From positions 1-64,000 of the forward strand of contig NZ_CAHOYM010000002.1 of assembly GCF_903679515.1 (NCBI RefSeq): a stretch of 64,000 nucleotides of DNA, written 5' to 3'. Positions 1-64,000 of the stretch are shown here, one piece after another. Positions within the stretch are counted from its first letter, which is position 1, and each line of letters starts with the position of its first letter. A program made the position numbers and the translations under genes. The notes below the pieces were generated by a model. That model was not told the origin of the DNA. It was given only the letters and a program-made list of their open reading frames with translations, and searched no databases. The stretch comes from Bartonella gabonensis. Its GTDB lineage: Bacteria; Pseudomonadota; Alphaproteobacteria; Rhizobiales; Rhizobiaceae.

Positions 1-93
1 TGTGCATAATAATGGAGAATTTTTCCTAAATTTTAGTTTTATAAAAAATTCTAAGGATATATACACATATCTTAACAAGGAGTTAATTTTTTT
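1..93. promoter_or_regulatory. Origin-proximal flank upstream of ppsR, with DnaA-box-like sites
   Basis: Bases 1-9 read TTATGCACA on the minus strand, a full match to the DnaA-box consensus TTATNCACA. A second site at 59-67 (ATATACACA) differs from the consensus at one base. The stretch is AT-rich and leads into ppsR. In Caulobacter and Rhizobiales the chromosomal origin lies between hemE and this ppsR-maf-aroE-coaE-dnaQ cluster. I infer that the window opens at the edge of oriC, but hemE and the rest of the region are outside the window. AAGGAG at 77-82 is the ppsR ribosome binding site. Confidence 0.4.
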
Positions 94-918
94 GTGATAA
101 AAGAAAAAAAATCCTTTCATTTACACATGCTTTCTGATGCAACGGGGGAAACATTAATTTCTGTTGGAAGAGCTGTAGCAGCGCAGTATACAATGATTCA
201 GGCAACAGAGCATATCTATCCTATGATTCGTAGTAAAATACAGTTACAAAAAGCTCTTGATGAAATACAACAAGAGCCAGGCATTGTTCTTTACACAATA
301 ATTGATGAAGAACTTAAGCTTCTCCTTCAAAAAAGATGCGAAAAAATAAAAGTTCCCTGTATTGATATATTACATCCTGTTTTTAATGCTTTTCAGTCTT
401 ACCTTGGTATGCCAACCCACTTACGTGCGAGTGCACAACATAATCTTAATGCAGATTATTTTCGCCGTATTGAGGCATTGGATTTTACAATAGAGCATGA
501 TGACGGACAGTCTTCCAATAGCTTATCTGAAGCGGATGTGATTATTGTAGGAATTTCAAGGACTTCTAAAACACCAACAAGTATTTATTTAGCAAATCGC
601 GGAATTAAGACAGCCAATATCCCTCTTATTCCTAATATTGATTTGCCAGAATCTCTTTTAGAGGCAAAAAATTCTTTGATTCTTGGTTTAATTGCTTCAG
701 CTGAAAGAATCTCACATATTCGTCAAAATCGGGATTTGGGAGAAGGTTTTGCTCTTGATAGTTATACGAATCGTCTTAACATAGCTGAAGAATTAATCTA
801 TGCAAAACGCATTTGCGAACGTTTTGGTTGGCCTATTATTGATGTCACAAGGCGATCTATTGAAGAAACTGCTGCGGCAATATTTGAGCTTTTATCACGA
901 TTTCGTGGAGGTAAATGA
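94..918 (+). CDS. ppsR: Pyruvate, phosphate dikinase / PEP synthase regulatory protein (PpsR, DUF299)
   Basis: Bifunctional kinase/phosphorylase of the DUF299 family. Known members use ADP to inactivate pyruvate phosphate dikinase or PEP synthase on a threonine, and reverse this by phosphorolysis, in the cytosol. The 274-residue protein has the family's usual length. It carries the P-loop-like segment GISRTSKTPTS around residues 152-162 and the N-terminal SDATGET motif at 14-20. The start is GTG at 94, with AAGGAG (77-82) 11 bases upstream. The maf start lies just after its stop, so the two are probably co-transcribed. Which of the two target enzymes it controls cannot be told from this window. 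Confidence 0.9.
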   Translation: MIKEKKSFHLHMLSDATGETLISVGRAVAAQYTMIQATEHIYPMIRSKIQLQKALDEIQQEPGIVLYTIIDEELKLLLQKRCEKIKVPCIDILHPVFNAFQSYLGMPTHLRASAQHNLNADYFRRIEALDFTIEHDDGQSSNSLSEADVIIVGISRTSKTPTSIYLANRGIKTANIPLIPNIDLPESLLEAKNSLILGLIASAERISHIRQNRDLGEGFALDSYTNRLNIAEELIYAKRICERFGWPIIDVTRRSIEETAAAIFELLSRFRGGK

Positions 919-928
919 GAAAAAATTA

Positions 929-1525
929 ATGAATTCAGAGATATTAATATTAGCATCTGTTAGTTTTTATCGTGCGCAATTATTGAAAAAAGCAGGTTTA
1001 AATTTTTTCATTGAAGGAGCTTCTTTTGATGAAAGAGAAGTAGAAAAAAAAGCAAAAGAAAAAACACCTAAAGAACTCAGCTGTTTTCTTGCGAGTGCAA
1101 AAGCAAAAAATGTTTCAGATCGTTTTCCTGCTGCTTTCGTTATTGGTTGTGATCAAGTGCTTGATTTGGAAGGTAAAGTTTTTCATAAAGCAACAAATAT
1201 TAAGGAAGCACATCAACGTTTATGTGAGTTATCAGGAAAAACGCATTCTCTTCATAGTGCGGTAGCTTTATTTAAAAATGGTCAAAAAATTTGGGTTGAA
1301 GCTTTTAGTGCACATATGTCTGTACGTTTGCTTTCATCAAAATTTATTGAACGTTACTTAGCGCGCGTAGGAAAAGATGTTTTAAACAGTGTGGGAGTCT
1401 ATCAAATTGAAGGGGAAGGGATCCATCTCTTTGAAAAAATTGATGGAGATTTTTTTACCATTGTTGGTTTACCTTTACTGCCTATACTCGTAAAATTACG
1501 TCATTTGGGGATTATTGATGGTTGA
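929..1525 (+). CDS. maf: Maf family nucleotide pyrophosphatase
   Basis: Maf proteins are cytosolic nucleoside triphosphate pyrophosphatases that hydrolyse non-canonical or modified nucleotides, and some are linked to septum formation. The signature LASVSFYRAQLL follows the start directly, and the conserved GCDQVL segment carries the catalytic Asp. The open frame extends back to 800 inside ppsR, but homology begins at MNSEILILASVS. I therefore place the start at ATG 929, giving 198 residues, the normal family size. GGAGGT at 907-912 is a rather distant ribosome binding site. The stop TGA (1523-1525) overlaps the aroE start region. Confidence 0.88.
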   Translation: MNSEILILASVSFYRAQLLKKAGLNFFIEGASFDEREVEKKAKEKTPKELSCFLASAKAKNVSDRFPAAFVIGCDQVLDLEGKVFHKATNIKEAHQRLCELSGKTHSLHSAVALFKNGQKIWVEAFSAHMSVRLLSSKFIERYLARVGKDVLNSVGVYQIEGEGIHLFEKIDGDFFTIVGLPLLPILVKLRHLGIIDG

Positions 1526-2389
1526 CTTAACAATAAAAAAAAAAATTACCCCTGTGCTTTTGTTGTTGGTTTTCCTATTCATCATTCAAAATCGCCTAGA
1601 ATTCATAATTTTTGGCTTAAACAATATGGTTTACAAGGGGAATATCTTGCACAGGAAGTAACCTCTGAAGAATTCAATCATTTTATTATGTCTTTAAAAA
1701 AAATGGGATTTTGCGGAGGAAATGTTACTTTACCTCATAAACAGGAAGCCTTTCGTTTAGCAGATTATAAAGATGAGAGAGCAACAATGATTGGTGCTGC
1801 TAATACACTTTGGTATGAAGGAGATAAACTTTGTGCCACAAATAGTGATGCCTATGGTTTTAGCGCTAATCTTGATGATTTTGTATCTGATTGGGGAGGG
1901 GAAACAGCTCTTGTTTTTGGGGCAGGTGGCGCTGCACGCGCTATCCTATATGCTTTAAAAAAACGTGGATTTGAACAGATTTATCTTGTTAACCGCACAA
2001 AACAACGCGCTGATAATTTAGCTCAGCATTTTGGAAAATCCATCAAAGTCTATGATTGGCATAAAATCCATGAAATAATTTATCAAGCTGATTTGATTGT
2101 TAATACAACTTCCATTAGCATAAAAAATCCAGAAGAAAAGAGTGCTGCTTTTTTTTGTGATTTTCATAAAGCAAAAAAAACGGCATTAGTAACAGATATT
2201 GTTTATACACCATTGATAACCCCCTTTTTACAACAGGCAAAAGCTTGTGGTCTAAGGACTGTTGATGGGTTTGGAATGCTTCTACATCAGGCTGTTATAG
2301 GTTTTGAACGGTGGTTTGGAATAAGACCACAGGTAACAAAAGCGTTACGAGCAGCTATTTTAGAGGATATGAGTAAAGAAAGAAAATGA
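1518..2389 (+). CDS. aroE: Shikimate dehydrogenase, reading frame broken in a 5' poly-A run
   Basis: NADP-dependent reduction of 3-dehydroshikimate in the shikimate pathway. Everything from [16 protein letters not shown] through GGNVTLPHK (catalytic Lys) and the Rossmann loop GAGGAARA to the C-terminus is readable in one frame. That frame has no start codon before the motif: going upstream it meets the maf stop at 1523-1525. The natural start, ATG 1518 with GGGGA at 1507-1511, is in a different frame and hits a stop shortly after. The frames switch in an 11-A run (1535-1545), and one extra A would restore the whole gene. The longest uninterrupted ATG frame starts at 1688 (233 residues) and lacks the substrate-binding Ser pair. 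Options are a true frameshift mutation, transcriptional slippage restoring some product, or a sequencing error. The rest of the gene is undamaged. It overlaps coaE by ATGA. Confidence 0.75.
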
Positions 2390-2973
2390 AGATCGTAGGA
2401 TTGACGGGATCAATTGCTATGGGAAAATCAACAGTTGCTGATTTTTTCAAGCAAATGGGTATTTCTGTTTTTAGTGCAGATGAGGCGGTACAACAGCTTT
2501 ATAAAAGTGAGCCAGCTTTGTCACGCATAGAGCATATTTTTCCTGGTGTTGTTGAAAACGGGGAAGTTAATCGTTTGAAGCTTTCTGAAATTTTGATTGA
2601 TGATAAGGAAAAATTACAAACATTAGAAAAAATAATTCATCCTTTGGTGCAAGAAAAAGAAAAAGAATTTATTGATACAACGCGCCATCAAGGAGAAAAA
2701 TTAGTTATTCTTGATATTCCACTTCTGTTTGAAAAAAATGGTGAAAGTCGTGTAGATAGCGTTATTGTTGTTTCTGCTTCACCAGAAATACAAAAAGAAC
2801 GTGTAATGATTCGCCAAGGTATGAATGAGAAAAAATTTGCCTTTATCAATGCGAGGCAAATGCCGGATGAAAAAAAACGGGAACGTGCTGATTTTATTAT
2901 TGATACAGGGAGAGATTTGGAGAATACACGTCAACAGGTTTTTGATGTAATAAAAAAATTGCTAAAGAATTGA
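2386..2973 (+). CDS. coaE: Dephospho-CoA kinase
   Basis: Catalyses the last step of coenzyme A synthesis, ATP-dependent phosphorylation of the 3'-OH of dephospho-CoA. The P-loop [12 protein letters not shown] is at residues 5-16, and the conserved [11 protein letters not shown] and [10 protein letters not shown] segments follow. The 195-residue length is typical. The start codon overlaps the aroE stop (ATGA), so translation is probably coupled to the 3' end of aroE. Downstream dnaQ begins 4 bases after its stop. Confidence 0.93.
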
Positions 2974-2977
2974 AGTT

Positions 2978-3685
2978 ATGCGGGAAATTATTTTTGATAC
3001 AGAAACAACAGGTTTAGATAAAGAGAAAGATCGCATAATCGAAATTGGTTGTGTAGAAATGGTTGATCGTTATCTTACGGGGCGCCAGTTTCACGTTTAT
3101 TTAAATCCTGAAGGCGTTATTATTCCTGATGAAGTTGTCGCAATTCACGGATTAACCAATGAACGCTTAAAAAACGAGAAAAGCTTTAGTGATATTGTTG
3201 ATGAATTTTTGGAATTTATCAATGGTGCGACCATGATTGCGCATAATGCGAGTTTTGATATAGGCTTTATTAATGCAGAATTAAAACGCGTCAAGAAGCC
3301 GCTTATCAGTGTTGATAATATTCTTGATACATTGGCTATGGCACGGCGTAAATTTCCTATGAGCCCTAATTCTCTTGATATTTTATGCAAACGTTTTGGA
3401 ATTGATAACAGTCATCGTGTTCTTCATGGTGCTTTGCTCGATGCAGAGATTTTGGCCGATGTTTATATTGAACTGATTGGTGGAAAGCAGGGCGTATTGG
3501 GTTTTGAAAACAGAAGAAGTGTTGATGAATATACCCAAAATGATAAAGATACGTCTTATGCAGTTAAATCTCGTCCACAGGCTTTACCTTCAAGATTGAG
3601 TGCACAGGAAAAAAGGTTGCACGCTGATTTTATCAATAAAATGGGTGAAAAAGCGCTGTGGAATAACTTCAAAATTCACGAATAA
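2978..3685 (+). CDS. dnaQ: DNA polymerase III epsilon subunit (proofreading 3'-5' exonuclease)
   Basis: Proofreading exonuclease of the replicative polymerase, which binds the alpha subunit. The DEDDh motifs are complete: DTETTGLD near residue 7, HNASFDIGF around residue 89, and HGALLDAEILADVY around 150-163. The 235-residue length is usual. It is the last gene of the ppsR-maf-aroE-coaE-dnaQ cluster. In many Rhizobiales secB and other genes follow, but here a non-coding stretch with a candidate small RNA follows and then polA. Confidence 0.93.
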   Translation: MREIIFDTETTGLDKEKDRIIEIGCVEMVDRYLTGRQFHVYLNPEGVIIPDEVVAIHGLTNERLKNEKSFSDIVDEFLEFINGATMIAHNASFDIGFINAELKRVKKPLISVDNILDTLAMARRKFPMSPNSLDILCKRFGIDNSHRVLHGALLDAEILADVYIELIGGKQGVLGFENRRSVDEYTQNDKDTSYAVKSRPQALPSRLSAQEKRLHADFINKMGEKALWNNFKIHE

Positions 3686-3741
3686 CATCCTTACCTTTTT
3701 AAAAAAATTACTTAAGATTAAAAATAAAAAATACGGATGCC

Positions 3742-3867
3742 AAAAAAAACGGTCGTTGTGGGGAGGGGAACACCACAACGACCTTGTCGCTACATCGTAC
3801 CTCAGCTATCATAGGAGGAGCAAAATGAAAGCTATTAATCCTGTAACAGCAAAGAAAAGCTCTAGGT
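3742..3867 (-). ncRNA. Candidate trans-acting small RNA with two CU-rich anti-SD loops
   Basis: On the minus strand a transcript of about 125 nt can be defined. The putative promoter is AAGACA (3894-3899) and TATATT (3872-3877) with a 16-base spacer. The terminator has a perfect 11-bp stem (3751-3761 with 3773-3783) followed by eight Ts (3749-3742). The terminator loop holds CCCCUCC. An upstream loop holds GCUCCUCCU (3812-3820) and is closed by pairing of CCU-AG-AGC (3859-3866) with GCU-G-AGG (3799-3806). This layout of two hairpins exposing anti-Shine-Dalgarno sequence resembles the alphaproteobacterial alpha-r14 / 'cuckoo' RNAs. The family link is from memory and inference; the promoter, hairpins and T-run are visible. 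The exact 5' end is uncertain by a few bases. Confidence 0.6.
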
Positions 3868-4015
3868 ACGTAATATAAAGTGTAACGACTTCATGTCTTA
3901 TGGAAATAAAAAATGGCTTTTTAGAGGCAAAGTGAAAAAAATTAAAATAAAAGTGAAAAAAATATATAAGGGTGATGTGTGTTTTTTTTAGCTGAAATGG
4001 AGAAATAAAATTGTC

Positions 4016-6925
4016 ATGAAAGCAACAGATCATCTTTTGTTGGTTGACGGATCAGGCTATGTTTTTCGTGCTTATTACGCTTTGCCGCCTTTAAAACGTA
4101 AAAAGGATGGGCTTCCTGTAGGAGCAGTAGCTGGTTTTTGTAATATGTTATGGAAATTACTCTGTGATGCTCGTAATACAGCGACAGGTCTTGTTCCAAC
4201 CCACTTTGCTGTTATTTTTGATTATTCATCTGATACTTTTAGGAAACAAATTTATCCTCAATATAAAGCGAATCGCTCTGAACCTCCTGAAGATTTAATT
4301 CCTCAATTTGCGTTAATACGCCAAGCAACAAAGGCTTTTAATTTGCCTTGTATTGAAAAGGAAGGCTTTGAAGCAGATGATTTGATAGCAACCTATGCAC
4401 AATTGGCAACAAAGGTTGGTGCAAAAACGACGATTATCTCTTCTGATAAGGATCTTATGCAACTCGTCAATAAGCATGTATCCTTGTATGATGGAATGAA
4501 AGACAAGCATATAGGTATCTCAGAAGTTATAGAAAAATGGGGGGTTCCCCCTGAAAAAATGATCGATTTACAAGCGTTAATTGGAGATTCTACGGATAAT
4601 ATACCGGGTATTCCAGGCATTGGACCCAAAACTGCCGCTCAGTTGTTAAAACAGTTTGGTTCTCTTGATATTTTGTTGCAACGTGTGATGGAAATTAAAC
4701 AAACAAAACGACGTGAAAACATACAAGCTTATAGTGAACAGGTTAAAATTTCTCGTGAACTTGTTAGGCTTAAAACAGATGTCCCTATAGACAGTTATTT
4801 AGATGATTTTATTTTAGAGCCACAAGATGGACCACGCTTAATTGCTTTTTTGAAAGCTATGGAATTTTCAACATTAACACGTCGCGTGGCAGAGGCAACA
4901 ACATGCGATGCAGCTGTTATTGATGCACTTGAGGTAGATATTGAATGGGAAAAACTGAGTCACGAGCATGATTCTGATATAAAAAATATTGAGAAAGCAT
5001 CTCTTCATAATTTTTCTGAAAATTCTCCCCAATTTTTTGCACAAAAACGCAAAGAACAAGCACTGACTCAAAAAATTACAAGAGAAGCTTATACCACAAT
5101 TCTTGATGAGGAAATTTTAAAAGAGTGGTTATCACAAGCACAAGAGCAGGGTTTTTTTTCTTTTGATACTGAAACAACCTCTCTTGATCCTATGCAAGCA
5201 AAGCTTGTTGGTTTTTCACTCGCATTACAGCCAGAAAAAGCAGCTTATATACCTCTTGAACATTTTTATGAAGGAGAGGAAGATCTTTTAAGGGGTGGGC
5301 GTATTGCCTCGCAGATTGAGACTCGAAAAGCTTTAGCACTTTTAAAACCGATATTAGAAGATTCTGCGGTGTTAAAAATTGGTCAAAATATAAAATATGA
5401 TTGGTTGGTGATGAAGCAATACGACATTGTGATACGTTCTTTTGATGACACCATGCTTTTGTCTTATGCTTTGGATGCTGGAACTTTGACCCATAATATG
5501 GATGATTTATCTGAACGTTGGCTTGAACACCAACCAATCGCTTATAAGGATTTAACACATAACGGAAAAAAAATTACTTCTTTTGCACAAGTAGATTTAA
5601 AACAAGCGACCCTTTATGCGGCAGAAGATGCCGATATAACGCTACGTCTTTGGCAAGTATTGAAACCGCAACTTGTTGCTCAGGGCATGACAAAAATTTA
5701 TGAGCGCCTTGATCGCCCTCTTGTAGAAGTTTTAGCAAGAATGGAAGAGCGTGGAATTCTTATTGATAGGCAGATTTTATTGCGTCTTTCAGGAGAATTG
5801 GCGCAAGCTGCTTTGATTTTAGAAGAAGAAATTTACAAACAAGCTGATGAAAAGTTTAATCTTGCTTCGCCAAAGCAATTAGGCGATATCCTTTTTGGTA
5901 AAATGGGATTGCCTGGAGGCGCTAAGACCAAGGGCGGACAATGGTCAACTTCTGCACAAACCTTAGAAGAGTTGTCTGCTGAAGGTCACATTTTACCGCG
6001 TAAAATTATTGAGTGGCGTCAGCTTGCAAAGCTAAAATCTACCTATGCCGATGCTTTGCCTTCTTATATTTTACCCAAAACAGGGCGTGTTCACACGAAT
6101 TATTCTTTGGCAATAACATCAACAGGGCGGTTATCATCATCAGAGCCAAATTTGCAAAATATTCCAGTACGAACTGCTGAAGGACGTAAAATTCGAACAG
6201 CTTTTATTGCTCCCAAAGAACATGTTTTGCTTTCTGCTGATTATAGTCAGATTGAATTACGCATTCTTGCACATATTGCGGATATAAAAGCATTAAAAGA
6301 AGCTTTTGCTAAAGGGCATGATATTCACGCTATAACGGCATCACAAATGTTTGGCGTTGCCATAGAGGAAATGCATTCAGATATACGACGGCGTGCAAAG
6401 GCGATTAATTTTGGTATTATTTATGGTATTTCAGCTTTTGGATTAGCCAATCAATTAGGAATTTCCCGCCAAGAAGCGAGTCGTTATATTCAACTTTATT
6501 TTGAAAGATTTCCAGGAATTAAAGATTATATGGAACAAACCAAAAGATTTGCGCGTGAGAATGGTTATGTAGAAACAATTTTTGGACGTCGTATCCATTA
6601 TCCAGAAATAAAAGAAAAGAATGTAAAAATTCGTTCTCTTAATGAGCGAGCAGCGATCAATGCTTCAATTCAAGGTTCAGCGGCCGATATTATTCGCCGT
6701 GCTATGATACAGATGGAAGATGCTTTAAAAGAAGAAAAACTATCAGCAAAAATGTTGCTGCAAGTGCATGATGAACTGATTTTTGAAGTACCAGAAAATG
6801 AGCGTGAAAAAACCATGGCTGTTGTTAAAAATGTTATGGAAAATGCTACAATGCCGGTTTTATCTTTGTCTGTACCCCTTGAGGTAAAAGTTATGACGGC
6901 TCAAAACTGGGATGAGGCACATTAA
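4016..6925 (+). CDS. polA: DNA polymerase I
   Basis: Repair and Okazaki-fragment-processing polymerase. The 969-residue protein has all three domains. The 5'-3' exonuclease/flap domain (about 1-300) includes GDSTDNIPGIPGIGPKTA. The 3'-5' exonuclease domain (about 365-560) has an intact FDTETTSLD first motif and YAAEDADIT, so proofreading is probably retained. The family-A polymerase domain (about 570-969) includes SADYSQIELRI near residue 741 and QVHDELIFEV near 915. ATG 4016 follows a GGAG at 3999-4002. It stands alone and converges on the next gene with only 6 bases between stops. Confidence 0.97.
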   Translation: MKATDHLLLVDGSGYVFRAYYALPPLKRKKDGLPVGAVAGFCNMLWKLLCDARNTATGLVPTHFAVIFDYSSDTFRKQIYPQYKANRSEPPEDLIPQFALIRQATKAFNLPCIEKEGFEADDLIATYAQLATKVGAKTTIISSDKDLMQLVNKHVSLYDGMKDKHIGISEVIEKWGVPPEKMIDLQALIGDSTDNIPGIPGIGPKTAAQLLKQFGSLDILLQRVMEIKQTKRRENIQAYSEQVKISRELVRLKTDVPIDSYLDDFILEPQDGPRLIAFLKAMEFSTLTRRVAEATTCDAAVIDALEVDIEWEKLSHEHDSDIKNIEKASLHNFSENSPQFFAQKRKEQALTQKITREAYTTILDEEILKEWLSQAQEQGFFSFDTETTSLDPMQAKLVGFSLALQPEKAAYIPLEHFYEGEEDLLRGGRIASQIETRKALALLKPILEDSAVLKIGQNIKYDWLVMKQYDIVIRSFDDTMLLSYALDAGTLTHNMDDLSERWLEHQPIAYKDLTHNGKKITSFAQVDLKQATLYAAEDADITLRLWQVLKPQLVAQGMTKIYERLDRPLVEVLARMEERGILIDRQILLRLSGELAQAALILEEEIYKQADEKFNLASPKQLGDILFGKMGLPGGAKTKGGQWSTSAQTLEELSAEGHILPRKIIEWRQLAKLKSTYADALPSYILPKTGRVHTNYSLAITSTGRLSSSEPNLQNIPVRTAEGRKIRTAFIAPKEHVLLSADYSQIELRILAHIADIKALKEAFAKGHDIHAITASQMFGVAIEEMHSDIRRRAKAINFGIIYGISAFGLANQLGISRQEASRYIQLYFERFPGIKDYMEQTKRFARENGYVETIFGRRIHYPEIKEKNVKIRSLNERAAINASIQGSAADIIRRAMIQMEDALKEEKLSAKMLLQVHDELIFEVPENEREKTMAVVKNVMENATMPVLSLSVPLEVKVMTAQNWDEAH

Positions 6926-6931
6926 CTTTTT

Positions 6932-7795
6932 TCATTTATTTTTAAGGATATTTGTTGCGTTAGCAAGATTAAGATAAGCTTTGATTGGCAAATGATCTGA
7001 GGCAATGCGCGCAAGTGGTGAATGGTGATTTTCAAGATTTGTTACCAATTGGTGAGGAAAGGCAAAAACGCGATCAAGGGCTAAAAGAGGAAAGCGAGAG
7101 GGAAAGCTTGGTACAACTTCAAATGTGCTATCAAAATAGGGATAAAAATGATTTAAAGATGAGCCTTTTCCTATCCGCCATTCGTTAAAATCTCCAATAA
7201 GGAGTGTAGGCATAAGGGAGCGTTTTTGTAAAATTGCAAGGAGCGTTTTTGTTTGTTGTTTACGAGAATAACGTAATAAGCCGAAATGAGCCGCAATAAT
7301 ACGAAGAGGGCCTGCTGCCATTTCCAGTTCTACAATGATAGCTCCACGTGGTTCAATACCAGGAAGAGTGACTTGTAAAATGTCACGTATATATCCCTTT
7401 CGCAAAAAAAGCACATTCCCATGCCAACCGTGACCATGAGGTGACATAGTATTGAGAGGCACAGGGATCAAACCGGTTTCAGCTTTTAACAGCTGAAGAT
7501 TAATCAAACCAATGCGTTCCCCAAAACGTTTATCTGCTTCTTGAAGAGCAAGGATATCAACTTGTAATTCAGTAATAACACGGACAATCCGTGTAGGATT
7601 AAAAATTTTATCAACACCTACACATTTGTGCACATTATAGGAAGCAACAGTCAGATCATAATGATTATTTTGGTTTAGGGTATTTGATTGATGATAAGCG
7701 CGATTATGAATAACCTTTAAAAGGGAGTTATGGAGCTTTTGTTGGATAAAAGCGCTAAACCAAGGGAATTTTTGCTTATAAGGTATTTTTGTCAT
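6932..7795 (-). CDS. Endonuclease/exonuclease/phosphatase family protein
   Basis: Metal-dependent phosphodiesterase fold of the DNase I/AP-endonuclease superfamily. The substrate is unknown and could be DNA, RNA, lipid or a phosphoester. Visible motifs are ASYNVHKC, the metal-binding Glu in LQEADKRFGER, GDFNEW (Asp/Asn), and the catalytic SDHLPI near the C-terminus. No signal peptide is evident. The open frame extends to a TTG at 7825, but ATG 7795 (287 residues) is preferred because the TTG has no Shine-Dalgarno. It is convergent with polA. The Bax-inhibitor gene upstream is separated by a terminator, so this gene probably has its own promoter. Confidence 0.75.
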   Translation of the reverse strand: MTKIPYKQKFPWFSAFIQQKLHNSLLKVIHNRAYHQSNTLNQNNHYDLTVASYNVHKCVGVDKIFNPTRIVRVITELQVDILALQEADKRFGERIGLINLQLLKAETGLIPVPLNTMSPHGHGWHGNVLFLRKGYIRDILQVTLPGIEPRGAIIVELEMAAGPLRIIAAHFGLLRYSRKQQTKTLLAILQKRSLMPTLLIGDFNEWRIGKGSSLNHFYPYFDSTFEVVPSFPSRFPLLALDRVFAFPHQLVTNLENHHSPLARIASDHLPIKAYLNLANATNILKNK

Positions 7796-7842
7796 TTTGC
7801 TAAAAGAATAATCCCTAAGAGGCAAAGGGTAAAAACTTACAC

Positions 7843-7885
7843 TAAAAACAAAAGAACCTTGTCTCTTTTAGAAACAAGGTTCTTT
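7843..7885 (-). terminator. Rho-independent terminator of the Bax-inhibitor-1 family gene
   Basis: A perfect 12-bp stem (7851-7862 with 7874-7885) with an 11-base loop. On the minus strand it is followed by a T-rich run (TTTTGTTTTT, 7852-7843). It lies just after the stop of the minus-strand gene at 7908. Confidence 0.85.
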
Positions 7886-7907
7886 CATTAAGCGATGATT
7901 TTTGTAA

Positions 7908-8681
7908 TCAATCACGGTTTGAGCCGAGAAATTGTAGCAAGAAAATAAACATATTGATGAAATCAAGATAAAGACTCAACGCGCCCATAATAACTTTACG
8001 ACCTCTGGTATCGTATTCATCTCCTTCATAATACATCAACTTAATGTTCTGAGTATCGTAAGCTGTTAAACCAGCAAAGATAAAAACACCAATAACAGAG
8101 ATAGCAAATTGCAAAGCACTTGATCCAAGAAAAATGTTCACAACCATAGAAAGCAACAAACCAATCAATCCGATGAATAAGAACGAACCAATTGCTGTAA
8201 GATCACGCTTTGTTGTGTATCCATAAAGTGAAAGAGCTCCAAAAGTTGCAGCGGAAATGACAAAGGTTTGTACAATACTCTCTGTCGTATAACGCAAAAC
8301 GATTGAAGATAATGAAAGCCCAACCAGAGCAGCATAACCAAAAAAGAGGCTACGAGCAGTATTTGTGCTCAATGCATTAATTTTAAAACTGAGGAATAAA
8401 ATTGCAACAAGAGGCGCAAACATCACAATATAAGAGAATGGCGATGTATAAAATGTTACTCCAAATGATGTTAAATAAACACTGCTACTGATTTGAGCTG
8501 CTGCTTGGCTCATATCTGTTGTCGTTGCTAATGATACAATTGCATAAGCGGCAGCCGCTGTAATAAGCAAACCAATGGCCATTGTATTGTAGACGCCCAA
8601 CATATAGTCGCGCAATCCCAAATCAATTGATGCATCAGCATGAGAGGCAGGCGCTGAACGTAAATTTTTAAAATTAGCCAT
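7908..8681 (-). CDS. Bax inhibitor-1 / YccA-YbhL family membrane protein
   Basis: Integral inner-membrane protein of the BI-1 (TMBIM) family. Bacterial members include pH-sensitive calcium-leak channels, but function here is not established. The 257 residues contain about seven hydrophobic segments. The family-typical region is GLTAYDTQNIKLMYYEGDE, followed by the final helices GALSLYLDFINMFIFLL. A hydrophilic N-terminus of about 28 residues precedes the first helix. The gene is monocistronic, with a structured leader upstream (ybhL motif) and a terminator downstream. Confidence 0.9.
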   Translation of the reverse strand: MANFKNLRSAPASHADASIDLGLRDYMLGVYNTMAIGLLITAAAAYAIVSLATTTDMSQAAAQISSSVYLTSFGVTFYTSPFSYIVMFAPLVAILFLSFKINALSTNTARSLFFGYAALVGLSLSSIVLRYTTESIVQTFVISAATFGALSLYGYTTKRDLTAIGSFLFIGLIGLLLSMVVNIFLGSSALQFAISVIGVFIFAGLTAYDTQNIKLMYYEGDEYDTRGRKVIMGALSLYLDFINMFIFLLQFLGSNRD

Positions 8682-8694
8682 AATATAAAATCCT

Positions 8695-8760
8695 TTAGCA
8701 TTATGTCCCGTCAGGTATCGGGCTTTAGAGTCTCTTACATTCCAGAGACAAAGCCTTAAT
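8695..8760 (-). promoter_or_regulatory. ybhL leader RNA motif
   Basis: Directly upstream of the BI-1 (YbhL) family gene, the minus-strand leader folds into two consecutive hairpins. One pairs GGCTTT with AAAGCC and GTCTCT with AGAGAC (8721-8755). The other pairs CCCG with CGGG (8707-8722) around an 8-base loop. The ybhL motif is a known Rhizobiales cis-element found in front of this gene family, and position and structure fit. Its ligand or signal is unknown. The assignment rests on my memory of the motif, not on a covariance-model search. Confidence 0.7.
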
Positions 8761-9369
8761 TTGGCGAATACAAAGAAACCTTCAGAATCACTGGCGGAAT
8801 CCCAGCATATTTCCCTTTATTATGGAGATTTATTTAAAAATTACAAGAGATTTATCTAAGTAAATAACCTTACAAATTGGTAAGGAAAAGGTTTATTTTT
8901 ATGAAAAATATTTCCATTTTTTTACCACATTTTTGCAAAATAAAAAGATGATAAGAAAGTTTTTTTATTATTCACAGGAACCCTATAATTTCCAGCTACA
9001 AAATATCTATTTAAAACAGTGATGAGGAGAGTGGGGCCTAATATCACGCTATTTTTCAATCTTTAAAGATTATATTTTCTCTGTCCAATAATGAAGACTT
9101 ACTTGAATTGAGTTTTTATATAACACTTTGATATATAATGATATAATTAATTTTCTACTCTAAATACCCCAAAAAAATATCGTAAGATTCTCTGATGACA
9201 AATCTATTAATATTAAATCAATAAAGATCACTTTCTTGCACGACATGATCTGGATTAGCGTGCGGATAAAAAGCTGTAAAAAAGGAATAAAAAGATCTCT
9301 CATAAATCCTATTGTAATCAGGTTTACGATGGTTAACAATCTCTGTCTTTGATAAAGGCGATGAGAACC
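8761..9369. other. Gene-free AT-rich stretch between the ybhL leader and lspA
   Basis: No convincing coding region on either strand. A minus-strand open frame (9218-9421) overlaps the 3' end of lspA out of frame and resembles nothing I recognise. The part nearest 8800 must hold the promoter of the BI-1 family gene. I see no clear repeats or tRNA. Confidence 0.5.
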
Positions 9370-9873
9370 TCAATGAGAGGATGTACGGTTGGAATGACGT
9401 TTTTCTTTCATCCAAGTACATAATTCTTCAATAAGGATGGCAATAACACCGATAGTGATAAAACTATCTGCAAGATTGAAAATAGCAAAATAAAAAATGT
9501 CATCAATATAAAAGAGTATATAATCAGTGACATGATGAAAGCGAATACGATCAATAAGGTTGCCGATTGCTCCCCCAATAATAAGGATAAGGCCGAAGCG
9601 CATTAAAAATTTATGATATTCAGTGTTTTTCCATAACCATAAAAGAAAAACAATAATAACAAGCGTAATAGCAATGATTCCCCAGTGAGAAAAGGAGGAA
9701 AAAAACGAAAATGCAATGCCAGAATTACGCACATGATAAAGGGAAAGGAAAGGAATAAGCGGGATTTCTGTTCCTAAAGGCATATTGTGTATAACCCAGT
9801 ACTTAACAGTTTGGTCAAGTCCCACTGTGAGGACTAGGCCCAAGAGAAGAAAAGAGAGTGATTTTCGGATCAT
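9370..9873 (-). CDS. lspA: Lipoprotein signal peptidase (signal peptidase II)
   Basis: Inner-membrane aspartyl protease that removes signal peptides from prolipoproteins after lipid attachment. The 167-residue protein has four hydrophobic segments. Family motifs are VRNSGIAFSF, the catalytic-Asp region GGAIGNLIDRIRFHHVTDY, and FNLADSFITIG with the second Asp. The start overlaps the stop of the upstream SpoU-family gene by 4 bases (9870-9873), so it is the third gene of a minus-strand operon with two methyltransferases. Confidence 0.95.
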   Translation of the reverse strand: MIRKSLSFLLLGLVLTVGLDQTVKYWVIHNMPLGTEIPLIPFLSLYHVRNSGIAFSFFSSFSHWGIIAITLVIIVFLLWLWKNTEYHKFLMRFGLILIIGGAIGNLIDRIRFHHVTDYILFYIDDIFYFAIFNLADSFITIGVIAILIEELCTWMKEKRHSNRTSSH

Positions 9874-10718
9874 ATTTTTTCCTCACATGGTTCCAGTGTT
9901 AAATAAGGACGACGGATTTCATAAAGCATAACAGCTGTTGCTATAGCCAGATTAAGCGAGTCAGCACGTCCACTTTGTGGAATACGCGCAAGTTTATCAC
10001 ACCGACGTGTAAGAATGTCTGATAAGCCCTGTTTTTCATTTCCCATTAAAAGGATTATCGGACCATTTTTGAAATCAATAGTCCGATAATCCAGAGATCC
10101 TTTGAGGTGTGTGCCAACGATCATGCCTTTAAAGTGAGCTGACCATTTTAAAAAGGTGCTTTCATCAAAACGATAAAGAGGTATAGAGAAAATAGATCCC
10201 ATGGTTGCGCGAACTGTTTCAGGTGAGAAAGGATCTGTTGTTTCGCCAATTAAAAAAACACCTTTAGCACCTACAGCATCAGCTGTGCGAATAATGGTCC
10301 CAAGATTTCCAGGATCACGCACGCGATCAAGCGCGATGTAAACATCTTTAGCTTGCCCTTTTATCATTTCAAGAGGGTGCCATTTTTGTGTAAAAATACC
10401 AATAACAGTTTGTGGATTATCGCGTCGAGTAAGTGATTCCATAACCTTTTGTGAGGCTTTGATAACCAAACCACCATTGGCTACAGCGCGTGCAGCAGTA
10501 TTTTCGATGGTGGCATTACCAATTTCGCTTTTAGAAAAAATAAGTGTCTGTATTGTCCAACCGAGATTGAGAGCATCAATGACCAATTTCAATCCCTCTG
10601 CCATAAAAAGACCTTCTCGATGACGGTTTTTCTTTTGGTTAAGTGCTTTAAGATCTTTTATAATAGGGTTGCTAAGAGAGGTAATTTCTTTTACTCTACC
10701 AGTATTGGGACCACACAT
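9870..10718 (-). CDS. SpoU/TrmH-family RNA 2'-O-methyltransferase
   Basis: SPOUT-fold, SAM-dependent ribose methyltransferase acting on rRNA or tRNA. The exact target is not determinable. The N-terminal part (about 1-110) looks like the substrate-binding domain of RlmB/TsnR-type enzymes. The catalytic domain shows RDPGNLGTIIRTADA, LLMGNEKQGLS and SGRADSLNLAIATAVMLYE, the three SpoU motifs that form the knotted SAM site. An upstream TTG at 10733 extends the frame, but ATG 10718 (282 residues) lies 3 bases past the stop of the preceding gene and is preferred. It overlaps lspA. Confidence 0.85.
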   Translation of the reverse strand: MCGPNTGRVKEITSLSNPIIKDLKALNQKKNRHREGLFMAEGLKLVIDALNLGWTIQTLIFSKSEIGNATIENTAARAVANGGLVIKASQKVMESLTRRDNPQTVIGIFTQKWHPLEMIKGQAKDVYIALDRVRDPGNLGTIIRTADAVGAKGVFLIGETTDPFSPETVRATMGSIFSIPLYRFDESTFLKWSAHFKGMIVGTHLKGSLDYRTIDFKNGPIILLMGNEKQGLSDILTRRCDKLARIPQSGRADSLNLAIATAVMLYEIRRPYLTLEPCEEKI

Positions 10719-10720
10719 AT

Positions 10721-11653
10721 TCAAGCAATCCAACGGCTAAAAAGAGAAGTAGAAAGGGCACGCCCCGCAACTTCTTCACGCAAAATGAGCTCTCCTGATT
10801 CGACCGTACCACCAAGATTTACAAATGCATCGCGCATTAAAGCATGAAGTGCAAAGAAGGAAGCACGAATATAATAAGCTGTAAGGACAACAGAGAGCGG
10901 CTTATCAGAGAGAAGTTTACGACAATTTTCGATCATTGCTGGTAAATGATCAAACAGTTGCCAAACTTCGCCATGGGGGCCACGCCCATAAGCAGGGGGA
11001 TCAAGAAGGATCATATCATAGCTTTTTCTGCGACGCAGTTCTCGCTCAACAAATTTTACAGCATCATCGCAAATCCAGCGAATAGAATAATCGGGTAATC
11101 CTGCTCTTTCCTGATTAGCTTTTGCCCACGTAATAGCTTTTTTAGAAGCATCAACATGGGTAACGTTTGCCCCCGCTCGTGCTCCAATCAAAGAGGCAAC
11201 ACCTGTATAGCCAAAAAGATTCAATAGCTTTATAGGACGTTTGGCTTTAATAATTTGTTCCTCCATAGAGCGCCAATGGGCATCTTGTTCAGGAAAAAAA
11301 CCTACATGACGAAAGGAAGTAAAGCGACCTAGAAAAGACAATCTATTCCAAGAAAGTGGCCATGTTTCATCAAGTGGCTTTTTAGGAAAATGCCAACGAC
11401 CAACGCCTTCTTCATCACGGTTTCCTGTGAAAATAGCATCAACATCAGCCCATTGTTTTTGCGATAAAGCGGGTTTCCATAGCGCTTGACCTTCTGGTCG
11501 AATAATTCTATAAGCTCCATAACGCTCTAATTTTTGTCCATGACCAGAATCAATGAGAGCATAATTTTCACTCATACCCGTTTCTAAAATAAGAGGCAAA
11601 TTTTCCTGCGGATATTTATTTTTGCGGGAGGATTGAGAGCGTTGTACAGGCAT
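10721..11653 (-). CDS. Class I SAM-dependent methyltransferase (RlmI/RlmK-like)
   Basis: Rossmann-fold methyltransferase related to 23S rRNA cytosine methyltransferases. The SAM-binding segment is LLNLFGYTGVASLIGARAGA, followed by the acidic strand VTHVDASKKAITWAKAN, and the catalytic DPPAYGRGPHGEVW replaces a plain NPPY. No PUA domain is evident at the N-terminus. The frame can open at GTG 11665, but ATG 11653 (310 residues) is chosen since neither has a strong Shine-Dalgarno. It is first in the operon with the SpoU gene and lspA. The precise rRNA site is unknown. Confidence 0.8.
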   Translation of the reverse strand: MPVQRSQSSRKNKYPQENLPLILETGMSENYALIDSGHGQKLERYGAYRIIRPEGQALWKPALSQKQWADVDAIFTGNRDEEGVGRWHFPKKPLDETWPLSWNRLSFLGRFTSFRHVGFFPEQDAHWRSMEEQIIKAKRPIKLLNLFGYTGVASLIGARAGANVTHVDASKKAITWAKANQERAGLPDYSIRWICDDAVKFVERELRRRKSYDMILLDPPAYGRGPHGEVWQLFDHLPAMIENCRKLLSDKPLSVVLTAYYIRASFFALHALMRDAFVNLGGTVESGELILREEVAGRALSTSLFSRWIA

Positions 11654-11830
11654 GTTTTGTATCACGGTATATGAGGTATAAAAATTATATTATAAAGCTC
11701 TTAAATGTTTTGTAAAAGTACAAAAGAGCTAAAATTAATTAAAACACGTATAGAAAAAAGAAAAAGAGCTCTTTAAACTCTGTATTAAATATAAAATACT
11801 AAAGAGTAAAAAGATTTCCTTAAAAGACCA

Positions 11831-12127
11831 TTATACCAGATTTGTGATAGATGTTTTCAATTTTTCGATCTCGGTTTGACTTTTTTTGAGAGCTTTTTTG
11901 CATTTGTGATAGGAAAACCAACGGATCAGATTTCCTAATAAAATACCAAAACTAAAAAAAATAAAGAGCCATATAAAGAGAGGAGCGTGATAAGTAAAAC
12001 TCTCAGAATTTGCTCGAAAAGGATCAAGGGTTAACGGAACTATTTGACGATTAGCTACGATAAAAACAATCAAAAACGCTGTGATTATCACACCGATACT
12101 TGTTAGAAGAATACGTTTAATGATCAT
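11831..12127 (-). CDS. LapA-domain (DUF1049) small inner-membrane protein
   Basis: A 98-residue protein with two hydrophobic segments (about residues 4-27 and 50-72) and a charged C-terminal helix (KKALKKSQTEIEKLKTS) likely to form a coiled coil. This is the lipopolysaccharide-assembly-protein-A domain plan. E. coli LapA helps control LpxC turnover, but function here is inferred only from similarity. The frame runs back to 12235 into ihfB, but ATG 12127 lies 7 bases after the ihfB stop and is the sensible start. In other Rhizobiales ihfB-lapA is followed by trpF-trpB-trpA-accD; here that continuation is absent. Confidence 0.75.
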   Translation of the reverse strand: MIIKRILLTSIGVIITAFLIVFIVANRQIVPLTLDPFRANSESFTYHAPLFIWLFIFFSFGILLGNLIRWFSYHKCKKALKKSQTEIEKLKTSITNLV

Positions 12128-12134
12128 AAGTTTC

Positions 12135-12413
12135 TCACTGATTAAGACGGTCGCGTAAATCTTTGCCCGTTTTGAAAAAAGGAATCCACTTTTCTTCAAC
12201 AGCAACGGCTTCCCCTGTTCGTGGATTACGTCCATTACGGGCTGAACGGCTTTTTACAGAAAAAGCTCCAAATCCACGAATTTCAACACGATCGCCATTA
12301 GCAAGAGCTGTTGAAATTTCTTCAAAAATAGCGTTTACAATATTTTCCACATCCCGTTGAAAAAGATGCGGGTTGTGACGAGCAATAATTTGCACAAGCT
12401 CTGATTTAACCAC
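12135..12413 (-). CDS. ihfB: Integration host factor beta subunit
   Basis: Nucleoid-associated DNA-bending protein that pairs with IHF alpha, in the HU/IHF fold. The conserved stretch runs from [17 protein letters not shown], through [29 protein letters not shown] (the DNA-intercalating beta arm), to the C-terminal [13 protein letters not shown]. An ATG frame starts at 12461 (108 residues), but family members begin at M-(V/I)-KSELVQ, so GTG 12413 (92 residues) is preferred. It is divergent from lptC with about 180 bases between them. Confidence 0.9.
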
Positions 12414-12597
12414 AATAGCCTCACTTTCACACAAAAAACTTTTTATAATTGTACACTTCATGCATATTACAATATATAAACGGATAAAAGCAAAATAAAA
12501 CCAAGAAAAAACAAATTTTAAGAAACAAAATTTGAAAATACCTCTTATAAAGGTTATACAGATTAGAAATGCGGGATATTTAAGAGATTAGGAGAGT

Positions 12598-13242
12598 ATG
12601 TCCCTACACAATCATTATGAAGTCTTTTCAATGCAATCATCTGTTGGAGATGTTTTTAAAAAAGCATCTCGGCATTCGCGTCGTATTAGCCTATTAAAAA
12701 TTTTTTTGCCCCTCTTAACGTTAGTTTCAGCGCTGTTTTTTTACGGGTTTACGTTTTTCTTGGTTCCCGATACTTCTAATTCTATACCTTTTAATAATGA
12801 AGAGAGTGAGGTGACCAATTTGACGATGCTCAATCCAAAATTAGAAGGCTATACGCGTGCTCATGAACCTTATTGGCTTAAAGCAGAAAAGGCATTTCAA
12901 GATCATATGCGCTCTGGAATAATTGGATTACAAAACATCACAGCAAAAGCATCTATGGGCCAACAAAGACAGGTTTTTCTCGCAGCACAAGAGGGCGTTT
13001 ACGATAACATTCATGGTTTTTTACAGTTGGATAAGCCATTCACCATTACGACGAATGATGGGATGATGGCACAATTTATGTCTGCTGATATTAATTTATC
13101 TGAGGGACAATTAAAAACAGATCAACGTATTAATATTCAGCGGGACGGTTTTCATCTTGCTGCCAATGCCTTACAAATTCGAGAAAAAGGAAAAAACATG
13201 TATTTCCATGGTGGTGTGCATTTAGTGATTCAAAAGCAGTGA
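12598..13242 (+). CDS. lptC: LPS export ABC transporter periplasmic protein LptC
   Basis: Bitopic inner-membrane protein that hands lipopolysaccharide from the LptBFG complex to LptA. The 214-residue protein has one transmembrane segment (about residues 34-58, FLPLLTLVSALFFYGFTFFL) and a periplasmic beta-jellyroll domain. ATG 12598 is preceded by AGGAGAG. It heads the lptC-lptA-lptB cluster, and gene order supports the call more than sequence identity, as LptC is poorly conserved. Confidence 0.85.
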   Translation: MSLHNHYEVFSMQSSVGDVFKKASRHSRRISLLKIFLPLLTLVSALFFYGFTFFLVPDTSNSIPFNNEESEVTNLTMLNPKLEGYTRAHEPYWLKAEKAFQDHMRSGIIGLQNITAKASMGQQRQVFLAAQEGVYDNIHGFLQLDKPFTITTNDGMMAQFMSADINLSEGQLKTDQRINIQRDGFHLAANALQIREKGKNMYFHGGVHLVIQKQ

Positions 13243-13317
13243 CGCAATATCAATACAAATTTAAAAGGGATATTTAAAAGAGAAGTATGTGTATATACAA
13301 ACAGAAGAATTGAAAGA

Positions 13318-13917
13318 ATGAGACCATACAAAAGATGGATAGGTATGACGTTGGCTTTTAACATGGGAATGTTAGGAGGAGGAGCGGTTTTAGGATATGC
13401 TGAAGGAACTCATTTTGGAATAAGTTTATCAAACGACAAAGAACCGGTAGAACTTCATGCAGATTCTTTAGAAATACGTGATAAAGAAGGGATAGCGCTT
13501 TTAAAGGGTGATGTTTCAGTGGTGCAAGGGGAACGTCTTTTACGGACGGAAAAATTAGTTGTTTATTACGATAAAGCCCATAAAGGAACGGATAGAAATA
13601 AGGAAGATACAAAGGCATCATCTGTTGCTTTTTTGGGTTCGTCGGGCATACAAAAAATGGAAGCCTTAGGAAAAGTCTATATAAAAATAGCGACGCAAAT
13701 TGCTACGGGGGATAAAGGCGTTTTTGATGGAAAATCAAACATGATGAGTTTAACGGGGAATCATGTTGTATTAACGGATGGTGACAATGTAGCAACAGGA
13801 TGCAAACTAACGGCAAATATGGAAAGCGGAAAAGCTTTTTTAGAAGGTTGTGAGATGGCTAAGAAAAAAGGTCGCGTTTCTATTATTTTAAAACAAAATC
13901 AAAAAAATGGCCATTAA
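13318..13917 (+). CDS. lptA: LPS transport periplasmic protein LptA (OstA-like)
   Basis: Periplasmic bridge protein that carries LPS to the outer-membrane LptDE complex. The N-terminal segment (about 9-29) looks like a signal peptide with a small-residue cleavage region near YAEG. The OstA core is visible as PVELHADSLEIRDKEGIALLKGDVSVVQGERLLRTE and later GDKGVFDGKSNMMSLTGNHVVL. It sits 75 bases after lptC and 6 bases before lptB, so the three form one unit. Length 199 residues is normal. Confidence 0.87.
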   Translation: MRPYKRWIGMTLAFNMGMLGGGAVLGYAEGTHFGISLSNDKEPVELHADSLEIRDKEGIALLKGDVSVVQGERLLRTEKLVVYYDKAHKGTDRNKEDTKASSVAFLGSSGIQKMEALGKVYIKIATQIATGDKGVFDGKSNMMSLTGNHVVLTDGDNVATGCKLTANMESGKAFLEGCEMAKKKGRVSIILKQNQKNGH

Positions 13918-13923
13918 GATTTC

Positions 13924-14718
13924 ATGTTTGGAATCAAAAGAAAAAAACAGACTGATCAGTATGATCTTGCAAGTGACGCTTCAAAAAAGCGCTTAAAAGG
14001 GACTTTGATTGCCAGTCATTTAATTAAAGTTTATCGAGGAAGACCAACTGTTAATGGTGTTTCTTTTGGCATTCGCACAGGAGAAGCCGTTGGCATTTTA
14101 GGGCCCAATGGGGCAGGTAAAACAACTTGTTTTTATATGGTTACGGGGCTCATAAAAACTGATGGAGGATCCATTAAAATTGATGGATTTGATATTACGC
14201 ATCTTCCGATGTATCAACGCGCACGTTTAGGTATTGGGTATCTTCCCCAAGAAGCTTCTATTTTTCGTGGTCTTTCCGTGGAAAATAACATTAAAGCTGT
14301 TTTAGAGGTTGTAGAGAAAAAACGTCTTAAACTACGAGAAGATTTAGATGCTCTTTTACATGAATTTAAAATTGATCATTTACGCAAAATGCCAGCCCTT
14401 TCTTTGTCAGGAGGGGAGCGTCGACGACTTGAAATTGCGCGCGCTTTAGCTTCTCGCCCCAATTTTATGTTACTTGATGAACCATTTGCAGGAATTGATC
14501 CTATCGCCATTTTTGATATTCAGCAGCTTATCCGTCATTTAACGCGGCGTGGCATTGGTGTTTTAATAACAGATCATAATGTGCGCGAGACATTAGGGCT
14601 TGTCGACCGCGCTTATATTATTCACAGCGGTAAAGTGTTAGTTCACGGTCGTCCTAATGATATTATCAACAACGTTGATGTTCGTAGAATTTATTTGGGA
14701 AATCAGTTTTCTCTATGA
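13924..14718 (+). CDS. lptB: LPS export ABC transporter ATP-binding protein LptB
   Basis: Cytosolic ATPase powering LPS extraction by LptFG. The ABC signatures are complete: Walker A GPNGAGKTT, Q-loop region GYLPQEAS, signature LSGGERRR, Walker B FMLLDEPFAGID, and H-loop ITDHNVRE. The 264-residue protein has a hydrophilic N-terminal extension of about 25 residues before the ATPase core. In Brucella and Rhizobium this gene is followed by rpoN, a hibernation factor and ptsN; here only ptsN is found, about 1.15 kb on. Confidence 0.95.
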   Translation: MFGIKRKKQTDQYDLASDASKKRLKGTLIASHLIKVYRGRPTVNGVSFGIRTGEAVGILGPNGAGKTTCFYMVTGLIKTDGGSIKIDGFDITHLPMYQRARLGIGYLPQEASIFRGLSVENNIKAVLEVVEKKRLKLREDLDALLHEFKIDHLRKMPALSLSGGERRRLEIARALASRPNFMLLDEPFAGIDPIAIFDIQQLIRHLTRRGIGVLITDHNVRETLGLVDRAYIIHSGKVLVHGRPNDIINNVDVRRIYLGNQFSL

Positions 14719-15214
14719 TTTTATAGCCTTGATGCGTTTTCATTTAAGTTTCACAGAAACAACATAGTCGTTACAAACACTATTTTAAATAATCAAACAC
14801 ATTCCAAAGGAGGCAGATGAGGTTTTATTTTGATTATTAAGAAAGCATATTATCGATATATTTCTTTACAGAAACAAAGGCAATTGTTCTTTTGCTGTAG
14901 AAACCATGATAATGTTATTAAAGGCTATAAATCAATGAAAGAATACGACTTTAGGATAAATTTTTTTAATTGGGCTGTGTAATAGGATTTTCTCTGGCAG
15001 CTGTATTTATTACATTATTATTAAAAATCTCCTTATTTATGCCAAACTTCTTTTGTGAGTATAATCTAATAAATTTTCATTAAATGGTGCAAAGGGCTTC
15101 ATCACTATAAGGTGAGTTTATTGTTTTATTGGTTGAGCTTACTCATGATTGTATCATAGAAAGGATATCACGAGATTAACTTAATAATTGAGTGATAAAC
15201 GAAGCTGCAAATAA

Positions 15215-15379
15215 ATGCGTGTGTTTTTAAAAGGTGAGAGATATTCATCATATTTTCTTTGTCGAATCAAAGCACATATCTATGATGCTTTTTTGGGTAT
15301 TTTGTTTAGAGCATCTGTTATATATTGCGTTTATTTAATAGGAATTGTCGTGTTTTATTGGTTTGTACGGCGTATTTAA
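15215..15379 (+). CDS. Possible 54-residue membrane peptide
   Basis: Open frame starting MRVFLKGERYSSYF, with a hydrophobic segment from about residue 27 to 51 (LGILFRASVIYCVYLIGIVV) ending in FVRRI. This would fit a one-helix membrane protein with a positive C-terminus. No good ribosome binding site is seen and the surrounding DNA looks degraded, so it may be fortuitous or a relic. No family recognised. Confidence 0.22.
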   Translation: MRVFLKGERYSSYFLCRIKAHIYDAFLGILFRASVIYCVYLIGIVVFYWFVRRI

Positions 15380-15661
15380 AAATAGGAGCGCGGCGACAGA
15401 TATCAGGTTAAATCTATAACTCTTTTAAAATAATTATTAAATTTCTAAAAGCCTTTAGGTTCTTGTTATAAGGCTTTGTTTAAGCTATATAGTGATTTTC
15501 AAACTAAAGGTCTATTTTGCTCAATGCGCTTCTCATTCTATTAAGAGTTTATTTAAAAAGAAAGAAAACAACCTGATGGGGAGTTATAAATTAACTCTTG
15601 TGACAAGTTTAATAAATTTATGAATAATGCCGTTTTCTAGTGTCTTAAGGAAATTAATTTT

Positions 15662-15811
15662 ATGAACAACTTCTTTTCTCATGCTGTTAATGAGGAGCTA
15701 AAAACTATTTATTGTTCTGTTAAAAGTGATATGAGACGTATTAAGCTATCACCCATTATAAATTGGAAAATAAAAACACATGCGATGTTGCGAAAAGTGC
15801 AAGAACTTTAA
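15662..15811 (+). CDS. Possible 49-residue peptide upstream of ptsN
   Basis: Starts MNNFFSHAVNEELKT, with AAGGAA at 15648-15653 about 8 bases ahead of the ATG. The product is basic and has no hydrophobic segment. No family recognised. It may be the broken front of a longer gene, since a different frame just downstream continues as SARTLSIDTVYRFIGEHL to 15858. Confidence 0.2.
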   Translation: MNNFFSHAVNEELKTIYCSVKSDMRRIKLSPIINWKIKTHAMLRKVQEL

Positions 15812-15873
15812 GTATCGATACCGTTTATAGGTTTATTGGTGAGCATTTGAGCGTGTAAGAGGAAAATTAAAGG

Positions 15874-16338
15874 ATGAATTTGAGTGAGTTAATAGCACCG
15901 GAAGCAATTATTCCGGCTCTTAAGGCTAATTCGAAAAAACAAGTTCTGCAAATTTTAGCCGAAAAAGCGTCTCAGCTAACAGGTCTTAGTGAGCATGTAA
16001 TTTTTGATATTGTTTTACAACGCGAGAAGCTTGGTTCAACGGGGCTTGGTGGTGGTATTGCTATTCCTCATGGAAAGTTACCTGATATTAATCGGATTAT
16101 TGGTATATTTGCACGTCTTGAAAGTCCAGTTGATTTTGAAGCTCTCGATGACGAGCCTATAGACCTCGTTTTTCTCCTTTTGGCACCTGAAAATGCTGGT
16201 GCAGATCACTTAAAAGCTTTATCACAAATTGCACGTATTTTACGTCATGCTGATGTTGTGCAAAAATTGCGCACTACGCATAATGCCAATGCGCTTTATG
16301 CTTTATTGCTTCAAACTTCAGAATCAAATGCGGCTTAA
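15874..16338 (+). CDS. ptsN: PTS IIA-like nitrogen regulatory protein (EIIA-Ntr)
   Basis: Phosphoryl acceptor at the end of the nitrogen phosphotransferase chain (PtsP-NPr-PtsN). It regulates rather than transports, with effects known on K+ uptake and stress kinases in relatives. The 154-residue protein has the EIIA type-2 fold. The phosphorylated histidine is His66 in GGGIAIPHGKLPD, and the conserved LLAPENAGADHLKALSQIARI follows. The Shine-Dalgarno is AAAGGA just before the ATG. Its usual neighbour rpoN is missing upstream. Confidence 0.92.
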   Translation: MNLSELIAPEAIIPALKANSKKQVLQILAEKASQLTGLSEHVIFDIVLQREKLGSTGLGGGIAIPHGKLPDINRIIGIFARLESPVDFEALDDEPIDLVFLLLAPENAGADHLKALSQIARILRHADVVQKLRTTHNANALYALLLQTSESNAA

Positions 16339-17512
16339 AAGGGAGTATGAGTGTATAAATTGCTAAATATACACCATAGAGTGTAAAAAATAATATAATT
16401 TTTATCTTAGAGGAATGATAACAGCGAATTACTTTATGCGATAGTAAAAAATTGTTTCTAAGCAAACCTTTTTTTATGAGAAAGCGACAAAGATGAAACG
16501 TTTGTCTTTTATTTTTTTCATATATTTAAGGTACCTAATCGTTATGCTTTTGAATTCGTTTATCCTTTTATGCTATAAAATAATATCATGTGAAGTATAG
16601 TGAGATAAAGCATGTAAATTTCCTTCATACATTGAGTGCGTTTAGAATACTTCGTAAATATTCTTAAGCAGGAATTTCTCGTCGAATCTTTAATTTAAGT
16701 GAATCCTATGAATTTGAAGACGAGAGAAGCGCGATTGATAAAATCCGAACTGTTGATAGGCCAGATTGAGTTAAGAATCTTCACCCTTTGAGGGCGAATA
16801 AGAAATCAACAGAAAAATTTATTTTGTGCATAGAGATTTTTGTAACAGAAACGAAGATATTCTCTAACGCACTAATAATATGGTTAAGCTTGTATAATTG
16901 GTTAAAATCATTTTAGAAATTAACAATTGGAGATGAGATAGATAGAGAAATCGGAACATAAGAAACAAAGTTGCATGTTGTTATGGAGACAGAATCTAAG
17001 ATTTCTATGTTTCATGATTTAATATGTTGATAATATTTGGTTATTTTTGCAAGATATTTTAAAGATTTATGAAAAGACGATATCATGACGATATTGAATA
17101 CAAAGTATGAATACACTATAATGAGTGAAAGGTGGAGTATCTTACGGACCATGTATTGAATCTGTAAAGTTGAGAAGTGATATTCACGAGGCTATGAGAT
17201 TTTTTGGGAGAGTGCAGGGTATATTTTCATCTTGTTTTGAAATCTTATTGCTTAAAGAGATCGTTTTTATGCAAAAACGAAATGAGCAATATGAGATCGG
17301 AAATGTTGTTTTTTAATGTAATTATTGAATAAAAAGTTCATATTTTGGTAACGATTAAAAGGTCACAATGGAACGTAAAAATATGTTCTGGTTTCTGTGA
17401 AAATATTTCGCTTATTGAAGGAATTAGGATAATTACACATGAGTATCGAGGAGTTTTTGTTTAAACTTTTCCAATGAAGAGAATCTTGTTAGAGATTAAA
17501 GAAGTGAGCTAA
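16339..17512. other. 1.17 kb AT-rich gap with one degenerate repeat copy
   Basis: No credible gene. A 63-codon frame at 17125-17316 opens with GTG, lacks a Shine-Dalgarno and matches nothing I know. A weak hairpin (GTGTATA/TATACAC, 16351-16374) follows ptsN without a T-run. The repeat copy at 16668-16800 is listed separately. Confidence 0.5.
16668..16800 (+). repeat. Dispersed degenerate repeat, family 1, copy A
   Basis: Shares blocks with 50114-50262 and 60548-60672: GCAGGAATT at the left, TAAGTGAATC(A/C)(C/T)ATGAAT in the middle, an (A/G)ACTGTT(G/T)A core, and AGAATCTTCACCCTTTGAGG at the right. Copies have diverged by substitutions and small indels. No open frame is conserved among them. 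All three lie in gene-free gaps. Confidence 0.6.
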
Positions 17513-18022
17513 ATGAAGATGTTTGAAAAGAATGTTATTGCTGCGTCTGTAATGGTTCTTGTTACAGCTGGAGTCGCGTGCGCACAAACGCCAAGCCGTT
17601 TAAATCAATTTGAAGCGTGGGGAGCTTATTCTTATAAATCGTCTCAAAATACGATTTGCTATGTGTTATCTGTTCCTTTGAAGGCTCTTCCAACGACGGT
17701 TAATCATGGTGATAATTTTTTCTTAGTTACCAAGCGTTCTCAATCGCCTGTTTCTTTTGAACCGCAGTTTATGGCTGGTTATACGCTTCAAGAAGGGTCG
17801 AGAGTGACGGTGACCATTGGAGATAAGGACTTTGATTTTTTCACGAAGGATTCCTCAGCTTGGTTGGCTTCATCAGAGCAAGAAAAGCAACTTGTTTCTG
17901 CTATGCGTGCTGGAAACAATATGACAGTGAAAGCAATATCAAAACGGGGAACGTATACCACCTATACTTATTCCTTAAAAGGGGTTACTGCTGCTTTAAA
18001 TGCGGCTCAAAAGTGCCATTAA
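17513..18022 (+). CDS. Invasion associated locus B (IalB) family protein
   Basis: Secreted or periplasmic protein of the IalB family (Pfam 'Invasion associated locus B'), named after a Bartonella factor tied to erythrocyte invasion; the biochemical role is unknown. The signal peptide covers residues 1-24 (VIAASVMVLVTAGVACA, cleavage likely after CAQ or ACA). The mature part has two cysteines, one in NTICYVLS and one at the C-terminal KCH, as expected for the family's disulfide. The 169-residue length is typical. It is monocistronic, between an AT-rich gap and rlmN. It is a paralogue-type member rather than provably ialB itself. Confidence 0.8.
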   Translation: MKMFEKNVIAASVMVLVTAGVACAQTPSRLNQFEAWGAYSYKSSQNTICYVLSVPLKALPTTVNHGDNFFLVTKRSQSPVSFEPQFMAGYTLQEGSRVTVTIGDKDFDFFTKDSSAWLASSEQEKQLVSAMRAGNNMTVKAISKRGTYTTYTYSLKGVTAALNAAQKCH

Positions 18023-18064
18023 AGTTTTAATAACTTCTAGAATAGTAATGTAAATTGGGAAGCA

Positions 18065-19294
18065 ATGGCTATTTCCTATGATCTTAGACCTGTTGGTTCA
18101 TATGTAGCACGAAAAACAGATAATGTAATTGTGAAGGAGAGTTCTAAGCTCTCTTTAATTGGGTTATCGCAAGATGAAATAGTGCAAGCTTTAAAGATAC
18201 TTGGTGTACCAGAGCGTCAAACGCGTATGCGTGCACGTCAGCTTTGGCATTGGCTTTATGTACGTGGCGTTTCAAATTTTGATGAAATGCGAAACATTTC
18301 TAAAGCAATGCAAGAAACACTTAAACGTCATTTTTCCATTGCACGTCCGGAAATTATTGGAGAACAAATATCAAAGGATGGTACACGTAAATGGCTCTTA
18401 CGTTTTCCAGCACGGGGGGCTGGAAGACCTGTTGAAATTGAAACGGTTTATATCCCTGAAGAGGGCCGTGGAACTTTATGTCTTTCATCGCAGGTAGGGT
18501 GTACATTAACCTGCTCTTTTTGTCATACGGGAACGCAAGTACTTGTTCGCAATCTAACCGCGGAAGAAATTCTAGCACAGTTATTGGTTGCACGGGATTG
18601 TTTGGGTGATTTTCCTGATAAGGATACGCCTGATGGGGCAATTGTTCCTGTTGAAGGGCGCAAAATTACCAATATTGTTATGATGGGGATGGGAGAACCT
18701 CTTTATAATTTTGAAGCAGTCAAAAAAGCTTTATTAATTGCTTCTGATGGCGATGGGCTTTCTTTATCAAAGCGTCGGATTACACTTTCAACCAGTGGCG
18801 TTGTTCCTGGAATTATTCGAACTGGAGAAGAAATTGGTGTTATGTTAGCAATTTCACTCCACGCCGTACACGATACACTAAGGGATATGCTTGTTCCTAT
18901 CAATAAAAAATATCCGCTTGCTCAGCTCATGGATGCTTGCCGTCAATATCCTGGTCTGTCTAATGCAAAACGAATCACATTTGAATATGTTATGCTGAAA
19001 GATATCAATGATAGTTTAGATGATGCTCAGCGATTAATACAGTTGCTAAAAGGTATTCCAGCGAAGATTAATTTAATCCCTTTTAATCCATGGCCAGGAA
19101 GTAATTATCAATGTTCTGATTGGGAACAAATCGAGCGTTTTGTCGATGTGCTCAACCAAGCAGGTTATCCCTCCCCTATTCGGATACCACGTGGGCGCGA
19201 TATTTTAGCTGCGTGTGGTCAACTTAAATCTGTTTCAGAGCGTTTACGTAAATCTGAACGTTTGCAGTTGGAAAACGCTATAAACAGCAGGTAA
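18065..19294 (+). CDS. rlmN: 23S rRNA (adenine2503-C2)/tRNA methyltransferase RlmN
   Basis: Radical-SAM enzyme that methylates C2 of A2503 in 23S rRNA and A37 in some tRNAs. The radical-SAM cysteines are Cys146, Cys150 and Cys153 in [12 protein letters not shown]. The second catalytic cysteine is near the C-terminus in [23 protein letters not shown] and [12 protein letters not shown] are family-typical. The 409-residue protein has an N-terminal helix-hairpin-like region. Its stop lies 2 bases from that of the convergent LysE-type gene. Confidence 0.95.
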
Positions 19295-19296
19295 AC

Positions 19297-19935
19297 TCAA
19301 TTTTCGGTTATAAGAAGATGGAGAGCAAAGCTGGTAAAGGTACCAGCGATAAGCCAATTTAAAAAGCGCATATAAAGAGGATTTTGTTTGAGACTTTTGA
19401 AAAGTTTATGCGCTATAAAGACTGTTGAAATTGTGATAGGGAGAGAAATAGGAATATAAGAAAGCCCTAAGATAAGTAACTTTTGCGTTGCCATAGGGTC
19501 ATTCGCATTAATAAATTGCGGCAAAAAGGTTACATTAAAAAGAATAACTTTGGGATTTAAAAGATTAATTCCAATACCAGCAAGATAGTTACGTCTAGAG
19601 CTCTTGTATTGAGAGGATGTTTTTTCAATAGAAAATGTTGATTGTTTACGTAATGCTTGAATGGCAAACCATAGAAGATAAAAAGCGCCAGCAACTTTAA
19701 GAAGAACAAAAGCACGTGGTGAAGCAAAAATAAGAGCAGATAAGCCAAGTGCTACAGCTGTTACTTGAATAGCAAAACCCGTTGCACTTCCAAGAGCACA
19801 CATAATACCAGCTTTTTTGCTTTGTGTAATGGTGCGCCCTATAGAAAGCATCATATCCGGTCCTGGAATCAGTGCTAAAATCAATGATGCCACAGAAAAT
19901 TGTATCAAAATAGGCCATTCAGGAAAAAATGACAT
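19297..19935 (-). CDS. LysE/RhtB family amino-acid exporter
   Basis: Inner-membrane exporter of the LysE superfamily, with six predicted hydrophobic helices in 212 residues. The family hallmark is the N-terminal ALIPGPDMMLSIGRT, followed by GSATGF and later NLLNPKVILFNVTFLPQF. Substrate (Lys, Thr, homoserine lactone or other) cannot be deduced. It is divergent from argG across a 183-base AT-rich spacer that must contain both promoters. Confidence 0.87.
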   Translation of the reverse strand: MSFFPEWPILIQFSVASLILALIPGPDMMLSIGRTITQSKKAGIMCALGSATGFAIQVTAVALGLSALIFASPRAFVLLKVAGAFYLLWFAIQALRKQSTFSIEKTSSQYKSSRRNYLAGIGINLLNPKVILFNVTFLPQFINANDPMATQKLLILGLSYIPISLPITISTVFIAHKLFKSLKQNPLYMRFLNWLIAGTFTSFALHLLITEN

Positions 19936-20118
19936 ATAAACCTCTTTATTATTGTGTAAAAATATTCAAATAATTCACACTTCTTACAAAAAGTGCTTCT
20001 TTACACTTTCTTGTATTTTTTTGCATCTTTTAAATATTGTTCAAAAGGAATTTATTTTCATTATTTACACAGTTTTTAAGCTTTAAATTTTAAAAAATAT
20101 ATATGGTGGAATTTTACA

Positions 20119-21336
20119 GTGAAAAAGTGGCAAAATATTAGAAAAGTTGTTTTAGCTTATTCTGGGGGGTTGGATACATCTATTATTCTTAAATGGTTGC
20201 AAAGAGAACGGGGTGCTGAGGTTGTAACCTTTACAGCTGATTTAGGGCAGGGGGAAGAATTAGCTCTTGCGCGTTGTAAAGCAGAAATGCTGGGGGTGAA
20301 AGAAATCTATATTGAAGATTTGCGTGAAGAGTTTGTCCGTGATTTTGTCTTTCCAATGTTTCGCGCTAATGCAGTTTATGAGGGGAGCTATCTTTTGGGG
20401 ACGTCAATAGCGCGTCCACTCATTTCAAAACGCTTGATTGAAATTGCTAAGGAAACGGGTGCAGATGCAATTGCCCATGGGGCAACAGGAAAAGGTAATG
20501 ACCAAGTACGCTTTGAACTTTCTGCCTATGCTCTTAATCCTGGTATCAAAATTATTGCTCCGTGGCGGGATTGGGATTTTAAGAGTCGAACAGATTTGAT
20601 TAATTTTGCACATGTCCATCAAATTCCTGTAGAGAAGGATAAGCAAGGAGAGGCACCTTTTTCGGTTGATGCAAATTTATTGCATTCGTCATCAGAAGGA
20701 AAAATTTTAGAAGATCCCGCAATCCCTGCTCCTGAATATATACATATGCGGACTCTTTCACCGGAAGCTGCTCCAGATCAAGCAACTATCATCACTATTG
20801 GCTTTAAAAAAGGCGATGCTGTTTCGATTAATGGGAAAAATTTATCTCCTGCAAATTTACTTACTGAATTAAATAATTATGGACGCGACAATGGTATCGG
20901 TCGGTTAGATTTGGTAGAAAATCGTTTTGTTGGCATGAAATCACGGGGCATTTATGAGACACCGGGAGGAACCATTCTTTTAACGGCGCATCGGGCAATA
21001 GAATCGTTGACATTGGATCGGGGAGCAGCGCATTTGAAAGATGAATTAATGCCGCGTTATGCAGAACTCATTTATTATGGTTTTTGGTTTTCACCTGAAC
21101 GCAAAATGTTGCAGGCGGCTATTGACTTATCTCAAGAAAATGTTGAAGGTGAAGTGACAGTAAAGCTTTATAAGGGTAATGTAATTGTTGAAGGACGCCA
21201 AAGCAAAAAGTCACTATATTCCAGTCAATTAGTAACTTTTGAAGATGATGAAGGCGCCTATGATCAAAAAGATGCGGCAGGTTTTATTAAATTAAACGCC
21301 TTGCGTTTACGTACATTGGCAGCGCGTTCATCATAA
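20119..21336 (+). CDS. argG: Argininosuccinate synthase
   Basis: ATP-dependent condensation of citrulline and aspartate in arginine synthesis. The PP-loop ATP motif [11 protein letters not shown] lies at residues 13-23. [16 protein letters not shown] and the [13 protein letters not shown] region are conserved. Length 405 is typical. The start is GTG 20119 with GGTGGA at 20104-20109. It stands alone; argH is not nearby, so pathway completeness cannot be judged from this window. Confidence 0.95.
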
Positions 21337-21460
21337 TTATAAAGAAATGATCGCATATTTCACTGACAGTATAACAAAAGGATATTTTTTGTATAAAAGG
21401 TTTTTATTTTGTCATTTTTCTAACTTATTGATGTTGGCAAAGTGGTTTGTTGTCCAACTT

Positions 21461-21568
21461 TTAGTTCAATGCTAGAAGATTTTTTTCTTGCTCATAAGTG
21501 TAATAAACGAAGCCTAGAATAATAGCAATTAAAACACCAATAACCAAAATGAGCAAATTACATTTCAT
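21461..21568 (-). CDS. Small single-helix membrane protein, 35 residues
   Basis: Too short for usual gene finders, but convincing by composition. MKCN leads straight into a hydrophobic helix (LLILVIGVLIAIILGFVYYT, residues 5-24) and then a charged tail YEQEKNLLALN. Similar one-helix peptides with an EQE-type tail occur in Rhizobiales. The ribosome binding site is weak (GAAG). It is convergent with argG and divergent from lysS. Function unknown. Confidence 0.55.
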   Translation of the reverse strand: MKCNLLILVIGVLIAIILGFVYYTYEQEKNLLALN

Positions 21569-21741
21569 AATATTTATACTTCATTGATATAAAAAAACAC
21601 AAGTGAAAGAATAGGGCAGAAGTTAGTTATAGCAAGAGCATAATAAAAAGATTTTTGGCAGTTTTTCGCTTGCTATTATTGACGAATGAATCCAAGAACC
21701 ATACACCATACCGTTAAAGAGTTTAATTTTTTAGGATAAAG

Positions 21742-23406
21742 ATGATGATGCGTGATCAATATGATGCTCTTAGCCTTACGTCTGAATTGAGAGATGCGGC
21801 TGCTCAATCAAAAACTTGGCCCTTTGAAGAAGCACGTAAAATTATCAAACGGTATGAGAAAATAGGTTATCCAGAAAGTGTAATATTTGAAACAGGTTAT
21901 GGGCCTTCTGGTTTGCCACATATTGGCACCTTTGGGGAGGTAGCACGTACAACTATGGTGCGCCATGCTTTCCATATTCTCACAGAGAATAAGGTGAAAA
22001 CAAAACTGCTTTGTTTTTCTGATGATATGGATGGTTTACGTAAAGTTCCTGATAATGTGCCCAATCGCGAAGAGATGGAAAGCTATCTTGGTCAACCGCT
22101 TAGCCGTATACCAGATCCTTTTGGTGATATTTATCCTTCTTTTGGAGCGGCAAATAATGCACGTTTGCGCACTTTTCTTGATCGTTTTGGTTTTGATTAT
22201 GAATTTGCGAGTGCCACTGATTATTATAGCTCCGGTCGTTTTGATGAAACACTTTTAAAAATACTTGCCTGTTATGACAAAGTCATGGCAATTGTTTTGC
22301 CAACATTGGGTGAAGAAAGACGGGCTACTTATTCGCTCTTTTTACCTATTTCTCCATTTTCTGGTAAGGTCTTACAGGTGCCGATGATTGCTCGCAATGT
22401 TGAAAAAGGCACTGTCACCTATATTGAGCCTGAAACAGGAGAAACCATTGAAACGGAGGTAACGGGTGGCAAAGTAAAATGTCAGTGGAAAGTGGATTGG
22501 GCTATGCGCTGGACAGCACTTGGTGTTGATTATGAAATGGCGGGCAAAGATCTTATCGATTCCACAAACCTTTCTTCTAAAATTTGTAAAACACTTGGTG
22601 GAAAACCACCAGAAGGATTTAATTATGAGCTTTTTTTGGATGATAAAGGACAGAAAATTTCTAAATCTAAAGGAAATGGCTTAACGATTGATGAGTGGTT
22701 AACATATGCACCAACGGAGAGTCTAGGTCTTTATATGTTTTCAAAGCCCAAAACAGCAAAACGGCTTTATTTTGATGTTATTCCCAAAGCTGTTGATGAG
22801 TATTATGCGCATCTTTCTGCTTATGGTCGCCAAAGTTGGCAAGAACGACTTAATAATCCAGTATGGCATATTCATAATGGTTGTCCTCCACAAGTTGATT
22901 TACCCGTCCCCTTTACTCTTCTTTTGAATTTGGTAAGTGCTTCAAATGCAGAGAATAAAGACGTTCTCTGGGGATTTATTTCTCGCTATGCGAAAGGAGC
23001 AAATGCACAAACTTATCCAGAACTTGATCGGTTAGTGCAATTTTCCCTTAAATATTTTGATTTTTTTGTTAAACCCAACAAAAAATTTCGAGCAGCAGAT
23101 GATCGTGAACGGGAAACATTAGCGCAAATTGATGCAAAATTAGCCAGTTTGCCTGAAACTGCTGATAGCAATATGATTCAAAATGCACTTCTTGATGTTG
23201 CGCGTTTAATAGAACGCTATCAAGATCATAACAAAAAAAGCCCTGAAGGGGGGCCGGGTGTTTCAAATGTCTTTTTTCAAATGATCTATGAAGTCCTTTT
23301 AGGTCAAGAACGAGGACCTCGATTGGGGTCATTTATTGCCTTATATGGGATTAACGAAGTGCGTGCACTGATTTCTGAAGCGCTTGCGCGACCTGTGGAG
23401 GAATAA
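21742..23406 (+). CDS. lysS: Lysine--tRNA ligase, class I
   Basis: Charges tRNA-Lys using the archaeal-type class I LysRS, which replaces the class II enzyme in many alphaproteobacteria. The HIGH-type motif is in [13 protein letters not shown] (residues 54-66). The KMSKS-type motif is [10 protein letters not shown] near residue 310. The 554-residue length is normal. Three ATGs in a row (21742, 21745, 21748) follow TTAGGATAAA; the first is used. Its TAA overlaps the prfC ATG by one base, so the pair is translationally linked. Confidence 0.95.
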
Positions 23407-24980
23407 TGGAAAAGCGTGTGCAAGAGGTAAAACGGCGTCGCACATTTGCAATTATCGCCCATCCAGATGCAGGGAAAACAACCCTAACAGAAAAGCTATT
23501 ATTATTTGGTGGAGCTATTCAGCTTGCCGGAGAGGTAAAAGCGAAAAAAGACCGTATTCAAACCCGTTCCGATTGGATGCATATTGAACGTGACCGCGGT
23601 ATTTCGGTTGTGACATCGGTGATGACATTTGAATATGAAAATCACATTTTAAATTTGTTAGATACGCCAGGCCATGAAGATTTCGCAGACGATACCTATC
23701 GCACGTTGACAGCTGTTGATAGTGCTATTATGGTGCTAGATGGTGCACGCGGAATTGAACCAAGAACACTAAAATTATTTGAAGTGTGTCGGATGCGCGA
23801 TATTCCTATTGTTACTTTTATTAACAAAATGGATCGTGAGGCACGTGATCCACTAGAGCTTTTAGATGAAATTGAAGAAAAACTAGCCCTTGATACCGCA
23901 CCAATAACTTGGCCCATTGGGATGGGTAAAGATTTTGTAGGAACATTTGATCTTCATCATAATCGGTTTCGTCAAAAAGATGATGAGGTAACACAACAGA
24001 AAGTTTCTGGCCCCCATGAGGTTATAAATCTGCTTCCTGAGTATCAACGTTCAACTTTTCTTGAAGGGGTAGAACTTGCACGAAATGCTTGCAAAAATTT
24101 TGATCTTCAAGCTTTTCGTGAAGGGCATATGACTCCGGTTTATTTTGGTTCAGCGTTACGCAATTTTGGGGTTCGTGATTTGATCAATGCGCTCATTGAT
24201 TTTGGTCAAAGTCCTCGTGATCAGGATGCAGATCGCCGCAGTATTGTTGCAACGGAATCTAAAATGACAGGGTTTGTTTTTAAAATTCAAGCGAATATGG
24301 ACCCTAATCACCGTGATCGTATTGCATTCTTTCGGGTTTGTTCTGGAACACTTGAACGTGGCATGAAAACAAAATTGGTGCGAACGGGAAAACCTATGAC
24401 ACTTTCAGCACCCCAATTTTTCTTTGCGCGTTCACGCCAAATTGCTGATCAAGCCTATGCTGGTGATATTGTAGGAATTCCTAATCATGGCACATTGCGT
24501 ATAGGTGATACCTTAACAGAAGGAGAAGATATCCTTTTTAAGGGGGTACCCAATTTTGCACCAGAAATCTTGCGTCGTGTGTGTTTGGGTGATTCGATGA
24601 AAGCAAAAAAACTCAAAGAATCTTTGCAACAAATGGCAGAAGAAGGGGTTGTGCAATTATTTATCCCAGATGATGGTTCACCTTCGCTGATTGGTGTCAT
24701 TGGTGCTTTGCAGATTGATGTTTTAAAGAAAAGACTGAAAATAGAATATGGCTTGCCGGTAAATTTTGAACCAGCACGCTTTAATGTATGTCGTTGGATA
24801 TCAGCACAAAGCAAAGATGAATTGCAAAAATTTCTCAGCAGTCACCATTCTGCCATTGCCCATGATCTGGAGGGGGATCCAGTGTTTTTAGCAGAAAATC
24901 ATTTTTCATTAAATTATGAAGCAGAACGAGCCCCGAAAATAAAATTTGCAACTTTTAAAGATTATCAAGTACGCTCTTAA
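23406..24980 (+). CDS. prfC: Peptide chain release factor 3
   Basis: Translational GTPase that recycles RF1/RF2 after peptide release. The G motifs are intact: AHPDAGKTT (G1, residues 19-27), RGISVVTSV (G2), DTPGHEDF (G3) and INKMDRE (G4). The 524 residues cover GTPase, beta-barrel and C-terminal domains. Overlap TAATG with lysS suggests a two-gene operon. Confidence 0.95.
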   Translation: MEKRVQEVKRRRTFAIIAHPDAGKTTLTEKLLLFGGAIQLAGEVKAKKDRIQTRSDWMHIERDRGISVVTSVMTFEYENHILNLLDTPGHEDFADDTYRTLTAVDSAIMVLDGARGIEPRTLKLFEVCRMRDIPIVTFINKMDREARDPLELLDEIEEKLALDTAPITWPIGMGKDFVGTFDLHHNRFRQKDDEVTQQKVSGPHEVINLLPEYQRSTFLEGVELARNACKNFDLQAFREGHMTPVYFGSALRNFGVRDLINALIDFGQSPRDQDADRRSIVATESKMTGFVFKIQANMDPNHRDRIAFFRVCSGTLERGMKTKLVRTGKPMTLSAPQFFFARSRQIADQAYAGDIVGIPNHGTLRIGDTLTEGEDILFKGVPNFAPEILRRVCLGDSMKAKKLKESLQQMAEEGVVQLFIPDDGSPSLIGVIGALQIDVLKKRLKIEYGLPVNFEPARFNVCRWISAQSKDELQKFLSSHHSAIAHDLEGDPVFLAENHFSLNYEAERAPKIKFATFKDYQVRS

Positions 24981-25440
24981 TGTAAAGAAGAATATTTTAT
25001 GTAACAATTTGCTTGATAATGATTTTTCATATTGAGTGCGGAATCTGAATATTGTTACTTTTTTCTGAAAATGATGTAGCATGTAAAAAACACTTTTAAA
25101 GTGCGTTATATGAAGAAAAAAAGTAAATTTATTTATAATATTCAATAAGTTATAATATATTTGTAAAGTCTTTTTAAATTTTAATGTTTGTTTTTTAGTG
25201 CTTATGTGAGTTAAAGAACAAGTCGTAGCCAATTCTTCATTGAAAAATATCAGAAAAATTTTGATATTTTTTTCACGATGATTTGAAGCGTAGCGGATTT
25301 TTCAATATTTTAAAAATCTAAGCTAAAAATCTCCTTTATAAATAGAGCTTTTCAGTTTTTCATTGTATGAAAATTGTATACAGTCAAAATAATGCAAATA
25401 ATCAATAAGATGGAATTTGTTGTCCAAAATATGAGATCAT
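24981..25440. other. Gene-free AT-rich spacer between prfC and addB
   Basis: Very AT-rich, with many T and A runs. A minus-strand frame (24909-25232) runs back into prfC and is low-complexity. No hairpin with a T-run or convincing promoter could be singled out, though addB must start transcription here. Confidence 0.45.
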
Positions 25441-28400
25441 ATGACTTATAAACCACGTGTCTTTTCTATTTCTCCGGGAACTGCTTTTTTGCCTCACTTT
25501 GTTGATGCGCTGCTCTCTGGTACTCTTATTGATAATTTTGCTGCCAATGGAGATATTCAAACGGCTCTTGCCGATAGCATTATTTATGTTCCGACTCGTC
25601 GTGCGGCTCGGGCTTTGCGTTTAGCCTTTGTTGAAAGAAGCGAGACACAATCAACCTTCTTGCCAACCATTCGTGCTCTAGGAGATATCGATGAAGACAG
25701 TTTCCTTTTTGTTGAAAATTATACCAGCGCTCTCGAACCGCCTATTGGAGAAAGCGAACGCCTGCTGCTTTTAGCGCGTCTTATTCGTCCATGGCGTGAA
25801 AATTTGCCTGCACATCTGCGTGCCATGTTTGGTACAGAAGATGTGCTTATTCCTGCGCATAGTGCTGATGCAATTTGGCTTGCTCAAGATTTAGCACATT
25901 TGATGGATGAAATTGAAACAGAAGAAGCAGGTTGGACAAAACTTAAAGATATTGCCCCTGATATGGTCGCTGAATGGTGGCAAATAACGCTGGATTTTCT
26001 AACGATTGTGACGCAAAATTGGCCACAAATCTTAATGGAAAGGCAGAGAAGTAATCCCGCTGAATGGCGTAATCAAGCGCTTACAATGCATGCAGAGACT
26101 TTACAACGTGTACAATCTGATAAACCGATCATTGCGGCTGGTGTTTCAGGTTCTATTCCTGCAGTTTCTCATCTTTTAAAGGTTATAGCTTCTCTACCAA
26201 AAGGGGCTGTTGTTCTTCCTGGCCTTGATTTTCATATGGATGAAGAACAATGGAATGCACTCAGCATAAGCAATAAAGAAAAAACAGCGAGTGATTTTTT
26301 TTATCATTCAGAAAATGTTTTTAGCCATCCTCAATATCATTTAAAAAAACTTCTTTCTCTTATGGAGTGTCAACGCGATCATGTTTGCGAAATTGGCCAA
26401 CAAAGTGCAACAAAGAAAAGGCGAATGGCGCTTTTATCAGAAGCATTCCGACCAGCTTCTACAACAGATAAATGGATACAAATTGTCCGTGATGATTATG
26501 AGGAAATTTGTGCAGATTGGTCATTTATTGAAGCTATAAATGAACGTGAAGAAGCTCTCGCTATTGCTGTTGCCTTACGCAAGGCTATTGAAGAACCCAA
26601 AAAAAACGCAGCCCTTATTACAAATGACCGTAATTTGGCTCGCCGTGTTGCTGCTGAATTGCAGCGATTTGGTATTGAAGCAAATGATTCAGGGGGAATA
26701 CCCCTTGCACAAACATTGCCTGTAACGCTCTTACGACTGATCTTAGAAAATGTATTGCAACCTGATGATCCCGTTGCTTTTCTTTCTCTTCTTAAACATC
26801 CACTGACAACACTCCAACAAAACCGTCATCGCTTACGCGAACTGGCAGAAAATTTTGAACTTTTTGTACTTCGAGGGAATACAGGGCGCATCAATCTTTA
26901 TGAATGTGATCAATTTCTTGAAAAATGGATTGAAACATATTCCCATGATCGTTCTGAAATTAACGCTCTTGATCAGCAGAAATGTGAAGAAGCACGTTTC
27001 CTTTGTCAGCTTTTGAAGAAAGCTTTTGAACCTTTAGCTTTTCTCATGAAACAAGAAAAAGATTGCACTATCACTGAAGCTGCGATAGCAACTGTTGAGG
27101 TTTTTGAAAATTTTGGTCGCAATGAGGATAATTCTCTTGCCCATCTTTATCAACACGAAGCAGGGCAAGCTCTATCAAATTTTTTGCGGGAATTGGTCAG
27201 TGATCAATCAGGATTAACATTTCATCTTAGCGAATGGCCTGCTATGTTTTCTGCATTGATCGCAACGCGTTCCGTCACACCTTCACCTGGAGGACATCCA
27301 CGTTTATTCATCTGGGGTACTTTGGAATCACGTTTGCAAACGGTTGATACAGTGGTTGTTGGCGGTCTTAATGAAGGGTCATGGCCGATATCAACCAAAA
27401 ATGATGCTTTTTTATCACGACCGATGAAAATGATGTTAACGCTGGAACCACCAGAGCAGCGTATCGGTTTTTCTGCGCATGATTTTCAATGGGCTATGGG
27501 AATGGATAAAGTGGTGATGACTCGCGCATTGCGTGTTAATCATACCCCTTCTATTCCTTCACGCTGGCTACAGCGCATAGAAACCGTTGTAGGAAAACAG
27601 GTTTGGAAGCAAATTCGTGCACGAGGTAACATACTCCTCTATTGGACAAAGATGCTTGATCATACAAGCGTAAATTCTGAGGTGGAACGTCCTTGCCCTA
27701 TCCCACCCCTTGAGATGCGACCGCGTCATTTTTCAGTCACTGAAATAGAAACATTGCGATATGATCCTTATGCTATTTATGCCAAAAAAATATTACGAAT
27801 CAAACCCCTTAAAGCACTTATTCATGACCCCAGCACACTTGAGCGCGGAATACTTTATCACGCTATTCTTGCAAATTTTTGCACACAAATAAAAAATCCA
27901 AATACTGTAAATGCATTAGATGTCTTGCTTGCTATTGGACGTAAAGAATTTGATAAATTCAATTTTCCACCTGATATTGAAACAGTTTGGTGGAACAGTT
28001 TTGAAAATCTTGCTCCATTTCTTATTCAATGGGAAAAAAAATTAGGGCCGCGAGAGCGATATGCTGAAGTGGTCTCACAAAAAATCCCTATAGGGACTAC
28101 AGGGGTAACCCTTTCAGGAAGGGCTGATCGACTTGATGTTTTGCCAGACAAAACGGTTGAAATTTTAGATTTCAAAACTGGAACCCCTCCTTTATCAAAA
28201 CAAGTTCGCGAATTATTATTTCCACAATTGGCTTTAGAAACAGCTTTGCTGATGGAAGGGGCATTTCCAGATTTTCAAGATCTTACTCCCTCAAATTTAT
28301 TTTGTATTCCCCTGAACGGAAAAGGTGAAATTAAATCCCAATCTATTCTTTTAAAGAAAAAAGAAGAAAAAACGTACCTTAGTGCCGTTAATCTTGGTGA

Positions 28401-28560
28401 AATTGCCTGGAAAAATCTTATTGCCCTTATAACGTATTATCAAAATCCACAACAAGGCTATCTCTCACATGCTGTTCCCATGGAAAAACGATATGAAGGG
28501 GACTACGACCATTTGGCAAGGTTATGGGAATGGTCAATTGATTTTCGTAAAGAAGAGTGA
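25441..28560 (+). CDS. addB: Double-strand break repair protein AddB
   Basis: Partner of AddA in the helicase-nuclease that processes DNA double-strand ends before RecA loading. This 1039-residue protein is of the alphaproteobacterial AddB type. An inactive-helicase-like N-terminal region (PTRRAARALRLAFVE) is followed by a C-terminal PD-(D/E)xK nuclease. The nuclease core is seen as GRADRLDVLPDKTVEILDFKTG near residues 895-916. Its stop overlaps the start region of addA. Order addB-addA-trxA matches other Rhizobiales. Confidence 0.93.
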   Translation: MTYKPRVFSISPGTAFLPHFVDALLSGTLIDNFAANGDIQTALADSIIYVPTRRAARALRLAFVERSETQSTFLPTIRALGDIDEDSFLFVENYTSALEPPIGESERLLLLARLIRPWRENLPAHLRAMFGTEDVLIPAHSADAIWLAQDLAHLMDEIETEEAGWTKLKDIAPDMVAEWWQITLDFLTIVTQNWPQILMERQRSNPAEWRNQALTMHAETLQRVQSDKPIIAAGVSGSIPAVSHLLKVIASLPKGAVVLPGLDFHMDEEQWNALSISNKEKTASDFFYHSENVFSHPQYHLKKLLSLMECQRDHVCEIGQQSATKKRRMALLSEAFRPASTTDKWIQIVRDDYEEICADWSFIEAINEREEALAIAVALRKAIEEPKKNAALITNDRNLARRVAAELQRFGIEANDSGGIPLAQTLPVTLLRLILENVLQPDDPVAFLSLLKHPLTTLQQNRHRLRELAENFELFVLRGNTGRINLYECDQFLEKWIETYSHDRSEINALDQQKCEEARFLCQLLKKAFEPLAFLMKQEKDCTITEAAIATVEVFENFGRNEDNSLAHLYQHEAGQALSNFLRELVSDQSGLTFHLSEWPAMFSALIATRSVTPSPGGHPRLFIWGTLESRLQTVDTVVVGGLNEGSWPISTKNDAFLSRPMKMMLTLEPPEQRIGFSAHDFQWAMGMDKVVMTRALRVNHTPSIPSRWLQRIETVVGKQVWKQIRARGNILLYWTKMLDHTSVNSEVERPCPIPPLEMRPRHFSVTEIETLRYDPYAIYAKKILRIKPLKALIHDPSTLERGILYHAILANFCTQIKNPNTVNALDVLLAIGRKEFDKFNFPPDIETVWWNSFENLAPFLIQWEKKLGPRERYAEVVSQKIPIGTTGVTLSGRADRLDVLPDKTVEILDFKTGTPPLSKQVRELLFPQLALETALLMEGAFPDFQDLTPSNLFCIPLNGKGEIKSQSILLKKKEEKTYLSAVNLGEIAWKNLIALITYYQNPQQGYLSHAVPMEKRYEGDYDHLARLWEWSIDFRKEE

Positions 28561-28562
28561 TC

Positions 28563-31500
28563 ATGACTTTTTTTTCTATTCCTCAAGCTGCTCTTGATGC
28601 ACAAGCAACGGCAACACATCCCCAAAAAAACGTGTGGGTTTCTGCAAATGCTGGGTCTGGAAAAACCCACGTTTTAAGTGAACGTGTTATTCGTTTGCTT
28701 TTAAATGGTACGCCTCCAGCACGTATTTTATGCCTTACTTATACAAGAGCTGCTGCTGCTGTTATGCAATCACGAATTTTTCGCACACTTTCCAGTTGGA
28801 ATGAACTCGATGATGCACAGCTGCAAGAAACCTTAACACGGTTTGAAAATAAAACCGTCAATGCGCAACAATTAACGTATGCACGACAACTCTTTGCTCG
28901 TGCGCTTGAAACGCCTGGTGGTTTAAAAATTCAAACGATTCATGCTTTTTGTGAATCTCTCTTGCATCAATTTATGTTAGAAGCCAATATTGCAGGACAT
29001 TTTGAACTCCCCGATGATATCAGTCGCAAAAAATTACGACAAGAATCTCGTCGCCAACTTTTAGCATGTCGTGATGTACAACCTGCTTTGCAGCAGTTAC
29101 TTCAAGTTATCAGCGAACATACTTTTAACCAACTTCTCGATGAAGCAGTTGAAAAGCAACATAAGCTCTTTGATTTTTTATTTTCTCTTCTATCTGAAAA
29201 TGGAGAAGAAAAATTGCGAGCGCTTTTTAACTTAGCGCCCGATGAAACAAATCAATGCCTACAGGAACAAATTCAACAAACTGCGCGCCTTCCTCTTTAT
29301 GTTCTTAAGCATTGTGAAACCAATGGCAGTCAACGTCTGAAAGATATTGTGGAAAAGTTTTCCCAACTAGAAAAGATGCGTGATGAGACCAATATTATCA
29401 AGGTTATTTCTGATATTTGTTTTACAACAAAAGGTGAGCCGCGTAATTTTTCACATTTATCTCGTAAAAAATCAGACGAAATTTGGCCTTTTATTCAACA
29501 AATGCTTGAAGATAAACAAAGCAAGCTTTCTGTTCTTTTAGAAAAATATCAATGTGCAAAGGTTGCCACTCTCAATATGGCTGCTTTTCAGCTCTGTGCC
29601 ATTTATCTCAAAATCTATACGAATCTAAAAAAGGCCAATGGCTTATTAGACTTTGACGATCTTATTGAGCGTACACTTCATTTGTTACAGCGCAAAGGTG
29701 CAAGCCAATGGGTACACTATAAACTTGATCAGGGGCTTGATCATATTCTACTTGATGAAGCACAAGACACCAACTCTGAGCAATGGCAAATTATACAACT
29801 GTTGGCACAAGAATTTTTCTCAGGGTATAGCCAACGAACAAATATACGGACTCTTTTTGCTGTTGGAGATGAAAAGCAATCTATTTATTCTTTTCAAGGC
29901 GCTGCTCCAGAAAATTTTGCTGCAAATGGACGAATCATTCAAAAAAAAGTGCAGCAAACAAATCAGCAATTTGAAAAAATACAACTGCATTATTCTTTTC
30001 GCTCTACAGCAGATGTTCTTAAAAGCGTTGATCTTGTTTTTGAAACATCAGAAAATTATAAAGGACTTTCAGCAGAAAATACAAAGACGGTGCATGACGC
30101 TATCCGTGTTCATAGTCCGGGTGAGGTTGTTATATGGGATGCCATTTCCAAAGAAACAAGCGAATTTCCGCACGATTGGCATTTAAGTGTTGATCATTTA
30201 GATACCCCTGAAATCCGTTTAGCAGAAAAAATTGCTGAAATGATTGCTGACTGGTTACAAAAAGGCGAAATGCTTCCAGCAAAGGGACGCTTAATACGGG
30301 CAAGTGATATTATGATCTTGGTCCGTAAACGTGATAAATTTGTTTCAGCGCTTTCCCGTGCTCTTAAACACCGTAATATTCCTGTAGCAGGGGCTGATCG
30401 TTTACAACTCACCAAACATATTAGTATCCGTGATTTAATGGCACTTGGGCGTTTTGTTTTGCAGCCACAAGATGATCTTTCTCTTGCTTGCGTATTAAAA
30501 AGCCCCCTTTTTGCTTTTAGTGAAGAGGAACTTTATCAGCTTGCCGCACACCGAACCGGCTCTCTTTGGCAAAGTTTATGTGAGCACGCATCATCGAAAG
30601 CGTCTTTTAAAGATGCTTTTGAAAAGCTGAATCATTATAGGGCTTTAGTAGATAAAATACCGGTTTTCGAGTTTTATAGCCATATTTTGAATAATGATAA
30701 AGGAAGACAAAAAATTCTGTCTCGTTTAGGATCAGAAGCAAATGATGTGCTCGATGCTTTTATGGATTATACGCTTAACATTCAAAAAACAGGCTTACCA
30801 GGATTACAAGCTTTTTTAGAAACATTAAGTGCAAGCGAACCAGAAATTAAACGTGAATTTGAACAAAACAATGAAGAAATTCGTATCATGACGGTTCATG
30901 CCGCAAAAGGGCTAGAGGCTGCTGTTGTGTTTTTGGTTGATCCTGGTAGTGCGATTTGGCATTCGCAGCATGCGCCTCACTTGCTTAACGTTTCTTTAAA
31001 CAATGTACAAGGGGACGGACAACAAGCTTTTATTTGGCGCCCCAATGAAAAGTTGGATACAAAACTCTCTAAGCAGGCAATTTCACATTTAAAAGAGCGT
31101 GCAGAAGAGGAATATAGGCGCCTTCTTTATGTAGGAATGACACGCGCTGAAGATCGTTTATTTGTTTGTGGATATAAAGGTAAAAAAACGTTCTCTGATA
31201 CATGGCTACAACTGGTAAAAAAAGCCCTTGAACCCCATGCAGTTTCTATAAAAGGTCCTGCGGAGGATATTGCAGCTTGGCGTTATTGCATTACCCCTCC
31301 TTCTGCTGTTTCTATAAACCAAGAAGTCGCTTTCGCTAAGAGTCAAGACTTACCACCTTTGCCTGCCTTTTACTCCCATAAAGTACCAACAGAACCAGTA
31401 CTCCCAAAACCGTTAAAACCTTCAGTTGCGAGCCTTTCAATTGAAGCTGATACAGAGCTTTCCTCAAGCTCAAAACAACTTTTCACTTCACCTGTTTTAG

Positions 31501-32039
31501 GAGAAATAAACACCAACAGAGCTTTTTTCATTGAATATGGTAAGCTCATTCATCGATTATTACAATATCTACCCGACTGCCCCCCGCAAAAACGTCAAGA
31601 TTATGCTCGAAACTATCTCAATATCAAAGCCTCTCATTGGGATAAAAGCCAAAGAGAAGAGGCTCTTCGCCATGTTTGGAAAATGTTAGATCACATTTAC
31701 CTAAGACCCCTTTTCTCGGAGTATTCACGTGCTGAGGTTCTCTTAATGGGTATTGTAAAAATTCGTGGAAAAGAACAAGCAATTTCTGGTCAAATTGACC
31801 GTCTCTACATCACAGAAAATAGCATTATCTTTGCCGATTTTAAAACGGGAATCCCACCAGAAAATGAAGCCGCTATTGCTCCTCATCATTGGTTGCAAAT
31901 GGCTCTTTATCGAAAATTGTTGCAAGCCATTCATCCCAATAAAGATGTTCAAGCTCTGCTTATCTACAGTAAAGAAGCCAAAATTTTTAAACTTCCTCCA
32001 GAAAAGCTTGAGGCATTTCTTGATGAAATTGCCTTATAA
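28563..32039 (+). CDS. addA: Double-strand break repair helicase AddA
   Basis: UvrD-like superfamily I helicase with a C-terminal nuclease. Walker A is SANAGSGKTHVLSERV near residue 30. Other helicase motifs are IQTIHAFCESLL, HILLDEAQDTN, VGDEKQSIYSFQGA, and RIMTVHAAKGLEAAVVFLVD. The terminal nuclease has GQIDRLYITENSIIFADFKTG. A GTG at 28557 would overlap the addB stop (GTGA). ATG 28563 is preferred because AAGAAGAG lies just before it, giving 1158 residues. Confidence 0.94.
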   Translation: MTFFSIPQAALDAQATATHPQKNVWVSANAGSGKTHVLSERVIRLLLNGTPPARILCLTYTRAAAAVMQSRIFRTLSSWNELDDAQLQETLTRFENKTVNAQQLTYARQLFARALETPGGLKIQTIHAFCESLLHQFMLEANIAGHFELPDDISRKKLRQESRRQLLACRDVQPALQQLLQVISEHTFNQLLDEAVEKQHKLFDFLFSLLSENGEEKLRALFNLAPDETNQCLQEQIQQTARLPLYVLKHCETNGSQRLKDIVEKFSQLEKMRDETNIIKVISDICFTTKGEPRNFSHLSRKKSDEIWPFIQQMLEDKQSKLSVLLEKYQCAKVATLNMAAFQLCAIYLKIYTNLKKANGLLDFDDLIERTLHLLQRKGASQWVHYKLDQGLDHILLDEAQDTNSEQWQIIQLLAQEFFSGYSQRTNIRTLFAVGDEKQSIYSFQGAAPENFAANGRIIQKKVQQTNQQFEKIQLHYSFRSTADVLKSVDLVFETSENYKGLSAENTKTVHDAIRVHSPGEVVIWDAISKETSEFPHDWHLSVDHLDTPEIRLAEKIAEMIADWLQKGEMLPAKGRLIRASDIMILVRKRDKFVSALSRALKHRNIPVAGADRLQLTKHISIRDLMALGRFVLQPQDDLSLACVLKSPLFAFSEEELYQLAAHRTGSLWQSLCEHASSKASFKDAFEKLNHYRALVDKIPVFEFYSHILNNDKGRQKILSRLGSEANDVLDAFMDYTLNIQKTGLPGLQAFLETLSASEPEIKREFEQNNEEIRIMTVHAAKGLEAAVVFLVDPGSAIWHSQHAPHLLNVSLNNVQGDGQQAFIWRPNEKLDTKLSKQAISHLKERAEEEYRRLLYVGMTRAEDRLFVCGYKGKKTFSDTWLQLVKKALEPHAVSIKGPAEDIAAWRYCITPPSAVSINQEVAFAKSQDLPPLPAFYSHKVPTEPVLPKPLKPSVASLSIEADTELSSSSKQLFTSPVLGEINTNRAFFIEYGKLIHRLLQYLPDCPPQKRQDYARNYLNIKASHWDKSQREEALRHVWKMLDHIYLRPLFSEYSRAEVLLMGIVKIRGKEQAISGQIDRLYITENSIIFADFKTGIPPENEAAIAPHHWLQMALYRKLLQAIHPNKDVQALLIYSKEAKIFKLPPEKLEAFLDEIAL

Positions 32040-32147
32040 GTTATTTTTTCCTTCCAAGTATCTTTACGCTTTTTTACTTTCATAAAATTTCTCAAATGAA
32101 CACACTCCACAATTTTGGGTGCAAAAAAGCTCCTTAATAATTTATTT

Positions 32148-32177
32148 TTGCAATGACTTGATATGAATTGTTATCAT
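32148..32177 (+). promoter_or_regulatory. Candidate trxA promoter
   Basis: TTGCAA (32148-32153) and TATCAT (32172-32177) with an 18-base spacer, about 36 bases before the trxA start. It matches a housekeeping sigma-70-type promoter at most positions, judged by eye. Confidence 0.4.
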
Positions 32178-32213
32178 ACCAATCTATAAAAAATAACTAT
32201 AAAGGATAAACCA

Positions 32214-32537
32214 ATGACGTGTGTAAAAGTTGATAAGGACAATTTTGAAAGTGAAGTTCTAACCTCTTCCACCCCTGTTGTGGTTGATTTTTTGGCAGAA
32301 TGGTGCGGTCCTTGCAAAATTATTGCTCCAATTTTGGATGAAATTTCAACGGAAATGCAAAACCAAGTTAAATTTGCCAAAGTAAATATTGATGAAAATC
32401 CGGAATTGGCTACCCAATATGGAGTACGCTCTATCCCTACATTATTAATGTTTAAAAATGGAAATGTTTCATCGAATATGGTTGGCGCTACCTCTAAAGG
32501 ACGTCTTTCTGAGTGGATAAAAGATGGGCTTAGTTAA
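32214..32537 (+). CDS. trxA: Thioredoxin
   Basis: Cytosolic dithiol-disulfide reductant. The active site WCGPC is at residues 30-34, with the conserved [21 protein letters not shown] and cis-Pro downstream. Length 107 residues. AAAGGA precedes the start. It follows addA by 174 bases with its own candidate promoter and ends at a strong terminator. In relatives folC sits next; here folC is about 6.3 kb away on the other strand. Confidence 0.96.
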
Positions 32538-32557
32538 TGCCATACATAGGGAACAAT

Positions 32558-32593
32558 AAAGGAGAGACACTATATCTCTCCTTTTGGCTTTTT
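32558..32593 (+). terminator. Rho-independent terminator after trxA
   Basis: A perfect 10-bp stem AAAGGAGAGA/TCTCTCCTTT (32558-32567 with 32575-32584), 7-base loop, then TGGCTTTTT. Confidence 0.88.
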
Positions 32594-32717
32594 AAAAAAA
32601 CATTCTTTTCTACAATATATTGTAAGAGCAATTCAATTAAATCAAAAAGTTAAATGCATGTATTTTAATGCTTTCTAAGAATCTATACTATTATGTATGA
32701 TCATATTGATGTTCTTT

Positions 32718-33197
32718 TTATGTGCGAATTGCAAAAGACTGTTGCAAACGTTCGATGGAATATTGTGCAGATCTCAGTGTCACATGACGCCCATGTACTT
32801 TATATTCTAAGGTAAGTGCAAAAGTGGCCATCTCTAAAAGATCTGTACTTCTTTCTGGCCATTCAACCAGTAAAATGTTTTTCTCACGTGCTTCATGAAG
32901 CCCTAATTCATCAATTTCTTCTACCATAGAAAGGCGATAAAGATCAGCATGAATAATTTCAAACTGTGGAAGTTGATAGCTTTGCACAAGAGTAAAAGTA
33001 GGGCTTGGAACATCTATAGTGTTATCGTTTGCAAGCGTTTGGATGATTGTCCGTGCAATGGTTGATTTTCCAGTTCCAAGATCTCCTTGCAGCGTTACAA
33101 GATCCCCTGACTTTAAAGAAAGGGCTAAATTTTTTGCAAAAAGCTTTGTTGCCTCTTCATTTTCAAGGAAAAAATCAAAATTTATTAAGCGTTCCAT
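32718..33197 (-). CDS. tsaE: tRNA (adenosine(37)-N6)-threonylcarbamoyltransferase complex ATPase TsaE
   Basis: ATPase needed with TsaB and TsaD for the t6A37 modification of ANN-decoding tRNAs. The P-loop is QGDLGTGKSTIAR (about residues 38-50). PSPTFTLVQSY and HADLYRLS carry other conserved residues, and VEWPER is typical near residue 113. Length 159. Its start overlaps the divL stop by one base, so both are in one minus-strand unit. Confidence 0.93.
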   Translation of the reverse strand: MERLINFDFFLENEEATKLFAKNLALSLKSGDLVTLQGDLGTGKSTIARTIIQTLANDNTIDVPSPTFTLVQSYQLPQFEIIHADLYRLSMVEEIDELGLHEAREKNILLVEWPERSTDLLEMATFALTLEYKVHGRHVTLRSAQYSIERLQQSFAIRT

Positions 33198-35617
33198 TAA
33201 AAAATCTTATCTCCTTTGGAGAGTGGAAAAAAACACTTAACGGTTGTTCCTTTTCCAGAACCTGTAAGAATTTCAACATATCCACCGTGTAATTCAACGA
33301 AACTTTTCACAAGCGAAAGACCAAGCCCCGCTCCTGCACGCCCACCATGGTGTGAATGAGAAGAAAAACGTTTAAAAATACGATCAAGAATGTCTTCAGG
33401 GATGTCAGAGCCCTCATTGTGAACGCTAAAGACGATATTATCATCTTGTTCATCGACACAAAATTCAATCGTACTCGCCTCTGTTGCAAAATTAATAGCA
33501 TTACTCAAGACATTTACAAAAATTTGATGTAAGCGTTTTTCGTCAGCAGAAATAGTGTTTAAGGAAGGAGAAATTTGTTGTAAAAGCGTAATATGACGTC
33601 CATTAAGGCGATCTTCTACACGGGCTACTGCTTGTATCATAACATCGGCAATGTTAACTGGTTTTATATCTAACTCCATAATTCCTGCATCAAGGGTGGC
33701 AAGATCAAGAATATCGTTAACAATATTTAAAAGAGTTCCTGATTCTGAATGAATATGCCCAAGATATTCTTGTTGGCGTTCATTGATAGAACCGAAAATT
33801 TGATCCCGTAAAATATCGGAAAATCCAATAATATTGGTGAGAGGTGTACGTAATTCATAGGAAACATGTTGGACGAATTCATTCTGCAAACGATCAGCGC
33901 TTTCTAATGCTTCATTTCTTTGTTGAAGAGCACGTGCTACATGGACAGTGTCTGTAACATTCACAAAAGTAAGCATTGTTTGTCCATCGGGAAGAGGGAC
34001 CAGAGTATAGTCAATAATCATATCATTTTTAAGATCTATACGACCTGAAAATGTTTCACGTTTTTCAGCAAAACCGGTAATGAATTTGGTAAATTGATCC
34101 CATTCTTTCCCCAAGGTTAAGGCTGAACAATGGCTTTTTAACTGTGTAATATGGGTTCCTTCTACCATTAAATTATAAGGAAGCGACCACAATTTCGATA
34201 GGGAAGGATTCGATAAACGAAGGCGTCCATCAGTACCAAAAACGACCACGCCTTCAGAAAGTTTATCAAGTGTTTCACCTTGTATTTTAATAAGTGTATT
34301 ATAACGGCGTTCAAGATCAATTTTTTCTGTAAGGTTTTCATAAAGCCAAGTGACCCCTCCTTGTGGATGAGGGTTCGAGACAATGCGCACCGTACGGCCA
34401 TCTGGAAGATTCCAAATTTGTTGGTTTGATTCTGTTTGCCGATAGGCTTTAAAAAGTTCTTCTTTCCACGCGCGCCAATCAGGATGTTCAGCAATGAGTC
34501 CTTTTTCACGTAAACGTTCAAGAAATAATGTATGGCTTGGTTCACTTTCTAAAAAGGAACTCTCTAACGGCCATAAAATTTTAAAAGCATGATTGCAGAA
34601 TTTTAATTTTTGGTTTGTATCAAAAATGGCTACAGCTGTTGAGATTTGGTCAAGGGTTTCACAATGGCTTTGAAGAACATATCTTAATTCATGAGCAAGA
34701 TTTTCATAGGCACTGTCATCACGTGCAAAAGCGGCCATTCCTTCAGCTGTTGTGAGACGTGTGAGATGAAAACGGCGTCGTTCTCCATCAATGACGGTAT
34801 GAACATGTTCTTGAAAAATAGTTTCTATTTCATCTGTTTTGCGTTGTGTGTTTTCATTGAAAAGATCGCCTACTTCATCACTATCTTCACGAAAGTTTGT
34901 CATTTCCCTAAAGGCGCGATTGATAAAACAAACTTTTCCTTCGCCATCTTTTATCCATACAGGCTCTTGAATAAGATCAAGAAGATTACGCTGCATTCTC
35001 AGTTCAGTAAGAATGCGAGCAATATCTTTCTGTAAACGAGCATTTTCGTTCTGCTGTTTTGAGGTATCTTGAAAACGAGCAATGGCAGCTGTTCTCGCGA
35101 TAACCCCTGTAACTTGTAGCAGCACATTATTTGCGGTGGTGATAGAAAGTTCAAAAGGGTGAGATTTACAACGCAGTTGAGTCAACGCATAATCAAGTTC
35201 TCGCAGAGAATTTTCTTCAACCCAGAGTTCAAAGCGCTGAAAATCTTTCTGATCAATGCCTATTTTTTGCAATGTGGAAAGACCACCAACAACACGAGGT
35301 AAGGTTGTTGGATTTTCCCAAATAAGAAGGAATTGTTCAGTTTCTTCCAAAAGCCATTCATAATATTTAAGTTTTTCAGAAAAATCTGTCTGAATTATTT
35401 TAAAAGGCTTCTGTGCTACTTTTTTTGCATGCATAATAACAGCCATGCAGGTGAGCAATGAAGCACAAGAAATTCCTCCACACAGTGCTAAAAGCAGCCA
35501 TGGACCATTTGGCAAAGTGAAGGAAAATGGTAAATAATCTTCCAGCGATTGAGCAACAGTACGTGTTGGAGAAAAAAAGAAAAAAAGGCAAAATATATAC
35601 GTATAGATTCGAATCAT
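33197..35617 (-). CDS. divL: DivL-like PAS-domain sensor pseudo-histidine kinase
   Basis: Membrane sensor of the cell-cycle phosphorelay. In Caulobacter, DivL binds CckA and DivK to control CtrA. An N-terminal signal-like segment and a second hydrophobic helix (WLLLALCGGISCASLLTCMAVIM) anchor it. Several PAS-like regions follow. The H-box reads FVQHVSYELRTPL, with Tyr587 where kinases have His, which is the defining DivL substitution. The ATPase domain keeps VLSNAINFA (N box), NEGSDIPEDILDRIF and GAGLGLSLVKSFVELHGG. The frame extends to GTG 35662 behind AAGGGA; ATG 35617 (806 residues) gives a cleaner signal segment, and the choice is uncertain. Neighbours tsaE and ahcY agree with divL context in other alphaproteobacteria. 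Confidence 0.83.
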   Translation of the reverse strand: MIRIYTYIFCLFFFFSPTRTVAQSLEDYLPFSFTLPNGPWLLLALCGGISCASLLTCMAVIMHAKKVAQKPFKIIQTDFSEKLKYYEWLLEETEQFLLIWENPTTLPRVVGGLSTLQKIGIDQKDFQRFELWVEENSLRELDYALTQLRCKSHPFELSITTANNVLLQVTGVIARTAAIARFQDTSKQQNENARLQKDIARILTELRMQRNLLDLIQEPVWIKDGEGKVCFINRAFREMTNFREDSDEVGDLFNENTQRKTDEIETIFQEHVHTVIDGERRRFHLTRLTTAEGMAAFARDDSAYENLAHELRYVLQSHCETLDQISTAVAIFDTNQKLKFCNHAFKILWPLESSFLESEPSHTLFLERLREKGLIAEHPDWRAWKEELFKAYRQTESNQQIWNLPDGRTVRIVSNPHPQGGVTWLYENLTEKIDLERRYNTLIKIQGETLDKLSEGVVVFGTDGRLRLSNPSLSKLWSLPYNLMVEGTHITQLKSHCSALTLGKEWDQFTKFITGFAEKRETFSGRIDLKNDMIIDYTLVPLPDGQTMLTFVNVTDTVHVARALQQRNEALESADRLQNEFVQHVSYELRTPLTNIIGFSDILRDQIFGSINERQQEYLGHIHSESGTLLNIVNDILDLATLDAGIMELDIKPVNIADVMIQAVARVEDRLNGRHITLLQQISPSLNTISADEKRLHQIFVNVLSNAINFATEASTIEFCVDEQDDNIVFSVHNEGSDIPEDILDRIFKRFSSHSHHGGRAGAGLGLSLVKSFVELHGGYVEILTGSGKGTTVKCFFPLSKGDKIF

Positions 35618-35698
35618 TTTTTGAGCTTTTTCTTTGGGGGTATGGTCACCAAAGCTGAGCACGACATTTTTCCCTTTTTAAAAACCCAAGGAGGCATT

Positions 35699-37096
35699 TT
35701 AGTAACGATAATGGTTTGGTTTATAAGGTCCTTGCGGTGTGACTCCAATATAATTGGCTTGTTCTTCTGATAAAACAGTTAATTTTATTCCTAACCGATC
35801 AAGATGGAGACGTGCAACTTTTTCATCAAGATGTTTAGGTAAAAAAGTGACTTCATTTGTATAGTGTTCGGCATGGGTAAAAAGTTCAATTTGCGCTAAA
35901 ACTTGATTGGTAAACGAGGCTGACATGACAAAAGAAGGATGCCCTGTCGCATTACCGAGGTTTAACAAACGCCCTTCAGAGAGCAAAATGATGCGTTTTC
36001 CATCGGGAAAGGTGATCATATCAACTTGAGGTTTAATATTTATCCATGGTAAACTTCTAAGAGCTGTGACTTGGATTTCATTATCAAAATGACCAATATT
36101 TCCAAGAATACACATATCCTTGACTTGTCGCATATGGTCTAGACGGACAACATCTTTATTACCTGTTGTTGTGATGATAATATCAGCGCTGGAGGCAGCA
36201 TCATCCAAATTAACAACTTCATAGCCATCCATAGCCGCTTGAAGAGCGCAAATAGGATCAATTTCTGTTATTTTAACACGAGCTCCAGCACCAGAAAGAG
36301 ACGCTGCTGAACCTTTTCCTACATCACCATAACCACAGACAATGGCTGTTTTACCAGCAATCATCACGTCTGTTCCACGTCGAATACCATCGACCAATGA
36401 TTCTTTACAGCCATATTTATTATCAAACTTTGATTTAGTGACGCTATCATTGACATTAATAGCAGGAAAAGGCAGAAGCCCCTCCTTTTGTAATTGATAA
36501 AGGTGGTTTACACCTGTTGTGGTTTCTTCGCTTACACCTTTAATTGCTGCGCGTTGTCGTGTAAAAAATCCCGGTGTTACATCCATACGCTTTTGGATTT
36601 GTTTGAAAAAAATTTCTTCTTCTTCTGTTTTGGGATGTGAAAGGATATCTTTGTTTTGTTCCGCACGACTTCCCATTAAAATATAGTTTGTAGCATCTGC
36701 TCCATCATCTAAAATCATATTAGAAAGATTACCATCAGGCCATTGGAAAATTGCATCTATATAAGTCCAATATTCTTCCAATGTTTCACCCTTAACGGCG
36801 AATACAGGAATACCCGTTGCGGCAATAGCTGCTGCTGCATGATCTTGTGTAGAAAAAATATTGCTAGAGCTCCACCGTATATCGGCACCAATCGCTTTTA
36901 ATGTTTCAATTAAAACAGCTGTTTGAATTGTCATATGCAATGAGCCAGAAATACGTGCACCACGCAAAGGTTGACTGGGGGAAAATTCTTTGCGACAAGC
37001 CATTAAGCCAGGCATTTCAGTTTCAGCAATATCAAGTTCTTTACGACCATAATCGGCAAGGGCAATATCTTTGACAACAAAATCTTGAGCTGTCAT
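35699..37096 (-). CDS. ahcY: Adenosylhomocysteinase
   Basis: NAD-dependent hydrolysis of S-adenosylhomocysteine to adenosine and homocysteine, clearing the product of methylations. The NAD-binding motif is [12 protein letters not shown]. Substrate residues are seen in [16 protein letters not shown] and [13 protein letters not shown], and the C-terminal KPNHYRY is the conserved tail that reaches the neighbouring subunit (usually PDHYRY). Length 465. No SAM/SAH-type riboswitch fold was evident in the short leader, where AAAGGA precedes the ATG. Confidence 0.96.
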
Positions 37097-37802
37097 TCTT
37101 CATTCCTTTAAAACTAGTTTTTTAGAAGACGGTAGGAGAAATTAAAAAAAAATGCAAGATAAGAAGAAAACTTCTTTATGTGAAAAAGCTCTTTTAAAAT
37201 CTCTCTAAATTTGTACAACAAATATGCATTTATGGCTCTGAGTAATGATGTTGCGAATAGGACAAGAGATCTCATGATAAGTCTTATCATAAAAACAAAA
37301 TTCTATTCTTTTCACGTAATTTTAAAGCTTTTAAAAATCTCCAGAGGAGTACCTTTTAAAGGATAAAAATGATGCATTGCTTCATAGTTTTTATGAGATA
37401 ACCAGATAGTATACTCTTATTCTATTCACGCATACGGCTGTTTAAAAAAGGCGTTATGCCCTTGTTTCATTCCATTATTAAGCTTTTTAGCAAAATAATA
37501 TAATGCAAATCCATACATTGTTATCTTTATATTTATGAATAAGCCAATCCAAATCCAGTTCTTCTGGTTTCCTATGTTGCGTCTGCTCTTGCATAAAGAC
37601 AGTTTATAAGAGATGCTTTTTTCCTGTTTTCAACGATTTTTATCAAAAGACTATAAATGTGTGAAGAAACACTTTTTTAATCCTGAATAGAGTATTTAAA
37701 ATACAAAAACATCAATTTATTGAACATTCTGATTTTAAAATAACGAACGACAAGTGATGAATTATAAATCAAATAATTAACTCAGTTTTTGGAGAATTTA
37801 TT
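37097..37802. other. 0.7 kb gene-free gap upstream of ahcY
   Basis: No gene or recognisable RNA on either strand. It is AT-rich throughout. The right-hand boundary is the 3' end of the NDUFA9-like gene. I see no strong terminator or repeat. Confidence 0.45.
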
Positions 37803-38801
37803 TTAGACGAGTAAGTTTTGGGAAAATTGACCATGTGGACGAAATCTCCAGAGATAACTTGGCAAGAATGCAGCTATTGCCTTAGGAGTAATTCCCACAC
37901 CTTCTAAAGTATATCCATTTTCAAGAGCTTCTTGAGAAACAATGTTATCCATTTGCAGAAAGCGTATCTGATTAGCCGTTACAAGTGTTGGTATAAAAGG
38001 CAATTTACCGATTGTTCCCCAAATTCCTCCAATCAATAAACCAGTAGAGAGAGGCATGGATAGGATTATTTTTTTACGGTGAATAATTTTGAGTATATTT
38101 TCAAGAGCATTTTGGAAGGTGATAATCTGTGGACCACCAAGATCGTAATTTTTCCCCCAAGCAGCTTGTCCATCTAAAGCGCGCGCAATAAACTCGGCAA
38201 CGTCACCAACATACACAGGTTGCAATTTACTTTGTCCCCCTCCAAAAAGAGGCATAATGGGTAAAAAACGCGACAAATCTGCCAAGGTGTTAAAGAAACA
38301 ATCCTCTGGTCCAAAGATAACGGATGGACGGATAATCATTGCTTGAGGATGCTTGTTATGAATGATTTGCTCACCCGTAAATTTGACATGCGAATAAAGA
38401 CATGAAGTGTTCTCGTTAGCCACAAGTGTTGACATATAGATGAGTGGAATACCAGCTTCTGCTGTCAATTCAGCAACATTGTAAGAACCATCAATTTGTG
38501 TACTTTTAAAATTCGATTGATTTGCTTGTTTTAAACTACCAGGCAAAAACACTGCAGCATCAGCTCCAAGCAATGCGCGTGCAACAGAGGCACGATACTT
38601 TATATCTGTTTTAAGCATTTGGGTTTGCCCTACTTCTCCTATTTGGAGCATGTAATAAGCTTTTTGCGGACAACGAACAGCGATACGAACGCGATATCCC
38701 CGCTTAGTCAAAGTTTCAACGACATGACGTCCTACAAAACCAGATCCGCCAAAAACAGTGATAAGTTTAGGATGTTGATAAAGTGCATAATCAAGTTGCA
38801 T
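37803..38801 (-). CDS. Complex I NDUFA9 subunit-family NAD(P)-binding protein
   Basis: Atypical short-chain dehydrogenase-like protein related to the mitochondrial complex I accessory subunit NDUFA9. In bacteria the role is not settled. The Rossmann glycine motif is ITVFGGSGFVGRHVVETL (about residues 14-31). PSVIFGPEDCFFN and QPVYVGDVAEFIARAL are family-typical. Length 332. It lies 43 bases after folC on the same strand, so accD-folC and this gene may be co-transcribed. Confidence 0.83.
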   Translation of the reverse strand: MQLDYALYQHPKLITVFGGSGFVGRHVVETLTKRGYRVRIAVRCPQKAYYMLQIGEVGQTQMLKTDIKYRASVARALLGADAAVFLPGSLKQANQSNFKSTQIDGSYNVAELTAEAGIPLIYMSTLVANENTSCLYSHVKFTGEQIIHNKHPQAMIIRPSVIFGPEDCFFNTLADLSRFLPIMPLFGGGQSKLQPVYVGDVAEFIARALDGQAAWGKNYDLGGPQIITFQNALENILKIIHRKKIILSMPLSTGLLIGGIWGTIGKLPFIPTLVTANQIRFLQMDNIVSQEALENGYTLEGVGITPKAIAAFLPSYLWRFRPHGQFSQNLLV

Positions 38802-38844
38802 GATTAAAAATTCTATCTTTCAAAGCTTTTAAAATAGCCAATTT

Positions 38845-40164
38845 CTAGCACGGTGGTGTTTTATTGTCACGCAAAATATCGCCCGCAAGATAAAGGGAAC
38901 CTCCAATAAGGACAATAGCCTCTTTATATTCTTCCTTAATTTTATGCAAAGCATCTTGTAGGTGCACTTGGGGGGCTGCAAAGATTCCTGCTTGTTGCGC
39001 TGATTCAGCTAAATTTATTGGACAGATACTGGCATTATTGTCAATAAGCGGTATCGTATACACTTTATCGACAAGATTCGCTAAAGGACGAAAATAACCA
39101 ACAGCATCTTTGGTATTGATCATACCAGCAATCATAATGATGGGACGATCTGTTTTTTTTCTCCATTGTTTAAGTTCAGCCGCAATAACTTTTCCAGCAG
39201 CAGGATTGTGACCACCATCGAGCCATAAATCAATATGAGGAGACTGTTGAACAACCAAATGTCCATGGGTGAGATGTTGCATCCGTGCGGGCCAATAAAT
39301 ATTTTTCAAAGCGTCATTTATGACTTGTTCTGAAAGTTGAAAACCTGCTTGATAGATGGCTTCAAGAGAAGCACCAGCATTGGTAACTTGGTGGTCTCCA
39401 ATAAGGTTAGGAAGTGAAAGATCCATGAGACCTTGATTGTTTTGAAAAAACATACGTCCATGTTCTTTATAACTTTGATAATCTTGATCAAATAGAGAAT
39501 AAGGTGCTTTATTTTTATCGGCAAGGGATATTAAAGTAGCAAGGGTTTCTTCATAATTTTGCTTTCCGATAACCACTGGAACATTTGGTTTGATAATCCC
39601 CCCTTTTTGGAAAGCGATTTGAGAAATTGTGTTTCCAAGAAAGTTCTCATGATCATAATCAATGGGCATAATAAGCGATACAGCTGGTTTATTAATGACA
39701 TTGGTCGCATCAAAACGTCCTCCCAACCCAACTTCTAAAATGACAACATCAGCTGGATGTGCACTAAACAGCATAAAGGCAGCAGCTGTAAAAATTTCAA
39801 AAATAGTAATCACCTCTTGACGATTTACTTTTATAATTTCACAGATCGTTTCAGCCAATAAGGTCTCTGTGACAAGTTGACCTCCTCCTTTTTGGCCTAA
39901 TCGGCAGCGTTCATTCCAGTTGACGAGATGCGGTGAGCTGTACATATGAACGGCGTATCCTGCACTTTCTAAAAGAGCACGACAAATCGCTGATGCAGAT
40001 CCTTTGCCATTTGTTCCAGCAATGTGAATAACAGGGCCAAGTTTTAAATGTGGATTACCAAGATGCTCTAAAAGGCGAACAATACGTTCTAAAGAAAGAT
40101 CAAATTTTTTCGGATAATTCTTTAGTAAATCATCCACCATCCTTTGTACTTGACTTTGTTGCAT
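38845..40164 (-). CDS. folC: Bifunctional folylpolyglutamate / dihydrofolate synthase
   Basis: Mur-ligase-fold enzyme adding glutamate to dihydropteroate and to folates. The ATP-binding loop is HIAGTNGKGSAS (about residues 44-55). The metal/ATP region SSPHLVNWNERCRL and YDHENFLGNT are conserved, and DGGHNPAAGK sits in the C-terminal domain. The frame runs back to 40236 inside accD, but ATG 40164, 4 bases after the accD stop, is the likely start (439 residues). Confidence 0.93.
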   Translation of the reverse strand: MQQSQVQRMVDDLLKNYPKKFDLSLERIVRLLEHLGNPHLKLGPVIHIAGTNGKGSASAICRALLESAGYAVHMYSSPHLVNWNERCRLGQKGGGQLVTETLLAETICEIIKVNRQEVITIFEIFTAAAFMLFSAHPADVVILEVGLGGRFDATNVINKPAVSLIMPIDYDHENFLGNTISQIAFQKGGIIKPNVPVVIGKQNYEETLATLISLADKNKAPYSLFDQDYQSYKEHGRMFFQNNQGLMDLSLPNLIGDHQVTNAGASLEAIYQAGFQLSEQVINDALKNIYWPARMQHLTHGHLVVQQSPHIDLWLDGGHNPAAGKVIAAELKQWRKKTDRPIIMIAGMINTKDAVGYFRPLANLVDKVYTIPLIDNNASICPINLAESAQQAGIFAAPQVHLQDALHKIKEEYKEAIVLIGGSLYLAGDILRDNKTPPC

Positions 40165-40168
40165 AAAT

Positions 40169-41089
40169 TTAAGCTGCTTGTGTTGTAGAAAGCGATGTTT
40201 GAGAATCTGTTGGAGATGGGTTGGAAGGGTTAACAATAGCAGGATGTTTCATCATTAAGCGTAAAAGACGTGCAATGGTTGTTTTCATTTCTAAACGCGA
40301 TACGACCATATCAATCATACCATGTTCAAGTAGATATTCACTACTTTGAAAACCTTCTGGTAGGGTTTCACGTATAGTTTGTTGAATCACACGTGGGCCA
40401 GCAAAACCAATCATAGCGCCGGGTTCAGCAATGTGAATATCACCAAGCATGGCGTAAGAAGCAGTAACACCACCGGTGGTAGGGTTGGTTAGAACAACAA
40501 TATAAGGAAGTTTTGCTTCTTTCAGCATTTCAATTGCTACTGTTGTACGGGGCATTTGCATCAATGAGAGTGTTCCTTCTTGCATGCGCGCACCACCAGA
40601 CGCAGCAAAAAGAACCAACGGACGCCTTTCAGCAATGGCCGTATCAAAAGCTTTGATAATAGCTTCTCCTGAAGCCATACCTAGAGATCCACCCATAAAG
40701 GCGAAATCTTGAACGGTTGCAATAATAGGTAAGCCTTCAATTGTACCACGTGCACTTAAAATATTGTCATCAACACCCAGTTTAGAACGATAATCTTTTA
40801 ACCGGTCAATATAGCGTTTTTCATCGCGAAATTTTAAAGGATCGGTGACAACTTTTGGATTTTCAAGAGCTGTATAGATACCATCATCAAAAAAATGCAT
40901 GAAACGATTTTTGGCACTGATACGCATATGATAGCCAGAATTTGGAGCCACAAATTGATTGGCTTCCAGATCTTTATGGAAGATCATTTCACCATTGGTA
41001 GGATCTTTAATCCATAGATTTTCTGGAATTTCACGGCGTCCCAATATAGAGTTAATTTTAGGACGAACATAATTTGTAATCCAGTTCAT
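40169..41089 (-). CDS. accD: Acetyl-CoA carboxylase carboxyltransferase subunit beta, zinc ribbon lost
   Basis: Transfers carboxyl from biotin to acetyl-CoA in fatty-acid synthesis, with AccA. The crotonase-type core is intact, for example [24 protein letters not shown] and [20 protein letters not shown]. The usual N-terminal four-cysteine zinc ribbon is altered: [14 protein letters not shown] and [11 protein letters not shown] have no cysteine at the four expected sites. Length 306. In relatives trpF-trpB-trpA precede accD; here a 1 kb gene-free gap does. Confidence 0.93.
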
Positions 41090-42083
41090 CTTTATAGCCT
41101 TCCTTTAAATATTATACATTTTTGCATGATTTGAAAGAATATAGAACTTAAGCAGTTATCTTTGCTTTTCCGGCTGAACAAGAACGAATTCATTTAATAC
41201 TTTTATCCGTGCACGTACAGCTCTAACGCTATTGTTTTTTTATTTTTAATATTTCCACTATCATAACAATTATATGCATGAAGAGTATTCCCTATAACAA
41301 ATTTCTCAGAATTTTTAAGCACTTACATGTTTTATTTTTTGACTTTGGCATTAAAACACACCTCTTGCGCTGGTTAACAAACGGCTTATTTTCTTTTAAT
41401 AAAAATGACTCTCCAATTAATCATTAATATCGAAAGCCCTGAAGCCAAGAAGCCTTAACAAGATGATACGTATCCATTAAAAAATAATGGATAGATAATG
41501 TTATGTTAGCGAAACGCTAATACCAGAGCAAGATTTTTTTCAAACGGTTTCCTTGAAGCGTGCACGTTTCATATAAAATAAAGCACCAAAAAAATATCAT
41601 TTTTATTGTGTATCTACGCGGCGCTAGATTTAACCATCTCACATATTCCAAAAATTTTTTCCTGGTAAATGCCTATGAAGAGTATGCCTCTCCATCAAAG
41701 GCATAAAATTTATATGCTCTCCCATTTTTACTGAAGTAGAAGGAAGGTAGAAACCGATATCCTCATACTCTTTGCCAGTTTCCAATGTAACAATAACTCT
41801 TGCATTGAGAGAGGGCATGAGAGGTCTTTTATGCCTTTTAATAAAGTGTTTTTTCCACAAACCGCTTCCGTTTATGATAGCTCAACAAACAATTATAATT
41901 AATTCAATATGAAGAGGATTAAAATGAGAAAGTTTTATGATATTTAGGTTTTTGGCCCATGTCATAAAAAGATAAATTATCATTATAAGTCAATGTATTG
42001 ACTTCAAATAAGGTCAAACATAAAATTTTATATTATAGTTTCTTTGGCTGGCAAATTTTGTTAAGTTTACAGTGCGAGGAACA
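41090..42083. other. 1 kb gap upstream of accD where trpFBA would be expected
   Basis: No trace of trp genes was found by eye. A minus-strand frame at 41639-41860 (73 codons, containing NARVIVTLETGKEYED) looks more protein-like than other noise, but I do not recognise it and no Shine-Dalgarno is clear; it may be a gene fragment. A dispersed repeat copy lies at 41911-42000. Confidence 0.45.
41911..42000 (+). repeat. Dispersed repeat, family 2, copy 1
   Basis: Contains GATATTTAGG followed by AGATAAATTATCATTATAA and TATTG. It aligns with 63134-63222, 63773-63856 and part of 43312-43342. An imperfect palindrome (AAATTATCATTATAATT-like) sits in the core. Confidence 0.55.
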
Positions 42084-42803
42084 TTATTTTTGAGTGATGT
42101 GTGCTATGGTTTTTTGCGAAAGCATTTTGTGTAAATGTGTCATAAAGGTGGCTGCAAAAAGTGGTGTGGCTAAATTAAGTATGGGAATCGAAACAAAAAC
42201 TGCGATCAACAATCCAGCGCCAAAAACCGTTGTATAATGAGTATGTAAAAAAGCACGCGCATCTTGCTCTGTTCGAAAACGATAAGCAGCAAACAAGAAA
42301 TATTCATGCCCAAGCAAATAACCATTAATAACATAAAAAGCAATGAAATTGACACCTGGTATAAAGAATAAAATAAAAGCAATTCCATTACCAAGAAGGC
42401 TTAAAATAACAAATTTAAAGGAAAGGATAAGAGAACGCCCAAAAGGCATCGCTTGTCCAATAGGCTCATTGGAATAATCTTCCTTTTCAATGATTTCAGC
42501 AGCAGAGTCAATGAAAAAACTACCAATCATAGCTGTTATGGGAGCAATCAAAAAAGCCAACAAAAGAGCCAAACCAAGATTGAAGATGATAAGCATGCTA
42601 AATCCCAACCAGCCTGCCCAACTGGGGAGTCCAGGAAGAAACTGAGAAACCCAAGGCCACAAGTAAGACACAAAAAGCTGGTGCACACATAACCATAAAA
42701 TGGCGAGCACAAAAAAAGTAACCCTCAATGTTTTCAGTATCATAATGCTATATTGCGAGGTCAAAAGACGTTGTAAAGCACGATAGGCAGCAGTAAAAAT
42801 CAT
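42084..42803 (-). CDS. EI24 / CysZ-like integral membrane protein
   Basis: A 239-residue protein of the EI24 domain family, which includes the sulfate-uptake protein CysZ. At least four long hydrophobic segments are visible, including VTFFVLAILWLCVHQLFV and LALLLAFLIAPITAMIGSFF. FFIPGVNFIAFYVINGYLLGHEYF and the short motif HTHYTTVFGAGLL are family-like. Sulfate transport is not proven. It is monocistronic. Confidence 0.78.
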   Translation of the reverse strand: MIFTAAYRALQRLLTSQYSIMILKTLRVTFFVLAILWLCVHQLFVSYLWPWVSQFLPGLPSWAGWLGFSMLIIFNLGLALLLAFLIAPITAMIGSFFIDSAAEIIEKEDYSNEPIGQAMPFGRSLILSFKFVILSLLGNGIAFILFFIPGVNFIAFYVINGYLLGHEYFLFAAYRFRTEQDARAFLHTHYTTVFGAGLLIAVFVSIPILNLATPLFAATFMTHLHKMLSQKTIAHITQK

Positions 42804-43434
42804 AGATTAATAAATTAAGGAAAGAAGCAAAAAAAACAAGAAATATATTTAAAAAAGGTATCGTGTAATTTTTTCTTTCTTGAATTACAAGATCTGTTTT
42901 CAATAAAAATAAGGAAATACATCGATACTGTTTTGTAAAAAAAGAGAATTTTTCACTTTATATATAAATCAGGCTAAATTCTTTTTATAGAATGGGTAAA
43001 ATAACGAAGCCCCCTTCGTTTAAAATAGAAATTTTGGTTTTAAAAAACTGAGAAGGATTTAAGAGGCAGCTATTGTAGAAGAATGTTTAAATATTTTTGT
43101 ATAGAGTTTAGCTGATTGCGTTTCCATAATATATATAAATTAAGGTGGTAAGAGATATTAAGTAGGCGTTTTTTACTGACATTTTTGATTTAGTATAGCT
43201 GTCGGATTTTGTCGATATCCTTATTTGTTTTACACGATCCCTAATATTTTATACTTTTATATCGCTTAGCGCGGCACGTCTTGGTTCTCGCTTCTATTCA
43301 AACCCAAAATGCTAGATTATCATTATAAATTAATATGTTATCTAATCTAGTCGAGATGATATAGATATCTTCTGTGTATTCAAAAGTTTAGTTCTTATTT
43401 TATGAGATGTTTTAATAAGGTGTTTGAAGAATTA
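42804..43434. other. 0.63 kb gene-free gap between the EI24 gene and coaBC
   Basis: No gene seen. It holds a 7-bp hairpin AACGAAG/CTTCGTT with a CCCC loop (43003-43020) lacking a strong T-run, and a partial family 2 repeat copy (43312-43342). The promoter of the EI24-like gene must lie at its left end. Confidence 0.45.
43312..43342 (+). repeat. Dispersed repeat, family 2, partial copy 2
   Basis: Only the core ATTATCATTATAAATTAATA and the next few bases match the other copies (41911-42000, 63134-63222, 63773-63856). Confidence 0.45.
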
Positions 43435-44856
43435 TTATTTGGAATGGTGTATTTTTTTCTCATGAGGAGTAGGTGTTTGGGGTGCAAAAAATGATACGAT
43501 CATGTTTGCTAATTTTTGCGCTACGTGTTGTTTACTCATATGGGGCCATTGTTCAACTTTTTCTTTACTTACGAGATAAACTTGATTTGTATCAGCACCC
43601 ATGACACTTGTACCATCTTGTTGAAAAGAAATATCATTAGCAAGAATGAAATCAGCTCCTTTTTCAACGCATTTTTTTTGTGCATTGACAATGAGGTCAG
43701 AAGTTTCAGCAGCAAATCCAATAACTAATGAGGGGCGGTTTGGAGCGTGTCCAATCGTTGCTAAAATATCAGGAGTTTCGACCATATGAAGGGATGGTGG
43801 TGTTTTATGCGCATTCTTTTTAATTTTGTGTAAAGATTGCGTTTGACTGCGCCAGTCACAGACTGCAGCAACAAAGATAGAACCATCAGCAGGCAATGAT
43901 TCTTGAACGGCTTGTAACATCTGTTGGGCTGTTTCAACATGAATAGTTTTTACTTCTTGTGGGTTAGCAAGATGAACAGGTCCACAAATAAGTGTTACTT
44001 TTGCCCCCAAATGCGCAAGAGCGGTCGCAATAGCATGACCTTGTTTACCCGAAGATCGATTAGCAAGATAACGCACTGGATCAATTGGTTCATGGGTTGG
44101 GCCAGAGGTAACGATGAAATGGCGGCCATAGAGAGGTTTTTCACGCACATTCAAAAGAGTCTCTATGGCAGCGACAATGGTTAAGGGTTCGCTCATGCGT
44201 CCATAGCCTGTTTCGTCACGTTCAGCCATATTTCCTATTTCTGGTCCGATAATATGAACACCATCTGCGTGCAATTGTGCAACATTTCGAACAGTGGCTG
44301 GATGCATCCACATGGTTGGATTCATAGCAGGGGCAATTAAGAGTGGACAGCGTGCTGCTAAAAGGACGCAATCGGCAAGATCATCTCCTATGCCATGGGC
44401 TATTTTTGCTATCCGATTGGCTGTAGCAGGGGCTAAAATAATGAGATCAGCATCACGTGCTAGTCGGATATGTCCGATATCATGTTCTTCTTTGCGTGAA
44501 AATAAATCAGTATATACAGTACGACCGTTGAGAGCTTCAGCGGCTAAAGGTGTGATAAATTTTTGCGCTGCTTTTGTCATTACGACATTTAAGTGTGCTC
44601 CACGTTCTTTTAAACGACGAATGAGATCAAGCGCTTTATAGGCCGCAATACTTCCACCAATAATAAGAAGGAGTGATTTTGATTGCAATGATTGCACTTC
44701 AGCGACGCTTGCATGAGAGGGGGGCGTGGTGAGAGTGATGGGATTGTTTAAAAGACGGCGCGCTTCTTCTTCCATAGAAATGCCATTTTGCGCTGCACGT
44801 ACGCGCAAAGCTTCTTTGATTTCAGGGGAGAGGTTACGAATAGTAATACTGGCCAT
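43435..44856 (-). CDS. coaBC: CoaBC with an N-terminal ribbon-helix-helix (FitA-like) domain
   Basis: Bifunctional phosphopantothenate-cysteine ligase / phosphopantothenoylcysteine decarboxylase of coenzyme A synthesis. The CoaC flavoprotein domain starts near residue 60 (LLLIIGGSIAAYKALDLIRRL) and includes APAMNPTMW. The CoaB domain includes TSGPTHEPIDPVRYLANRSSGKQG. Ahead of this, residues 1-45 (ASITIRNLSPEIKEALRVRA, then SMEEEARRLLNN) form an apparent FitA/Arc-type ribbon-helix-helix DNA-binding module, normally an antitoxin domain. The start is secure: GGAGG lies 6 bases before ATG 44856. At 473 residues it is about 70 longer than ordinary CoaBC. No toxin gene is adjacent. It is the last gene of gyrB/ubiE-ubiB-coaBC. 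Confidence 0.92.
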   Translation of the reverse strand: MASITIRNLSPEIKEALRVRAAQNGISMEEEARRLLNNPITLTTPPSHASVAEVQSLQSKSLLLIIGGSIAAYKALDLIRRLKERGAHLNVVMTKAAQKFITPLAAEALNGRTVYTDLFSRKEEHDIGHIRLARDADLIILAPATANRIAKIAHGIGDDLADCVLLAARCPLLIAPAMNPTMWMHPATVRNVAQLHADGVHIIGPEIGNMAERDETGYGRMSEPLTIVAAIETLLNVREKPLYGRHFIVTSGPTHEPIDPVRYLANRSSGKQGHAIATALAHLGAKVTLICGPVHLANPQEVKTIHVETAQQMLQAVQESLPADGSIFVAAVCDWRSQTQSLHKIKKNAHKTPPSLHMVETPDILATIGHAPNRPSLVIGFAAETSDLIVNAQKKCVEKGADFILANDISFQQDGTSVMGADTNQVYLVSKEKVEQWPHMSKQHVAQKLANMIVSFFAPQTPTPHEKKIHHSK

Positions 44857-44924
44857 AAAATACCTCCAAGAAACAAAATGATTGCAATGATTTCATTGTT
44901 GATATTTTTAGCATATTAAGGAGA

Positions 44925-46511
44925 TTAGAAAAGATGAAAAAAGTAAAAAGTGAGACAAGCGCAACAAATTGCAATGATAAACAGGCTATAACGACCATAA
45001 CGGTTTCTACGACTTTGTTCAGCAGCAAGTTGTGTGAGGGTTGCAGGAGAAAGATTAAAACCTGTTTTTCTTATTTGATTGAAATCTTCTTCTATACGTT
45101 GGAAATTTTGTATCAATTGTGGTGTTTTGCGTGCCAGAGAAAGGAGAGCCTGCGCTCCTTCACTAAAGTCTTTTGCAATACCTATGGGGCCTAAATTTTT
45201 ACTAATCCATTCTCTGACAACGGGTTCAGAAGCTTTCCACATATTAAAACTGGGATCTAATGTGCGGGCAACACCTTCAACGACAACCATCGTTTTTTGC
45301 AGCAATAAAAGTTCGGGCCGCGTTTGCATGTCAAACAATTCAGTAACTTCAAACAACAACGTGAGCAACTTAGCCATGGAAATGCTTTGTGCTGATTGTC
45401 CGTGAATTGGTTCACCAATAGCACGATTGGCTTGCGCAAAGCTTTCAATATTATGGCGTGAAGGAACATAGCCTGCTTCAAAATGGGCACGGGCTACCCG
45501 ATGGTAATCGCGCGTAATAAAGCCATAAAGAATTTCAGCAAGGAAATGTTTTTCTTTTTTGCCAAGTCTTCCTGTAATACCTAGATCAACAGCAACAATA
45601 CATCCATCGGAGTCTACAAATAGATTACCAGGATGCATATCGGCATGAAAAAAGCCATCACGCAATGTGTGGCGTAGAAAAGATTGAATAAGCGTAACAG
45701 CGAGTGCCTGCAAATCAAAACCTGCTTTTTTGAGTTTGGCTGTTTCCGATATTCTTATCCCATCAATCCATTCCATAGTGAGAACATTACGCCCTGTCCG
45801 CTCCCAATCAATTTTTGGCACTCGAAAACCTGTATCCTGTCGAATATTTTCAGCCATTTCAGATATAGCTGCTGCTTCTAAGCGTAAATCCATTTCAAGA
45901 CGTGTTGTTTGTGCTAAAGTATCAACCACACGAACAGGACGTAGCCTTCGGGAAGCAGGAATATAACGCTCTTGTAAATGCGCAATGAGATAGAAACTTC
46001 TCAGATCTTTAGAAAAACGCGCTCGAATATTGGGACGAATGACTTTTACAGCACATTTTTTCTTATGACCGGTTTCATCACTATATTCAGCAGGATGAAC
46101 CTGAGCGATAGAAGCGGCGGCAATGGGAGGATAGAAATTGACGAATAAATCATCAATAGAGCGACCAAGAGAACTTTCAATTTGAGCAATAGCAGCGGTG
46201 CAAGAAAATGTTTGAACACGATCTTGTAGTTGTGACAAATCGTCTGCAACATTACGCCCGACAATATCAGGTCTTGTGGCAAGAAATTGACCAAGTTTTA
46301 TGTAAGAGGGTCCAAGCTTATTGATAGCATACGAAATATTTTCAGATCGCTGTTTATCTTTCGTTTTACGTCGTGCTAACGCAGTTGCTATACGATGACA
46401 TAACGCTGGAAATCCTTGAAGATCATCATGAGGAAGAGCACTTAAAACACCTTCGCGTGTTAAAATCCATCCTGCACGCATCAATTGAAAGTAAGGAGAA
46501 ATTTGCACCAT
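44925..46511 (-). CDS. ubiB: Ubiquinone biosynthesis regulatory kinase-like protein UbiB
   Basis: Atypical kinase/ATPase of the ABC1/ADCK family needed for ubiquinone synthesis, probably aiding handling of CoQ intermediates at the inner membrane. Motifs are the KxGQ helix LGPSYIKLGQFLATRPD, the Ala-rich loop PPIAAASIAQVHPAE, HADMHPGNLF and VDLGITGRL. A C-terminal hydrophobic anchor (SLFIIAICCACLTFYFFHLF) is present. The frame extends to TTG 46526 inside ubiE; ATG 46511 (528 residues), just after the ubiE stop, is preferred. Confidence 0.93.
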   Translation of the reverse strand: MVQISPYFQLMRAGWILTREGVLSALPHDDLQGFPALCHRIATALARRKTKDKQRSENISYAINKLGPSYIKLGQFLATRPDIVGRNVADDLSQLQDRVQTFSCTAAIAQIESSLGRSIDDLFVNFYPPIAAASIAQVHPAEYSDETGHKKKCAVKVIRPNIRARFSKDLRSFYLIAHLQERYIPASRRLRPVRVVDTLAQTTRLEMDLRLEAAAISEMAENIRQDTGFRVPKIDWERTGRNVLTMEWIDGIRISETAKLKKAGFDLQALAVTLIQSFLRHTLRDGFFHADMHPGNLFVDSDGCIVAVDLGITGRLGKKEKHFLAEILYGFITRDYHRVARAHFEAGYVPSRHNIESFAQANRAIGEPIHGQSAQSISMAKLLTLLFEVTELFDMQTRPELLLLQKTMVVVEGVARTLDPSFNMWKASEPVVREWISKNLGPIGIAKDFSEGAQALLSLARKTPQLIQNFQRIEEDFNQIRKTGFNLSPATLTQLAAEQSRRNRYGRYSLFIIAICCACLTFYFFHLF

Positions 46512-46513
46512 TT

Positions 46514-47296
46514 TTAAATTTTCCAACCTGAATGCAGCGCTGCAATCGCACCGGTGAGATTTCGGTACGAGACGCGTGAAAATCCCGCTTTCTTGATCAT
46601 ATAGGCAAAATCATCTTGTTTAGGAAATTTGCGAATAGATTCCACCAAATAACGATAAGCATCGCCATCATTTGCAATAAATTGACCTAGTTTCGGGATA
46701 GCATGGAAAGACCAAAGATCATAAATTTTATCGAGCAGAGGCATCTCGACATTTGAAAATTCTAAACATAAAAAACGTCCACCGGGCTTTAAAACACGAA
46801 AAGCTTCTCTAAGGGCTTGGTCAATATGAGGAACATTGCGAATTCCAAAAGCAATCGTGTAAGCGTCAAAGCGTTGATCTTCAAAGGGGAGTTGTTCTGC
46901 ATTGGCTTCAACAAAATCAATCAGAGGGGCAAGACCATTTTTTTGTGCGCGTTGTTTACCAACGCTGAGCATAGAGCCATTAATATCAAGCACTGTAGCA
47001 TGAGCTTTTTGGCGTGAAGCATTAAGAATGCGAAAAGCAATATCACCTGTACCACCAGCGACATCAAGAACTTTCCAATGAGAAAGTGCTGGTGGAGAAA
47101 GCCATGCAACCATAGAATTTTTCCACACACGGTGTAGCCCTAAGGATAAGATATCATTCATCTTGTCATAATTTTCAGCAACAGAATGAAACACACCATC
47201 CACCAAGGATTGTTTTTGTGTTTCATCAACTCTTGTAAAACCAAAAGAGTGCTCCATACCGCCTTTGGTTCCTACACGTTCTGTTTCAATTGCCAT
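46514..47296 (-). CDS. ubiE: Ubiquinone/menaquinone biosynthesis C-methyltransferase UbiE
   Basis: SAM-dependent C-methylation in ubiquinone synthesis. Motif I is [38 protein letters not shown] and [13 protein letters not shown] are family-typical, as is the N-terminal [25 protein letters not shown]. Length 260. Followed directly by ubiB (2 bases between stop and start). The start is 117 bases downstream of gyrB's stop. Confidence 0.95.
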
Positions 47297-47413
47297 GTAT
47301 ATGACCTTCCTTATTTTTCTTTTATCGTAAATGAAAGAGGGAGGTAATGTTCAAATACGAAAAACAATGTACAAAACTGCGACGTTTATACAGCCAAAAA
47401 CAGAAGAGTACCT

Positions 47414-50892
<3,479 letters not shown>

Positions 50893-51807
50893 TTGAAAAT
50901 AAAAAAAACTATACATGTAAAACATTTTCAATGGCGTTTACGGTACTTTTTACTCAATACGCTATACAATATTTTTATTCGCATTTTATTTGTAGCGGGG
51001 GGGGGGGTATTTTCCTCTTACGCACAAGCTGAAATAGCTGGAAGGTTGCCTTCTTTTTTTGATTCGCATGAATATTTTGTGCAACCTGATACCAAGGATA
51101 TCATTCGTTTGCGTTTTGTAACAACTTTTGATTTTCCTCCTTTTAATTTTCTTGATCAAACGGGGCGTCTTGCAGGTTATAATATCGATTTGTTGCGTGC
51201 TATTTGCTCAAAATTAAAATTAGAGAAATTGTGTGAAGTAGAGGTGGTTCCTTGGAAAGAGCTTGTAGAGCATGTCAAAAATGATGGTGCAGAAGTCATT
51301 ATTGCGGGTTTAAAAGAAACAAGTCAAACTCAACAAGATCTTGTTTTTACAAAGTCATATTTGCGCTTTCCCGCGCGATTTGTTGCTTCTCGACAGTTAA
51401 ATTTCGATGAGCCAATAAGCGATCAATTGGCTCATTTAACCAGTGGTGTTTTATCTAAAAGTATTCACGAAAAGGTCTTTCATGATTATTTTCCTAAAGC
51501 AAAATGGCAAAGATTTAAAGAGAGAGAAGAACTCTACAAAGCCTTACAGGAGCATAAAATTGACCTTATTTTTGATGATGGATTTGCTTTATCGTTATGG
51601 TTCAAAAATCAAAAATCTGTTGATTTCTACCATTTTGTTGGGGGGCCATATATGGCACCACAGTTATTGGGTCAAGGAATGCAGCTTGCTGTTGCAAAAA
51701 AGAACGAAAAATTAATTGATATCCTCAATTATGCACTAAAATCTCTAGAAGAGGATGGTAAACTTACAGAGCTTTATTTGCGTTATTTTCCAATAAGTTT
51801 TTACTGA
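50893..51807 (+). CDS. Transporter substrate-binding protein (SBP family 3), TTG start, G11 tract
   Basis: Periplasmic binding protein of the family-3 type, which usually captures polar amino acids for ABC importers. The start is TTG 50893 behind a strong purine-rich Shine-Dalgarno. A long N-region precedes a hydrophobic segment (LYNIFIRILFVAGGGVFSS), with likely cleavage near YAQA. The mature domain opens with LRFVTTFDFPPFNFLDQTGRLAGYNIDLLRAI, and NDGAEVIIAGLKET is typical. The signal segment is encoded across eleven consecutive Gs (50997-51007), where slippage would abolish the frame. No permease or ATPase gene is adjacent. Convergent with comM. Confidence 0.8.
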   Translation: MKIKKTIHVKHFQWRLRYFLLNTLYNIFIRILFVAGGGVFSSYAQAEIAGRLPSFFDSHEYFVQPDTKDIIRLRFVTTFDFPPFNFLDQTGRLAGYNIDLLRAICSKLKLEKLCEVEVVPWKELVEHVKNDGAEVIIAGLKETSQTQQDLVFTKSYLRFPARFVASRQLNFDEPISDQLAHLTSGVLSKSIHEKVFHDYFPKAKWQRFKEREELYKALQEHKIDLIFDDGFALSLWFKNQKSVDFYHFVGGPYMAPQLLGQGMQLAVAKKNEKLIDILNYALKSLEEDGKLTELYLRYFPISFY

Positions 51808-51817
51808 TGAACAGTTT

Positions 51818-53350
51818 TTAGTTAAGAGCTGTTAATCTTTCCGTACCGAGTCGATAAGAGATGGCTTCTGCGAGGTGATGGCGTGAAAGATTATCGGATT
51901 CATCAAGATCAGCAATCGTACGCGCAACTTTAAGAATGCGATGATAAGCACGTGCAGAAAGGTGCATTTTTTCACTCGCATCTCGTAAGAGTATGGCGGC
52001 ATTTTTATCAGGAATGGCAATTTGTTCTATAATTTTGGCAGGGCAATCGCCATTGGTTCGAATATGACCCAACCCTAGTGTTGCAAAACGTTTGGCTTGA
52101 ATGGTACGGCACCGTGCGATACGTTTGGCAACATCGCAGCTTTTTTCTGATTGCTCTGGTTGCATAAGGTCCATCGCTGTCAGAGCAGGAACATCAATCC
52201 GTAAATCAATTCGATCGAGAAGTGGACCAGAAATACGGGATTGATAATCGATTTGACAGCGTATTCCTTTAGCACAAACATGGCTTTTTTCACCCGCCAT
52301 GCCACATCGGCAAGGATTCATAGCGGCAATGAGTTGGAAGCGAGCAGGATAGCTGATATGGTGATTAGCTCTAGCGATAACCGCTTCTCCACTTTCTAAA
52401 GGTTGACGAAGGGAATCAAGAACTTGCGGAGAAAATTCAGGCAATTCATCAAGAAATAATACACCATTATGAGCAAGTGAAACTTCTCCTGGTCGTCCTT
52501 TAAGTCCCCCACCAATCATTGCAGCCATAGAAGCAGAATGATGTGGAGCTCGAAAGGGGCAATGAAGTGAAATGGTATTATGAACTGTTTCTCCTGTAAT
52601 AGATGCAATCAGACAGACATCTAAAAGTTCACGACTATCAAGAGGAGGTAAAATGGAAGGTAAGCGTTGCGCCAACATGGATTTTCCAGCACCAGGAGGA
52701 CCGACAAACAAAAGGTTGTGGCGTCCAGCAGCACAAACTTCTAAGGCACGTTTGGCTGTTTTCTGTCCTTTGATTTCGCAAAGATCTGGCAGTTTCGTTT
52801 CAATAGTATATTGGCGCGGTTGCGGACGTTTTTGAATTTGAGTTCCTTTAAAATGATTGACGATAGTGAGAAGAGTTTCTGGGGCAAGAATATTTATTTC
52901 TGCATTTACCCATGCAGCTTCAGGTCCACATTGAAAGGGACAAATCAGTCCTTTATCGAGTGATACAGCTGTCATGGCTGCTGGTAAAACGCCATTGACA
53001 GCGGTAAGGGAACCATCCAATGATAATTCGCCTAAAATGACATAGTCTTGCGCTACTTCGGGAGGAAGGATTCCCATAGCAAGCATTAGGCCTACGGCAA
53101 TTGGCAAATCATAATGTGATCCCTCTTTAGGCAAATCAGCTGGTGCAAGATTAATGGTAATTCGTTTGGTCGGCATAGAAAGCCCACAAGCATGGAGAGC
53201 TGCTTGTACGCGTTCACGGCTTTCCGCAACTGCCTTATCGGCTAATCCGACAATAGCCATTCCTATTTTACCGGATGAAATCATAACCTGTACATCGATA
53301 GGGACTGCTTCTAGACCGCGAAAAGCAACAGTTGTAATATGTGCGATCAT
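51818..53350 (-). CDS. comM: YifB/ComM family Mg-chelatase-like AAA+ ATPase
   Basis: Hexameric branch-migration helicase family; ComM aids integration of heterologous DNA in natural transformation. The N-terminal Lon-protease-like domain (about 1-165) precedes the chelatase AAA+ core with Walker A FVGPPGAGKSMLAQRLP, Walker B NGVLFLDELPEF and the CRCGMAGEKSHVCAKG cysteine cluster. Length 510 is usual. It stands alone and converges with the solute-binding protein gene. Confidence 0.9.
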   Translation of the reverse strand: MIAHITTVAFRGLEAVPIDVQVMISSGKIGMAIVGLADKAVAESRERVQAALHACGLSMPTKRITINLAPADLPKEGSHYDLPIAVGLMLAMGILPPEVAQDYVILGELSLDGSLTAVNGVLPAAMTAVSLDKGLICPFQCGPEAAWVNAEINILAPETLLTIVNHFKGTQIQKRPQPRQYTIETKLPDLCEIKGQKTAKRALEVCAAGRHNLLFVGPPGAGKSMLAQRLPSILPPLDSRELLDVCLIASITGETVHNTISLHCPFRAPHHSASMAAMIGGGLKGRPGEVSLAHNGVLFLDELPEFSPQVLDSLRQPLESGEAVIARANHHISYPARFQLIAAMNPCRCGMAGEKSHVCAKGIRCQIDYQSRISGPLLDRIDLRIDVPALTAMDLMQPEQSEKSCDVAKRIARCRTIQAKRFATLGLGHIRTNGDCPAKIIEQIAIPDKNAAILLRDASEKMHLSARAYHRILKVARTIADLDESDNLSRHHLAEAISYRLGTERLTALN

Positions 53351-53739
53351 TTATCACTCCCCCTTTAGACTTGGGAGAGACAATCATATCTACGCATAAA
53401 AATCAAGAAGCATCTCTATGGTTTTTTTTTATGGAGAGACCTATATATATACAGATTTTTGTAGCGTTTTCATGGCAAGTTATTTGTACAAATTTAACCA
53501 TGATAATATGGAACGCAATAAAACACTTATAATAAGCTAAATGAATATGTTAAGAAAAAGGAATGAGGCTGTTCGTATGACGCAACAGAGCAGAATATTG
53601 TGAAGATATGAGGGGAGGGTGACGTTATGTATCGCAGAGTGTTATATGATGTGATAAAACGTGTAAAGTAGGCATATTTACCTTCCTTATTATTATTTAA
53701 AATGTAGTAGATGAAAAGTGTATTAAAGGTATCGGATTT
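53351..53739. other. Spacer between divergent comM and tamA
   Basis: No gene or clear repeat; AT-rich. It must contain the promoters of both divergent genes, but none stands out clearly. AAAGG shortly before 53740 is the tamA ribosome binding site. Confidence 0.4.
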
Positions 53740-55704
53740 ATGGTATCCCAAGCAAAAATTTTGTTAAAATCAGGAACTGTGCGCTGTGTCTTTATAGGCT
53801 TGTGTTTCATTTTTTCTTTTCCACAACCACTTGCTGCATTTGATTTTTTCGGCATCCCTCTTTTTGGTCAAAAAGAACCAAATTCTTCTTCACGTCATGT
53901 CAAAAGTACAGAGAGATTTTATAAAGTTGATATTGTTACCCCGCCAGGAGCGCCACTGGAAGGTATAAAAATAGTTAAATCTGTCTCTTCTCTTTTTGCA
54001 GATAGAGAGAAAGCATCTGCGAGTTCTTCTGGTTTGTTAGCCAAAGCGCGTTCAGATTATCGGGCTATTCTTTCTGCTCTTTATGCTGATGGGCGCTACG
54101 GTGGTGTTATTAGTATTCAAATTAATGGTTTAGAAGCTGCTGATTTAAGTCCGGTAACTCAACTTCCAGCACAATCCAATATCGTTATTACAATTAATGC
54201 TGGACCACAATATGTTTTTAGTATTGCAAATATTGATAAAGTCGCGCTTTCTGAAAAACGTAAAGCGCATAAAATGCCGACAATTGAAGAATTAGGCTAT
54301 AAAGTTGGAGCTATTGCCAAATCTGAAACAATTTTGAAAGCAGAAAAATGGGCGGTAGAAGGATGGCGTCAACAAGGTTATGCGAAAGCTAAAGTTATAA
54401 AAAGTGAGATTGTGGCTGATCATGCTGCGTTGCGTATTGAAGGAAGGATTGTTGTTGATCCTGGACAAAAGGCTCATTATGGTCCTTTAAGTATCCGTAA
54501 TATAAGTAAGAAACCACGTGTAGATTCAGCTTATATCGCATGGATGACCGGATTGAAGCCAGGACAGAAATATGATTCCGATGCGTTATCTAAGGCAAAT
54601 GAACGTCTTGCGCGCCTTGGTGTTTTTCGTGCTATCAATATACGTGAGGCTGATACCATTAACCCAGATGGCAGTTTACCGCTTATGCTTGTTGTGCAAG
54701 AACGTAAACCGCGTCGTTTTGGTATAGGGGGTGGTTATTCAACATTAGATGGTGCTGGTTTTGAAGCTTATTGGATGCATAACAATCTTTTTGGTCATGC
54801 AGAGGTCCTTAAAATTGAGACAAAAATAAATGGTGTTGGCAGCGACAAAAAACAATCATATAATTTTAAGAATTTTGATTATCTTTTCGGTAGTACGTTT
54901 ATAAAGCCTGGTGTATTCACACCTGATACCGATCTCAGATCAGAATTAAAAATACAGCAAGATGTTCTAGAAAATTATACAACAAAAGCCATCAAAGGGA
55001 AGGTAGGTATTCAGCATATTTTCAATAGTAATCTATCGGGACAAGCTGCTATAGAAGTTTCAAATGGTTACTCACGTGATATCTATTTTGGGAACCGTAA
55101 TTTTACAACAATTGGGTTTCCTACCGGTTTGATTTACGATAATCGTAATAATAAGTTCAATGCAACAAAAGGTTTATATGGCGAAGTTCTCATTGAGCCC
55201 TTTTATGAGATGCGTTTTAGCAACTTTATTGCAAAAGTAACGGCAGAAGGTCGTTCTTATTGGGCATTGGATGAAGGGAGTCGTTTTGTTTTTGCTGCAC
55301 GGGCAAAGCTTGGTACAATTCTTGGGAATGATACAGCACAAGTTCCTGCGGATACGCTCTTTTTTGCTGGTGGTGGGGGCTCTGTTCGTGGTTATTCTTA
55401 TCGTAATATTGGTATCAAAACAAAAAATGATGCGGTTGTTGGCGGACGGTCGCTTATTGAAGGATCGGCAGAATTACGTATTTCTTTAAATGACAAAATA
55501 GGATTTGTCAGTTTTCTTGATGGAGGTATCGTAGGAGAAAAGGCAAAATTTGATTTTTCTCAAAAAATTAAATGGGGGGCTGGTATAGGAGGTCGCTATA
55601 TGACGGGTCTTGGTCCTTTACGCGTTGATTTAGCCTTTCCGTTAAAAAGAGAGCAGGGTGATCCTCGCGTTGGTTTTTATGTAGGTATAGGACAAGCATT
55701 TTAA
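53740..55704 (+). CDS. tamA: Autotransporter assembly complex outer-membrane protein TamA
   Basis: BamA-superfamily outer-membrane barrel that works with TamB in assembly of outer-membrane proteins and lipid traffic between membranes. The signal peptide is residues 1-30 (FIGLCFIFSFPQPLAAF). POTRA-type repeats fill about 60-320, and the 16-strand barrel follows, with the family motif VRGYSYRNIG and a terminal GPLRVDLAFPL...GIGQAF ending in aromatic Phe. Length 654. Its TAA overlaps the tamB ATG by one base. Confidence 0.9.
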   Translation: MVSQAKILLKSGTVRCVFIGLCFIFSFPQPLAAFDFFGIPLFGQKEPNSSSRHVKSTERFYKVDIVTPPGAPLEGIKIVKSVSSLFADREKASASSSGLLAKARSDYRAILSALYADGRYGGVISIQINGLEAADLSPVTQLPAQSNIVITINAGPQYVFSIANIDKVALSEKRKAHKMPTIEELGYKVGAIAKSETILKAEKWAVEGWRQQGYAKAKVIKSEIVADHAALRIEGRIVVDPGQKAHYGPLSIRNISKKPRVDSAYIAWMTGLKPGQKYDSDALSKANERLARLGVFRAINIREADTINPDGSLPLMLVVQERKPRRFGIGGGYSTLDGAGFEAYWMHNNLFGHAEVLKIETKINGVGSDKKQSYNFKNFDYLFGSTFIKPGVFTPDTDLRSELKIQQDVLENYTTKAIKGKVGIQHIFNSNLSGQAAIEVSNGYSRDIYFGNRNFTTIGFPTGLIYDNRNNKFNATKGLYGEVLIEPFYEMRFSNFIAKVTAEGRSYWALDEGSRFVFAARAKLGTILGNDTAQVPADTLFFAGGGGSVRGYSYRNIGIKTKNDAVVGGRSLIEGSAELRISLNDKIGFVSFLDGGIVGEKAKFDFSQKIKWGAGIGGRYMTGLGPLRVDLAFPLKREQGDPRVGFYVGIGQAF

Positions 55705-58700
55705 TGAAAAAAGGTGTACGTTTATCAGCTTTCTTCTTTGGACTTTTGTTTTTTGGGGGCGGTGGTTTTGTTTTTGCGCAAAGAGGAGATATTCTTCCCG
55801 CTAGCGAAGAGACAGCAGATGATCGTTCATGGTTTGTTTCTTTAATTGAACGCAAGCTTTCAGCACCCAATCGTCGAGTTCGTTTACACAATATGCAAGG
55901 TGCATTGTCTTCCCAAACATCAATTGATATGATTACTGTCAGTGATAAAAAGGGGGTTTGGCTTAAAATTACCAACGCTAAAATGGATTGGAATCGTCTA
56001 GCGTTGCTAAAGGGGCGGATGGATATTAATCAGCTTTCGGCAGAACAGGTTATGTTTTTACGCAAACCACAAGGGAATTCTTCTTTTAATTCTTCCCATG
56101 AGATGGGTAGGTTTTCTTTACCCAAATTGCCTCTTGCTCTTTCGATCAATACGCTTACAGCTCAACATGTAACGTTTGAACAGAATCTTTTTGGTTTTTC
56201 TGCTGATATGTCCTTAGAAGGCAATTTGACTTTGGCGGGTGGTAATTTTAATGTTGATATAGCAGCGCATCGTTTGGATGCACAGGGCTCTTTTTCTGTT
56301 CTTACCAAGATATCTAAAAACAATCGTACAGCTCAAATTGATATCTCTGCTGATGAACCACAAAATGGTATTTTGGCAAATATTTTTAACATTGAAAAAC
56401 GTCCAGCATTAAATCTCGCCATTAAAGGTGATGGTACTTTTGATGATTTGGTTATCAAACTTTCTTTAGAAGCCGATCATCATTCTATTTTAGATGGTAA
56501 TGTTATTCTTGCAAGTGCTTCAGAAGGACACAGTTTTTCCACGAAACTAGAGGGTAGATTGGCTCCTTTAATGCCTTCTCAATATCGTCCTCTCTTCGCA
56601 TCTGATATAACATTAAAAGCAGAGGCAAGAAGAACAAGAGAGGGGGGGGCACGCCTTGATCAGATGGTTATTCAGAGCAAAGCAATGAATGTTATCGCTA
56701 ATGCTGAAATAACTGCCGATGGTTTTTTGCGGCGGCTTTTTGTTGATGGCAAAATGGCTCTTGATAACGAAAAAGAATCTGTTCATTTACCGGTATCGGA
56801 GGCGCCAAAACCTGCAAGTGATGTTGCTTTAAACATTGACTATGGTCGCGAAGGACAGCAATCTTGGAATGGGCGGCTTGTTGTACATCATTTTAGAAAT
56901 AAAAATATTTATATTCGCGATGCTGTTTTTGATATGGGGGGAGTAAGCGAAAATCTTGATAATGCGGCTTCTCGTCATGTTGGTGTTCAGGTTAATGGAA
57001 CGCTTCAAGGGATTAAAAAGATTAAAGGAGCGCTCGTAGAAGATTTAAGCCAAGCGGTTCATATGCATTTAGATACGGATATTGTTTCAAATAAACCAAT
57101 TTTGATTCATGATTTTAGTGCTACGGCTCAGGATTTTTCTTCTTGGTTAAAAGGAACAATGGAGCATTTTGTTTTTAAAGGCGATCTTGGTTTAAAAGCC
57201 CAAACATTAGCTCCTTTGGAAATGTTCACTAAACAATCAGTTTCTGGTAATGCAGATATTAAAGCCAAAGGAACGATCGGTTTATTGAGTGGCATTTTTG
57301 ATCTGAAATTATCAGGAATGGCTGACAACATGAGAATAGGGGTGCAGCCTTTTGATCGTTTATTCAAAGGAAATATCACTCTTTCAGGTGGTATTGCTCG
57401 AGATACGAAAGGCTTCACTTTACGTCATTTGAATTTGAAAAATAAATATACAAGCATGCAGGCTAATGGTTATTTTTCGGATGAAAGCGCTAAAATGGAC
57501 TTATCTGCTCAAATATCTGATCTCGCCAAATTAGATCCGAAGATAAGCGGTGCACTTACAGTTAAAGGAACTGCAAGAGGGCGCAATAGTCATATAGAGC
57601 TCAATACAAGTGCTCATATTGCTGAAGCGTTCGTCGTGGGGAAGAAACTTCAAAACACAACACTTAACATAAAGGCACTTGTAGATAATACAGCATCTGT
57701 TACTTCTTTAATGGGGGATGTAAAAGGTGAAGGGGTTTTTGCTCATAAACCTCTATATTTATCTGCTTTTTTTAAAGATTCTCATAAAATTCGAAAACTT
57801 GAGAATATCGATATTAAAGGAGGAAGTGCAAAAATAACGGGTGAGCTTTCTCAACAACTTGGGGGGGGGGTGCAAGGAGCGCTGCATATTGATGCCGATG
57901 ATATTTCAGTACTTTCAGCGTTATTTTTGCAGGATGGTAGTGGAAAAGTAAAAGGAGATTTTATTTTTGATGAACAAAATGGTAGACAAAAAGCTCATGT
58001 GAAGGCGCACGTTAACCATTTGAATTTTGCCAAGAATAAAATAAAAAAATTGGCAATAGATACCGACATATTCGATCCTTTTGGTACAACTCAGTTTGAA
58101 GGCGTCATCAATGCAGAGCATATCCAAACTCCTCTGATAATGGTCAATCGTTTAAATGCTCATGCCAATAGAAATAATGGACAAACGGTTTTTTCTGTCC
58201 AAGCAATGTTGCATGATGCTCTTAATGCTCAGCTTTCTGGTCGTGTAATGAGTGTAGAACTTCCGAAAGGCATAAAGCGAGAAGTGCAAATTGAAGCCAT
58301 AGATTTAAAGCAACATCATTTTCATGCAACGTTGCCGAAACCATCGATAATTGTTTTTGATAAGGATGGAATGACAATCAATGAATTAGGAATTGCAATA
58401 AATGGTGGTAAAATTACCCTTGCAGGAAATATTCAAGATACTCTGAATTTACAACTTACCATAGATTCTCTTCCTGCTACTTTAGCCAATTTGTGGAAAT
58501 CCGATCTTGGAGCAGCAGGGAGTGTAACAGGACAGGTTATGATTCGTGGTCATTTAAAAAAACCTGATATAACCTACGACATAAAAGGTGAGGGACTGAC
58601 AACCGTTGCTCTTCAAGATAAAAAAATTATGCCTCTTTCGCTTTCTGCTACGGGGAAAACCTTAGATCAAAATCTTACTTTGAATGCAAGTTTAACAGGA

Positions 58701-60356
58701 GAAGGAGTGCAAGCACAAGCTCAGGGGCTTGTATCTTTAGAGAAAGATAAGCTTGATCTCCATATTAATTTGCAAAATTTATCTGCGCGTTTGGCGAATA
58801 TTTTTATTGCAGGACAAGCGCTTGATGGAACAGTGATAGGCAAAGTTGATATTGGGGGAACAATGAAGGATCCTTCTGCTCATTTTGAACTTTCTAGTCA
58901 AAGTTTAACCGCTATGACGCATAAAGGACCGATGTCAATCAATATAAATGCTCGTGGTTCTTATAAAAAACCGACATTTCATATTGAAAATATGATTGCG
59001 ACAGGAGATAAAGGATTAGATCTTTTCATCCATGGGCCTGTTTCTCTTAAGGGGTCAGAAGCAAAATTAAACGTTAAAGGGATAATGCCTCTTGATTTTG
59101 TTAATCTCTTATTAGCTAAGCGTGGTGCACTTATAATGGGTACAGCCAGAGTTGATACAGTTCTTAATGGTGCGTTATCAAAGCCACAATTTATTGGAAA
59201 TCTTTCTATAGATGATGGTAGCTTTTTTGATTCAAAAACCAATGTAGGATTGAATAATATAACGCTTGAAGGCAAATTAAATGGTGATCATATTCTTATA
59301 GAGAAAGCTTCAGCTTCTTCATCTGAGGGCGGAAGAATTTCTGCTTCAGGCCGTATCTCTAAAGATCTAGAGAGTGATTTGATCTTTCATCTTGATAATG
59401 CCAATTATAATGATGGTTCTATGATTCTTACAACATTGTCAGGTGAGATGATAATGAAAGGTCATTTTCTAAGTGATCTTGTTATTGGTGGAGATATCAT
59501 CGTTGAAAAAGCTGAAATTGTGGTTCCTGACCATTTTCAAAATGCTAAGTTGCTTGATGTCCGAAATAAGAATTTAACAAAACCAATTCAAACAACACTT
59601 GAACGTGCTGATGTTAACAGCACGAACAAAGGCTCTAGTACCACAGAAAAATCGTCATCTGTTGTGCTGTCAAATATGCGTATTACAGCACGCAATCAAT
59701 TTTTTGTACGGGGAAGAGGTTTAGATGCCGAACTGGGAGGGCGCATTAATTTAGCAGGTCCATTAAATGATGTGCATCCAGTGGGTGAGTTTAGAATGAT
59801 TCGTGGACGTTTTGATATTCTTTCACAACGTCTTAATTTTGATCAAGGACACGCGAGTTTTAGCGGTAATCTTAATCCTACGGTTTATTTTGTAACCAAC
59901 AATACCAGTGGTGATATTCACGTTACTGTAACCGTAAGTGGAACGATTGATAATCTTGATATTAATTTTTCTTCACAACCGAATTTGCCACAAGATGAGA
60001 TTTTTGCGCATTTGATTTTTAATCGCTCTCTTAATGAACTATCACCATTTCAGATTGCCCAACTTACGGCAGCAGCAGCTGATCTTGCGGGTGCTTCTAA
60101 TACATCTTTGTTAAACACTTTACGGACTAAAATTGGGCTTGATGATCTTGATGTTATCGTTAATGAAAAGGGTAATACGGGTTTACGTATTGGACGCTAC
60201 ATACACAATAAAATTTATTTAGGCTTTGAAGCAGGATCTGATGGAATGACGAAAGGGACAATAAATTTGGATATTTCGCGTCATCTCAAAGCTAAAGGTG
60301 CGATAGGAAATGAAAAAAATTCCAGTATTGGTCTCTTTTATGAGCGAGACTATTAA
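55704..60356 (+). CDS. tamB: Translocation and assembly module inner-membrane protein TamB
   Basis: Very large AsmA-like/DUF490 protein that spans the periplasm as a long beta-groove. It is anchored at the N-terminus (FFFGLLFFGGGGFVFAQRG) and partners TamA. The 1550 residues contain many repeated beta units (for example GEGVQAQAQGLVSL). The C-terminal DUF490 region has FRMIRGRFDILSQRLNFDQG and LPQDEIFAHLIFNRSLNELSPFQ. Two G runs lie inside the frame: G8 at 56642-56649 and G10 at 57861-57870 (residues about 720-723). It overlaps tamA (TAATG). Confidence 0.9.
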   Translation: MKKGVRLSAFFFGLLFFGGGGFVFAQRGDILPASEETADDRSWFVSLIERKLSAPNRRVRLHNMQGALSSQTSIDMITVSDKKGVWLKITNAKMDWNRLALLKGRMDINQLSAEQVMFLRKPQGNSSFNSSHEMGRFSLPKLPLALSINTLTAQHVTFEQNLFGFSADMSLEGNLTLAGGNFNVDIAAHRLDAQGSFSVLTKISKNNRTAQIDISADEPQNGILANIFNIEKRPALNLAIKGDGTFDDLVIKLSLEADHHSILDGNVILASASEGHSFSTKLEGRLAPLMPSQYRPLFASDITLKAEARRTREGGARLDQMVIQSKAMNVIANAEITADGFLRRLFVDGKMALDNEKESVHLPVSEAPKPASDVALNIDYGREGQQSWNGRLVVHHFRNKNIYIRDAVFDMGGVSENLDNAASRHVGVQVNGTLQGIKKIKGALVEDLSQAVHMHLDTDIVSNKPILIHDFSATAQDFSSWLKGTMEHFVFKGDLGLKAQTLAPLEMFTKQSVSGNADIKAKGTIGLLSGIFDLKLSGMADNMRIGVQPFDRLFKGNITLSGGIARDTKGFTLRHLNLKNKYTSMQANGYFSDESAKMDLSAQISDLAKLDPKISGALTVKGTARGRNSHIELNTSAHIAEAFVVGKKLQNTTLNIKALVDNTASVTSLMGDVKGEGVFAHKPLYLSAFFKDSHKIRKLENIDIKGGSAKITGELSQQLGGGVQGALHIDADDISVLSALFLQDGSGKVKGDFIFDEQNGRQKAHVKAHVNHLNFAKNKIKKLAIDTDIFDPFGTTQFEGVINAEHIQTPLIMVNRLNAHANRNNGQTVFSVQAMLHDALNAQLSGRVMSVELPKGIKREVQIEAIDLKQHHFHATLPKPSIIVFDKDGMTINELGIAINGGKITLAGNIQDTLNLQLTIDSLPATLANLWKSDLGAAGSVTGQVMIRGHLKKPDITYDIKGEGLTTVALQDKKIMPLSLSATGKTLDQNLTLNASLTGEGVQAQAQGLVSLEKDKLDLHINLQNLSARLANIFIAGQALDGTVIGKVDIGGTMKDPSAHFELSSQSLTAMTHKGPMSININARGSYKKPTFHIENMIATGDKGLDLFIHGPVSLKGSEAKLNVKGIMPLDFVNLLLAKRGALIMGTARVDTVLNGALSKPQFIGNLSIDDGSFFDSKTNVGLNNITLEGKLNGDHILIEKASASSSEGGRISASGRISKDLESDLIFHLDNANYNDGSMILTTLSGEMIMKGHFLSDLVIGGDIIVEKAEIVVPDHFQNAKLLDVRNKNLTKPIQTTLERADVNSTNKGSSTTEKSSSVVLSNMRITARNQFFVRGRGLDAELGGRINLAGPLNDVHPVGEFRMIRGRFDILSQRLNFDQGHASFSGNLNPTVYFVTNNTSGDIHVTVTVSGTIDNLDINFSSQPNLPQDEIFAHLIFNRSLNELSPFQIAQLTAAAADLAGASNTSLLNTLRTKIGLDDLDVIVNEKGNTGLRIGRYIHNKIYLGFEAGSDGMTKGTINLDISRHLKAKGAIGNEKNSSIGLFYERDY

Positions 60357-61046
60357 AGATTAAAGTTAAAAAAACAAATTCTTTTTACATTGAGTGTATC
60401 TATAATTTAATTTGCAGCACACTTTTTGTGATTGGTAGCTTATCTTATTTTGCCATAGAAAACTGTCATTTGAGGGATAGTGATAGTAAGGCGTAGCCTT
60501 TGACCAAGTGTTTTGAAAGCATGTGCTAAATATTTAGGGGCCCCCTTGTTCGTTGAGCCTTGTATAAGTGAATCACATAAGTCATTATCGGGTGGAACGA
60601 ATTCAATAAGAGGCTGGATTATTTACAAATTAGATTAAGTAGGAATCTTTGTACTTTGAAGGTATGAAGAGGAAAAAATTGTCAGAGTAGAGATAAATAT
60701 GGATAAAGGTAGCATCAACCTCGATTCCTCTTCCTTCGTGGAAATTTTTTCGAAAATTAATGGTATCCTCCCTTTTAGAGTTTGTAAAATTTAAAGATGT
60801 TTCATCACTTTCTTAAAAAGAGAAGAATGTTTTTGTTCTCAAGTTGCATGATTAAAAATCAATTGCATTTAACAAAATAAAAGGAAAGTCTTTCATCTAA
60901 ATCCAAGAAGTTTCTTCTCAATAAACCATAAACTCTTTATCATCTCTTAATTGAAATAATACTTTCCCTTGGTAATTCTGTTTTTACAAGTGGGGTGTTA
61001 GCTTCTATCCATTTTTTGTTTTAAATTTTATTTCAATAATTAGAAA
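60357..61046. other. 0.69 kb gene-free gap between tamB and an ABC transporter gene
   Basis: No gene on either strand. It carries a family 1 repeat (60548-60672) and a GGGGCCCCC palindrome-like patch at 60537-60545. No clear intrinsic terminator was recognised for tamB. Confidence 0.45.
60548..60672 (+). repeat. Dispersed degenerate repeat, family 1, copy C
   Basis: Contains TATAAGTGAATCACATAAG, GGATTATTTACAAATTAGAT, and AGGAATCTTTGTACTTTGAA, in the same order as 16668-16800 and 50114-50262. Confidence 0.6.
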
Positions 61047-62813
61047 TTAGGGCGTGTGTTTTTTGAATTGGATATTATGAAGCTTTTTATAAAGTCCATG
61101 TTCTTTTGCGAGTAATTCTTTCTGAGTTCCTTGTTCAATCAGTTGTCCATTTTTGATAACCACAATTTTATGAGCACGAGCAATCGTTGAAAGGCGATGA
61201 GCAATAATGATCGTTGTACGCCCTTTAGTAAGATGATGAATGGCTTCATTAATTTGTGCTTCGGTGTGAGAATCGAGAGCGCTTGTTGCTTCATCAAGAA
61301 TCAGAATTTCACTATCGTGAATCATTGCTCTAGCAATAGCGAGTCGTTGTTTTTGTCCCCCTGAAAGATTACAGCCATTATCGCCTATCTGTGTATCATA
61401 ACCATTTGGCAAATTCATAATAAAGTCATGAGCATTTGCTGCTTTTGCTGCTGCGATAATTTCGTCATCACAAGCTCCTTCTTTTCCAAGCCCAATATTA
61501 TATTTAACAGTCCCTTGAAAGAGAAAAGTATCTTGCCCTACATAGGCCATCAGGTTTCTCAGAGAACGAAATGTTGTGTAGCGGATGTCTTGATCATTAA
61601 TCAATATGCATCCTTTTGTGGGGTCATAGAGGCGCATAATAAGATTTATAATGGTTGACTTTCCAGAACCGGATGGCCCCACCAATGCTGTAATTTTTCC
61701 TGCTTCTATTTCTAGATTGATGTCTTTTAATACCATTTTGTTATCAGTGTATGCAAAAGAAACATGCTCGAAACGAATAGCTCCTTGCGTTTTATTCAGA
61801 TCTTTAGCTTCTTTATGTTCTATAACTGTAAGGGGACGATCGAGTATTTCAAACATCGTACGGATATTGATCAAGCCAGATTCAATTTTGACACGGACAT
61901 TTGCTAGTCTTTTTGCGGGATCATACGCTAAAAGTAACGCAACAATAAAGGACATAAATTCACCTTGAACACCTGCGCGTTGGGTTGCAAGATACCCAGA
62001 AAAACAGATGATACCAGCAATGGCGACACCTGTGAGTGTTTCCATAATCGGATTGGTGATCGCTTCAAGTGTTGCAATATTGTTTGTTTGTTTTTCAACA
62101 TCACAAATGGCCTTGTTCATTCTTTTTTTCATGACTTCTTCTAGTGAAAAAGCCTTGATGACTCGAATGCCAATAGCCGTTTCTTGTACGATTTTGATAA
62201 TTTCACCAAGTGAAAGAAGTTCTTTTTCCATCAAGCTGCGAACGCGTTTTAAAGCCATTCGAACACCTAAAAAAGCCAGTGGCCCTACGATCAAAGTAAT
62301 GGCGATTAACACAAAATTTTGAATGAACATGACAAGCAACAGACCACTAACGGAAAGTAAATCACGCACAAAAGTTGTGATAATAGTATCAATGATATTA
62401 CGCACAGCTGTCGCATTATGGGTTACCCGAACAAGCAGATCAGATGATGTGTTATTATGATAAAAAGAGACACCTTGTTCCATAAGGCGCGCATAAATTT
62501 TGCGCTGTTGTTCAGCAATGATACTGTTTCCTGCTTTACTTAAAAAGTAAGTTTGGGCAAAAGTTGAAATTCCTTTAAGAATAAAGATAAAAGCAATGAA
62601 GCTAGAAATCAAAACGATCTTAGCAAAATTCTGCCCATCAACAATATGATTAACAACATCACGCATAATCCAGGCACTGGTTGCAGTTGAGCAGGAAATG
62701 ATGATCATTGAGATAATAGCTGCACTGTACCAACGCGCATGTTTATGAAAGTTTTCCCGCAAAAGGCGGATAATAAGATGTTTATCAAAAGAGGAAAGTT
62801 GTTTTTTGCCCAT
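61047..62813 (-). CDS. MsbA-type ABC transporter (permease fused to ATPase)
   Basis: Homodimeric lipid-flippase-like exporter with six transmembrane helices (about residues 20-300) followed by one ABC ATPase. ATPase motifs are GPSGSGKSTIINL (Walker A), LSGGQKQRLAIARAM (signature), EILILDEATSALDS (Walker B) and IIIAHRLSTIARA (H-loop). Length 588 matches MsbA-class proteins, which flip lipid A-core, but other substrates such as drugs or lipids are possible. It stands alone between two gene-poor gaps. Confidence 0.87.
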   Translation of the reverse strand: MGKKQLSSFDKHLIIRLLRENFHKHARWYSAAIISMIIISCSTATSAWIMRDVVNHIVDGQNFAKIVLISSFIAFIFILKGISTFAQTYFLSKAGNSIIAEQQRKIYARLMEQGVSFYHNNTSSDLLVRVTHNATAVRNIIDTIITTFVRDLLSVSGLLLVMFIQNFVLIAITLIVGPLAFLGVRMALKRVRSLMEKELLSLGEIIKIVQETAIGIRVIKAFSLEEVMKKRMNKAICDVEKQTNNIATLEAITNPIMETLTGVAIAGIICFSGYLATQRAGVQGEFMSFIVALLLAYDPAKRLANVRVKIESGLINIRTMFEILDRPLTVIEHKEAKDLNKTQGAIRFEHVSFAYTDNKMVLKDINLEIEAGKITALVGPSGSGKSTIINLIMRLYDPTKGCILINDQDIRYTTFRSLRNLMAYVGQDTFLFQGTVKYNIGLGKEGACDDEIIAAAKAANAHDFIMNLPNGYDTQIGDNGCNLSGGQKQRLAIARAMIHDSEILILDEATSALDSHTEAQINEAIHHLTKGRTTIIIAHRLSTIARAHKIVVIKNGQLIEQGTQKELLAKEHGLYKKLHNIQFKKHTP

Positions 62814-63010
62814 GAAGTGCTTCTATATTTTCTTGCTGTTTTATGCAAGATTGAAGCGCTCTTAATTCAAAAGCTCCTGAATTTTTTTACAAAAAGAGCC
62901 TTCTTTTTTCAGTGCGCCATACTCTTGCATGCGACAGCGCTTCGTATAACGAAAATCGTTCATAAATGGTCTGTGTACCAGTATTTCACTTATATAAGAT
63001 ATAAGTCTGG

Positions 63011-63080
63011 TACCATCACTCTGTTGGCATTTCCATATTACAACTGTTCCTTGGAGGCTTGAAAAGGTTCATAAGAGGAT
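63011..63080 (+). repeat. Dispersed repeat, family 3, copy 1
   Basis: Contains ACCATCA, TTTCCATATT and, 20-25 bases on, TTGAAAAGGTTCATAAGAGG. It aligns with 63930-64000 (TTTCCATATT, then TTGAAATGGTTCACAAAAGA). Confidence 0.5.
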
Positions 63081-63133
63081 TGCGATCCCTCCACTTATGA
63101 CGCGTAAGCAAATATTTTTTTTGATTCCATATT

Positions 63134-63222
63134 GAGAAGATTTGAAATGAGAGAATCCTACGATATTTGCTTCTCTTATGTGAGGAGAAAAGATATAAAT
63201 TATCATTATTAATTAATATGTT
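63134..63222 (+). repeat. Dispersed repeat, family 2, copy 3
   Basis: Contains GAGAATCCTACGATATTTGC and ATAAATTATCATTATTAATT. Aligns best with 41911-42000 and 63773-63856. Confidence 0.55.
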
Positions 63223-63520
63223 ATTCTCTTCCATTTCATGGAAAATATCGCGCAAGGAATTTTTCATGCTTGAGTATTTAAAAATACATCATTTTCATCC
63301 TATAACGTTGCATATCCGCTTTATCCCATTACCTTCAGAAGATTAGATTAAAACCAATGAAATAAAAAAATTTTTAAAGACTTTGGGAGTGAACCAACAA
63401 AACGATTTATCTTTAAAAGAGATACTGCCTTAAGTTGCTGAGAGCTCTGACAATAGAGCGGATAATAAGGGGAAATTTGTAATAAGAAGATGCTATCTTA
63501 TTTTGAAAAATAAGCACCGA

Positions 63521-63712
63521 TTATCCACTGGCTTGTTGAATGCTGTTTGGTAAAGTATTGTTATTAAGCTCCCCATCTTTACGCTTAAGAAGAAACAAGC
63601 CAGCACTATCACACACTTTGCCAGCTCGTGGGTGTTGCGACAAAACCCTTGGCTCTCGAAACTCTTGATAAGAGGCGTTTTTACTCTTTATTTTTGTACA
63701 GTTTTTATTCAC
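63521..63712 (-). pseudogene. Phage-type integrase N-terminal fragment
   Basis: A 63-codon open frame containing RAGKVCDSAGLFLLKRKDGE. This resembles the arm-type DNA-binding domain at the start of tyrosine integrases (typical pattern GK.(C/Y/A)DG.GL(W/F/Y)L..(R/K).(D/S)G). No catalytic Arg-His-Arg-Tyr domain follows in any frame, so at best it is a truncated relic of a prophage or genomic island. It is flanked by family 2 repeat copies. Confidence 0.4.
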
Positions 63713-63772
63713 GCAGGCTTTTCCACTGGCGATGTGCAGGCAAGAGATTTTGATTGATTCAACACGGAACAG

Positions 63773-63856
63773 ATCTAAAATAAAAGAATCCTACGATATT
63801 TAGGACTCTCATTTAACATATAACACAATGAATTGTCTTTATAAATCAGTACGTTT
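63773..63856 (+). repeat. Dispersed repeat, family 2, copy 4
   Basis: Contains AAAGAATCCTACGATATTTA and the more diverged continuation AATGAATTGTCTTTATAAAT. The left half is nearly identical to 63134-63222. Confidence 0.55.
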
Positions 63857-63929
63857 CCATTGCAAGTAACAGATTAAGATGGTAGTGCTAATGGGTATTA
63901 TTATCTTTATGGTTATGAAAGTTCAAGTT

Positions 63930-64000
63930 AACACCATCATACCTTTACCCGTTTCCATATTGTTATAGCTTTTGGCATTTGAAATGGTTCACAAAAGATA
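63930..64000 (+). repeat. Dispersed repeat, family 3, copy 2
   Basis: Contains ACACCATCATACC, GTTTCCATATTGTTATAG and TTGAAATGGTTCACAAAAGA. Matches 63011-63080 and probably continues past the window edge. Confidence 0.5.

Follow-up and report, generated by a model that had tools for sequence, protein, structure and literature searches.

Why should CoaBC, an essential bifunctional enzyme of coenzyme A (CoA) synthesis, begin with a ribbon-helix-helix (RHH) domain of the kind found in FitA-type antitoxins? The question was raised by an earlier note on a stretch of 64,000 nucleotides from Bartonella gabonensis (the whole of which we refer to as the window), which described such a domain in front of a complete CoaC-CoaB enzyme and suggested autoregulation, a moonlighting regulator tied to CoA supply or a domesticated antitoxin.

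Architecture and conservation of the fused gene

The coaBC gene of the window is a single open reading frame on the minus strand, which starts with an ATG at 44856 and encodes 473 amino acids (Table 1). The FitA-like RHH profile (PF22513, curated cutoff 27 bits) matched residues 2–37 with 60 bits in the whole protein, and residues 1–60 searched alone exceeded the cutoff with 66.6 bits; the CoaBC equivalog TIGR00521 matched residues 58–453 with 404.5 bits (cutoff 219.7) and Pfam recovered both enzyme domains (PF02441 and PF04127). These profile matches put a DNA-binding domain and a bifunctional enzyme on one protein, confirming the architecture read in the earlier note, which had itself proposed an RHH/FitA profile search of the N-terminus. 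As the note had also stated, a Shine-Dalgarno sequence directly precedes the ATG and no toxin gene adjoins coaBC: the neighbours are ubiB, across a gap of 68 nt, and an unrelated membrane protein ORF 631 nt downstream, and a PIN-domain search of the whole genome was negative. A second FitA-like RHH above the cutoff was likewise not found in the genome, which holds one weak match of 22 bits.

Table 1 Features of the coaBC locus in the window
Feature	Position	Strand	Basis
RHH-CoaBC fusion gene	43435..44856	-	473 aa; ORF/translation; PF22513 + PF02441 + PF04127; TIGR00521
N-terminal FitA-like ribbon-helix-helix domain, residues 1-38	44743..44856	-	PF22513; dN/dS 0.145; AF2 helices
Variable linker, residues 39-57	44686..44742	-	dN/dS 0.61; alignment
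CoaC (flavoprotein decarboxylase) domain, residues 60-231	44164..44679	-	PF02441, 117 bits
CoaB (ligase) domain, residues 243-429	43570..44130	-	PF04127, 215 bits
Shine-Dalgarno GGAGG	44863..44867	-	6 nt ahead of ATG
ubiB, upstream gene, same direction	44925..46526	-	ORF; name by eye from translation, no profile match
Putative operator O1, TGAAATCA-T-TGCAATCA, half-sites 9 bp apart	44879..44895	-	ubiB-coaBC gap; sequence, enrichment in fused loci
Putative operator O2, TGCAATCA-T-TGCAATCA, both exact, 9 bp apart	44680..44696	-	Inside linker codons
AATATGCTAAAAA block just upstream of O1, possible -10 region	44905..44917	-	TATGCTAA word

Pooled dN/dS across 29 Bartonella rows was 0.145 in RHH codons 2–38, 0.130 in CoaC, 0.128 in CoaB and 0.61 in linker codons 39–57; purifying selection on the RHH resembles that on the enzyme. 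When the window was aligned with 16 named Bartonella loci, the RHH was conserved and the linker variable, and on both grounds the RHH is very probably translated, under a constraint of about the same strength as the enzyme's. An internal start near residue 55, which the earlier note had considered, is ruled out as the main start by the low dN/dS of the RHH and by codon 54 itself, which is a possible start (ATG, GTG or TTG, by eye) in only 22 of 32 Bartonella rows and, being none in the other 10, is not a conserved one. A minor product may be made from codon 54 in some Bartonella species.

FitA was the best PDB sequence match for residues 1–60, albeit a weak one (E 0.029), and an AF2 monomer model of the RHH (pLDDT 68.5) had fairly confident helices at residues 11–24 and 28–37 and no strand; a single chain has no partner strand. 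Foldseek ranked FitA first for this model, followed by two mycobacterial VapBC-type chains, none of them significant, and VIA-align gave Z-scores of about 3–4 to CopG, Arc and antitoxin chains (FitA 2.5), mixed with unrelated rows and below a designed protein that topped the list. The monomer model thus agrees with an RHH and adds little to the profile match. A full-length model was poor (pLDDT 46.7) and was set aside.

Distribution of the fusion

We surveyed 121 genomes of the family, including the genome of the window and one congener, and classified 116 with a home-made RHH profile and rule set: 30 were fused, 29 had a separate RHH gene upstream of coaBC and 57 had neither. G091, G103, G116, G137 and G170 fell outside the 116, and G116, which aligns from residue 1, would count as fused. 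In all, 31 Bartonella genomes have the fusion, as do 28 further family genomes, and such recurrence of an in-frame RHH excludes chance. Among the congeners, 34 of 36 matched from residue 1 and G009 from residue 26, while G018 (85% complete) gave no match. A peptide-pattern search of named genome records returned 17 loci, 16 of them in Bartonella and aligned from residue 1, the 17th in an Elioraea MAG whose alignment begins at residue 59; in 24 other-family relatives the alignment begins at residue 33 or beyond, mostly at 49–59.

Across the order (121 genomes, 117 outside the family) two fusions were found, G189 and G265, both in family f35; this survey was scored by alignment start and can miss fusions with long linkers, as with G258, a fused member of the family seen only as a second piece, whose congener G133 has a separate RHH. 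In G213 the alignment runs from residue 3, across four stops. Motif scans of the coaBC stretches gave no match in a Shinella plasmid record, which is unannotated at that place, or on Sinorhizobium meliloti pSymB, where no RHH gene is annotated alongside coaBC either. The CoaBC domain table of Brucella ovis, in the excerpt of PMC9045290, has the flavoprotein domain beginning at residue 7, too early for an RHH to precede it.

The fusion is therefore wider than Bartonella, patchy within one family and seldom seen across the order sample, so that neither extent weighed in the earlier note holds: restriction to Bartonella is contradicted by the 28 further family fusions and the two in family f35, and generality in Rhizobiales by the 57 of 116 family genomes without any RHH, by the order sample and by Brucella ovis. 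Its absence from many relatives indicates that the RHH is dispensable, and it can also be lost, as the RHH frame of G009, a Bartonella with a small genome, reads as broken while CoaC continues.

Two loci had unusual gene structures. The coaBC match of the Bartonella genome G025 (L094, C1:41000-43700) falls into two overlapping pieces, either because the gene is disrupted or through an error in sequencing, and G065 (L195, C12:1-3000) has an open frame of 837 codons with RHH and CoaBC pieces and long extra stretches between them.

Operator-like sites upstream of fused genes

Half-sites TGATTGCA and their complement TGCAATCA occur upstream of the fused genes. Within 130 bp upstream, exact half-sites numbered 49 in the 28 non-Bartonella fusions (0.80 expected from first-order Markov resamples; 23 of 28 loci), 16 in the 31 Bartonella fusions (0.67 expected; 16 of 31 loci) and eight in the 29 separate-RHH loci (0.38 expected). 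None was found at 57 family and 18 order coaBC loci without an RHH, where the interval was set from the aligned CoaC start and then widened to 300 bp (G009 was counted at its old RHH start). When all 8-mers were counted, TGATTGCA was the most widespread upstream word, present in 23 of 28 fused loci and in none of 57 without RHH, and the density of sites at the same 28 loci was 13.5 per kb upstream (51 in 3,780 bp) versus 0.07 per kb elsewhere (6 in 86,094 bp). The commonest spacing between half-sites was 9 bp, in direct or inverted order; allowing one mismatch per half-site, such pairs occurred in 25 of 28 non-Bartonella fusions, 20 of 31 Bartonella fusions and 5 of 29 separate-RHH loci, and in none of 76 coaBC genes without an intact RHH. 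Both fusions of family f35 carry TGATTGCA-N-TGCAATCA. Other common words at the separate-RHH loci were AGCATTGC (11 of 29) and TGACTGCA (9 of 29), beside coding-like GC-rich words.

The sites are not uniform. In Bartonella they are degenerate, with 15 of 31 loci lacking an exact half-site and 11 of 31 a 9-bp pair, and exact half-sites are missing from 5 of 28 non-Bartonella fusions. The RHH-less G076 has no exact site, its fused congener G178 has two, and two one-mismatch sites in G076 lie, by eye, apparently in the end of ubiB. In G009 there is no half-site at the O1 place, even with one mismatch, and a pair is kept at the O2 place. Of five independent pairs on well-supported branches two to four agree with the association and none opposes it, though so few pairs, drawn from loci that share ancestry, cannot bring a sign test to significance (median p 0.25 and 0.125). 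What the counts show is that operator-like sites and the fusion go together, and we take the sites to be putative operators of antitoxin type that go with the RHH.

At the window's coaBC, the TATGCTAA word next to O1 recurs in the upstream regions of 20 of 31 Bartonella; a sigma-70 consensus scan of the ubiB-coaBC gap recognised no promoter. At O2, codons 54–59 had the lowest synonymous diversity of 398 windows in 29 Bartonella rows, a post hoc ranking because O2 had been noticed beforehand; Ser56 is TCA in 28 of 28 rows and Ser59 in 29 of 29, and Ser61 is TCA in 14, TCT in 12 and TCG in one. Only G132 and G094 among the 28 non-Bartonella fusions have an exact half-site between the RHH start and CoaC, and O2 is therefore a Bartonella feature and the weaker claim. 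The pair at the O2 place of G009, which has no working RHH, speaks either against O2 or for recent decay.

Probable origin from antitoxin-toxin modules

The relatives suggest where the domain came from. In 29 family genomes coaBC is preceded by a free RHH gene, and at 25 of these 29 loci a PIN-like ORF was recognised by eye between the two, a count that leaves out G084 (a stub), G087 (none seen by eye), G139 and G164. The PIN-like ORFs end 6 to 82 nt ahead of the aligned CoaC start, and Pfam found a PIN match in nine of ten intervening ORFs; the tenth is the G084 stub, which follows a kept RHH, ends like PIN toxins and has no Pfam match. The separate RHHs of G083, G139 and G087 score low on the home-made profile (17–23 bits). 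The FitA-type RHH, the RHH-PIN modules before coaBC and the toxin stub make the fusion look like an antitoxin that has been domesticated, a suggestion of the earlier note that is well supported by sequence; from these arrangements we infer an origin by toxin loss and the direction of the change.

On a CoaBC tree of 84 of 105 rows, with Bartonella thinned to nine, the fused label required 15 changes versus 26.7 in shuffles, although this tree cannot separate gain from loss. On an RHH tree of 44 columns, in which most forks are weak, it required 4 changes versus 23.0 and fused RHHs mostly clustered. The fused RHH of G127 sits among free antitoxins in the RHH tree, its nearest RHHs by identity are free, and its upstream DNA has no exact TGATTGCA sites and by eye resembles free-antitoxin loci, all of which argues for a later, independent fusion. 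The pattern suggests to us a single old fusion followed by many losses, or by transfers, and besides it at least one more recent fusion that arose independently (G127).

Further arrangements of such modules were seen around coaBC. Two consecutive FitA-like RHH matches lie upstream of coaBC in G147 (L180), G167 (L111), G133 (L109) and G124 (L112), accompanied in G147 by two PIN matches, and toxin-antitoxin modules seem to collect there. Outside the family, G188:C1:1324650-1326519 (L242) has, in the orientation of coaBC and about 580 bp ahead of it, a separate RHH, which resembles the separate-RHH loci and did not appear in the motif scan of the stretch. The Marinibacterium anthonyi plasmid CP031591.1 (L096) bears at 4001-4249 a gene annotated as 'bifunctional ... 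phosphopantothenoylcysteine decarboxylase', which we rejected as a fusion because it is a 249-nt gene for a free FitA-like antitoxin, followed by fitB; the annotation was probably transferred by mistake from the fusion.

A model of autogenous regulation and its alternatives

We consider it likely that the domesticated FitA-type RHH has kept antitoxin-type operators and that RHH-CoaBC is a PutA-like autogenous regulator of coaBC. Once its PIN toxin was lost, the antitoxin domain would have become the N-terminus of CoaBC, and the resulting protein would bind its own promoter region and regulate its own transcription, most likely as a repressor. Points against this model are the relatedness of the loci, the degenerate sites in Bartonella, the two one-mismatch sites of G076, the lack of a sigma-70 match in the gap, the weak monomer model and the dispensability of the domain. 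RHH dimers on oligomeric CoaBC would bind O1, which sits shortly ahead of the start codon with the AATATGCTAAAAA block on one side and the Shine-Dalgarno sequence on the other, a placement suited to repression; in Bartonella, O2, about 200 bp away, would perhaps aid, with multi-subunit CoaBC bridging the two. Release would come at high CoA demand, signalled perhaps by substrates, by the state of the flavin or, at the CoaB site, by CoA/acyl-CoA. Mycobacterial CoaBC is described, in the available part of PMC7794376, as a dodecamer with CoaC in its core, whose CoaB is inhibited by CoA and acyl-CoAs, and RHH-CoaBC could therefore sense the pathway. A fuller scenario, which we find on balance doubtful, is that a CoaBC that captures an antitoxin becomes a self-sensing regulator of CoA synthesis, its oligomer bridging O1 and intragenic O2 and letting go when the active sites report a need for CoA, with capture by the neighbouring coaBC gene maybe more than once (G127).

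Might the RHH still act as an antitoxin, the enzyme neutralising plasmid-borne PIN toxins? The domain is FitA-like, and three plasmid relatives (from 63 records) are free antitoxins followed by a PIN-type toxin gene. FitA, however, holds its toxin with the part after the RHH, which the fast-changing linker (dN/dS 0.61) replaces here, and the genome has neither a PIN domain nor another FitA-like RHH above the cutoff; a remaining antitoxin role, which would also leave the upstream sites unexplained, is highly improbable. Nor do we favour assigning the sites to another regulator, for example of FNR/FixK type, with shared ancestry accounting for their link to the RHH. The FNR/FixK box is TTGAT-N4-ATCAA, which overlapping half-sites can spell, and the independent pairs are few, but no exact box was present in the 28 + 31 fused loci (0 in 59) and, with one mismatch, it appeared in 2 of 28 and 0 of 31, while the commonest spacing is 9 bp in either order and RHH-less loci have no such pairs, so that this explanation is very unlikely.

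A wider regulator, acting on gyrB, ubiE, ubiB or CoA-related genes, could draw on the place of O1 directly behind ubiB, where a bound protein could block read-through. Yet the genome has five matches to the 12-mer TGATTGCAATCA with at most one mismatch (one for the reversed control), of which two are O1 and O2 and three lie inside unrelated ORFs reading by eye as GAPDH, the end of a hydroxyacid-dehydrogenase-like frame and a peptide-transport ATPase. We rejected a CoA regulon on this count and give a wider role hardly any weight; of the autoregulation proposed in the earlier note, the part concerning coaBC is supported, by operator-like sites that go with the fusion, and the part concerning gyrB and ubiE is not. 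It is quite improbable, too, that the RHH serves merely to assemble or stabilise the CoaBC oligomer, without binding DNA. RHH domains dimerise, and a monomeric PutA that was given an RHH took on the oligomeric state of dimeric PutA (excerpts of PMC5293562), but mycobacterial CoaBC forms its dodecamers without an RHH (excerpts of PMC7794376), and the upstream sites go with the RHH.

Comparison with known systems

Searches of one open-licence PMC library gave no report of an RHH-CoaBC fusion, and the excerpted text of PMC2701414 contains neither 'pantothen' nor 'Dfp'. The putative operator at fused coaBC genes is new here. If autogenous regulation by RHH-CoaBC is true, CoA synthesis would be under the transcriptional control of one of its own enzymes, and an antitoxin would have become a regulatory domain in a core metabolic gene; likely intermediates are still visible among relatives: antitoxin-toxin-coaBC, toxin stub, fusion and absence.

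The closest parallel is trifunctional PutA (RHH, proline dehydrogenase and P5C dehydrogenase), where an N-terminal RHH of about 50 residues likewise sits on a bifunctional flavoenzyme. In PutA this domain makes the enzyme an autogenous repressor, and grafting an RHH onto PutA gives a DNA-binding enzyme (both in the available portions of PMC5293562); autogenous regulation is thus reported for PutA and, for RHH-CoaBC, is what we infer. The two differ in enzyme and pathway, in the FitA-like RHH beside antitoxin-type sites in RHH-CoaBC, and in the movement of PutA to membranes. With FitA of FitAB from Neisseria gonorrhoeae, RHH-CoaBC shares the RHH family (PF22513) and has free relatives with PIN genes upstream of coaBC; unlike FitA it has no toxin, a variable linker replaces the tail and the domain is fused to a metabolic enzyme. 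RHH-less CoaBC/Dfp (e.g. of Brucella ovis and mycobacteria) has the same CoaC-CoaB architecture, from which the same reactions are expected, but no N-terminal RHH and, in 75 relatives, no exact TGATTGCA-type site within 300 bp upstream. RHH-CoaBC is a CoaBC with a FitA-like RHH and not a toxin-antitoxin system; our best reading is that it would work like PutA.
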